A stretch of 45,330 nt of DNA from Methanobrevibacter sp. (GTDB lineage Archaea; Methanobacteriota; Methanobacteria; Methanobacteriales; Methanobacteriaceae), in contig NZ_JAFQQZ010000008.1 in the NCBI RefSeq assembly GCF_017410345.1, positions 1 through 45,330 on the forward strand. The letters run 5' to 3'. Below are positions 1 through 45,330 of the stretch, piece by piece. The translations under genes were made by a program, and so were the position numbers. How positions within the stretch are numbered: position 1 is the stretch's first letter; every line of letters starts with the position of its first letter. The notes under the pieces were generated by a model. It had not been told where the DNA came from. It searched no databases and saw nothing but the letters and a program-made list of their open reading frames with translations.

Positions 1-86
1 TTAATAATTTAATAATTTTAATTAAATTTAAATAATAAATGAGAATATAATTAAAATTAAGTGAATGTATTTTAGAGGGTGATAGA

Positions 87-230
87 ATGGATTTTGGTCC
101 GGAAGAATTCTTGATTTATGAAACTTATTTTGAAAATGATGAGAATAATGTGAATAGAAACGAAGGATGCTGCAGCACTCTAATAGTACTTGCAGTGCTT
201 TTCATAATAGTTAATGTTTTGATTGTATAA
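87..230 (+). CDS. Small tail-anchored membrane protein, 47 aa
   Basis: I do not recognise a family. The reading frame opens at ATG 87 behind a good ribosome binding site (GAGGGTGAT, about 4 bases upstream) and stops at 230. The first 27 residues are acidic and Asn-rich (DENDENN-like). A Cys-Cys pair follows, then about 18 purely hydrophobic residues run to the C-terminus, so the protein should be anchored by its tail with the acidic part in the cytoplasm. It lies 43 bases upstream of the DUF2085 gene on the same strand, so the two are probably co-transcribed. Function unknown. Real-gene status rests on the ribosome binding site and the clean amphipathic layout. Confidence 0.6.
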   Translation: MDFGPEEFLIYETYFENDENNVNRNEGCCSTLIVLAVLFIIVNVLIV

Positions 231-273
231 GATCGGATAATCCAATTAAGAACTGAGATAAAAAGGTTGAAAT

Positions 274-609
274 ATGAGCGTATTTGATTATATCTGCCAT
301 AGAAAGCCAGAAAGAAGCTTCTTTTACAAAGGACGGCAATTTCCAGTTTGTGCCAGATGTACAGGATTTTACATTAGCGGAATAGCCAGCATAATACTTT
401 TTAACTTATATCCGGCCCCTTATAGTTTAAATACATTATTAATAGGAATCATTCTTCTAATGCCATGTGCAATAGACGGATTCACTCAACTCTTTGAATA
501 TAGGGAAAGCAATAACATCCTTAGACTGATTACCGGACTTCTTGGAGGAGTCGGATTGATTATGGTCTATGAAATTATGATAAATTTCTTTGTATTAAAT
601 TTCTTATAA
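274..609 (+). CDS. DUF2085 family membrane protein, 111 aa
   Basis: The N-terminus carries the DUF2085 signature: a Cys-His-Arg stretch (CHRKPERSFF, residues 8-17) followed by PVCARCTGFY (residues 24-33), i.e. a CxxC pair next to the membrane. Three hydrophobic segments follow (roughly 32-50, 53-68 and 87-108). The family is small, integral to the membrane and of unknown function; the conserved Cys/His set suggests metal or redox binding, which is inference. The ribosome binding site is AAGGTTGAAAT directly before ATG 274. It is preceded by a tail-anchored small protein in the same orientation. An A/T-rich stretch follows, convergent with the CBS gene. Confidence 0.8.
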   Translation: MSVFDYICHRKPERSFFYKGRQFPVCARCTGFYISGIASIILFNLYPAPYSLNTLLIGIILLMPCAIDGFTQLFEYRESNNILRLITGLLGGVGLIMVYEIMINFFVLNFL

Positions 610-743
610 GAAAAGTTCTTAAAATAGCTTTTAGATAAAAATAGTTAAAAAATAATTAAAAAAATAGAATAAAAATAAAAAAAAGATGGAATAAAATAAA
701 AGTGAAAAAAAGGAGAAATTTAAAATCTAAAGAGATTTAAATT

Positions 744-1379
744 CTAACGTCTTGCACGGCCTACTTTACGTGCAATAACAAGTTCTCCAACAGAAATAAG
801 ACCTGCAAAGAACTTTTCAAGTCCGCCAGTTGCCCAAATGGCTTCACCGAAAGTTGCATTTTGAATATTCTTCTCATACTCTTCAGCGGTGATCTTTACA
901 CCAGTGGTTCTTGTACTGATTTTAGCTGAAGCCTCCATCAATTCATCCCAACTGACTCCTCTAAGCTCTTTTTCCATAGCCTTGTAAATTTTATTTACTT
1001 TAATGTCATACAATGAAGACATTGAATCCACAATATCTACAGATCTGGTAACACCGATTACCTGATTTTCATCATTGATAATAGGAATGCTAATCAACTT
1101 GTTTTTAGAAGCTGCAATCACAACATTTCTTGCAGGCTCATTCTCATTGATGGTCATGATTTCCTCAACAGGACTCATCACATCCTCAATGGTTTTCTTG
1201 CCTTCACGCAATCCTTTGGTTATATTGAATGAAGTAATCCAACCTTCCAATTTCATATTTTCATCTAAAACTGGAGCAGTAAATCTTCTAAACTCCTCCA
1301 TTTTGATAGAAACGTCTTCTATAGAATCATTTTTTGATACAAAAACAAATTCCTTATCCATCATCTCTTTAGCTTTCAT
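744..1379 (-). CDS. CBS-domain protein, last gene of the eha neighbourhood
   Basis: Two consecutive CBS motifs fill the first ~120 residues (KAKEMMDKEFVFV; IEDVMSPVEEIMTI; a PIINDENQVIGVTRSVDIVD-type strand-helix end). The C-terminal ~90 residues are a basic, Gly-containing domain I do not recognise. CBS pairs usually bind adenosine-containing ligands (AMP, ATP, SAM) and report energy state. Placement 68 bases downstream of a polyferredoxin at the end of the eha array suggests a regulatory or sensor role there; that is inference. A GTG at 1388 is in frame but lies within the ribosome binding region (GGAGAAGTG), so ATG 1379 giving 211 aa is preferred. Confidence 0.8.
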   Translation of the reverse strand: MKAKEMMDKEFVFVSKNDSIEDVSIKMEEFRRFTAPVLDENMKLEGWITSFNITKGLREGKKTIEDVMSPVEEIMTINENEPARNVVIAASKNKLISIPIINDENQVIGVTRSVDIVDSMSSLYDIKVNKIYKAMEKELRGVSWDELMEASAKISTRTTGVKITAEEYEKNIQNATFGEAIWATGGLEKFFAGLISVGELVIARKVGRARR

Positions 1380-1446
1380 TTTAAACACTTCTCCATAAAG
1401 ATTTTTAAAAATCTGTAAACATAATTTTTCTTAAATTAAAACATAT

Positions 1447-2274
1447 TTATTCATCCAAAACCAAATTCAAAGCACCTACAGGACATCTTCTGCTGCATTC
1501 CTTGCATCTTATGCATTTGTCATTGTTAAGAATGATCTCCCCATCAACCACCTTAATGGCTTCAACAGGACAGTTATCCTCACATAATTCACAAGCTACA
1601 CAAATGTCCTGATTGACATCGATATGGCTGTAAATCACCACAGGACCTAAGTCTCTCTTAAGGGAGATGGTTCCTTGAATGCATAGATTGGCACAGGATC
1701 CGCAACCGCAGCAACGGTCCTTATCAATATAGGAGTACATATGCCCGTCTTCAGTGTCTATCGCTCCACTGCCTGGACAGGATTCACCATGGGCTTCGAT
1801 GAATTCCTTGGTTCTAAGGGATATTGCATTAGTAGGACAGTACTTTAGGCAAGCTCCACAGCCAATGCACACTTCACGGTTTATGGAAATGTCTTCCATC
1901 TTAAGATTTCTATGAGGAACCTTAATCTCTTTCAATGTATACTCTACAGAGTCATCCTCCTTAATGACAGACTCAGCATCCCATACATAAATGCAGGAAA
2001 CAGGACAGGTTTGTGCACAGATTTCACATTGCACGCAACCATCACCGATTTTAGCCCTTTTAAGCCAGGTTGAAGAACTGATTATATTGATTGGACATTC
2101 CTCAACACAAAGATTGCATCTGACACAACGAGGTGAGATGGTTATGAGCTTTTCCTGATCCTTGAAATCATGAATGTCCACATTGAAATCCTCAATATCT
2201 TCATCTAAATCTACAGATTTGAGAGTGATTTCCCTCTCCAATGTTTCAATCTGCTTTTTTAGTTTAATTTCCAT
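1447..2274 (-). CDS. Polyferredoxin, six [4Fe-4S] motifs, eha-associated
   Basis: Six complete CxxCxxCxxxC motifs are readable (starting near CVRCNLC, CVQCEIC, CIGCGAC, CCGCGSC, CVACELC and CIRCKEC), so the 275-residue protein should hold six [4Fe-4S] clusters and act as a soluble electron wire. The first ~45 residues are charged and helical, without cysteines. It is distinct from the two Eha polyferredoxins upstream and is separated from them by the HAD, Ftr-like and PfkB genes. The ribosome binding site GGGGATAAAATT precedes ATG 2274. A TATA-like element lies about 90 bases upstream, so it may have its own promoter in addition to read-through. The redox partner cannot be told from sequence; Eha and a tungsten or molybdenum formylmethanofuran dehydrogenase are obvious candidates. 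Confidence 0.85.
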   Translation of the reverse strand: MEIKLKKQIETLEREITLKSVDLDEDIEDFNVDIHDFKDQEKLITISPRCVRCNLCVEECPINIISSSTWLKRAKIGDGCVQCEICAQTCPVSCIYVWDAESVIKEDDSVEYTLKEIKVPHRNLKMEDISINREVCIGCGACLKYCPTNAISLRTKEFIEAHGESCPGSGAIDTEDGHMYSYIDKDRCCGCGSCANLCIQGTISLKRDLGPVVIYSHIDVNQDICVACELCEDNCPVEAIKVVDGEIILNNDKCIRCKECSRRCPVGALNLVLDE

Positions 2275-2360
2275 AATTTTATCCCCATAGATAAAGTTTA
2301 TTGTTAATTTACATGAAGTAAATTTTTAATCTTTAAATTTCACTAGCTTTTAAAACATTA

Positions 2361-2375
2361 TTATATAAATATATC
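2361..2375 (-). promoter_or_regulatory. Candidate TATA element for polyferredoxin/CBS pair
   Basis: Read on the minus strand the site is GATATATTTATATAAT, a good archaeal TATA-like match, in the 135-base gap between the PfkB kinase and the polyferredoxin. It would place a start of transcription near 2335-2340 with a leader of about 60 bases. A short inverted repeat (AATTTAC/GTAAATT, 2311-2330) lies in that leader. The AT-rich background makes chance matches common. Confidence 0.3.
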
Positions 2376-2409
2376 TTTTAAATAATTTAAATAATTTATT
2401 ATAATTTTT

Positions 2410-3447
2410 TCATAAGGACTTGATAAACTGTTCCAAGTCATCTAAAGTCGGCAATCCACTAATTCCAATTGATTGAACAGAGCAAGATGCTACCCAATTG
2501 GCTATAGTGCAGGATTTTGCCAAATCATAATCATTAATATAGGAATATAAGAAACCAGCATTGAATGAGTCTCCTGCAGCTGTTGTATCCACAGCATCAC
2601 ATTCAAAAGCAGGTATTTTAACCTCTTCATCCCTTTTGTTTATTGCATAAGCCCCTTCAGAGCCTCTCTTTACAACAACAGTATCAATGCCATCATTGCG
2701 AACATTCAATGCCAAATCCCTAAAGCTTAATTCCTCTTCGATTCCTAATTTTTCCTTATAATAATCCTCAAATAAGATTTTCAATTCTCCTTCATTTATA
2801 AGAAGGATATCGGTTCTCTCAAGGATTTCCTTAAGTTCCTCAACACCTTTCTTTGCATATAACATTCCAGGGTCAAAACTTAAGATGACATTTTCATTCA
2901 GGAATTTCAGCAGCTGCTTTTGAGCATAAAACGAATCTCCAACAAAGGAGGTGTAATGAAGTATCTTACAGGCATTTACATTCAACGGATTGATTTCATC
3001 AATGCTTATCTCATCATTCACTCCAGGGTCTACATAAAGTGCCCTGTCCCCTTCATCAGAAACGAACCCCAATACCTTTCCGGAATTTCCGCTATCTGCA
3101 TAAATCAAATTGGTAAGATAAACATCATGAATCATTAAGTTGTATTCCAACAGGTCTCCTTCCTCATCATCTGCAATCTTTCCAATATATGATGTGGAGC
3201 ATCCAAGCTTTGAAAGACCTATTATTGTATTGGCTGCTGAACCTCCAGGGGATTCTTCTTCACCTTTAATGAAGCTTTCCCCATCAATTTCTGCAATATG
3301 GCCTACCTTATAAAGCTTATCCACATTCAATGCACCAAAGCCTATCACATCCACATTTATTGCATCATAGACTATCTCATCCACACCTAAATCCTCAGCA
3401 GTAACGTTATTTGAAGATTTTGAAATATTCATATCATTTTCTTCCAT
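2410..3447 (-). CDS. PfkB/ribokinase family carbohydrate or nucleoside kinase
   Basis: The PfkB fold is clear: GALNVD near residue 38-43, the GGSAANT motif (69-74) in the substrate region, PGV/DPGMLY strands, and the catalytic signature DTTAAGDSF (287-295) with the base Asp293 and anion hole. Length of 345 aa is normal apart from a ~30-residue charged N-terminal extension. The family phosphorylates sugars or nucleosides with ATP; the substrate cannot be read from sequence. It sits between the Ftr paralogue and the polyferredoxin at the downstream end of the eha array, 53 bases from the Ftr gene. From memory, a similar kinase gene also follows eha in other Methanobacteriales. The start at 3447 is supported by AAGTGATTAA before the ATG. 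Confidence 0.85.
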   Translation of the reverse strand: MEENDMNISKSSNNVTAEDLGVDEIVYDAINVDVIGFGALNVDKLYKVGHIAEIDGESFIKGEEESPGGSAANTIIGLSKLGCSTSYIGKIADDEEGDLLEYNLMIHDVYLTNLIYADSGNSGKVLGFVSDEGDRALYVDPGVNDEISIDEINPLNVNACKILHYTSFVGDSFYAQKQLLKFLNENVILSFDPGMLYAKKGVEELKEILERTDILLINEGELKILFEDYYKEKLGIEEELSFRDLALNVRNDGIDTVVVKRGSEGAYAINKRDEEVKIPAFECDAVDTTAAGDSFNAGFLYSYINDYDLAKSCTIANWVASCSVQSIGISGLPTLDDLEQFIKSL

Positions 3448-3500
3448 TTAATCACTTCTTAAATGATAATAAATAATTTTAACTAAATTTATCTGAAACA

Positions 3501-4391
3501 TTATTCCTTCAAAATATCAAGTAAATTGGTCTTGTGTTCACCTAACTGGCCTTCGAAGTTTCCAGCTGAAATCCTTTCTACACCGTCTATGTCAATAATT
3601 GCATCAATGGCTTTCTTGATAGCCAAGTTCATTGCTTCCTGGCTTGTTGCATTGATAACTATTTCAGGAATGTAATTTACCCCTTCAGGGACTTTTGACT
3701 CATCTCCAAGCCTTTCCTTCAATGAAGGACAATAAGGATGGTTGGTACTTGGACCTATCTCTGGGAAATTGGTTTCAGGCTTGCTTGCAGCAGAACAGAT
3801 TCCAAATGGAGTGCAGACTCCATCCACTTCCATAATGGTGTCAATGATAATTCTTCCTGCCTTTAGAACAGCCTCTTTGGTGGAGCACATATACCAGAAG
3901 TTTCCTCCCATGATACCTTCCGCATAGGCAAGTTCGGATTCAATCTGGAAATCAGGAACTGCAATAGGGACATTGATCATCTTTCTTCCGAACTCTTCAA
4001 TTTCCCATTCATAGCCATCTCCGCAATGGCCTACGCTTTCCATCATTCCAATGGCACCAACAGGATTTTCAGTAATGCTGAACACTCTGGTGAATGGCTT
4101 TACAAGAATGTCCTGACGAATCCTATATGAAAGTTCCCTTTCAAACTTCACCAAGTCATCAGTCAGCCAGAACTGAACAATTGCTCCAGGCCTTCCATCA
4201 GGAGTCTTGTCTCCATCAACAAAAGCCTCAACACCTGCTTCCACTCTGCCGATGACAGCACTTGGAGTGGCTGTGGCATCATAAGCCGCTTCCTTTACAG
4301 TCAATTCATCTTCCGCTGTAATCAATGCTCTGATATACATTCCATCAAATGATTCGAAGAATGTGTCTTCAACCTTATCATATTTTGCCAT
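3501..4391 (-). CDS. ftr: Formylmethanofuran:tetrahydromethanopterin formyltransferase paralogue (Ftr II type)
   Basis: The N-terminus ([20 protein letters not shown]) and the overall length match Ftr, which moves the formyl group from formylmethanofuran to tetrahydromethanopterin in the second step of CO2 reduction. An in-frame ATG exists at 4430, but starting at ATG 4391 gives 296 aa, the usual Ftr size, with GAGATGAC just upstream, so I prefer it. The gene is inside the eha array, directly after ehaR (71 bases to the chosen start). In Methanothermobacter a second ftr gene is likewise placed beside eha, so this is probably not the housekeeping Ftr but an Eha-linked paralogue. Whether it is catalytically active cannot be decided here. 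Confidence 0.85.
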
Positions 4392-4462
4392 AAACGTCAT
4401 CTCATAATTAATATCTAAATAAATTATCAATAAATTATCTAAATTAATAGTAAATGTTAAAA

Positions 4463-5602
4463 TTATCCTAAGCCACCAATATCCTTACCACGGATACCAT
4501 TTCTCATCTCTTTGCTTAACTTAAGCAAATAATCCCTATTCCCATCTGTAATGATCTCAATGATAGGAGCTTCCTTATTATGGAATACCCTTTCAAACTT
4601 TTCAACAAGAGCGTAATCCACTTCGAAGTCTTCAAATGCCGCATTTGGACCTTTTTGTGAATATTCCCTTATGAAATCCAAAACATAATCCCTATCAAAT
4701 CTTGAGTGAAGGTCAATCAGGATAGAGCTTACTATTGTGTGGTCGGATATGACTGCTATCTCTGCAACATTCAAAGGATATTCATTTCCATTGAAGCTTA
4801 CAGACAATCCTCCATGATCCCTTGCATACTGCAATGGCTCGACATCAGTGATGCTGTCACCCATGTAAATTATGGAACCATCTTCAAGATTCAATCTTTC
4901 AACAATATCCTCAACTGCAATCTGCTTGCCCTTGCCGCCAACAGTCTTCACACTTTCAATGTACCTGTTGATTTCAAGCTTTGGGAACTCATTGAAGAAA
5001 ATCTCATACAAGACATTAAAGTCATCCTCATTTTCCTCACCATGTTCAAGTATGATCTTTCTAAACTCATCAACTTTCTTAAGTTCTTCAATAAATATTG
5101 GTGATTTGTCACCAACAATGGTTTGAGAATTGTTTGATTTAGATAGAACATTTTCTGATTTTTTATCAAATTGATTAAAATTAGTAGCTCCATCTACATC
5201 AAGTTGTGTGTGATAAGTATTTTGGAATGGAAAATCAATATAATTGCATAGAGCTTCAATATATTGACCATAACTAGTACTAACTATAAAGGAATCAATG
5301 AGTTCATTTGCAAATCTGAGAGTGTCATCAGATCCATCAACAAGATAGATATTTTCCCTTGAAAACTTGATCATTTTTTCATTTGTAAGTCCTGCCAATT
5401 TATAGAATGGGACAATGAGTTTAAGTGTATCGCCGGCATGATAATTTTCAAGCTTAAGCTCATCAACAAGATAGTCATCAAATCGACTGATGATCTTAAA
5501 TAATTTTCCCCCCTCTTCAATGAATTCATCTGCCAATTCATAAGCATTGTCATTCAAAGTCAATGGACCTTCACAATCTGTGATAAAAACTTTTTTTACC
5601 AT
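4463..5602 (-). CDS. ehaR: EhaR, HAD-superfamily-like protein
   Basis: The sequence opens with a HAD motif I of the form DCEGPLT (Asp9, Glu11). Motif II is in VSTS (107-110), motif III lysines are in VGGKGKQ (224/226), and motif IV is GDSITDVE (Asp249, Asp253). The usual DxD is DxE here, so the general acid/base is Glu. The 379-residue length is long for a HAD phosphatase; a helical C-terminal region of ~100 residues follows the fold. By position, immediately after the 10-cluster polyferredoxin, it corresponds to EhaR, described as a hydrophilic, non-conserved subunit of the Eha operon. The substrate is unknown. The ribosome binding site AGGAAG lies before ATG 5602. Confidence 0.8.
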
Positions 5603-5705
5603 AATTCAATCTTCCTATTTTTAGAAAATAATTTTCTATGAATAATTCATAATAATAATATGATTTATGTAAGAATATAAAAATAAAAATTAAAATAAGT
5701 TAAAT

Positions 5706-7157
5706 TTATAAGAACTGCCAAATTGTAGATACCCTTGCTGCATTGACCGGACAGATTCCCTCACAGTTTCTACAGGAAATGCAATCATCATGATTTACAG
5801 TAACCTTTCCATCTTCAATGCTCAATGCATCAACAGGACAGTTTTTCACACATACCTCACATAATTGGCAGGCATGATGATTGATCTCTACAGTACCGTT
5901 TCTTCTTCCTCTTAAGTCCCTCTTAATGAAGAATATCTCATGATTTCTGTTTGTAAAGAATTCCTCTTTAAGTTTAATCGCTTCAAAATTGCAGCTTTCA
6001 GCACATAATCCACAGTAGACACAGGAATTGTCTGTATCGATGACAATCGGATTAGGACCATCCAGACTGATGGATTCTGTCGGACAGACATCCATGCATA
6101 ATCCACAGCCGATACAATTCTCCTCCACCACTTCAATGCCTAAACTTGGTGGGAAGAATTCCACAAGGTCTAGAACCTTAACAACATCCAAATCCTTTTT
6201 AAGCTGTGCATTCAAACGTTCATTCAGGAATTCTGTAACATTCACGACAATGGACCTGCAATTTGTACAGGTGAATATCTCAACATCTGAAAACTCTGTT
6301 CCTCTTGGAACATCCCTGATATCCTTGGAGTTTTCATAATCAAAATCATCAAAGTGATAATCCTTGGAAATGTCTTCAAGCAACTTGACCAGAACATTGT
6401 CGATATTGGTAACGCCTTTTGAAATATTGTGAATGTCCCTATCGATGATTTCAGAGGCTATTTCCAATGTCTTGATCTTATTGAAGGATTCAAATGCCTC
6501 TTCCCTTTCAACATAATCGATTGCATAGGTAGGACAGGAATGCATGCATTCCTCACATCTTGCACAATATGCAGGGTCAATGAATGGCAACTTATTGATT
6601 TTCCCCACATCAATAGCTCCCTTGGAAGGACATATCCTTGTACAGGTCATACAGCCAATGCACTGATCCTGGTCAATAGAGAGGGTCTTACCTTCCTTAA
6701 CTGTCTTTGGAAGTATCTCCCCATATTTGATGGCATCAGTAGGGCAGGACCTGAAGCAATAACCACAGCGGATGCACTTATCCTCATCTATTTCACTGTG
6801 CATCTCCTCTCCACCTGTGGATTTCAAGTGAATGGCTCCAGACTTACATGCCTGCACACATGCTCCGCAGGCTCTGCAAAGCTTTTTATTTATATTCGGA
6901 ACATTTTCACGAATCGGTTCCGCTAAAGTCTTTTTAATGTGAATGGCATCATAAGGACATACATTGGTACATAATACACAACCGAAACAGTGTTCGTCCA
7001 ATTTGATCAATTTGGTATTCCCATCCTGATAAACCGCATCGATTGGACAGACATTCAAACAAGGCTTGTCCTTGCAGTCAATGCATTTCTCATTATCGAT
7101 CTCATACTCAATATGAACATCTCTTATTGGTCGTGGTATGGGATTAACTGTTACCAT
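5706..7157 (-). CDS. ehaQ: EhaQ, polyferredoxin with ten [4Fe-4S] motifs
   Basis: Ten cluster motifs are readable in 483 residues: six between residues 25 and 208, four between 348 and 469. The first has an enlarged spacing (Cys25, 28, 33, 37: CX2CX4CX3C). A helical, cluster-free insert (about 216-345) separates the two arrays and contains an isolated CxxC at 297/300. This matches the published description of the Eha operon as encoding a 10[4Fe-4S] polyferredoxin. It should form the electron relay between the hydrogenase module and external low-potential acceptors. ATG 7157 follows the ehaP stop by one base, with AGGAGG in the last ehaP codons, so translation is coupled. Confidence 0.93.
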   Translation of the reverse strand: MVTVNPIPRPIRDVHIEYEIDNEKCIDCKDKPCLNVCPIDAVYQDGNTKLIKLDEHCFGCVLCTNVCPYDAIHIKKTLAEPIRENVPNINKKLCRACGACVQACKSGAIHLKSTGGEEMHSEIDEDKCIRCGYCFRSCPTDAIKYGEILPKTVKEGKTLSIDQDQCIGCMTCTRICPSKGAIDVGKINKLPFIDPAYCARCEECMHSCPTYAIDYVEREEAFESFNKIKTLEIASEIIDRDIHNISKGVTNIDNVLVKLLEDISKDYHFDDFDYENSKDIRDVPRGTEFSDVEIFTCTNCRSIVVNVTEFLNERLNAQLKKDLDVVKVLDLVEFFPPSLGIEVVEENCIGCGLCMDVCPTESISLDGPNPIVIDTDNSCVYCGLCAESCNFEAIKLKEEFFTNRNHEIFFIKRDLRGRRNGTVEINHHACQLCEVCVKNCPVDALSIEDGKVTVNHDDCISCRNCEGICPVNAARVSTIWQFL

Positions 7158-7158
7158 G

Positions 7159-8193
7159 CTAAGCCCTCCTTTCAGCTAATTGGGAAGCCTTTACAGAAAT
7201 GTGAATCACTTCCGCGTCTTCATCTGTTGAATCTAAATTGAATTTAGCCAAGAAATATTTGATGACACCGAACGGACAGGTCTGATAACAGATGCTGCAT
7301 CTTAAGCATTTCTCCTTATCCCTTACAATGGTGTCGTTATCATTATCAAAGCTTATAGCTCCAGTTGGACAGTCTGGAATGCACATTTGGCATTTCTTGC
7401 AGTTGTCGCCGTCCCATGTGATGATTCTGATTTTCAATCTATTGATTGCATCTTCCAATACTTCATGAACGACTTCCTCATCATTTAGAATGGTCAATGA
7501 CTTGTCAAATATAGGCTTGAATGGAAGGTCATCCAAAAATAGCTTGTCAGTGCCTAACTGAATGAGATCGTCCTGTTTGGATTCAATGTATTCCTCTAGG
7601 GTAGTGACTGCCAAGTTGATGATTTTCTTTTGCTCTTCAAGGTTATTGACAAACACTCCTCTCATTGCTCCCTTGACAGGACATGCATCCAGACATTTGC
7701 CGCAGGAAATGCACTTAGATTGATTTACAACTAATCTATCATCAATCTCTTCAATGGCTCCAACTTCACATGCATCCATACACTTTTTGCATCTGATGCA
7801 TAAATAATCGTCAACAATGTATTTTCTCTTTGAAGGAATGATATTGAATTCCTCTCGAATGAAGTGATTCTCTCCACATTCCAATGTCTTTGGAGTGGAA
7901 GGACAGACTTCCGCACAGAATCCGCATCTGATGCAGGATGCCTTATTGATTATTGGATAGATCAATCCGATAGCCTCTTCGCTATCTGAATCCCTAATCA
8001 GTCTGATTGCATTTGGAGACGGACAGGAAGCTGTACAGGAACCGCAGCCAATACAGTTTTCCTTGATCACTTTAGGAAAATCCCTGAATCTGTCAGGCTT
8101 ATGAACTATGTCCTCCTTGGATTTTGAATCGAAAAATCCATCAATCCAAGTCTTTCTTGCAAATTCATAGATATACCAAATGATTGAGGACAT
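7159..8193 (-). CDS. ehaP: EhaP, polyferredoxin with six [4Fe-4S] motifs
   Basis: Six CxxCxxCxxxC motifs occur in 344 residues, arranged as four, then a helical insert of about 80 residues, then two. The published Eha operon encodes exactly a 6[4Fe-4S] and a 10[4Fe-4S] polyferredoxin, and the order here (large subunit, 6-cluster, 10-cluster) agrees. The N-terminus (IYEFARKTWIDGFF) is amphipathic and could dock to the membrane arm. Its start lies one base after the ehaO stop, with AGGTGA in the last ehaO codons. Its role is to pass electrons from the NiFe module towards ferredoxin acceptors. Confidence 0.93.
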   Translation of the reverse strand: MSSIIWYIYEFARKTWIDGFFDSKSKEDIVHKPDRFRDFPKVIKENCIGCGSCTASCPSPNAIRLIRDSDSEEAIGLIYPIINKASCIRCGFCAEVCPSTPKTLECGENHFIREEFNIIPSKRKYIVDDYLCIRCKKCMDACEVGAIEEIDDRLVVNQSKCISCGKCLDACPVKGAMRGVFVNNLEEQKKIINLAVTTLEEYIESKQDDLIQLGTDKLFLDDLPFKPIFDKSLTILNDEEVVHEVLEDAINRLKIRIITWDGDNCKKCQMCIPDCPTGAISFDNDNDTIVRDKEKCLRCSICYQTCPFGVIKYFLAKFNLDSTDEDAEVIHISVKASQLAERRA

Positions 8194-8194
8194 C

Positions 8195-9322
8195 TCATTT
8201 CACCTCATAGAAGTCTTTTGTTGTATATTTGCCAGTGTCAATATCAGTGATTGCCACCCTTTCAGTACAGGCAATGCAAGGATCACAGGACGCATAGGTT
8301 GAAACTGCATCAGCAACTGTAGCCACATCCTTAAGCATATATCTTGCACAGGAATCAATATTCATAATACTTGGAGTCCTAATGGAAATGCGTTTTATCA
8401 AATCCCCATTGGTTTCTGCCATATAGGTCACTTCTCCACGTGGCGCTTCATTTCTCCATTCCCCATATCCGGAAGGAATGTCAACAGGAACTCTTATATC
8501 ACCTTCAGGCATGTTTTCTATAGCCTGCTTTACCAAATCAATGGATTGCTCAACTTCATAAAGCCTATTCAATGTACGGGCATAATTGTCTCCCTCTTTT
8601 CTCCAGATAGGCTTGAAGTCAAAATGATCTCTATAAGTGTAATGCTCTTCTCTCAAATCATGCTTTAGGCCGGAAGCTCTTCCAATAGGTCCGACTGCAT
8701 GGCCTTTGATTGCTTCCTCCTTGCTCATAACTCCAACACCTTTGGCCCTTAAGGCAACGATTGGAGCCTCTTCAAACAATGCAATGTGTCTGTCAAAGCC
8801 ATCTTCAATTTCCTTTAGGTTTGCAAGTATTGCTTCGAAATGTCTCTCATCGGCATCCATTCTGACTCCACCGACAACATTCCAACCTAGATTGACCCTA
8901 TTACCGGTCAAGAGTTCAAGGGAATCCATTGCATATTCCCTCAAGGCCAAAACATGCATGAACAATGTTTCGTGGTCAAGGGTCTTGAAGAATGTTGAAT
9001 TTGCAAGCAAGTGGGATTGAATCCTATCCAATTCATTTGTAATTACCCTTAAGTATTGGGCTCTTAAAGGGGCCTGAACTCCGGAAATTGATTCCAAGGT
9101 TTCTGCAAAGGTCTGGGTGTGCTCATATGAACAGATACCGCAGATTCTTTCAGATAAGTAAATACATTTTTGCCAGGTCTTACCTTCCATAATCTTTTCT
9201 ATACCTCTATGAACATAACCGTAATCGATCTCAGCCTTAATGACCTTTTCTCCTTGAGTCTGAAGCTTAAGTCTTAAAGGTTCCTTTAAACCTGGATGGA
9301 TTGGTCCTATTGGCAATATCAT
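8195..9322 (-). CDS. ehaO: EhaO, NiFe hydrogenase large subunit (group 4)
   Basis: Both NiFe-binding cysteine pairs are present: [10 protein letters not shown] (Cys61, Cys64, His68) near the N-terminus and [11 protein letters not shown] (Cys349, Cys352) near the C-terminus. The C-terminal motif is followed by 23 more residues with no His-type maturation cleavage site (DPCxxCxxH/R), as is common in this energy-converting group. The protein is the H2-activating catalytic subunit and is homologous to the quinone-site subunit of complex I (NuoD). Length of 375 aa is normal for the family. AAAGGAGTCAG precedes ATG 9322. Confidence 0.95.
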
Positions 9323-9417
9323 AATATCTGACTCCTTTCACTTATCTGATTTTCAACAACTTTTTATAAACAATAAATATGATTCATTAAATCTTTATTT
9401 CTATCTTTTAAATCTTA

Positions 9418-9879
9418 TTAATCTTCTCTGGCATCTTGAGCCCTTCCCTTAGCTGCAATGGCACCAGGAGCAACAGTCAAGACTGCTTCTAAGATTTCAC
9501 TTGGTCTTGGAGGACAACCTGGAATGGCCGCATCCACTGGGATGAAGTCTGAAACGGGAGCAAGCACTCTTCCTCCTTCCTGGGCAAAAACATCCCCTGA
9601 TTGCGGACAGTTTCCAACAGCCACAACAATCTTAGGCTCAGGGGTTTTTGCATAAATTCTTCTTAAATTGTCTCTCCATTGTTCTGTAACCGCTCCGGTC
9701 ACTAAAAGAACATCTGCTTCACGAGGATTATTGTGAACATAAATTCCATACTGTTCAAGATCGTATCTAGGGGAGAGAAGCGCAACAAGCTCCACATCAC
9801 AGCCATTGCAACCTCCACAGTTTACAATACAAACGTGAATTGAACTTTTCCTCACAATATCTTTAAGTTTTTTAAGCAT
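9418..9879 (-). CDS. ehaN: EhaN, hydrogenase small subunit (NuoB-like)
   Basis: A compact 153-residue small subunit with the four cysteines of the single proximal [4Fe-4S] cluster: CNGCD (Cys24, Cys27), GNCPQSG (Cys91) and PGCPPRP (Cys122). Cys17 and Cys21 just before are extra. The family is homologous to NuoB of complex I and transfers electrons from the NiFe site in EhaO to the polyferredoxins. There is no twin-arginine signal, so the catalytic module faces the cytoplasm. The start is supported by AAGGTAATTGAA before ATG 9879; a 95-base gap separates it from ehaO. Confidence 0.95.
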
Positions 9880-9957
9880 TTCAATTACCTTAAATCTCGT
9901 TTTGATAATAATTTTGTAAATATGATTTTTAATTGAATTTAACTATCTTTCTCTAAA

Positions 9958-10344
9958 TTATTTTTCTCTAATCAATTCAACAATTTGAGCTCTTCCATCT
10001 TCAAGAGCCTCTTCATATGTTTTGCCATTCTTGAATATGTCCTTAGTCAATTGATGGCAAATCCTATCTGCATCCTCTTCGGATACAAGTTTAATCACAT
10101 CACTTAGCCAATAAAGCCTTAAGTCAAGATGCAATTGCCTTTTTACCTTCTCCTTATTTGCCACTTCAAATGTGGCATGGAGATTTTCCAAATCACTCAT
10201 ATCGAAATGATCCATAAGAATATCATCAAATTCCTCTTTTGAAATACCGAACTCTTCAGACAATGGGATTGTAATGTCCTTTTCCCATCTGAAACTATGA
10301 AGAACTCTTAATTTCATCATTTCATATTTCTCTTGCGCTTCCAT
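9958..10344 (-). CDS. ehaM: EhaM, hydrophilic Eha subunit (DUF1959 type)
   Basis: A soluble, mostly helical 128-residue protein without cysteines or membrane segments, between ehaL and ehaN. This is the position of EhaM, one of the non-conserved hydrophilic subunits. A TTG at 10356 is in frame, but TTGGTGATTT is the ribosome binding region of ATG 10344, so the shorter start is preferred. It may help assemble the catalytic arm; no biochemical role is evident from the sequence. Confidence 0.85.
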   Translation of the reverse strand: MEAQEKYEMMKLRVLHSFRWEKDITIPLSEEFGISKEEFDDILMDHFDMSDLENLHATFEVANKEKVKRQLHLDLRLYWLSDVIKLVSEEDADRICHQLTKDIFKNGKTYEEALEDGRAQIVELIREK

Positions 10345-10376
10345 ATAAATCACCAAGTGAGCAATTCTAATTCATA

Positions 10377-10703
10377 TTAAAACAATACTCCGGATGTTGC
10401 AATCCAGACTACACCTGCAATGATTATTCCAATTGCAGTCTCCTTACGGCCATAACCTGGCCTTCTTCCTAATGCAAGACCAATGCAGAAGAATGCAATG
10501 GTAAGCAGGATTTCAGAACTTATGAATGGACTTAATCCATGGTTCAATAATAAGAACCAGCCCACAATAGATAAGACCAAGGTCATCACATCTATTTCAG
10601 ATATTATATAAGGTTCCATATGCTTTTTATAGCTTAATAAAAGACCTAAAATGGACCCTATGATAAAGACCAAAATATAAATCATAATGTATAATTCTTC
10701 CAT
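10377..10703 (-). CDS. ehaL: EhaL, membrane subunit
   Basis: A 108-residue protein with about four hydrophobic helices (roughly 6-24, 38-53, 58-77, 88-106), ending on the membrane. It is assigned as EhaL by its place between ehaK and ehaM in the conserved order. The strong ribosome binding site AGGTGGGATT precedes ATG 10703. Membrane arm component; specific function unknown. Confidence 0.85.
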   Translation of the reverse strand: MEELYIMIYILVFIIGSILGLLLSYKKHMEPYIISEIDVMTLVLSIVGWFLLLNHGLSPFISSEILLTIAFFCIGLALGRRPGYGRKETAIGIIIAGVVWIATSGVLF

Positions 10704-10750
10704 AATCCCACCTTGATTTTCTATTTACCGGTTCTACTTCTATTTTTTAT

Positions 10751-11008
10751 CTAAATTGGCTTATATAAGCAAATAAATGTAATGCAAATGATTAAAAATG
10801 TAATGATGAAAGCTATCTTTTCCAGATTCTCAGCCAAATGAGCATTCTTTTCACTGTTTTGCATTAATATGAATGGAACAAATATAATTCCAATTATGGC
10901 TAAAGGAAGGGCCAAGATGCTTTGGAAGTAAGCGGCAAGTCCTGCCACTATGAAAATGCCTAAAGCCACCAATGAAGTCAATACTCTCATTCCTTTCTCA
11001 TCATTCAT
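10751..11008 (-). CDS. ehaK: EhaK, membrane subunit
   Basis: An 85-residue protein with three hydrophobic stretches (about 9-27, 32-49 and 64-82) and a short charged loop between the second and third. It is named by position between ehaJ and ehaL. AAGAAGGC lies upstream of ATG 11008. It belongs to the non-conserved small membrane subunits of Eha; no motif indicates a separate activity. Confidence 0.83.
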   Translation of the reverse strand: MNDEKGMRVLTSLVALGIFIVAGLAAYFQSILALPLAIIGIIFVPFILMQNSEKNAHLAENLEKIAFIITFLIICITFICLYKPI

Positions 11009-11105
11009 TTTTAAGCCTTCTTATTAATTTTCAATTGATTTTAGTAAATTTAATAAATTTTAATTTTCATTTTATTTTCATTTTAGTTTTTGATAATTTG
11101 ATTTT

Positions 11106-11966
11106 TTAAATAATAATCATGATAATTGAACCAACAGTACAGATGATTGCAATGGATATTTGAGCCATTACAGAATGGTTCGGATTTAGCATTGGAGTTG
11201 TAGCATTGATGAATCCTGTTATGATACAGATCACAATCATTCCAATCAAGTATCCGACAGCTGAGATTGGTCCAAAGAATACAGTCAGGAATATCCATAA
11301 AAGAATATACCAAGCGATTGACTCTGAAAACATTATGTATCCCCTAAGCATACCGAAGTGTTCAGTCTCATATCCGGTAATAATCTCTTTTGCTTTTGTG
11401 ATTGCAAAAGGAGAGTATGGGGATTTTGTAACTATCAAAGTAAAGAACATAATTGCTGCAAGAGGCAATTTCAATACTAAAGGTCCATTCACTGCCTGAT
11501 AAGATATGATTCCGCTGATGTCCATGGTTCCGGTCAATAGGAAGATTACAGCGATTACAGCAAACAATGGCAATTCACCAGCTGCTGAGAAAACAGCCCT
11601 TACACAGCTTACCTTACCATATGGAGAACCTGAAGAGGATCCTGCATTATGCTCTACAATCTTATGGATTGCATAAATACCGAATATTATCATTAAGGAG
11701 CCTTTAGCTACCGGACCTACAATGACGGCAGTAACCCAAATAGCAGCCAATATGACTGTAATGCCTACATAAAATGGCATTGCAGCGGTTTTTGGAAATG
11801 AGGTTTCCTTAAAGAAAAATTTCAATGAATGCAATAAATATTGTATGATAGGAGGTCCGGGCCTCAATTGGACCCTTGCCATGACCTTTCTGTGGAAACC
11901 TAATAAAAGACTACCTGCAAGGAAAGCGATTATCACATTGATTAAAATTTGAGCCATTAAATTCAT
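11106..11966 (-). CDS. ehaJ: EhaJ, NuoH/EchB-like ion-translocating membrane subunit
   Basis: About eight membrane helices in 286 residues. The first cytoplasmic loop has the family hallmark RVQLRPGPP (about residues 32-40) and a FKETSFP segment, as in NuoH and EchB. This subunit joins the hydrogenase module to the membrane arm and is one of the two conserved integral membrane proteins of Eha. The downstream gap to ehaK is about 100 bases of AT-rich sequence. GAGGATATT precedes ATG 11966. Confidence 0.93.
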
Positions 11967-12023
11967 AATATCCTCAAAGAGATCTTAAATTAAATATTTA
12001 ATCTAATTGAAATCATTAAATAC

Positions 12024-12239
12024 CTAATAACCAGTAAATGGTTCTTCTCTTCTTTCCTCCTCTTCTTCTTTTATTGGTTTAGACATTGTTAAAAGTCCAA
12101 ATGAAAGCACTAAAAATGGTATGCAGACAATAGCTATTGCATAGACTATCCAATCAGCAGGATTAAATATCAAGGCATAAAGGATAGCTAATATTGACAC
12201 AATCAAGATAATGTAACTAGCTATTTTCATTTTATTCAT
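12024..12239 (-). CDS. ehaI: EhaI, small membrane subunit
   Basis: A 71-residue protein with two or three close hydrophobic helices (about 7-23 and 29-54) and a strongly acidic/basic C-terminal tail with a run of Glu and Arg (residues 58-66). It is named by position between ehaH and ehaJ. AGGTCGAT precedes ATG 12239. The charged tail should be cytoplasmic. No known motif. Confidence 0.83.
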   Translation of the reverse strand: MNKMKIASYIILIVSILAILYALIFNPADWIVYAIAIVCIPFLVLSFGLLTMSKPIKEEEEERREEPFTGY

Positions 12240-12320
12240 TTTATCGACCTTCTATTTTAGTAATAAACTAATAAATATGATTTTTAATAATTTGATTTAA
12301 TTTAATCTGTTCTTATTTAA

Positions 12321-12989
12321 TTACAATATTGTTAACAATATTTCAACAAATCTGACAATGATAAACAATGAACTTAAGTGAATAATCAATATAAATGGAG
12401 ATCCGGGAGTCCTGAACATTTCTGCCTTACTTGCAAAGAATGGTGCAATACCACTTTCACCGCAAACTCCAATCAACATTACAAGTGCTCCGAATATCAT
12501 CATCGGACTTGCAGGAATTGCAGCCAATTCAAGTAGGCTTAAAGTACCGGTAGCCGCGAGAATCATGGCTGCTCCACCGAATAACGGCAAGCCACACATC
12601 ATGGCAATCAAACCGTATTGGTAAGCGGAATTCAAAACTTCCACCTGTTTTACAGCGGAAACGATACCAATGTTAACGATACCAATCAAAGCCATGAATA
12701 AGGTAAAGTTAAACAAGTCTCCGGTAATCATAGCTCCTGCTGTTGCTATACCGCAAATGATGGCCAGGAATCTTCTGTGCTTGAATTCCTTTTTACCCAC
12801 TGCAACCTTATTCTCATCAAGGGAACCGAACATGGCTTCCACTTGAGTCTCAGTGCGGCTGACGGCTATCAATGCTGTAAACACCAGTATGGTTACAAAC
12901 AGGAATATGTGGAGAGGGTTTAGATAAAGAACAATATCCCCTAAAGGAATTGTTCCCATCATGTTTCCACCTAAATTCTCTATAAGCAT
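12321..12989 (-). CDS. ehaH: EhaH, short antiporter-like (NuoL/M/N, EchA type) subunit
   Basis: 222 residues with about six to seven helices. The conserved membrane subunit of the antiporter class is EchA/NuoL-like in related hydrogenases, but there it has about 14 helices, so this is a shortened version retaining only part of the fold. The [25 protein letters not shown] segment resembles the broken-helix region of antiporter-like subunits. Two starts are plausible: ATG 12989 behind GGAGACTATTGA, and ATG 12962 behind AGGTGGAAAC; I keep the first. Role: ion translocation coupled to ferredoxin reduction (established for the family). Confidence 0.88.
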
Positions 12990-13101
12990 TCAATAGTCTC
13001 CTTTTTTTATTTGCTTGATTTTAAGTTCATTTTTGAATTTTAATTAATAATTTTATAAGTATGATAATTTTGAATTTTTAACTTCATATGAATTTGAATA
13101 A

Positions 13102-13779
13102 TCACTTTCTACCGTATTCCTCTCTCATCAGGATTCCAATCAATCCAATCTTGGAAGCCACTTTCAAGAGCAATCCTAAAGCAGCCAAGAATAAGCTGAG
13201 CAGCCAATATTGTGGCATGAGGAAGAACAATAGGAAACCGATTATCCATAGGCACCAGGATACGCCTGAAATCGCTCCAACACCATCGAGAACAACTATT
13301 GGCAATCCTCTTACCTTTCTGCTTAATACATATATTACAATACCTCCACCAGCTACTGCACCACCGGTAAAGCCGGATAGGAATACACCATATCCTATTA
13401 ACAGTAGAGCAATGAAATTAGGCGCTGTTGTCATAATTTCCATGCCTATATCCAAAGGCATTGGTGCAAATGAGGTATCTGCATCTTTCTTTCTCATTTC
13501 ACGGGATATTAGAATCTCTGATATTGCCATGATCTCTGCCAATTCAACTACCAGACCAGGAAGGATAAGGGCTTCAGATAAATCAGTTCCCACAGCCGCC
13601 ACAACAATAAGCATAGCTAAACCTACTATGTCAGTAAGTATGAGGACTTGAATATCCCTTTTCTCCATTGCAATTCCAATCAAGCCAATGAAAGCTACAA
13701 TCAAACCGCCATACAAAACTGTTGTATACATTGAGCTGTAGAAAGCAGGAACAAATTGAGGAACTATACTAACGACCAT
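13102..13779 (-). CDS. ehaG: EhaG, polytopic membrane subunit
   Basis: 225 residues with about seven hydrophobic helices. Acidic and basic residues lie within or next to the helices (for example AEIMAISEILISREMRKKD around residues 79-97). It is named by position between ehaF and ehaH. The ehaF stop codon TGA is embedded in the ehaG ribosome binding site (AGGTGAT) only a few bases before ATG 13779, so the two are tightly coupled. Specific role in the membrane arm unknown. Confidence 0.87.
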   Translation of the reverse strand: MVVSIVPQFVPAFYSSMYTTVLYGGLIVAFIGLIGIAMEKRDIQVLILTDIVGLAMLIVVAAVGTDLSEALILPGLVVELAEIMAISEILISREMRKKDADTSFAPMPLDIGMEIMTTAPNFIALLLIGYGVFLSGFTGGAVAGGGIVIYVLSRKVRGLPIVVLDGVGAISGVSWCLWIIGFLLFFLMPQYWLLSLFLAALGLLLKVASKIGLIGILMREEYGRK

Positions 13780-13783
13780 CCAA

Positions 13784-14389
13784 TCACCTGAACTCCCTTT
13801 TAGCTTGTCTTTCGCGAGCTTTACGATTGCTTTCTTCGACTTCAGTGGCTATTCTGTCAGAACTTGCAATGGCTCTCTTCACATCTTCCTTGATATCCCC
13901 TTTGGATTTTTCCTCTTTTCTGTCCATGGTAAAGTTTATTGCAAGCCATGATGCAATGATGAATGCCATCATGAGGATAGAGGACTCAAGGATTGTGTCA
14001 AAACCTCTTGTATAGTAAAGGATTTCATCGATGACTCCACCAGGAGATGCGCAGATACTTGTTCCGAAGTATGGGGAAATGTCTTTCAGCATTTCAGCTA
14101 TTGGAGTCATATATGAATTGATCCAACCTAGATTCTGTGAATTTTCAGGATACTGCGCTTCTGTAATGCCAGGACTTTCCAAAATCTCTCCACCTCTGTC
14201 ATATGGTGCGATAGCCAATCCTGCATCCATCTGGCTTTGAGGAGCTGGACGGGTATAGAGTTGGTCTGAATCCAAACCTACAGGAATCAGGAATCCCGCT
14301 ATCAGGAGCAAGCCTAAGATTAGAGCAAATAGTCTAGGAATGTTCTTTGGATCTGCCAACTTATTCCATAATTTAGCTATTTTAGGCAT
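13784..14389 (-). CDS. ehaF: EhaF, two-helix membrane subunit with long external loop
   Basis: 201 residues: a short basic N-terminus, one helix (about 20-38), a long hydrophilic loop of about 85 residues, a second helix (about 133-152) and a charged cytoplasmic tail rich in Lys, Glu and Arg. With the basic N-terminus inside, the long loop should face outward. It is named by position. The strong ribosome binding site GGGAGGAATC precedes ATG 14389. No catalytic motif. Confidence 0.87.
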   Translation of the reverse strand: MPKIAKLWNKLADPKNIPRLFALILGLLLIAGFLIPVGLDSDQLYTRPAPQSQMDAGLAIAPYDRGGEILESPGITEAQYPENSQNLGWINSYMTPIAEMLKDISPYFGTSICASPGGVIDEILYYTRGFDTILESSILMMAFIIASWLAINFTMDRKEEKSKGDIKEDVKRAIASSDRIATEVEESNRKARERQAKREFR

Positions 14390-14432
14390 TCTTAGATTCC
14401 TCCCAGCATCAGATTAAATAAATTGATAAGCA

Positions 14433-14696
14433 TCATACATCAGCTCCTATCTCTTCCAATCGAGAAATAGCTCTGAACAGGATTAAAGTGACGATAATTG
14501 TAGTTGCAATTAAAGTCAAAAGAGCCAATGTGGAATTGTAAGTAAGTAAGATCAATGAAACTCCTACAGATGCCACCTCAGTATTGATGGTCCTAATGAC
14601 AGGGTCTTTTACGCCAGGACCCCAAACTGTAGCGAGGCTTCCGAAAATGGCAAGTGCCAAACCTACATAAACCCAAAGAGCCAGATTGAACATCAT
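14433..14696 (-). CDS. ehaE: EhaE, small membrane subunit
   Basis: 87 residues with three hydrophobic helices (about 5-22, 36-53 and 58-75). Its ATG overlaps the ehaD stop in the form AAATGATG, with GGTGGT just upstream, so it is translated by coupling. The size and layout resemble small MrpF/MnhG-like subunits of cation antiporter complexes, but I assign it by position only. Confidence 0.86.
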
Positions 14697-15019
14697 TTAC
14701 CACCTTCAGAGTTTCTTTCTTTATTCTCATTGCTTTGAATCATCTTATCAAGGGTGGAATAGTCTTCCAATTTGGATTTGCGAACTTCATTGATTTTGAT
14801 TAAAGCAAGCAAGAACACGATAATGGACAACGGATCAAGAACAGCTGTTAAAAAAGCCACATCCAAGTATTTAAAGCTGACAATAGCCAAGACCAAACCG
14901 GCCTCTAAGACTGAAACCATAATTACCTTATCCAATGGTTTCTTAAGAAGGACAACTCCAATGGCACCTATTATCATCAAAGCAATTGATATTGTTGTCA
15001 CTGTAATAATCTCTAACAT
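14693..15019 (-). CDS. ehaD: EhaD, small membrane subunit
   Basis: 108 residues with three hydrophobic helices in the first ~80 positions and a soluble charged tail ([19 protein letters not shown] and following). The [24 protein letters not shown] stretch resembles the small NuoK/MnhC class of subunits. Position between ehaC and ehaE and the 4-base overlap with ehaE support the name. GGGATTTAA precedes ATG 15019. Confidence 0.86.
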
Positions 15020-15100
15020 TTAAATCCCATTTCTATTGTTTTGCTTTATTCAATACTTTTTTCATAGGTTCTGATCCAATGATTATAAAAATAAAAGTAA

Positions 15101-15376
15101 TCAGTTTTCCTTATGCTCTTCTATATTCTTATCATAAGTAATTTCATCTTCCAAATCCTTTAAGCTGTAGGCAATTGCATTTGCCCCGATTGTAGAAGAG
15201 ATAAAGAAAGCGGCAGCTAATACAAGACCAAATGGAGTTTGAATATACAATGCAATCAATGCAGAAACACAGAATCCTATTACATTTATGTAAAGTAACT
15301 TTTCTGCTCTGTCCTTGGTTATTACCGCTCTTAAAGCCATTAAAATTGTAATAACTCCAATAATTTCAATAAACAT
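15101..15376 (-). CDS. ehaC: EhaC, small membrane subunit
   Basis: 91 residues with three hydrophobic helices (about 2-18, 28-47 and 49-66) and an acidic, Lys-containing C-terminal tail. It is named from gene order between ehaB and ehaD. AAGGTTAAAAAT precedes ATG 15376. The 104-base AT-rich gap before it, after ehaB, is one of the largest inside the operon. Confidence 0.85.
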   Translation of the reverse strand: MFIEIIGVITILMALRAVITKDRAEKLLYINVIGFCVSALIALYIQTPFGLVLAAAFFISSTIGANAIAYSLKDLEDEITYDKNIEEHKEN

Positions 15377-15480
15377 ATTTTTAACCTTGTATTACTTTTC
15401 TATTTTTAAAATTTTTTAATTTCAAATCATTAAATTTTCAAATTTTTTTATTTCAAACTTTTAGCAATTAATATTTTTAA

Positions 15481-15984
15481 TTATTCATATTTAGTATATC
15501 TGCCAAAGGATTTTGCTATCCTTCCAATCAATCTGGAACTTGTCGGATGGTGAATTCCCTGAATGGTGAATATTGCAATTACCATTCCACAGATGAACAT
15601 CTCAGGAGTGATTCCAACAAATGAGAAGATGAATATCAATAAGGTCATTGTCAAGGCACCGGTTGTGCCTGCATAGCCTGGATCTGCACATAATCTATTT
15701 CCAATATAGACAAATAATGCAGCTATCAAACCGCCTTGGATTCCAAGGATATAAACTCCAATTGATGCAATCAATGTTCCTGCTGAAGCGTCTGGAGAAC
15801 ACAATATGTTTCCTTGGAAGAAACCTCCTGCCAAATCTCCTTTCCTATTCTTGATGGAGTATCCTACGGTTTCTGCCCCTTTAACACCAGGAGCTTCCGG
15901 AAGACCTAGGAATGTGTCCACAATAACAAAATTGAGCCATGAGATGATGGTTGCCAATATCAAGCCAATTATCAGATCCATCAT
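15481..15984 (-). CDS. ehaB: EhaB, membrane subunit
   Basis: 167 residues with about four to five hydrophobic helices and a Gly-rich loop ([18 protein letters not shown], about 52-69). It is named by position as the second gene of the operon. It overlaps the ehaA stop as GAATGATGG with GGGGGTG upstream, so translation is coupled. Function in the membrane arm is not known in detail. Confidence 0.87.
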
Positions 15985-16295
15985 TCAGCACCCCCTTGAG
16001 GGCTTGGGAAGATATAATCGAATAGATACTTTACAAAAAGAGCTGAAAAGATGCCTGTTAATATTGCAATCACTATTCCATCATAAATCCAGAATACATT
16101 CAATGAATAAAAAATAGCCAATATTCCTATAGCAAATACAGGAGTTGGAAATAGTGCGCTTTTGGTCCAGGAAAACCTGATTGGATTTTCCGGAAGAAGT
16201 GGCAATCTTAAAGCTAAGGCTAAGGCTATCGCTACTAAAATAGCCACTATATAATTCACAAAATATTGAAATCCATTAGCACCTATACTAATCAT
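15981..16295 (-). CDS. ehaA: EhaA, first membrane subunit of the Eha operon
   Basis: 104 residues with three to four helices separated by a polar [20 protein letters not shown] loop. It is the first gene of the array and is followed by ehaB with a 4-base overlap. No ribosome binding site is visible before ATG 16295 (AACATATAATTAACT), unlike nearly every other eha gene. With TATA-like sequence about 20-30 bases upstream, the message may be leaderless or start very close to the ATG; that is inference. Confidence 0.87.
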
Positions 16296-16653
16296 AGTTA
16301 ATTATATGTTATAATATAATATATATCTTTTATTACTTATCGACAAGCCGAAAAAATAGGACATATTTTTGATTATTTTTAAAATTGAAAAAATATAATA
16401 AAGTTAATACAAAATAAAGAAAAATTATTACTTTATAGGGATTTTTATAGAATTTTTATCAATTTTCCTAAAGACTTTTTTATGATTTCTCAAATATTTT
16501 GCAAATGCTTTTTTAAATATCTTAAAATACACAATATTAAAATAGTATTAAAATTATAAATTTATACTAATATGAAAATAATTTTTTAAAATATCATTCA
16601 TATAATATATTTCAAATAAATTTTTTACATTATAAATTAAAGGACCAGATATA
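16296..16653. promoter_or_regulatory. Divergent eha / galE intergenic region
   Basis: 358 bases with no credible gene. On the minus strand a TATA-rich tract (16303-16326) sits 10-30 bases before ATG 16295 of ehaA and is the probable eha promoter. About 20 bases further upstream a short GC-rich island (CGACAAGCCG, 16342-16351) stands out in an otherwise AT-only desert and could be a regulator site. On the + side, TTATAAATTAAAGGA just before ATG 16654 carries the galE ribosome binding site and a TATA-like motif. The rest is low-complexity A/T sequence in which I see nothing. Confidence 0.5.
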
Positions 16654-17589
16654 ATGGAAAATAAGGAAATTGTAGTTACTGGAGGATGTGGATTCATAGG
16701 TTCACACATTGTTGAGGAGCTATTGGAAAACAACAAAGTAACCGTCATAGACAACCTATCCTCAGGAAAAATGGAAAATCTGGAAAATCCGAATCACGAA
16801 AACCTCACATTAATAAAGGAAGACCTTATGGATTGTGATTTGGAAGAGATCTTAAAGGGAAAGGACTATGTCTTCCACCTTGCAGCCAAGGTAAGCGTGC
16901 CTGGAAGCGTTGATGAACCATTGGATTACAATCTGACAAACGTTGACGCCACATTGAAACTGCTCATTGCCTGCAAAAACAACAAGATCAAGAAGATTGT
17001 CTTTTCATCATCTTCTGCAGTTTATGGAGACAATCCGAACATGCCACTTAAGGAAACTGAACTTCCTATGCCTTCCTCCCCTTATGCAGCTCAAAAGGCA
17101 AGTGGGGAATTGTATTTGAAATCCTTCCTTGAAAGCTACGGCTTGAATTATGTTGCTCTTCGATATTTCAATGTCTTTGGTCCTAGACAAGATGAAAATT
17201 CACCTTATGCAGCGGTTATTCCTAAATTCATTTCCTCAATCTTGAAAGGTGAAAATCCGGTTATCTATGGAGATGGAGAGCAAAGCAGAGACTTTATCTT
17301 TGTAAAGGAAATTGCAAAGGCAAACATTAAAGCTGCCGAATCCGACTACAATGGAATATTCAATGTCGCATTAGGCAAATCAATGACAATCAATCAATTA
17401 TTCAATATTGTAAGTGATGTTTTGGAATCAGAACTGAAAGCAAAATATCTGGATGAAAGACCAGGAGACATCAAACACTCACTTGCAGACATAAGCAATC
17501 TTGAAAACATAAACTTCAAACCTGAAGAGGATAAGTTTGAAGAACAGTTAAGGGAAACAGTAGAATGGTTTAGAGAACAAATGGAATAG
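16654..17589 (+). CDS. galE: NAD-dependent UDP-sugar 4-epimerase (GalE type)
   Basis: Extended short-chain dehydrogenase fold: the nucleotide-binding TGGCGFIGSH (9-18), the Asp-containing DNLSSGK loop (33-39) that selects NAD, the catalytic SSSAVYG strand (119-125) and the YxxxK pair (Tyr144, Lys148). Length of 311 aa and the RYFNVFGPRQ motif are typical of archaeal UDP-glucose/UDP-GlcNAc 4-epimerases. It supplies UDP-galactose-type sugars for glycans or pseudomurein. The exact sugar is not decided; other 4-epimerases or dehydratases of the same class are the alternative. GGACCAG precedes ATG 16654; cimA follows 38 bases later on the same strand. Confidence 0.8.
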   Translation: MENKEIVVTGGCGFIGSHIVEELLENNKVTVIDNLSSGKMENLENPNHENLTLIKEDLMDCDLEEILKGKDYVFHLAAKVSVPGSVDEPLDYNLTNVDATLKLLIACKNNKIKKIVFSSSSAVYGDNPNMPLKETELPMPSSPYAAQKASGELYLKSFLESYGLNYVALRYFNVFGPRQDENSPYAAVIPKFISSILKGENPVIYGDGEQSRDFIFVKEIAKANIKAAESDYNGIFNVALGKSMTINQLFNIVSDVLESELKAKYLDERPGDIKHSLADISNLENINFKPEEDKFEEQLRETVEWFREQME

Positions 17590-17627
17590 AAACTAATCAT
17601 GCTTAACAAATAATAAAGAGTGAAAAA

Positions 17628-19169
17628 ATGAAGATAGAAGTATTGGACACTACATTAAGGGATGGGGAACAGACCCCGGGAATCTCTTTGAATGCAGTGA
17701 AGAAATTAAGGATAGCTACCAAATTGGATGAAATAGGGGTCAATTCCATTGAAGCTGGATCAGCCATTACATCCGAAGGTGAAAGGGAAGCTATTAAACT
17801 TATCACATCACAGGGATTGAATGCGGAAATCGTCAGCTTTTCCAGAACATTGATTAAGGATGTGGATTACTGCCTTGAATGTGATGTGGATGCTGTGAAT
17901 GTTGTGGTTCCGACTTCTGACTTGCATTTGCAATACAAATTGAAGAAATCCCAAAGCGAAATGCTTGAGGATGCGGTTAAGGTAGTTGAATATGCTAAGG
18001 ACCATGGGCTTGTAGTGGAGCTTGCAGCTGAAGACTCAACCAGAACAGACATTGAATATTTAAGGAAAATATTCAAGGCAACAATCGATGCAGGAGCGGA
18101 CAGGATCTGCCCATGTGACACTTTAGGAATCCTGACACCTTTGAAATCATTCAATTTCTATAGGAAATTCAACGATTTGGGAGTTCCATTAAGCGCTCAC
18201 TGCCATAATGACTTCGGCCTAGCAGTGGCCAATACACTATCCGCAATTGATGGAGGAGCCACCAGATTCCACGGAACAATCAACGGTCTTGGTGAGAGAG
18301 CTGGAAATGCAGCCATTGAAGAGGTTGTAGTCTCATTAAGCACATTATACAAGTACAGTGACGATGACGATGAAAGCAAATATACAACAGACATCAAAAT
18401 AAACCAACTTTACAGCACTTCCAAATTGGTTTCAAGATTAAGCAATGCCTATTTGGCTCCAAACAAACCTATTGTAGGGGAAAACGCATTTGCACATGAA
18501 TCCGGAATTCACGCTGATGGAGTGATAAAGAACAGCGCAACCTATGAACCTATCATGCCTGAGCTTGTAGGCCACAGACGAAAATTTGTTGTAGGAAAAC
18601 ATGTGGGAACAAAAGGTTTGGACAACAGATTGAAGGAATTGGGCCTTGAAGTGAACAAGGACCAATTGAATGAAATCTTCCTTAAGGTGAAAGACCTTGG
18701 AGACAAGGGAAAGACCGTTACAGACACTGATCTGGAAGCTATTGCAGAGCATGTACTGAACATTGAACAGGAAAAGAAAATCAATCTGGATGAGCTTACA
18801 ATCGTTTCAGGAAACAAGATAAGGCCAACAGCTTCCATCAAGATGAACATTGAGGATAAGGAAGTGATTGAAGCGGATGTTGGTATCGGTCCTGTCGATG
18901 CGGCCATCAATGCAGTGAATAAGGGAATCCAGAACTTTGCAGACATCAAGCTTGAAGAGTACCACGTAGATGCGGTTACCGGAGGTACAGATGCATTGAT
19001 TGAAGTAATCGTAAAGCTAAGTTCAGGAGACAAGATCATTTCTGCAAGGGCAACTGAACCTGACATCATCAATGCAAGTGTGGAAGCATACATTGACGGT
19101 GTGAACAGATTGCTCGAAGACAATCATTTTTCCTTGGATAAAAAGCAAAGCAAGAAAAATAAAAAATAA
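17628..19169 (+). CDS. cimA: (R)-citramalate synthase
   Basis: An alpha-isopropylmalate synthase superfamily enzyme: [11 protein letters not shown] (8-18), the metal-binding HCHND (191-195), GLGERAGNA (220-228), HESGIH further on, and a C-terminal LeuA-type regulatory domain (about 380-495). The [20 protein letters not shown] segment (41-60) matches my recollection of the Methanocaldococcus citramalate synthase better than isopropylmalate synthase, which has FPISS at that place. It condenses pyruvate with acetyl-CoA for isoleucine synthesis; the regulatory domain is the usual site of feedback inhibition. The tail is Lys-rich (KKQSKKNKK). LeuA or the homocitrate synthase AksA is the main alternative. 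GAGTGAAAAA precedes ATG 17628. Confidence 0.75.
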
Positions 19170-19272
19170 TACTGATTTTTAATTATAAACTTTAAATTAT
19201 TATTTTGAATTATTATTTCAAATATTATTTAATTATTTAATTTTAAAATTTAATCCTTCAAGAGAGATAGAA

Positions 19273-19797
19273 ATGGAATACAATAAGGAATTGGCTAATT
19301 TGGACAATGTTGAGATATTGGGATTTACTGGAGAGATAGAAAGCATTCCTAAAACATTAGATCAAATAGACAATATTAGAAATAGCTGTTGTGATGTTGG
19401 AATCATTCAACTGATGAATGCAGATGCAATAGCTGGAAAGGAACATCTACAGCATGGAATTATCCATGCGATGAATGCATTCAAAAGAGGGGACAATTTA
19501 GCTAAGGACTTAGGTATTGAAATTTTAATCAGAACATCTGCCCAAAGGCAAATCTCAAAGGCATTTGACATACTTGGCCTTAAGGAAGGGAAGATGAATA
19601 TGGCGGTTGTCTTAATCGATTGTCCAGATTACTTTGTCGATGAATTATCCGATATCTTTTTTAGAGATGATGCTGTTTTAGAAGCCGACGAATCAATATT
19701 AATGAAGATATATGATATTCCTGAAAAAGAATTAAGGAATATCCATATAACAGACATATTAATTGATAAAACAAGCAAATTAATTGTAGACCAATAA
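19273..19797 (+). CDS. cgi121: KEOPS complex subunit Cgi121
   Basis: The 174 residues show the Cgi121 pattern: IIQLMNADAIAGKEHLQHGIIHAMNAF (45-71), then the signature RTSAQRQISKAFDILGLKEG (107-126) and AVVLID. In KEOPS, Cgi121 binds Bud32 and recruits tRNA for N6-threonylcarbamoyladenosine modification at position 37. GAGAGATAG precedes ATG 19273. It follows cimA by about 100 AT-rich bases, so it could have its own promoter. A convergent terminator-like region follows. Confidence 0.88.
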   Translation: MEYNKELANLDNVEILGFTGEIESIPKTLDQIDNIRNSCCDVGIIQLMNADAIAGKEHLQHGIIHAMNAFKRGDNLAKDLGIEILIRTSAQRQISKAFDILGLKEGKMNMAVVLIDCPDYFVDELSDIFFRDDAVLEADESILMKIYDIPEKELRNIHITDILIDKTSKLIVDQ

Positions 19798-19876
19798 TCT
19801 CAATTAACTTCTTTTAAAAAATTTATTTAATTAATTTATAATTAACTTCTTTTAAAAAAAATAAAAATAAAAGAGA
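19798..19876. terminator. Convergent termination region with a 20-base direct repeat
   Basis: Between Cgi121 (+) and the aminotransferase-like gene (-). A perfect 20-base sequence, AATTAACTTCTTTTAAAAAA, occurs at 19802-19821 and again at 19840-19859. Each copy gives a T-run on + and an A-run (T-run on -), so the pair can terminate transcription from both sides, as expected for archaeal oligo-U terminators. Confidence 0.5.
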
Positions 19877-20887
19877 TTAATCATATCTCTTGATTATATT
19901 TGAAATGGAATCCAAATTTTCATAATCAAGACAGGAAATATCCAAATTTTTAATCTCTAAAGCCACTGCCTTTTCTTTCAACCTATTATAATTTGGACAC
20001 TTGGTAATCATTCCATGACTATCCAATACAAATTCCTGGCGCAATCTATAGGATAATGATTTAGGATCTTCTGTTTTTATAATAACATTTATTCCCCTTT
20101 TATCATTATGGAATACTTCAAAATTAGTTTCATCTTCTATTTTTTCTTTAAGGTATGAACAAGCATCGATTGTCTTCTTAAGGTTTTTTTCTGCAAAATC
20201 CAATTCATTACAGATTCCACAAGCGGTTATATTGCTTGCCTTATTTGTCTTTAGAAGAAGATTTGATTTTTCAAAAAGAGTTTTATCATTTGTTGTAATG
20301 AATCCCCCATCTTCAACATTCACTATTTTTGGAGATCCTGTAGATCCAATTATGACATCTGAATTGTTTCCATTTGCCAATCTTTTCTCATAATCTCCAA
20401 TAGCTCCTGACGCATCCTCTACAACAAGCATATTGTTTTTATGAGCGAAATCACAAATTGCCTTAATGTCCTGTTCTGCAGTATAAGCTGCAAAGCTTGT
20501 TAAAAACAGAGCAGATTTATTATTTTCATCATTCAAATCAATTATGCCATCTTCTGATGATGAGATAATTGATTCGTTAAGATTATCCAAATCAATTAAA
20601 CCATGATTGGTTCTGACTGTAATCAAATCCTTATTTAAAAATTTGGCCATTTGCTTGAATCCATTCCATCCTCCTTGGTCTGGAATTAGGATAGCACCAT
20701 CAATTGAATTCATAGCACATAAGATAGCGGAATTGCCGCTAGAGACTAATTTAGCATAGCTGTGACCTGTTGTGCTGGCTAATTTGTCTTCAGCCAAGGT
20801 GAAATAATCCTGATTATCCTCACCAGCAGCCACTTTAGACATAGCAAATTGAGTTTCCTTTGATGGTTTTTTAAATTTAAGATTCAT
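19877..20887 (-). CDS. PLP-dependent aminotransferase-like protein (DegT/DnrJ/EryC1 class)
   Basis: 336 residues. SSGNSAILCAMNS near residue 40-52 fits the cofactor phosphate region. VVEDASGAIGDY holds the Asp that pairs with the pyridine nitrogen. STGSPKIVNVEDGGF holds the probable Schiff-base Lys (SPK) followed by the DGG(F) turn typical of DegT aminotransferases. It is shorter than most (about 370). The open frame extends up to 21034 but overlaps nreA; ATG 20887 with ATAGGTAG just upstream is the credible start. It lies 76 bases downstream of nreA on the same strand. Substrate unknown; DegT enzymes usually act on nucleotide sugars. Confidence 0.7.
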   Translation of the reverse strand: MNLKFKKPSKETQFAMSKVAAGEDNQDYFTLAEDKLASTTGHSYAKLVSSGNSAILCAMNSIDGAILIPDQGGWNGFKQMAKFLNKDLITVRTNHGLIDLDNLNESIISSSEDGIIDLNDENNKSALFLTSFAAYTAEQDIKAICDFAHKNNMLVVEDASGAIGDYEKRLANGNNSDVIIGSTGSPKIVNVEDGGFITTNDKTLFEKSNLLLKTNKASNITACGICNELDFAEKNLKKTIDACSYLKEKIEDETNFEVFHNDKRGINVIIKTEDPKSLSYRLRQEFVLDSHGMITKCPNYNRLKEKAVALEIKNLDISCLDYENLDSISNIIKRYD

Positions 20888-20963
20888 ATTTCTACCTATA
20901 AATTTATAATTATTAAAAATTTTTTCCAATATTGAATTTTTTTCATAATAAATATTATTTATT

Positions 20964-22160
20964 TCAATTCTGCAAATCCGGAGACTTCTTGAAGAAAGAA
21001 TCCAATGTTGTCTGTTGGGAATGCAATAGCTCATTCAACAGATTGCTTTGCTTGACATATTTGCTGATTGGAATCTTCAATTTGGTTCCACAATAAACAA
21101 GAGATTCCCTTAATGATTCAAACTCCTTATAATCTCCATTCATTGCATATTTAATGTTCTCCCTTACATTAAATACTCCAAGGGGAACATATCCGGAATA
21201 AGCTTCTCTAAGGATGATGACTCCAGACTGAAGCTTAAGTTTTGCCAATTTATCCAATACTGCCATTTTGGCAGTGTAATAGCATCCCCCTACACAGGAA
21301 TACTCCGTCTTTCCTGCATTTGTTTCATAATCTGAAAACATCATTTCTTCCTTGCCCATGATCTTAATGAATGCCTCAAACCATTCATACTGCCATTCCG
21401 TAGGTGTTAGAATGATTGCATAATAATTGTTCAGACTTGAGAACTCATAGACCCTATAGGAATCCATTATATTGTAATGCCTTACTTCCTTCAATAGATT
21501 GTCTGCAATTGTACTGTCACAGGCTGTGATTGACCATCTTGTTGGAACCAGCTTTCGATTCTTCTTTAAGCCGAAAGCTCCAACTGAAAAGGCCTTTTGC
21601 ATAGCTGAAAATGGAACATCCTTGTTATGCAAGTTCATAACCGCCTCTCTAGCTCTTAAATCAGTGTCATAAAAGCTTTTTTCAAGCTGCCTGTCCCATT
21701 TGACCGCATCGATGTCAAATTTTTCAATCAATGCGCTTGGACCATGTGGAGTGCTTTCTTCAGAGAACATCGCACCGGTTGGCCTTGACCCAAAAGTGGC
21801 TTCACTGTCAATGGATTTTGATGCAAGGGAAATGTCCTGAAGCTTTTCTACAAATGGATTTTCCAAATCCTTGATATCGATCAATTGCTTGCCGCGAACT
21901 AGATTCAATCTATATCTGATAATGTCTTCTTGGCTTTTATTTTCACCAATCCATTGCTCTGGAGAGTCCATGATATAAGTGTCCCCTGTTTGGCTGACCA
22001 TCATTGGTCCAGCGTACACTTTAGGATAACTCCAGCGACCTATAAAAACAGATGGTGGTGTGCTGCCATCTAAATCCTTTCCAACATCAACTGATTTCAT
22101 CTGAATCTTTTCAGTCAATTTTGCCAAATAAGCATTTTTAGTAGTTTTAGATGTTCTCAT
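20964..22160 (-). CDS. nreA: NreA-type archaeal DNA repair protein with PCNA-binding tail
   Basis: The sequence [21 protein letters not shown] (about 33-53), the SRPTG and STPHGPSA elements and [17 protein letters not shown] with [17 protein letters not shown] are those of the archaeal Nre family, linked to DNA damage repair in Haloferax. The C-terminus holds a PIP box, QTTLDSFF (383-390), for binding the sliding clamp. As I recall, Nre proteins usually begin with a Cys-rich zinc motif; here the first 30 residues contain no cysteine, so that part is absent. AAGGTTTTTATT precedes ATG 22160. Confidence 0.85.
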
Positions 22161-22296
22161 AATAAAAACCTTATAATAAAATAAATGATGGTGATTTGAT
22201 TTAGTGATTGAAATGATGAAAATGAAATAGTTAAAATTAGTTTAAGAAACTAATTTAACTAATTAAGAGAACTCAATAGTCAATTAATTGACTAGA

Positions 22297-23223
22297 TTAA
22301 CAGAATTCAATGGTACTAGGTGGCTTATCGCTAATGGATAATGCAACATGAGTAACTTCGGAAACTTCAGAAGTGATTCTTCTGGAAATGGTTCTGATTA
22401 CATCCCAAGGCATTTCAGGAACGGTTGCAGTCATCGCATCAACAGAACTGATCAATCTGATTACAACAAGATAGCCGAAGTCTCTTTCGTCTCCTTTTAC
22501 ACCAGTCACTTTAGTGTCGGTAAGTACAGCGAAATATTGCCATAATTCCTTATCCAAGCCAGCTTTTTCCACTTCTTCCCTTACGATAGCATCTGCAGCT
22601 CTGCAAACTGCCAAGTTGTCTCTTGTTAAAGCTCCAACAACCCTTACACCAAGTCCCGGACCTGGGAAAGGCTGCCTTTGTACAATGCTGTCAGGAAGAC
22701 CTAATTCAGTTCCGACTTCCCTTACTTCATCCTTATATAAATCTCTAACCGGTTCAACTACCTTTAAAACCATACCGCTTGGCAATGCCATATTGTGGTG
22801 GGTCTTGATTTCACCTTCGGTTTCAATCCAATCAGGAGCGATGGTACCTTGAACCAAATATTTGGCATCAACCGCTTGTGCTTCCCTTTCAAAGACTTCA
22901 ATGAAGACTCTTCCAATGATTTTCCTTTTCTCTTCAGGATCATCCACACCTTCAAGTTCGGATAAAAATTCATCAGACGCATCAACATATTTGAAGTTTA
23001 GCCTTTCTTCGAAAACACTGCAAACCTGTTCCGCTTCACCTTCTCTAAGCAATCCATGGTTAACGAATATTGCAGTCAGATTATCTCCAATGGCCTCTTG
23101 GGTCAAGACTGAACAGACTGAACTGTCAACTCCACCGGATAATGCTATAATGGTTTTTTCATCGCCAATTTCCTCTTTGATTTTGCGGGTAGCATCTTCA
23201 ATAAATTCTTTTGGGCTTAACAT
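22297..23223 (-). CDS. guaAB: GMP synthase subunit B (ATP pyrophosphatase)
   Basis: 308 residues with the PP-loop LSGGVDSSV (about 28-36), the GTIAPDWIE and KTHHN segments that bind XMP, and the C-terminal dimerisation region ending in KPPSTIEF. It adenylates XMP and accepts ammonia from the glutaminase subunit to make GMP. Archaea split the bacterial GuaA into two genes, and the partner is at 23649-24215, with an 80-residue gene between them. AAAGGTATTTTT precedes ATG 23223. Confidence 0.95.
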
Positions 23224-23301
23224 AAAAATACCTTTAAAAATAATTTTAAAAATCTTAAGATTTATTGTCTTAAGAAATTTTAAAGAAAAACATTAATTGA
23301 T

Positions 23302-23544
23302 CTATTCAAAATCTTCGATAAATTCCATAATGATAGCTTCCAAACCTTCGTCCTTGCCATCCATTACAGCATCCATCATATCTTCATATTTGACATATTT
23401 TTCAATTTTGATAGCTTTTTCACCAATACCAGTGATTCTGAACTCTTGTTCGCCATCACCAATAGGAATACTGATGTTTTTGAATTTTAAGTTAGCTTTG
23501 TTGTCAAGTGCTTTTTTCTTAAAGTCGTCTAAATTATCAAACAT
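23302..23544 (-). CDS. Conserved-looking small protein inside the guaA cluster, 80 aa
   Basis: Not a family I can name. 80 residues, acidic at the C-terminus (MDGKDEGLEAIIMEFIEDFE), Lys-rich in the first 22, with an alternating beta-type centre (FKNISIPIGDGEQEFRITGIG). No cysteines, no membrane segment. AGGGTTGATAAA precedes ATG 23544. It lies between the two GMP synthase subunit genes, 78 bases from guaAB and about 104 from the glutaminase, all on the same strand, so it is probably co-expressed with them and could modulate subunit contact; that is inference from position only. Confidence 0.75.
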   Translation of the reverse strand: MFDNLDDFKKKALDNKANLKFKNISIPIGDGEQEFRITGIGEKAIKIEKYVKYEDMMDAVMDGKDEGLEAIIMEFIEDFE

Positions 23545-23648
23545 TTTATCAACCCTTCAAATATTAAAATAAAAAATAATTATAATCCGAAATCTTTCTT
23601 TTAATTTACCCATTTTATAATTTTGACAAATTCCATAAAAGTAATCTC

Positions 23649-24215
23649 TTATTTTTCAAAATTGCGACAAATCTCATAAAAATTCCTAAAGATGAATTCC
23701 CCTTTAGGAGTATGATGAACCTCCGGATGGAACTGGATTCCATAAATCTCTTTTTCCTTATGTTTCATGGCTTCGATGTCACAAAGGGAAGAGCTTGCGA
23801 TAATGTCAAAGTCTTCAGGAAGAGTGTGAACTTCATCCTTATGAGAGCTCCAAACATCAAGAGGAGATTCAAGACCTTTAAAGAGATTGGAAGTGTCTAA
23901 AAGATTAATTTTTACTTGGGCATAACTTTCAGTGTCTGAAGTTGAAACTTCACCACCAAAGGTTTTAGCTATTAACTGATGACCTAAGCAGATGCCAAGA
24001 ATAGGAATATCAAAATGCTTAATGTATTCTGCAGCATTTCCCACACCATCAATGGAAGGACCTCCACCTAAAATCAAACCGATAGGATCTTTAGCTTCCA
24101 GTTCTTCAATGGATGACTCATTGCTGATCAGTTCAGAAGGAATCCTGAGGTATTGCAGGCTTCTTTGAATCCTATGGTTGTATTGTCCTTTGTTATTAAT
24201 AACTAAAATTGTCAT
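23649..24215 (-). CDS. guaAA: GMP synthase subunit A (glutamine amidotransferase)
   Basis: Class I glutaminase: nucleophile Cys76 in GICLGHQ and the His163/Glu165 pair in QFHPEVH. At 188 residues it fits the stand-alone archaeal GuaAa. It releases ammonia from glutamine for subunit B when XMP and ATP are bound. The frame is open to 24233, but ATG 24215 has GAGAGATT in front of it and gives the family's usual MTILVINN-type start, so it is chosen. It is the first gene of the three-gene guaA unit. Confidence 0.93.
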   Translation of the reverse strand: MTILVINNKGQYNHRIQRSLQYLRIPSELISNESSIEELEAKDPIGLILGGGPSIDGVGNAAEYIKHFDIPILGICLGHQLIAKTFGGEVSTSDTESYAQVKINLLDTSNLFKGLESPLDVWSSHKDEVHTLPEDFDIIASSSLCDIEAMKHKEKEIYGIQFHPEVHHTPKGEFIFRNFYEICRNFEK

Positions 24216-24444
24216 ATAATCTCTCAAAATCATTTTTTACGAATAAATGCAATGTATAATATTACATAAAGCTAAAAATTAAATGCTTTATTAATATATA
24301 ACATTATATTAATTTAATATATATTTAATATAATATATAAATTTAATACTTTTTTAAATGAAAAGTAAATAAGCTTAAATAATAATTGAATAAGTAAACT
24401 AATAGTTAATTAAGTTTAAATACTATTAAAAGATAAATAAAACT

Positions 24445-24597
24445 ATGAAAATCGATGAATTAATTACATATATCATAATTATTTGTGTAGTGGCAGTTTT
24501 AATTAAATTATTTGCATGGCTACTGCCTATCTTTGTCGTTTTAGCAATAGCTTATGTAATATACATTTTTATTACTGAAAAAGAATACGAACTTTAG
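24445..24597 (+). CDS. Small membrane protein, 50 aa
   Basis: An ATG at 24445 opens 50 codons ending at TAG 24597. The product is almost entirely hydrophobic, with two helices (about 7-22 and 24-43) around a Lys/Trp-Pro hinge and an acidic tail (EKEYEL). There is no ribosome binding site, but TTTAAATAC at 24415-24423 lies about 25-30 bases upstream, the spacing expected for a TATA box of a leaderless transcript beginning at the ATG. Flanking sequence is AT-only. Family unknown. Could be a chance frame; the membrane pattern and the terminal charge arrangement favour a real gene. Confidence 0.5.
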   Translation: MKIDELITYIIIICVVAVLIKLFAWLLPIFVVLAIAYVIYIFITEKEYEL

Positions 24598-24711
24598 ATG
24601 AATTTAACATGTTCATTTTTATTTTATCCTTATTTTTTTGATTAAATACATTTACAAAAAATGACCAAACATACTAAAAAAAATTATTCAACCCCCAAAA
24701 GGAGGTATTAA

Positions 24712-26241
24712 ATGAATAAAAAAATGTTCAGATATTTTTATGTCTTATTAATTTTTCTGATTATTATAAACATAAATATCATTTCTGCAAGTGAAATAGA
24801 CCAAGATGTCTGTGAATTTTCAAATCAAATCCTAACAGATGACCCGGGAGTTGATGAAGTTGTTGAAGACGATTCAGCAGGATGCTCAACAGACACCAAC
24901 ACAGAAGAAACAGACAACCCAGGATGCTCAACAGACACCAACACAGAAGAAACAGACAACACAGGATGCTCAACAGACACCAACACAGAAGAAACAGACA
25001 ACCCAGGATGCTCAACAGAAACAGACCCTAATGAAATAGAGCCTACAAATCCAAGTGTTGGAGAAGATCCAATTACAGAACCAGTCATATTGAAGAAAAC
25101 ATCTTTGAGCTCAGCAGATTATGTTATAAAAAACAAATATTTGAATGTCTATTTAAAAGACAGCTCTAAAAAAGCTATTCCAAAACAGAAGGTTAAACTT
25201 TTAATCAATGGAAAAACCCTAACTGCAACAACCAATAGCAATGGAATAGCCAAATTCAATATAAGCAACTCTGCAAAAACCTATAAGATTACTTTAAAAT
25301 ATGAAGGGGATTCCACATATGCCTCCTCTTCAAAAACATTGAACTTAAGAGTCATTGCCAAACCGATTTATACAAAAATAACCATTGGCAGATATGGTAT
25401 ATTCAAAAACGATTATTTGAAGGTTTATTTGAAAACAACTGCAGATAAGGCAATTGCCAATCAAACCATCAAAATAAACTTCAATGGAAAAACATATACC
25501 AGAACAACAAATAAGAACGGTTTGGTTCAATTGAAAATAAACCAAAGCTCCAAGATCTACAATGTGACCATCAACTATACTGGAAAGGGCAATTACATTC
25601 CTGTTAGCAAAAAAACAAAGGTCAATGTCTTATACAGCAAGCTTATTGGAAAAACAAGCTACGGAAAGGTATATTTCATTGGAGTCATCGGAAACCGCAG
25701 CTCAAAAATTAAAATAGCATATGTTGTAGGATTGCATTCCATGGAACATCAAATTCATGATTCACTATATAAGCAGATCACAAATAAGGTGAATATGAGA
25801 TATAAATATTATGTTTATAGAATCGTCTTAACCAATAAAAAAGGTTCATATTCCACTTTAAGGATGAGAGGCCAAAAGCTTGCCAAAAATTATATAGTTC
25901 CACATGCCAAAAAGCAAAAATTTGATTTGGTTGTTGACATTCATTCTACATCTGGAATAACCTATAAACAGACTTACTTTATACATGTTCCAAAAAATCA
26001 ACATGAACCTTCAATGAAATTGGCTAAAAAGACCATTAAAATAATCAAATCAATTGAAAATAACTCTAAGATGTTATATTGGTCTCCTCCGACTCAAACA
26101 AGTCCTCCTTATATACACTTACCTCTCATTAAGGCAGGAACTCCTACTTTTGTATTTGAGACTTGGAGCTATGAGAAAAAGTCCCAAACCAATAAAAGGG
26201 CTAAAATATTGATTCAAGCTGTTGATAAGGTATTTGGTTAA
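24712..26241 (+). CDS. Secreted zinc-carboxypeptidase-like protein with Thr/Glu repeats and Ig-like domains
   Basis: A signal peptide covers residues 1-27 (hydrophobic core FYVLLIFLIIININII, then SAS). Three 14-residue repeats plus a partial fourth follow (57-110, unit GCSTDTNTEETDNP), each with one Cys. Two related Ig-like domains (about 130-215 and 220-307) come next, both with an N-G-x-T...TNxNG pattern. The C-terminal domain (about 310-509) resembles M14/AstE-AspA zinc enzymes: HSME (His342, Glu345) and DIHST (His411) as metal ligands, and FVFET (Glu483) where the catalytic Glu of M14 lies. The very strong AAAGGAGGTATTAA precedes ATG 24712. The protein is probably surface-exposed, cutting peptide or amide bonds in wall or host material; substrate unknown. 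Confidence 0.75.
   Translation: MNKKMFRYFYVLLIFLIIININIISASEIDQDVCEFSNQILTDDPGVDEVVEDDSAGCSTDTNTEETDNPGCSTDTNTEETDNTGCSTDTNTEETDNPGCSTETDPNEIEPTNPSVGEDPITEPVILKKTSLSSADYVIKNKYLNVYLKDSSKKAIPKQKVKLLINGKTLTATTNSNGIAKFNISNSAKTYKITLKYEGDSTYASSSKTLNLRVIAKPIYTKITIGRYGIFKNDYLKVYLKTTADKAIANQTIKINFNGKTYTRTTNKNGLVQLKINQSSKIYNVTINYTGKGNYIPVSKKTKVNVLYSKLIGKTSYGKVYFIGVIGNRSSKIKIAYVVGLHSMEHQIHDSLYKQITNKVNMRYKYYVYRIVLTNKKGSYSTLRMRGQKLAKNYIVPHAKKQKFDLVVDIHSTSGITYKQTYFIHVPKNQHEPSMKLAKKTIKIIKSIENNSKMLYWSPPTQTSPPYIHLPLIKAGTPTFVFETWSYEKKSQTNKRAKILIQAVDKVFG
24880..25020 (+). repeat. 42-base tandem repeat within the secreted peptidase gene
   Basis: Three consecutive 42-base units (24880-24921, 24922-24963, 24964-25005) plus the first 15 bases of a fourth. 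The units are identical except for one base near the end of the second (CCA to ACA, Pro to Thr). Such near-identity at DNA level suggests recent expansion by slippage or recombination, so copy number probably varies between strains. Confidence 0.9.
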
Positions 26242-26338
26242 AACAACTAAATATCTTACTTTATTTTTTTTGGACAATATAAATAATTCGTGATAATGCG
26301 AATGATAAAGAATCTTAAAAAAATATAAAAAATGATCT

Positions 26339-27277
26339 TTAAAGATTGAAATAATTATAAGCAGAGATGGCAGCTACTGCTCCTTCACCACAAGCGACAA
26401 CCCACTGCTTAACCCCACCAGTAATATCACCAGCAGAGTAAACGCCTTCCAAATTGGTTGCCTGATTCTTATCTGTTATGATATAGCCGTCTTCGTCTAG
26501 AGCAACCCCTAATTCCTTAGCCAGATCATTGGAAGGATCATCACCAATGGCAACGAATACGGCATCTGTCTTATAATCTTCCTCTTTTCCATCCCTTAAG
26601 AGAGTGACTGAACTGACAGCCATTTCCCCCTTGATCTCTTCAATGGTGGAATTCCAAAGGACTTCAATGCCATTCTCCTCCAAGGCCTTTTGAAGATGGT
26701 GTTCACATCTCAATTCATCCCTTCTGTGAACCAATTTCACATTGCATCCGAGATTCTTGAGATATAATGCCTCTTGAGCAGCACTGTTTCCTCCACCTAC
26801 CATAAGAACATCCCTTCCAATGAAGAACATTCCATCACAGGTTGCACAGTATGCCACTCCACGACCTAGGAATTCAGCCTCCCCAGGAACATTCAAATGT
26901 CTGTGGGATGCTCCAGTAGCTAAAATAATGGTTTTGGTAAAGAATTCCTTTTCACCTGTTTCATCGCTTGACATCAATAAAGGAGAATTTTTGGTTTTTA
27001 AATTAAAGCCATCATCTGTCTTTTCAATGGAATCGATTACAGTGTTCTCCAAAATTTCACAATAATTTTCACTTTGTGCCTTCATCTTGCCAATCAATTC
27101 CATTCCAGCAATCAAGTCAAATCCAGGATAATTCTGCATCATAGGCACTTCCAAGCCTAATCCTCCAGCCATTCCCTTGTCTATAACTAAAGTCTTTGAG
27201 TTTTGCCTGCCTGCATACATCCCTGCAGTCAATCCTGCCGGACCTGCTCCGATGATTATAATGTCATAATTCTCCAT
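26339..27277 (-). CDS. trxB: Thioredoxin reductase
   Basis: 312 residues with the FAD-binding [10 protein letters not shown] (10-19), the redox pair CATC (Cys144, Cys147), the pyridine-nucleotide region [11 protein letters not shown] (about 162-172) and the C-terminal FAD motif YSAGDITGG. It reduces thioredoxin or a related small protein in the cytoplasm; in methanogens the electron donor may be F420H2 or NADPH, which the sequence does not tell. GGTGTTGAT precedes ATG 27277. It is single-gene in appearance and convergent with the secreted peptidase gene; T-runs on both strands lie between the two. Confidence 0.92.
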
Positions 27278-27347
27278 ATCAACACCATTATGATTTAATT
27301 GATAAAAATTATTTAATTTATAAAAAAATAATTAAAAAGAATCAAAA

Positions 27348-29285
27348 TCATAAAAGATTTTGAATCTCTTCTCTAACAATTTTATTTACTAAACTACCAT
27401 CTGCCTTTCCTTTAAGCTTCTTCATACTCATTCCCATTAAAGGACCCATAGCCCCCATTTGACGTTCCTTGATCATGGATTCATTTTGAATAGCTATCTC
27501 ATGAATGATGTCCCTGACTTCATCTTCACTTAAAAGAGTCAGATTAGCCTCTTCAGCAACAATGTCAACATCCTCATCTGGATTTTTGCTGACTGCAATC
27601 ATCAGGTCCTTTATTGCATCCTTGGATATCTTTCCATCTTCAAGAAGTGAGAATATTTCAACTAACTTATCTTCAGTGAATATGGAAACATCAATTCTTT
27701 CTCTCTTTAAGTCCCTTAAGTCAGATACAAGTACGGAAGCTACGGTAGTTGGATCTACTTTAACTTTAGATAACAATGATTCGAAAGTGTCTCCTAAAAG
27801 TCTTCTGACTATTTGGTTTGCCAAGTCTTCAGATAACTTATATTCAGCCTTGATTCTTTCCTTTTTAGCGTCTGGAAGCTCTGGAAGGTTGTTTTTAATA
27901 GGTTCGACCATATCATCAGTGATTTGGAATAAAGGAATATCTGTTTCAAGATACATCCTGTTTGCAGTAGGAAGCGGCCTCATATATTCTGTGTTTCCAT
28001 CATCCAAAGCTTTTCTTGTTTCCTCTACAACACCATCAAATGCCATCTCAGCTCTTCTGATTACCTCATTCAATGCATTTACTGCAATATCCTCATCATG
28101 AGCCACAATAATAATTGCATCTTCAGGGTTGATTTTTAAATAATCTTTCATTGCATCGACTTCTTCAGCACAGATACCATATGCAGGAAGCTCATCAGTG
28201 TGGAAAAGACCGGAAACACCCATCTTCTTGGCATAGCTTGACAATTCAGTACCGAATCTTCTTCCTGGCTGAATCTCCTTTCCGATGAGTCCGTCAAATC
28301 CTCTCAATATTATACCTTTAATGCAATTTGCCTTTGACAATATCTTTGAGGAAGTGTCCTTGAATACTTCATCAAGGTCGTAAATGGTGTCTTCAACACT
28401 TGCATTCCTTTTGATCAATTCATCCTTGATGTCAGCAAGTGCCAATTGCCTTTGAACTTCCCTTTCAACAATTTCAGGCATTAGATCAAGGTCCTGCACA
28501 CCTTTTATTTCCACTCTTGCACCGCTTGTGATACTAATGTTTACATCCTGCCTGATTGTACCAAGACCTCTTTTCACATTAGTGCTTCTCAATACCTGAC
28601 CGATCATATAGGCAACTTCCTTGATCTGTTCAGGATGGTGCATGGAAGGGTCTGTAGTGATTTCCGCAAGAGGAATTCCTAATCTGTCAAGTCTAAATTG
28701 GGTGAACTCATCATCGGAATCAATTCTTCTTGCCGCATCCTCTTCAAGGCCTAATGATTCAATTGCCACTCTGCCGTAAGGAGTGTCCAGGTAACCGTCA
28801 GTTGCCGCAAGACCTGTTCTTTGGAAACCACCGGTGTTACTTCCATCAATTACCTGCTTTCTCATTGTATGGAATTCATCCACCATTTTCATGTTCAAAA
28901 GTGAAGCGATTGTGATACAAATATCAAGGGCTTCTCTGTTCAATGCATGAGGTGGCTCATCATCGGTTTCAACAAGACATGTGTGGTCATTGAATGACTC
29001 ATACTTAAAGGTCATGTGCCTTAATGATTCCTGAAGGGCAGCTCTGTCGATTTGACCCAATTCACTTTGGGTTGGCCTTAGGTTTCTTATTATTCCATCG
29101 TCAAATTCATCATCAGTGAGTTCTGTTGAACATGGGCAGAACAATTTATGCTTGGTATTCAATTGCTGGTGGATTTCAAGACCCATCATAAGTCCAAGCT
29201 CTTCCCAATTTCTTTCTATCTTAGGAGTTTCAGATTTATTATTCTTTTTTCCTTTGCTTGCTTTTTTAGATTTGTTTTTAGCCAT
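27348..29285 (-). CDS. gatE: Glutamyl-tRNA(Gln) amidotransferase subunit E
   Basis: 645 residues with a Lys/Ser-rich N-terminal tail of about 25, then the GatB/GatE core beginning [14 protein letters not shown], the metal-site cysteines in LFCPCSTEL, the inserted AspRS-like domain (about 270-400), and the C-terminal Yqey-like region ([20 protein letters not shown]). With GatD it converts Glu-tRNA(Gln) to Gln-tRNA(Gln); the GatDE form is confined to Archaea. It is 12 bases downstream of gatD on the same strand. GGGGTGGTAG precedes ATG 29285. Confidence 0.95.
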
Positions 29286-29297
29286 CTTCTACCACCC

Positions 29298-30605
29298 CTA
29301 ATTCAAGAAATACTTAAGTGAAGAACTTTCATTCAATTCTCCAGCAACATTGGTTTGAATAATCCTTTTAACTTCATCCACACTTTCGCTTTGGCCTAAC
29401 GCCCAAGCCAATTTCACATAAGCGGTTTCAGGAGTCATGTCCATACCTGAAATCACACCGGCATCCAGCAAGAGTCTTCCAGTACTGTAAACGTTCATGT
29501 TTATTGTACCATATAGACATTGGGAAGTCATTACAACAGGAATGCCCTCATCATTTGCCCTTTGCAATGAATCTATCATATAATCAGGAACATGTCCAAG
29601 ACCTGTTCCTTCAACAAGCAATCCTTTGTATCCCTTGTCAATATGATAATCAATTATCTCGGACTCAATTCCAGGGAATGATTTGATCAAGGCAACTTTG
29701 CTTTCTATATCTGTAAACAATTCAAGCCCGTTTTCTCCACGTTTTGTGTATGGGAGATTGACTGATTTCACTTTACCGTCCCTTAAGAGAGCTATCGGTT
29801 CGCTATCAATGCTTCTGAAGGTATCCCTTCTGCTTGTATGCATCTTGCGAACTTTAGTTCCCTTATGAAGTGCACAGTCGCCATCATCCAATGAATTGTG
29901 CATCAATACTGTAACTTCTGCAATGTCTGACAAGGCGGCTCCACATGAGTTGTATATGTTTAGGAAAGCATCAGTTGAAGGCCTGTCTGAACTTCTTTGA
30001 GCACCTGTTATTACAATAGGGACCGGTGTCTTGACCATGAAGCTCAATGCGGCTGAAGTGTAATGCATGGTATCTGTACCATGGGCAATCACTATACCGT
30101 CAGCGCCATTGTTTATGTCATCAGCGATGGACTCTGCAGCCTTTACCCAGTATTCGGGCCTCATGTTTTCAGACAAGATGTTATACAATGCCTTCACATC
30201 ATAATTGGCAAGATCCAAAAGCTCAGGATTAGCCCTTAACAAGTCTTCTGCGGTGAATTTAGGGTGAACAGCTCCAGTCTTATAATCAATGATTGAAGAA
30301 ACTGTACCACCAGTAGATATAATGGATATATTTGATTTGTTAGGGTCCTTCTCTATAGTGTCCCCTTCAAATCCTATCTTAGGCTGGTCTCCCTTTTCAA
30401 TAAGCTCAATTGTTGCAGATTCGATATTCACTCCAACATTATAACCGCTGTCAAGTTTAATTACAATATAAGCGTCCTTTGCGTCTTCAGACCTGTCAAG
30501 CAATATTCCCTCATAGGAAATATCCTCTTTTGTTACCTTTATTGTATCTCCAACGGTAACATTGGCCTTATCCAAAAACTCTTTAGAAATTTCTTTATAA
30601 GTCAT
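29298..30605 (-). CDS. gatD: Glutamyl-tRNA(Gln) amidotransferase subunit D
   Basis: 435 residues: an N-terminal barrel domain (1-90), then an L-asparaginase I-type fold with the nucleophile Thr in ISTGGTVSS and the second catalytic motif [10 protein letters not shown]. It hydrolyses glutamine and passes ammonia to GatE. It is the first gene of the gatDE pair; AGAGGAATCA lies before ATG 30605, and AT-rich promoter sequence is shared with the divergent channel-like gene. Confidence 0.95.
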
Positions 30606-30899
30606 TTGATTCCTCTTAATCTTTTTGAATTTATAATATTAATTAGTATAATTGAATAGATTTGTAATCATTTAAAAATCTATATTATATCTAAATATAT
30701 TAATTAAAGTATATAATATTTAGTTTGTAACTCCATTTTTTGCGATTGGAAAAGCTAGTCTCACCAAATCAATATGCATATGAACATATGATGAAAAAAA
30801 TTTTAATTATTCCAATATTAGAAAATAAACAATAACAATCATTAAAAAATATTCATATTTATTTACAATGAAATATAAATACATTATCAAGTGATAAGC
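30606..30899. promoter_or_regulatory. Divergent gatD / channel-gene intergenic region
   Basis: 294 bases without a gene. Several TATA-like tracts (around 30685-30720) could serve gatD on the minus strand. For the + gene, the A/T tract around 30855-30880 is the nearest candidate. Two CATATG hexamers two bases apart (30776-30789) form a small palindromic pair. A 12-base ACTCCATTTTTT (30730-30741) recurs exactly at 31978-31989. No RNA gene seen. Confidence 0.35.
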
Positions 30900-31721
30900 A
30901 TGGAATTAATTAACTATATAAGCCAAATAATCGTTTCAGTAGGAATATTCATCATACTGTGTTTCATAGGAGAGCAATTGAAGAAGATAGTGTTGAAACA
31001 TAAGGAAAGCATAATGGATCCTAAGGAATATTTCCCTAAGGAAGAGATCCTGTCATTAAAGCAAGTCTATTATCTGATTCTAATCCTGTTCATATACATC
31101 TGCATCTTAAACTTCTTTTTTGACAGATTCTCTGCAGTCAGCGGCGAATTACTTATAATTAATTCCTTAATAGACATTATCATATCACTATATCTTGTAA
31201 TAACCTTCTTTGAAAAATCAGCAAAAGGGAGAATACTCATCATATTCCTAATGCCTTTGGTATCCATATCCACTCTTGCATTTGGAGAATCCTTACTTGG
31301 ATATTGGGACTTCATCCGTATTCCGGCATTGCTATATTTGGTTGGGGATATCTATAACAGGTTCTTAAGGTTCACTGATAAGAATAATTTGGGAAAACTT
31401 ATTCTGATTTTGGTAAGCATCATCTTCACCTGTCTCGTTCTGACAATATTTTTAGAGAGTCAAAACCCTATTAACTCTTTGGCTATGGTTTCAAATGCCT
31501 TTACAAGCAATGGTTATGCCGTTTTAGGTAGCACCACTTCTGGGGTATTGACAAGCACTTTCCTGGTTTGGAGCGGTTATATAATTTCTGGAGTGGGTAC
31601 CGCCACATTGGCTGCGGCAATCGTTCACAGAAACTCCAATAAGAAATTTGAAAGATTAGAAGAAAAGATCGACAATTTAGAAAGAATGCTCAGCGAATCC
31701 CAAAAAGAAAAAGATCAGTAA
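30900..31721 (+). CDS. Channel-like membrane protein with single pore loop and coiled-coil tail
   Basis: 273 residues. About six hydrophobic helices are followed by a pore-like loop, then TSNGYA (202-207) where a potassium channel would have T-x-GYG, a last helix (218-242) and a charged coiled coil (about 246-270, LEEKIDNLERML). The order fits the tetrameric cation channel superfamily (Ion_trans_2-like), but the filter is not canonical and also resembles the NAGF/TGGF loops of Trk/Ktr transporters. No S4-type arginine ladder is evident. The frame opens at GTG 30891, but that GTG is inside the ribosome binding site (GTGATAAGC), so ATG 30900 is preferred. Family assignment is tentative. Confidence 0.6.
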   Translation: MELINYISQIIVSVGIFIILCFIGEQLKKIVLKHKESIMDPKEYFPKEEILSLKQVYYLILILFIYICILNFFFDRFSAVSGELLIINSLIDIIISLYLVITFFEKSAKGRILIIFLMPLVSISTLAFGESLLGYWDFIRIPALLYLVGDIYNRFLRFTDKNNLGKLILILVSIIFTCLVLTIFLESQNPINSLAMVSNAFTSNGYAVLGSTTSGVLTSTFLVWSGYIISGVGTATLAAAIVHRNSNKKFERLEEKIDNLERMLSESQKEKDQ

Positions 31722-31766
31722 AAATGATTGAAAACTAGAAAAATAGAATTTTAAAAAGAATTAAAG

Positions 31767-31793
31767 AATTAAGTTTTTTTAAAAAACTTAATT
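31767..31793. terminator. 27-base near-perfect palindrome after the channel gene
   Basis: AATTAAGTTTTTT (31767-31779) and AAAAAACTTAATT (31781-31793) are perfect 13-base arms around one central T, 45 bases after the channel gene stop. It provides T-runs on both strands and can fold into a hairpin, so a bidirectional terminator is the simplest reading; an operator is the alternative. Confidence 0.55.
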
Positions 31794-31881
31794 GAAAAAA
31801 TAATAAAAATAATAGTTACATCTATTATTCAATGAAAAACATAGTACTTTTGTACATGCAAATAGTATCATTACATACAGC

Positions 31882-31971
31882 TTATATGTAATCGAGGATG
31901 ATATCTCCTTCGTTTAGGAAAACTAACATTCCTAAAAATACTAAGAAACTAAAAAATACAGTCATAAACAT
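31882..31971 (-). CDS. Possible 29-aa hydrophobic peptide gene
   Basis: An ATG at 31971 on the minus strand opens 29 codons to TAA at 31882. The product is one hydrophobic helix (Phe/Leu/Val-rich, residues 1-19) followed by a polar acidic end (NEGDIILDYI). TGGAG lies seven bases before the ATG, a proper ribosome binding site, and a TATATAAAT-type element lies about 100 bases further upstream at 32072-32081. It stands alone in a 556-base interval. Too short for composition-based support, so treat it as a candidate only. Confidence 0.35.
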   Translation of the reverse strand: MFMTVFFSFLVFLGMLVFLNEGDIILDYI

Positions 31972-32102
31972 TTAGCGACTCCATTTTTTAAGTCCTATAA
32001 TTTTATAGAACATAAAATGATATAATTTTAATTCTAAAATCATATCTTAACTAATATTATTAACAATCTAGTATATAAATACATACTATTTAAATCCCTC
32101 TA

Positions 32103-32137
32103 ATTGTTCGTTATTTCTCAATTAAACAACGAACAAT
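32103..32137. repeat. Perfect 10-base inverted repeat
   Basis: ATTGTTCGTT at 32103-32112 pairs with AACGAACAAT at 32128-32137, separated by 15 bases. The arms contain CG steps, rare in the surrounding A/T desert. It lies about 20 bases upstream (minus sense) of the TATA-like element at 32072-32081, a position suited to an operator, or it could be an RNA hairpin at the nadE 3' end. Confidence 0.6.
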
Positions 32138-32163
32138 CATTTATTTTTGAAAAAAATCGTGTT

Positions 32164-32229
32164 AAATCATTACAAATAATTATAAATCGTTACAAATAAT
32201 TATAAATCATTATAAATATTACAAATCAT
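32164..32229. repeat. 20-base tandem repeats downstream of nadE
   Basis: AAATCATTACAAATAATTAT (32164-32183) is followed directly by AAATCGTTACAAATAATTAT (32184-32203, one difference), then a degenerate third copy beginning AAATCATTATAAAT. There is no spacer between units, so this is a short tandem array and not a CRISPR. Confidence 0.75.
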
Positions 32230-32277
32230 AAAAAAACAGATGAAAAAATAATACTTTTTTTAAATCAAATATCCCAA

Positions 32278-33003
32278 TTAATCTTGTTTATATTCAAAAC
32301 TTGGCATAAGCTCCAACTTGAATTTATTCAGATCATGGAGGTAATCGATTCTATCTTTTGTGTTTTTATCACTAATTTCACCGGTCCGTATGTATCTATC
32401 CAATACATCATATGTAAATCCAAGCTTCTCTTCATCAGATTGATCGGAGAGTCCATCAATCGGCACTTTGTCAACAATCTCATTCGGTAAATTGAGGCTT
32501 CTTCCTATTTCCTTAACTTCAGTTACGGTTAGGTTTGAGAGTGGACTGAAATCACCTGCACCATCACCATATCTTGTAGCATAACCTACCCAATCTTCAG
32601 AGAGATTGCAGTTGTTTGCAACCCTACCGTTATTGGATTGTGACACTGCATATAGAACAGACATTCGAATTCTTGGCGGAAGATTTATTCTTGTTTGTTC
32701 ACTTATTTCAATATCGGATTCAATCATTTGATTTAAAACACCATTGACAGCATCCTTGATATTGATTATATAATGCCTGATGTCAAGATGACTTACAAGA
32801 AGCTTTGCAAAATCAATGTCTGACTGGACGTCATTAGGCATCAGCACTCCTATGACCCTCTCCTTTCCAAGAGCCTCTACACACAATGCAGCAACAACAG
32901 CGCTATCCTTGCCTCCTGAGATGCCTACAACAGCATTGCATCCTTTACCGTTTTCTTCAAAGAAGTCTTGAATCCATTTAACGCATTGCTCTTTTGCTTC
33001 CAA
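32278..33003 (-). CDS. nadE: NH3-dependent NAD+ synthetase
   Basis: The PP-loop GISGGKDSAVVAALC marks an N-type ATP pyrophosphatase. LSEDWVGYATRYGDGAGDFSPLSNLTVTEVKEIGR and VPIDGLSDQSDEEKLGFTYDVLD are the NadE substrate loops. It makes NAD+ from nicotinic acid adenine dinucleotide, ATP and ammonia. The only standard start codon at the right place is TTG 33003, but it has no ribosome binding site. A strong GAGGAG lies at 33036-33041 instead, and the frame from there reads I-T-E-N-Y-N-F-N-A before the TTG. That matches the MKNINFNA-like beginning I recall for this family, so translation may really begin at ATC 33030 or ATT 33033. Confidence 0.9.
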   Translation of the reverse strand: MEAKEQCVKWIQDFFEENGKGCNAVVGISGGKDSAVVAALCVEALGKERVIGVLMPNDVQSDIDFAKLLVSHLDIRHYIINIKDAVNGVLNQMIESDIEISEQTRINLPPRIRMSVLYAVSQSNNGRVANNCNLSEDWVGYATRYGDGAGDFSPLSNLTVTEVKEIGRSLNLPNEIVDKVPIDGLSDQSDEEKLGFTYDVLDRYIRTGEISDKNTKDRIDYLHDLNKFKLELMPSFEYKQD

Positions 33004-33303
33004 TGCATTAAAATTGTAATTTTCAGTGATAATATCTCCTCTATAAAGTTTTAAAAAATATATTCATAAAAAAAATAATTTTGCTTTCAAATAATTATTT
33101 CAATTTTTTAAATAATAAATCTTTTTAAAAAAAAATAAAATAATAAAAATGATCAAAAAATAACTAAAAGAGTAATAAAAAAATAAAATAATAAAAAAAT
33201 AAAAACAATCCAAACAATAGAAAAAAGATTAAAAAAATAAGATAATAAAAAATTGAAAAAAATAAAAAAAGAGTTAAAAAAAAGAAAAGAGAATAGAAAT
33301 TAT
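33004..33303. other. A/T-only stretch between vorA and nadE
   Basis: 300 bases. The part next to nadE carries its ribosome binding site (33036-33041) and presumably its promoter. The part from about 33110 to 33300 is almost pure A with scattered T on the + strand, giving multiple long T-runs for transcripts leaving vorA on the minus strand, hence a multi-site terminator. No gene or RNA seen. Confidence 0.5.
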
Positions 33304-34797
33304 TTATTTTCTATTTTCCCTTAACCATTCGGCTCCAGCTTCAAGAACCTTCAAGTTTACGTCAATGAGTTTTGGCTTTGCTGCAAAGGTATCCCTGATA
33401 CCGTTTTCAAATGCCTCTTTGGAAAGAATAGGGCTGTCTGCACCTAATTCCATCAAAGCACCTAAAATAGCTGTGTTCATGGCCTTTGCATTTCCAACTT
33501 CAGTTGCAATGGCTCTTGCTGGAATGGCGATGATCTCCACATCATCCTTTACGTGAAGATTGTCTTTTGTGTAGTTTCCTGCACGTGAATCATAAAGAAT
33601 GATACCTTTCTCCTTAACGTCAATTGAGTATTTCTCCAAAGCAGGCTTGTTCATTGCGATTAAAATGTCACATTCCTCAACGACAGGAGAACCGATTGTC
33701 TTTGCTGAAATGGTTACAGAACAGTTGGAGGTTCCTCCCCTTTGTTCAGGACCGTAGCTTGGATACCAGGACACTTCCTTACCTTCACTGCATGCAGCCT
33801 GTGCAAGTGTGAGTCCTGTACTCAATACTCCTTGGCCTCCGAAACCGACAATCTTGACCTTAATGTCATCGAAGTACTCTTCAACTTCCTTGATTTCCTT
33901 TGTTCTGTCGATTCCAAACACCTTATCAAGGGTTTCAATTGAGAAATCACTTACAGGCCTTTCCTTAGGTTCCCTTTCCTTGGACAAGTCCCTGAATCTT
34001 TTTACTGGGAACTCCTTGCCCATCTCATTGATCAGGAAGTCTTCAACACCTTTAACATCCCTTCTGATATTTGTCGGACAAGGTGACAATGCTTCAATGA
34101 ATGTATATCCTTTACCTTCCTTTTGAATCATCAAAGCCTTCTTAATGGCTATCTTCGCTTTTCTGATGAGTTTAGGATTTGCAAGAGAGACCCTTTCAAT
34201 GAACACAGGCGCCTTAAGGTTGTCTATAAGCTCGCACATATGTAACGGATAGCCTGCAAAGTTTGCATCCCTTCCATTTTGGCAGGTAACGGTCTTTTCA
34301 CCAATCAATGTGGTTGGTGCCATCTGTCCGCCGGTCATTCCGTAAACGGTATTGTTTACAAAGAAGACAGCAATCTTTTCTCCACGGTTAGCAGCCTGCA
34401 AGGTCTCATTCAAACCGATGGAAGCCAAGTCTCCATCTCCCTGATAGCTCATTACAATTGCATTGTCTTCAGCTCTTGAAATACCTGTAGCAACTGCAGG
34501 AGCCCTTCCGTGAGCGGTCTGCACATTTCCGCAATTGAAGTAATAATATCCGAATACTGAACATCCTACAGGAGAAATCATGACTGATCTCTCTTGAATG
34601 CCCAATTCATCCATTACCTCTGCAATTAATTTATGTAAGATACCATGACCGCAACCTGCGCAGTAATGGGTATTGTAAATGTCATTTCCTTTTCTAGGGA
34701 AGCTGTCATATAGGGATTCTGGCTTTTTAATAACTCTTTCTTCAATTTCACTTTTCTGTACCTTTTCAACGTTGTCAGTAACTTTAATATTATCCAT
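33304..34797 (-). CDS. vorA: 2-oxoisovalerate:ferredoxin oxidoreductase, fused beta-gamma subunit
   Basis: 497 residues. The first ~280 are the thiamine-diphosphate subunit: [21 protein letters not shown] for the TPP-Mg site and [12 protein letters not shown]. After a charged linker, the gamma domain begins at [15 protein letters not shown] and continues with [13 protein letters not shown]. Fusion of beta and gamma is characteristic of the Vor enzyme in Methanothermobacter, distinguishing it from Kor and Por, which keep them apart. The enzyme links branched-chain 2-oxoacids, CoA and ferredoxin, and in methanogens can run as a reductive carboxylase. The near-perfect GGGAGGTGAAAG precedes ATG 34797, 12 bases after vorB. 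Kor is the alternative. Confidence 0.85.
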
Positions 34798-34809
34798 TCT
34801 TTCACCTCC

Positions 34810-35979
34810 CTAATCGACTACCCTATGATTATAATAATTGTCATTGTCCAATTCTTCCTGATATTCCTTATCGTTAAGGTAAGTTGCGTGATCGTAATCC
34901 TTGTCATCACTATGTACCTTGTGACGCTCGTCACTGCCTACCATCTCATAAATCTCATTAAGAATATCCTTAAGCTCAATTACATTTCCCCCCATTCTGT
35001 TGACCAAATGAACTTCATCGTAACCGGCAGCTGCCTTCACATCTTCTCTGAGTTGTCCGTTACTCATTTCAACAGAGACGAATTCAACACCTTTATCTGC
35101 CAATTCCCTGATTCTGGCTTCTGGGAATGGGAACAATGTGATCGGTCTTAAAAGGCCTAATTTAATGCCTTTTTCCCTTGCAACATCAACTGCAGTTCTT
35201 GACAGTCTGCTGCTTGTTCCATATGATACAAGTACGATTTCAGCATCCTCAACCATATACTCCTCATAATCGACTTCATTCTGTCTGATCTTTTCATATT
35301 TCTCTTGGATTTCAAAGTTGAAGTCTTCAAGCTGATTGAAATCCAGGAAAATGGAGGTGACCAAATTGTTCATGGTTTCCTTGCTGCCTCTTACAGCCCA
35401 TGAATCATCGATTTTAGGTTCAATGGCTTCAGTTGGGAATTTCAAAGGTTCAGCCATCTGACCGAGTACCGCATCGGCAAGCACGATTACAGGGTTTCTG
35501 TATTTGTTTGAAAGTTCAAATGCCTTCATTGTCAAATCACACATTTCCTGAACGCTGTTAGGTGCCAATACTATATTCCTATAGTTTCCATGACCTCCAC
35601 CTTTTACAATCTGATTGTAATCTCCCTGCTCAGGACCGATATTACCTAAACCAGGACCTGCTCTCATTACATCCACAATAACTGCAGGCAATTCAGCACC
35701 AGCTAGGAAAGTGAATCCTTCCTGCATTAAGCTGATACCAGGTCCGGATGATGCGCTCATGACTCTGTGACCAGTGGAAGCTCCACCGTAAATCATGTTT
35801 ACAGATGCCTCTTCACTTTCAGCCTGTATGAACTTTCTTCCTACCATTGGGAAATATTTGGAAGCCTCATGGAGAATCTCACTTGCAGGGGTGATCGGAT
35901 AACCGAAGAAACAATCACAGCCGGCATATAACGCTCCAATGATAACTGCTGTATTTCCTTTAACGATTTGATTACTCAT
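34810..35979 (-). CDS. vorB: 2-oxoisovalerate:ferredoxin oxidoreductase, alpha subunit
   Basis: 389 residues with the pyrimidine-binding alpha domain: [16 protein letters not shown] near the start, then [30 protein letters not shown], and the C-terminal [13 protein letters not shown] domain II. A Glu/Asp/Tyr-rich tail of about 35 residues closes it. The ATG follows the vorC stop directly, with AAAGGAGATG in the last vorC codons, so the two are coupled. It pairs with vorA and vorC in one enzyme. Confidence 0.88.
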
Positions 35980-36252
35980 TTAAGCATCTCCTTTAGGTTT
36001 TCTAGTCCTTTTAGGAATATGAACTTCGATGGCCAATGGTTCCGGACAGGTGTAATAACAATCTCCACAACCGATACAGCCTTCTCCAGTATATTCTGCA
36101 TATTGATATCCGCTGTCATTAATCTCTTCACTTAACTTAAGGCATTCCTCTTTACAGGCACTTATACATCTTAAACATGCCTTACAATTGTTTTTGCTAA
36201 TGACAGGATATGGTTTAACTTGATTTATATTCATTTTTAATTCACTATCCAT
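35980..36252 (-). CDS. vorC: 2-oxoisovalerate:ferredoxin oxidoreductase, ferredoxin-like subunit
   Basis: 90 residues with two [4Fe-4S] motifs ([11 protein letters not shown] and [12 protein letters not shown]) and a basic tail ([10 protein letters not shown]). It is the electron entry/exit subunit of the Vor complex and first gene of the vorCBA unit. The ATG at 36252 has no ribosome binding site; the in-frame ATG at 36234 (AGTGAATTAAAA upstream) would give 84 aa and is equally possible. It lies about 45 bases after the acyl-CoA synthetase gene on the same strand. Confidence 0.87.
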
Positions 36253-36297
36253 AAAAATTAAATTTAAATAAATTGATAAAAATTATTTTTTGATTTT

Positions 36298-37974
36298 TTA
36301 ATTATTGGTTTTTTGCTCATCCTCAGTTCTGATGATTTTCCTTTGGATTTTACCACTGATTGTTTTAGGCAATTCCTCAACAAATTCAATCATTCTTGGA
36401 TATTTGTAAGGAGCGGTTTCATGCTTTACATGATTTTGAATCTCTTTTTTAAGCTCTTCACTTGGTTCAAATCCTTTTGCAAGAACGATTGTTGCCTTAA
36501 CAATTTGGCCTCTTAATTCATCAGGGACTCCAGTAATTGCACATTCCAAAACTGAAGGGTGAGAAATAACTGCATTTTCCACTTCATACGGTCCAATACG
36601 GTAACCTGAAGACTTGATGATGTCATCATTTCTACCGACAAATGTGTAATAACCGTCTTCATCCACATAAGCTGTGTCACCACAGTGGTAATAACCCTCA
36701 TAAATCGCTTCATCAGTCTTTTCCTGATTTCTATAATATTCTTTAAATAAACCTACAGACCTGCCTTCAGATACATCAAAACAGATTTCTCCTTCAGAAC
36801 CAATATCTACACCATTTCCATCAGTATCTAAAAGATTAATCCTATATGCTGGAGATGGTTTACCTACACAGCCTGTTTTTGATTCCATCCAAATGAATGT
36901 AGCTAATGAAAGGGTAGTTTCAGTTTGGCCAAACCCTTCCTTAATTTCAAGCCCGGTGAACTCTTTAAATTTCTTAAATACTTCAGGAGGCAATGGCTCT
37001 CCTGCAGTGGTTGCATATTGAATGTCTGAAAAGTCAAATTGGGACAAGTCCTCTTTAATCAAGAATCTGTAGATTGTTGGAGGTGCACAGAAAGTATTTA
37101 CCTTGTTTTCGATAATCTTTTCCATTAAGTCCAAACCATTGAACCTTACATAGTCATATATGAATATTGCTGCACCTGCAATCCATTGACCATATAGATT
37201 ACCCCATACCGCTTTACCCCAACCTGTATCAGCAGAGGTATGGTGAACGCCGTCTTCTACAACATTATGCCAATATTTGGCAGTTATTAAGTGTCCAATT
37301 GCATAAGTGTGAGCATGTGCAACCATTTTAGGGTTTCCAGTAGTTCCGCTTGAGAAATAAATAAGGAATGTTTCATCTTCATGAGTAGCATCTTCACCAG
37401 TTGGCCTTTCAAATTCATCACTCATTTTAGCGATTTCCTTATCAAAATTAAACCAGCCTTCCTTATCAATATTTCCTACAAGAGCTTTTTTAAGCTCAAT
37501 TCCAAGCTCTTTTTCACAAGCTTCAAAATCTGGAATCAATTGATCCTCTTCAACAGACACTACCATTTTAATGCTTGCATTCTCTACCCTATATGTTATG
37601 TCATGAAGCTTTACCATATGAGTGGTTGGAATAGCTATTGCACCTATCTTATGAAGTGCAACCATACAGATCCAGAATTCATATCTATTTTTTAAGGTAA
37701 GCAATACTGCATCTCCCTTATTGATTCCTTGGGATTTAAAGAAGTTTGCAGCCTGATTGGATAATTTTTTCATATCTGAAAAGGTAAAGACCTTTTTCTC
37801 ATTGTCATCACACCAAATCAATGCGAGTTTTTCTGGGTCTATCCTTGCATACTCATCCACTACATCAAAACCAAAGTTGAAGTCCTTTGGCACATTAAAT
37901 TCAAAATTATCGTAAAAATCCTTATACGATTTAAAATCAACCCTATTTACAAAGTTTCCTAGTAAAGATGTCAT
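36298..37974 (-). CDS. AMP-forming acyl-CoA synthetase (acetyl/medium- or branched-chain type)
   Basis: 558 residues with the adenylate-forming signature [15 protein letters not shown] (about 209-223), the [11 protein letters not shown] and GFGQTET motifs, [34 protein letters not shown], and the C-terminal catalytic Lys in ISGKIQRK. It activates a carboxylic acid with ATP and CoA. The chain length is not readable. Upstream placement to vorCBA suggests branched-chain acids such as isobutyrate, isovalerate or 2-methylbutyrate, whose CoA esters Vor can reductively carboxylate. AGAGTGATATA precedes ATG 37974. Confidence 0.88.
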
Positions 37975-38076
37975 TATATCACTCTATTTAATCTAAGCTA
38001 ATACTCCCCTTGAATATAGCATTTTATCCTTCTTAAATTTTTAAATTCTTTTAAATTTTTAATTTGTTAGTTTTTA

Positions 38077-38628
38077 TTACATGATTACAGCTAAGAATTT
38101 AGCCTTTTCATCATTTAAAGCAATCATTGCATGTTCACAAGTTGCATCAAAGAATATAGAATCTCCTTCGTTTAAAATAATTTCATTGTCCTTAATGAAA
38201 ATTTTAACAGTGCCTTCAAGAATATAATTGAATTCCTGACCTGCATGTGAGTTTAAAGAAGGAATAGCATCTTCTTTAGGATCAACGGTCACAATAAACA
38301 TTTCAGCTTTTTTATGAACAAATTTTTTGCATAAGTTTTCATACTTATATTCTTTCCTTCTATCAACAGCAAATCCCTTATCTGCTCTTGTTACATCAAA
38401 ATAAGTCATACGAGTTTCTTCACCAGTAAGAATCAATGCTAAATCCACTTTGAAAATCTGTGCAATTTGGTATAAGAAACTAGCTGGAATGTCAATAATA
38501 CCATTTTCATATGAAATATAAGTTTCTTCGTCTACATCAAGTTCTTTAGCAATTTCTTCTGTTGTAATATCGGACAATTCTCTTAATTCTCTAATTCTCA
38601 TGCCGATATCTTTATTTACGTCACTCAT
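38077..38628 (-). CDS. XRE-type HTH regulator with C-terminal cupin
   Basis: 183 residues: a helix-turn-helix (about 7-62, with [22 protein letters not shown]) and a cupin domain (about 110-183, with [19 protein letters not shown] and [14 protein letters not shown]). This HTH-cupin architecture is common in transcription regulators placed beside CoA ligases and amino acid genes. It is about 100 bases upstream of the acyl-CoA synthetase on the same strand, so it probably senses a ligand of that pathway. TTG 38637 is in frame but ATG 38628, preceded by GGTTAAA, is a better start. Confidence 0.85.
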
Positions 38629-39039
38629 TTTAACCAACTTTTGATATTTTTGTTTTAAATAATTCGTCTCTTTTATATTTTATAATTCACTATAATATTT
38701 ATATAATATATATAATACATAGCATTAAGTAGATTTGTAATTAAACTAATATAAATATTATGGTAAAAAGCACTTAAAAAGTATAAAATTTTAATAAAAT
38801 TAAGTTATATTCTTTAATTTACTAAATTAAGATAATTATTCAAGCAATACCCAGATAAAAACTTAATATGGTTAAATCAATTGAAATAAAATAAAAAATT
38901 ATGTTTAGCCGCAACATTCATAAAAAAGTTTATATTATATGAAACAATAATATAAACTAAATATTATGAAATTTGAATAAATTTACATTATACTAACAAA
39001 ATACATTAAGCTAATTATAAAACAAATGGAGGGACTAGT
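38629..39039. promoter_or_regulatory. Divergent regulator / unknown-gene intergenic region
   Basis: About 410 bases with no gene. Near the left end a dense TATA tract (38691-38717) is the likely promoter of the HTH-cupin gene on the minus strand. Near the right end lies the inverted repeat described separately, and AATGGAGGGACTAGT just before ATG 39040 is a strong ribosome binding site. Between them I see only A/T-rich sequence. Confidence 0.45.
38928..38957 (+). promoter_or_regulatory. Perfect 11-base inverted repeat over a TATA-like element
   Basis: GTTTATATTAT (38928-38938) and ATAATATAAAC (38947-38957) are exact complements with an 8-base spacer. The left arm itself reads as a TATA box (TTTATATTATAT), which would start a transcript near 38960 with a leader of about 80 bases to ATG 39040. 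A symmetrical site over the TATA box is what a repressor operator would look like; that is inference. Confidence 0.5.
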
Positions 39040-39408
39040 ATGGTAAATAGAGAAGACTGCGTAATATTTAAACAGGAATATGGAAATGAATTATTAGTTA
39101 ATCAAGCATACGTTGGAATCAGAACAAAAGAAGATGGAATGATGTCTTTTAACCTCAGAGTTCCTAAAGATCAAATCACTGATATTGAATCATACTTTAA
39201 AGGATTTAAAATCCCTGAACCAATTCTCATTGACATTGCATGCACTGGAAATATCCACTGCTATTTCAAAGGAATTTCACCAATCATTGAAAAGCCTGAT
39301 TATTCCTTCATTTCAGTTACTGTTCAAGAATTAAAACAAGAAGTAGTTGATGAAGAACAGGAAATTGGCATTCCTGCACACGAATGTGTTGGCTGTGGCT
39401 TACACTAA
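39040..39408 (+). CDS. Unknown protein, 122 aa, with C-terminal CVGCGLH motif
   Basis: I do not recognise the family. The protein is soluble, with alternating beta-type segments, a central VPKDQITDIESYFKGFKIPEPILIDIACTG region and a Cys/His cluster at the very end (HECVGCGLH, residues 114-122); C31-free otherwise except Cys7, Cys80 and Cys86. The terminal His-x-Cys-x2-Cys arrangement could bind a metal. The strong ribosome binding site GGAGGG precedes ATG 39040. It appears monocistronic and stands behind an inverted repeat-containing promoter, so its expression is probably regulated. Confidence 0.75.
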   Translation: MVNREDCVIFKQEYGNELLVNQAYVGIRTKEDGMMSFNLRVPKDQITDIESYFKGFKIPEPILIDIACTGNIHCYFKGISPIIEKPDYSFISVTVQELKQEVVDEEQEIGIPAHECVGCGLH

Positions 39409-39428
39409 CTATTTAGCTTTTTTACTTA

Positions 39429-39460
39429 GGAAAGATAAAACTCTTTCCAAAATCTTTTTT
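39429..39460 (+). terminator. Hairpin plus T-run after the 122-aa gene
   Basis: GGAAAG (39429-39434) and CTTTCC (39443-39448) form a six-base stem with an eight-base loop, followed by AAAATC and seven T. It lies 20 bases after the stop of the unknown gene and just before the convergent MATE gene. Confidence 0.5.
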
Positions 39461-39487
39461 TATTATTTTAACCCTTATTTTATTATT

Positions 39488-40858
39488 TTAACTCTTATTT
39501 TCACACACTTTTTTAAATTTTCTCTCATAGATTTTTATGAATGAAAATCCAATGAAACATCCTAAGATCATACCGATTATTGCACCTAAATAAACGCCAA
39601 ATATTCCCATTTTAAATACAATACCCAATAAGTAAGCAAAGAAGACACTTAAGACCAATTCTCTTAAAATAGTCAAAGCCAATGACTTGAATCCTGCACC
39701 TACGCCTTGATAAACGTAAGCTGCAGTTGCTCCAAATGGTATGAAAAGGTTATAGAAAACCATTATTCTAAGGACTTCTGCAGTTCTTGTTATCATTTGA
39801 GGATTTCCATTTATAAAATTGAAATATTCTGAAATTGGATAAGCGAAAACAAAGAATATAGTGCAAATAATCAATGTTATAAGAAAACTGATGAAAGTTG
39901 AATAATTGATTGTTGTCTTGAAATTTTCAAAGTTTCTAGCCCCATAGGCAATTCCTGAAACTGTTATTGTGGAGACTCCAATAGCTATGCATGGTAGGAA
40001 TCCTATTGAAACAAATCTCCACACAACTGTAAAGACAGCCACTTCCAATGTTCCAGCAGTAATCATTATCAAATAATTAAAGCAAATCGCTACAATTGAA
40101 TAAATCACTTCTTCACAGCTTGCAGGCAAACTAACAAGAAGAATTTCCTTATAGATTTCCAATTTTCTATGATAATACTTTAAACTTAACTTTATGAAAG
40201 TGTCTCTTTTTATCAAGTACCAATAGAGCATCATTGCCAAGTTTACAAATGTTGACAAGACAGTGGCAATAGCTGCTCCTTTTATGCCCCAATTGAAATA
40301 ATAAATGAAAATCGGATCCATAATCATATTTAATATTGCATTGAAAACCAAAGGCACAGTAGCTCTTTTTATCTCTCCCTCTGCTCTAAAAAGACTTGAA
40401 ACCACTGCAGGAAAGAGTATTATATAACTGGTCAGGAATATGATTATTCCATAATCCATTGCATAATCAATTACTTCACCAGCACCGAAAAGAATAAGCA
40501 AATCCTTTAAAAAGAAAATGCCTATTAATAAAATAAGAATAGAAACTATTGATGCAATTATGATACTATGAATAGCTGCATTATTTGATTCCTCATATTG
40601 TTTAGCGCCAATCAAACGTGAAATCAAGGAATTTGCACCTGCACCTATCCCAACACCAAAACCAATAATCACCAAGTACAATGGGGACATGAATCCTAAA
40701 GCAGCAAGGGGTTCTGAACCAAGACCGCTAACCCACATGCTATCAATTAAGTTATTTGCAAACATTAAAAGCATGGACAATATTGTGGGATAAGCCAATC
40801 TATTAATTGCTTTTTTAGGGTCTCCTATTATTGATTCAATGTTTTTATTTGTTTGCAT
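39488..40858 (-). CDS. MATE family efflux transporter
   Basis: 456 residues with twelve hydrophobic helices in two similar halves, opening with AINRLAYPTILSMLLMFANNLIDSMWVSGLG, the MATE N-terminal pattern, and IGFGVGIGAGANSLISRLIGA in helix 2. The family exports drugs or metabolites in exchange for Na+ or H+; the substrate is unknown. A TTG at 40870 is in frame, but TTGAGGTTTAAA is the ribosome binding region of ATG 40858. Its last codons overlap a second T-rich repeat (TTATTATTTTAAC twice, 39468-39490). Confidence 0.9.
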   Translation of the reverse strand: MQTNKNIESIIGDPKKAINRLAYPTILSMLLMFANNLIDSMWVSGLGSEPLAALGFMSPLYLVIIGFGVGIGAGANSLISRLIGAKQYEESNNAAIHSIIIASIVSILILLIGIFFLKDLLILFGAGEVIDYAMDYGIIIFLTSYIILFPAVVSSLFRAEGEIKRATVPLVFNAILNMIMDPIFIYYFNWGIKGAAIATVLSTFVNLAMMLYWYLIKRDTFIKLSLKYYHRKLEIYKEILLVSLPASCEEVIYSIVAICFNYLIMITAGTLEVAVFTVVWRFVSIGFLPCIAIGVSTITVSGIAYGARNFENFKTTINYSTFISFLITLIICTIFFVFAYPISEYFNFINGNPQMITRTAEVLRIMVFYNLFIPFGATAAYVYQGVGAGFKSLALTILRELVLSVFFAYLLGIVFKMGIFGVYLGAIIGMILGCFIGFSFIKIYERKFKKVCENKS

Positions 40859-40971
40859 TTTAAACCTCAATTGTTAGATATTATGGAGAAAAATAGGATT
40901 AAATGAAAATAGTTTACTATCTTATCTACATAGTAAACTAATTATTAAACTAAAAAAATAATAAAACCAAT

Positions 40972-42006
40972 TTAATTAATTTTAGCTATTACAGAAATGA
41001 TACGAGTTAAGCTTCTATGCATTTTAATCTCATACCTTTCCAATAATTCGAACCCTACATCATTGAGGAGTGAATCGATATCCAATGAATGTGGACTAGC
41101 CATGACTAAAAGTGCATCTTTTTTCATACTGTGTTCGATTGATTGAAGGAATTCAGAGAAAATTCCAGAAGCACCTTCACCACAGGTAGTTGTAGATATT
41201 CCATAAGGAGGATCGGTTACAACCGCATCGACTTCCTCATACATTTCAAGTTCACGAACATCAACAACATGAGTCTTATAGTCAGTGACTCCAGCATATT
41301 CCAAATTGGTTGCTGTACCCTTTTTCATTTTCCAGTCAATGTCACAGCCAATGACCTTACATCCTATAAGCCCTGCTTCAATAAGGATTCCTCCAGTACC
41401 ACAGAAAGGATCAAGCACCAAATCTCCTTCCTTGACTCTAGCCAAATTAACCATGCATCTTGCTAATTTCGGGCTCATGCATCCAGGATGGAAGAATGGT
41501 CTTTTATGAGGTTTCATCTCTTCAAAGTACTTCTTATTGAGCTGATATTTGCCAAAACACAAATAAACATCATTATGATGAGCTACAACTCTAATAAATG
41601 ATTTAGGATTAGATAGATTAACTGAAATGTCATCTGTATTAGTTAATATCAAATGTCCCACTTTTCTTTCAGTAGCTACAGTATCTATTTCAGTATTGAA
41701 GCGTTTTACTCTAACTGCAAAGTTTTCATCAATAAATTGAGACCAGTCAATAGATTTAACAGTTTCTTCCATAGCCTCATAATCACATTCATCTATCAAT
41801 TGATGAACTTCATGAGTATAGCCTAATCTTCTAACGAATATCTTATAGTAATCATCAAAAACATTTTCATCAAGATTTCTTAAAATGACCAATCCTGGAC
41901 AAACTATTTCCATTTCTGTCTCAATCTCTTCTATTTCCAAGACAGCTCTAAGTTCAGCCAATGGCAGTTTGTCATGTTCCTGAGATAAGATTAATAATAA
42001 ATCCAT
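40972..42006 (-). CDS. tRNA (guanine10-N2)-dimethyltransferase (Trm-G10/Trm11 family)
   Basis: 344 residues: a THUMP-containing N-terminal half (1-160) and a Rossmann methyltransferase half with the SAM loop LDPFCGTGGILIEAGL (198-213), CDIDW (221-225) and the amino-methylation motif TDPPYG (264-269). HPGCMSPKLAR (173-183) is also family-typical. It should methylate G10 of tRNA using SAM, in the cytoplasm. The frame extends to 42081 across AT-rich sequence, but ATG 42006 with GGAGAT seven bases upstream is the real start. A related DNA or rRNA N6-methylase is a less likely alternative. Confidence 0.85.
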   Translation of the reverse strand: MDLLLILSQEHDKLPLAELRAVLEIEEIETEMEIVCPGLVILRNLDENVFDDYYKIFVRRLGYTHEVHQLIDECDYEAMEETVKSIDWSQFIDENFAVRVKRFNTEIDTVATERKVGHLILTNTDDISVNLSNPKSFIRVVAHHNDVYLCFGKYQLNKKYFEEMKPHKRPFFHPGCMSPKLARCMVNLARVKEGDLVLDPFCGTGGILIEAGLIGCKVIGCDIDWKMKKGTATNLEYAGVTDYKTHVVDVRELEMYEEVDAVVTDPPYGISTTTCGEGASGIFSEFLQSIEHSMKKDALLVMASPHSLDIDSLLNDVGFELLERYEIKMHRSLTRIISVIAKIN

Positions 42007-42068
42007 TTTTTTATCTCCAATTTTATGTAATTCCAATTTTATGTAATAATAAGTATTAAATATAAGTG

Positions 42069-43304
42069 TTATAATAACCAAATTTTAGCCAATTCCCTTT
42101 TATGAATAGCTGGCAATAATGATTGAATCAACCCTCTTTTTAAAAATTCCTTTACAAGAATTGATTGATTATCCATATCCCCATATTCAGAGATTAATTT
42201 ATCGGCCTCTTTTTCTTTTAATTTTACAAAGAAATAATCCAAATCCTCATCTGATAATGTGCAGAATGTTTTTTGAACCTTAAATTGATAGGAAAATTCC
42301 TTTAGGAATCTTTTTTCAAAATCTTTTTGATAATCTTTGAGAATATCCTGTAATATCTCTCTGTCATTTTTATCCATCCTTCCAGGACTTATAGAATTAA
42401 AACTTTCTGAATTCAAAGCATTTACAATAGCCTTTTTAGCCATTTGAACTGCTTCAAAACCTATTAAAAGACCTCCACCAGTAGTGGGTTTAAGCTGTGA
42501 AGCAGCATCACCAATAATCAATGCCCTATTTTTGTATAATTTATTGTCCTTATTGTAAATAGGGATTTTTCCTTTATACTTTTCAATTACCTCATAATTT
42601 TCATATTTAAAATCATTTTTTAAAAAATCATCCAATATTTCATTTTGCCTTTTATAATCATAAATTGAAAATAAACCAATCCTAAAAGTATTTTCATCTA
42701 CTGGAATCTGCCAAATGAATCCTGGAAACAAATCCCCATAGGCATATAAGTCCACAAATGATAAATTGTCATTTCTTTTTTCTATCCTTACCAAATATTG
42801 GCTTGCACAATAATAATTGAATTCATTTCCAATTGCTGAAGAAACAAGTGAGAGAGGCCCATCTGCACCAACAATGATTTTGGAACTTATGGTTTTTTCA
42901 GTTGAATCATTTTGAAATGTGACTTTTCCCTCCAAATCATCAATAGACACTACTTTAGAGGATAAATAGGAGCCTACACCATTTTCAATAGCCCTTTTGT
43001 ATAGGAATTGATCCAATGCAACCCTATCGATTATTAAAGCCTGGTCTTCATCTTTGGAAACTGTTAAAGAATGATTTCTGCTATGTAAAAAGGCACCTTT
43101 TGCCTTATTAAATATCAATTCTTCGGGAAACTGATTGAAATCCAATGCTCTTTTATTGATTATTCCAGCACATTGCAATGGTAAACCTATAACTTTCTTC
43201 TTATCAATTAGAGCAACCTCAATGTCTTCTTTAGCCAATTCATATGCCAAAGTAGAGCCTATTGGGCCTGCTCCAATAATAGTCACATCTACATCAAAAC
43301 TCAT
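42069..43304 (-). CDS. Geranylgeranyl reductase family flavoprotein (archaeal lipid saturation)
   Basis: 411 residues with the FAD-binding VTIIGAGPIGSTLAYELA, the PLQCAGI motif near residue 42-48 and the late GDAASQLKPTTGGGL region. These features match digeranylgeranylglycerophospholipid reductases, which saturate isoprenoid chains of archaeal lipids. The C-terminal ~80 residues are helical. Methanogens often have several paralogues, so this one could act on another isoprenoid. AGGGTAAACT precedes ATG 43304. It lies about 60 bases upstream of the tRNA methyltransferase on the same strand. Confidence 0.83.
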   Translation of the reverse strand: MSFDVDVTIIGAGPIGSTLAYELAKEDIEVALIDKKKVIGLPLQCAGIINKRALDFNQFPEELIFNKAKGAFLHSRNHSLTVSKDEDQALIIDRVALDQFLYKRAIENGVGSYLSSKVVSIDDLEGKVTFQNDSTEKTISSKIIVGADGPLSLVSSAIGNEFNYYCASQYLVRIEKRNDNLSFVDLYAYGDLFPGFIWQIPVDENTFRIGLFSIYDYKRQNEILDDFLKNDFKYENYEVIEKYKGKIPIYNKDNKLYKNRALIIGDAASQLKPTTGGGLLIGFEAVQMAKKAIVNALNSESFNSISPGRMDKNDREILQDILKDYQKDFEKRFLKEFSYQFKVQKTFCTLSDEDLDYFFVKLKEKEADKLISEYGDMDNQSILVKEFLKRGLIQSLLPAIHKRELAKIWLL

Positions 43305-43408
43305 AGTTTACCCTGCATAATTAAAATAAAAGATTTTCAAAAAAGTGAAAAAATTAAAAAATAAATAAAGAATTTTAAAAAGATTTACAACACAACAATG
43401 AAAATAGA

Positions 43409-45178
43409 TTATCTCTTGAATTTTCTGGAATGCTTTGCAAAGAGGTCATCGGGAGTTTTTTCTCCCTTATCCTTTTGATTGGCATCATCAGATTCTCCAT
43501 TATAGTGATTATAATTCTCATAATGATCATCATAGTGAGAAGCAGAACTGCGGGAAGACCTTTTTCTGGATTCTCTAGGACTCATATACTTATAATCTAT
43601 CTCACCATCACCAGAATATGCTCTTGTATGATTTGCATCATAATGTTGAGGGTTAGAACCATAATTTTGATTTCTTCTATTCTGTTTTCCATAATTCTCA
43701 TTTTGCCTATAATCTCTTTGATTATAAGAATCATGGCGATTGTCATAATGATTGGAATTATAATTATGATTGTTATAACTATCTCTTGACCTGGAATCAT
43801 GATATCTTACAGTATTATGCCTATCATCATAATCATCATAATATCTGTCATCATAGCCATCATAATGCCTATCATCATAGCTTCTATCATATCCTCTAGA
43901 GCCATAAGATTGATTAGGATTGTCTCTAAAGCGATTATCATTAGATGGTTTGAATTTGATATTGTCTCCCATGTCTTCCATAGCTTGATTTATGGTAGTG
44001 TCAAACTCTGCATCGGAGATATCATCATAAACATCCTCATTCTTATCACTTGAAAATGGATTCAATCTTGAAAGTCTGGATTTCTTTTCAATCTTAGGAG
44101 GCTCTTCAATATCCTCAGCATATTGGTTTCTGCCATGAATATAATCGTCATAATCTCTTTGAGCATCTAAATTATTTTGATGGAATTCCTCATAATTATT
44201 TGCAAAATACTTGTCAGGATTTCTTGAATAAGAGTCCTTAATAGCTCCTGAATACTGATGATGATGTGAATCAGGCCTTCCTCTAGAGCCATATTGATCA
44301 TTGTAACTCGCTCTAGAAGCCCTATTGTCCCTATAATCCATATCCCTTGGATAACTTCCATAATCATCATAGCCATCATAATTATCATAATAGCTATCAT
44401 TAGAACCATACTCATAACCAGAATTGTAATTGGAATTATAATTAGAGTTATAATTAGAATTATAATTAGAATTATAATTCGGATTGTTTCTAGAGTTTCT
44501 TGCTTTGCGTTTTATATCCCTAAGCTGTCTTTTACGCTCTTTAGCATCAACCAATTCCAAATCATCCAAGTCTTCCATACGCCTATAATGACCTGGTTCC
44601 TGATGTGGTCTTATTGGATTGAAGTCATCATCATAAACATTGCGATATCTTAAATGAGTTCCTCTCATATTCTCAAATATGATGTCTTCAATCTTTTTAG
44701 GACTGGAAACATCCTTTAATTCCATTTCCTTTCCATCATATGCACTATATAAGGTTATTGTACCTACTGAAAATATTTTTCCAAAAAGGCTTTGGGAACG
44801 GCTAACATCCTGAATAGTGTTGAAAGGCATGTAGTTTTTCTTTTGCAAGAGTATGCCCTTTTCAACGATCACCCTACTTTCAGTGATTGTATACTTGATT
44901 GAAGTCCAGATTAAAAGCTTTAATATGATGTATAGCAATACAATCATTATTAGGATAAACACAGCTATTGCAAAATAGCGTGTCATTGGAACTTTGGTTG
45001 ATTCAATCAAATAGACATTCATGTTCCCAATGTATTGAATTCCAGCAGAATACAAGAAAAATAAAAATCCCAACACAAACATTGATATTAAAATTCCTTT
45101 TGAATAGACAAAAATATTAGGTTGTGCCTCGTATAATATTTTTTCATGAAATTCTTCTTTTTTATCTTTACCAAACAT
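43409..45178 (-). CDS. Membrane PH-domain protein with long Asn/Tyr/Asp/Arg-rich disordered tail
   Basis: 589 residues. Two membrane helices (about 28-48 and 68-91) are followed by a bacterial-type PH domain (about 92-170: YTITESRVIVEKGILLQKKNYM, DVSRSQSLFGKIFSVG), as in YdbS/YdbT-like proteins. A basic segment (211-229) leads into about 350 residues of low-complexity sequence dominated by Asn, Tyr, Asp, Arg, Ser and Gly. It starts with a perfect NYNS array (236-252) and includes DDRxYDxYDDRYYDDYDDR stretches. The tail is cytoplasmic if the PH domain is. No ribosome binding site is visible before ATG 45178. The tail's function is unknown. Confidence 0.85.
   Translation of the reverse strand: MFGKDKKEEFHEKILYEAQPNIFVYSKGILISMFVLGFLFFLYSAGIQYIGNMNVYLIESTKVPMTRYFAIAVFILIMIVLLYIILKLLIWTSIKYTITESRVIVEKGILLQKKNYMPFNTIQDVSRSQSLFGKIFSVGTITLYSAYDGKEMELKDVSSPKKIEDIIFENMRGTHLRYRNVYDDDFNPIRPHQEPGHYRRMEDLDDLELVDAKERKRQLRDIKRKARNSRNNPNYNSNYNSNYNSNYNSNYNSGYEYGSNDSYYDNYDGYDDYGSYPRDMDYRDNRASRASYNDQYGSRGRPDSHHHQYSGAIKDSYSRNPDKYFANNYEEFHQNNLDAQRDYDDYIHGRNQYAEDIEEPPKIEKKSRLSRLNPFSSDKNEDVYDDISDAEFDTTINQAMEDMGDNIKFKPSNDNRFRDNPNQSYGSRGYDRSYDDRHYDGYDDRYYDDYDDRHNTVRYHDSRSRDSYNNHNYNSNHYDNRHDSYNQRDYRQNENYGKQNRRNQNYGSNPQHYDANHTRAYSGDGEIDYKYMSPRESRKRSSRSSASHYDDHYENYNHYNGESDDANQKDKGEKTPDDLFAKHSRKFKR
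44420..44485 (-). repeat. 12-base tandem repeat encoding NYNS units
   Basis: Five to six copies of a 12-base unit (TTAGAATTATAA on +, minus-sense AATTATAATTCT type) encode consecutive Asn-Tyr-Asn-Ser. The copies differ by only a few bases, so the array is expandable. Confidence 0.85.
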
Positions 45179-45330
45179 TAGTTTATATTTATAATTTTTA
45201 TTTTAAATATAGTTTATGTATATTATATATAATTTATATAAAAATTATAAGTGAAAAATAGCTAAAATAATAAATTGGGTTAAAATAAATAAAAATAGTT
45301 AAAATAAATAAAAAAAGAAATAAAGAAAAA
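45179..45330. other. A/T-rich upstream region at window end
   Basis: Minus-strand TATA-like tracts (45205-45240, ATTATATATAAT type) lie 30-60 bases before ATG 45178 and are probable promoter sequence for the PH-domain gene. Further out it is A-rich with no gene. Confidence 0.4.

Follow-up and report, generated by a model that had tools for sequence, protein, structure and literature searches.

The window considered in the current analysis is a stretch of 45,330 nucleotides from contig NZ_JAFQQZ010000008.1 of a Methanobrevibacter of the ruminantium group, the relatives of which are mostly rumen Methanobrevibacter. It raises the question of what role a very long and compositionally biased tail could play on an archaeal membrane protein with a pleckstrin homology (PH) like domain. 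The literature searches carried out yielded no publication on this PH-tail protein and no known function for it. A sequence-only reading of the window had described the tail as prion-like or condensate-like, with paired Tyr and Arg residues as stickers. The membrane PH protein and its tail rich in Tyr, Asn, Asp and Arg are borne out by the current analysis, but not the glycine enrichment, the sticker pairing or the prion-like character. The features of the locus are collected in Table 1.

Table 1. Coordinates of the features at the PH-tail locus (positions in the window; residues of the PH protein)
Feature	Position	Strand	Basis or remark
Gene of membrane PH protein with disordered tail	43409..45178	-	one open reading frame, 589 residues
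Long helix 1 (transmembrane), residues 27-56	45011..45100	-	AlphaFold model and hydrophobic sequence
Long helix 2 (transmembrane), residues 64-92	44903..44989	-	AlphaFold model and hydrophobic sequence
bPH_2 (bacterial PH-like) domain, residues 91-167	44678..44908	-	Pfam PF03703, E=2e-17
Cytoplasmic tail (predicted side), residues 176-589, mostly disordered, Tyr/Asn/Asp/Arg/Ser/His-rich	43412..44653	-	composition, AlphaFold
Short motif FNPIRP, residues 186-191	44606..44623	-	counterpart [FY]EPITP in the genus holding M. smithii
Island 1 (conserved), residues 200-230 (RMEDLDDLELVDAKERKRQLRDIKRKAR), modelled helix 212-230	44489..44581	-	alignment, AlphaFold
NYNS low-complexity repeat, spacer	44420..44479	-	12-base tandem repeat
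Island 2 (conserved), residues 312-348 (RNPDKYFANNYEEFHQNNLDAQRDY), modelled helices 312-319 and 329-348	44135..44245	-	alignment, AlphaFold
Island 3 (conserved), residues 386-412 (ISDAEFDTTINQAMEDMGDNIKF), modelled helix 389-403	43943..44023	-	alignment, AlphaFold
Asp/Tyr/Arg repeat (DDRYYDDY area), spacer	43817..43881	-	24-base tandem repeat
Putative docking peptide at the C-terminus, residues 574-589 (...PDDLFAKHSRKFKR), modelled helix 576-588	43412..43459	-	class-wide conservation
Geranylgeranyl reductase family gene, directly downstream	42069..43304	-	TIGR02032, E=3e-59; conserved neighbour in 50/67 loci
THUMP RNA methyltransferase gene (tRNA guanine-N2 type)	40972..42006	-	TIGR01177; conserved second neighbour in 56/67 loci

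The attachment of the tail to a two-helix PH module, as had been proposed, is upheld by the assignment of the bPH_2 family in Pfam (63.6 bits against a curated cut-off of 22 in the profile search) and by the AlphaFold model, in which a PH-like barrel follows the two long helices. The PH fold is further supported by the model of a relative of 312 residues, which matches the bacterial PH domain structures 3dcx and 3hsa over 84 residues with E-values of 3e-4 to 1e-3; a search of the PDB by sequence revealed no relative. A genome search identified this gene as the single bPH_2 gene of its own genome. An identity with PuhB (NF040894) has been rejected, since the score of 29.8 bits lies below the equivalog cut-off of 110. 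As the protein would cross the membrane twice, its PH domain and tail should lie on the same side as the N-terminus, and the lysines near the N-terminus suggest that this side is cytoplasmic.

The tail is long, as had been noted, and comprises about 410 residues (approximately 176-589) rather than about 350. Compared with a background of 146 neighbouring proteins of the genus (37,249 residues), it is enriched in Tyr (12.1%, 3.4-fold), His (4.7%, 3.1-fold), Arg (10.4%, 2.8-fold), Asn (12.6%, 2.5-fold), Asp (14.1%, 2.1-fold) and Ser (10.1%, 1.7-fold). Five of the six residues reported as abundant are therefore indeed enriched, while the sixth, Gly, is depleted (4.7%, 0.71-fold), and Ile, Leu and Val are 4 to 9-fold rarer than in the background. 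The best stretch of 100 residues contains 81 residues of Tyr, Asn, Asp, Arg, Ser and Gly, as against at most 51 in any background protein. The mean hydropathy of 0.276 relative to the charge-hydropathy boundary of 0.426, together with pLDDT values mostly of 31-37 in the spacers that separate the conserved islands, is consistent with a disordered tail. The NYNS and DDRYYDDY patterns named in the earlier reading are true tandem repeats. When the tail was used as a query against its own genome it matched itself alone. Long Ile/Met-rich open reading frames run over the tail on the + strand (43430-43789 and 44294-44653); these have been rejected as genes and are regarded as Ile/Met shadows of NAY codons.

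The tail is interrupted by three conserved islands. In the alignment of 14 members of the genus, 28 tail columns are invariant, 27 of which fall in islands 1 and 2 and the C-terminus, island 2 having 14 such columns. Island 3 is nearly invariant in the genus, and a similar motif, FDxT[IM]xxA[MI], is seen in several other genera. The predicted helices of the tail fall on the islands, where pLDDT rises to about 45-70 from the low values of the spacers. The contrast in conservation between islands and spacers is somewhat circular because the island borders have been partly drawn from that alignment, and the modelled helices offer a partly separate line of support. The dN/dS ratios are 0.02-0.08 for the transmembrane and PH part, 0.06-0.17 for the islands, which come near the folded part in this respect, and 0.18-0.50 for the spacers. 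The last range indicates that the tail is translated and constrained, and on these substitution rates the spacers appear to be fast-evolving yet under purifying selection.

A short peptide at the very end of the tail is conserved throughout the class Methanobacteria, with the consensus hh-x-[RK]-H-x-x-[KRM]-F-[KR]-[KR], also written as [VIL][ILFM]x[RK]H[FS]xKF[KR][KR]. The pattern H..[KRM]F has been identified within 40 residues of the end in 122 of 130 proteins, with the Phe 1-4 residues from the end in 102. Positions outside the search pattern are conserved as well, Lys or Arg being found before the His in 118 and after the Phe in 115 of the 122. Four of the eight exceptions have a Tyr or Asn variant (L079, L080, L086, L089); the remainder are a protein at a contig end (L140), an apparent frameshift (L148), a second paralogue (L134) and the tail-less L120. 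A helix is modelled over the peptide in the window protein and also in a relative (residues 299-311), with pLDDT of about 57 against about 30-37 around it. In L130 (G149) the open reading frame stops early and the full motif, ERHSRKFKR, occurs just downstream in another frame, so the deposited gene appears to be frameshifted near its 3' end.

The peptide appears to be specific to this family. It has been identified in none of 850 neighbouring proteins; no other open reading frame of at least 30 residues in the own genome ends in it, nor does any other real-length protein among the matches listed for 18 genomes of another genus. A docking motif shared with other proteins has been rejected after these pattern searches.

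Of the 152 genomes of the class, 143 encode an orthologue of the PH-tail gene, including all 91 of good quality, among them those of the main gut methanogens. A phylum-wide search for relatives outside the class returned the same 152 genomes and no others. The tail is kept in close relatives, where its absence would have spoken against the earlier reading, with lengths of 401-605 residues in all 17 genus members recovered. Beyond the genus the composition shifts, being Asn/Gln-rich or Asp/Glu-rich depending on the genus, or a Lys/Glu linker in the shortest tails. The lengths are about 90-235 residues in the genus holding M. smithii, about 83-196 in Methanosphaera and mostly 22-82 in a short-tailed branch of the tree that includes the thermophiles. 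The class-wide range is thus about 22 to 605 residues, apart from a single value of 12 in a protein with an uncertain start, and the tree requires four or more switches between long and short tails. The peptide is retained whether the tail has about 22 or 605 residues, and with the four variants counted beside the 122 the architecture is one of a variable linker closed by a conserved terminal peptide. L120 lacks both the tail and the peptide altogether, and hence the function is not indispensable everywhere.

These observations suggest a possible role of the protein as a membrane-anchored tether or scaffold, in which a disordered arm carries a conserved terminal docking helix for a specific partner, and we place the probability of this reading a little above even. 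It is built on the anchor, the domain, the islands, the terminal peptide, the purifying selection and the conserved neighbourhood, all of which are drawn from sequence comparison. The two transmembrane helices and the PH-like domain would anchor the protein to the inner membrane face, the arm, of species-dependent length, would extend into the cytoplasm, and the short helix at its tip would dock on the partner. In Methanobrevibacter sensu stricto, the long arm may present three more helical docking sites between the Tyr/Asn/Asp/Arg-rich spacers and thereby form a multivalent hub. Binding of proteins by the helices and the service of the spacers as tethers are inferred. Condensation at the membrane is a possible addition to this tether reading and not its best-supported core.

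It is unlikely, in our estimate, that the spacers act chiefly as condensate scaffolds, with Tyr and Arg as the stickers through which the protein would cluster or phase-separate at the membrane, and with docking helices that would only bring in clients. Tyr makes up 8-17% of nearly all the long tails, and of the major residues it varies least among them (CV 0.25); within the clade, no other common spacer residue is kept as well as Tyr (0.77) and Arg (0.72). Where five close relatives depart from Tyr (12 cases), Phe takes its place in 8 and Asn or Asp in none, as selection on stickers would predict, and the sum of Tyr and Phe per tail is 57-63 in 9 of 10 relatives, staying near 60 although the length shifts. 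However, Tyr and Arg generally change slowly, and both serve to anchor alignments. The pairing of Tyr with Arg, earlier called a typical sticker arrangement, is accounted for by composition alone: 22 Tyr of the window tail have an Arg within 3 residues as against 23.8 +/- 3.6 in shuffles, and there is therefore no special arrangement of the two. The spacing of the aromatic residues (gap variance) is likewise the same as in shuffles, with no clustering. The prion-like label fails on the commonly used threshold of at least 30 Gln and Asn in 80 residues, the maximum in the window protein being 20; this threshold is reached by 25 of 100 relatives. Further, in related families that retain the terminal peptide the tail shrinks to a few residues, and the number of stickers shrinks with it. 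The description as a condensate-like low-complexity tail hence stands for the Tyr-rich disorder kept in the genus, but the tail is not solely that, as it also contains the helical islands and the C-terminal peptide. A combined reading, in which a class-wide membrane scaffold would organise some process at the inner membrane through the terminal docking helix and the Tyr/Arg spacers would condense or cluster it there in the gut Methanobrevibacter, is likewise considered unlikely.

A mostly neutral growth of the spacers, in which slippage in an AT-rich genome expands NAY codons and the product is tolerated as the terminal peptide alone matters, is considered improbable. The spacers do expand through lineage-specific tandem repeats of such codons; the four residues that they encode (Asn, Tyr, Asp and His) make up on average 40% of the tails against 16% of the transmembrane and PH part, and the tails are longer where the flanking GC is lower (Spearman -0.41). 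Against this, the spacer dN/dS given above indicates constraint, aliphatic residues are strongly depleted, Tyr is retained as Tyr or Phe, and the GC content of the tail in the window gene equals that of its folded part (0.33 and 0.31). The least probable of these alternatives is a C-terminal helix acting as a second binder of membrane or nucleic acid, a basic amphipathic segment that folds onto the membrane or holds RNA or ribosomes with the tail as a loop, since its net charge of +2 to +4 and hydrophobic moment of 0.3-0.76 would suit such a role but it is of low mean hydrophobicity (-0.4 to -0.9), and the His and Phe at set positions and the flanking Lys/Arg, kept throughout the class, exceed the specificity that a lipid-binding helix normally requires.

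The gene neighbourhood is conserved on both sides of the PH gene, with the proteasomal ATPase PAN as the upstream neighbour in 47 of 67 loci, beyond the contig of the window. An obligatory partnership with the adjacent geranylgeranyl reductase is unlikely. The orthologue of this reductase is 40-51% identical where present and is missing in L071 (G038), L072 (G036) and L133 (G041), in which paralogues of about 29% identity remain; as all three genomes keep the tail and the peptide, the obligatory partnership has been rejected. In L133 the PH gene is split over two overlapping frames in its membrane and PH part, the tail and terminal peptide being open, which reflects either a frameshift in the genome as deposited or a true break. 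In some members of the genus (L045, L046 and L049) a small group of genes, including those of an alcohol dehydrogenase and an ABM monooxygenase-like protein, is situated between the PAN and PH genes.

On the upstream side, farther away than PAN, the pseudomurein cluster A lies a few genes from the PH gene in many genera. Links to SepF/FtsZ and to pseudomurein were considered among the candidates, and the PH gene is absent from the published list of pseudomurein cluster A (PMC11915815). The pseudomurein Mur ligase has as its neighbour a small membrane protein with one helix (L093:15348-15785 and orthologues; Mfer763 family, NF053641). On visual inspection the sequence of this small protein (GxxIKGNDIVPL..I...G) is similar to a POTRA/FtsQ-type domain, and a Pfam search at E 0.001 was negative.

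The presence of the gene in all good-quality genomes of the class lends the family a wider interest. The near-invariant terminal peptide is a direct handle for finding the partner. The arm, which has reached hundreds of residues in gut lineages as against about 22 to 82 in the thermophile branch, is a natural archaeal test case for the evolution of disordered tethers and aromatic stickers.

In membrane proteins of the bPH_2 family, such as the bacterial YdbS/YdbT and PuhB, a bacterial PH domain is likewise joined to membrane helices; the window protein differs from them by an added disordered tail that ends in a conserved peptide. With the FUS-type prion-like or Tyr-rich low-complexity domains the tail shares Tyr/Arg-rich disorder and well-kept aromatic residues, but it is low in Gly, rich in Asp and under the Gln/Asn threshold, has conserved helical motifs interspersed, and is part of a protein in which no RNA-binding domain has been found. 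Tethers of the ZipA type consist of a membrane anchor, a flexible linker and a terminal binding element, and the same order of parts is seen in the PH protein; the end of ZipA is a folded domain whereas that of the PH protein is a predicted helix within 16 residues, and the two are not related in sequence. FtsZ has a variable disordered linker and a conserved C-terminal peptide (PMC12607630). This architecture, a variable linker ending in a short conserved peptide, is common to both, with docking being predicted for the PH protein, which is not homologous to FtsZ, has a different peptide, and has its linker starting from a membrane PH protein.
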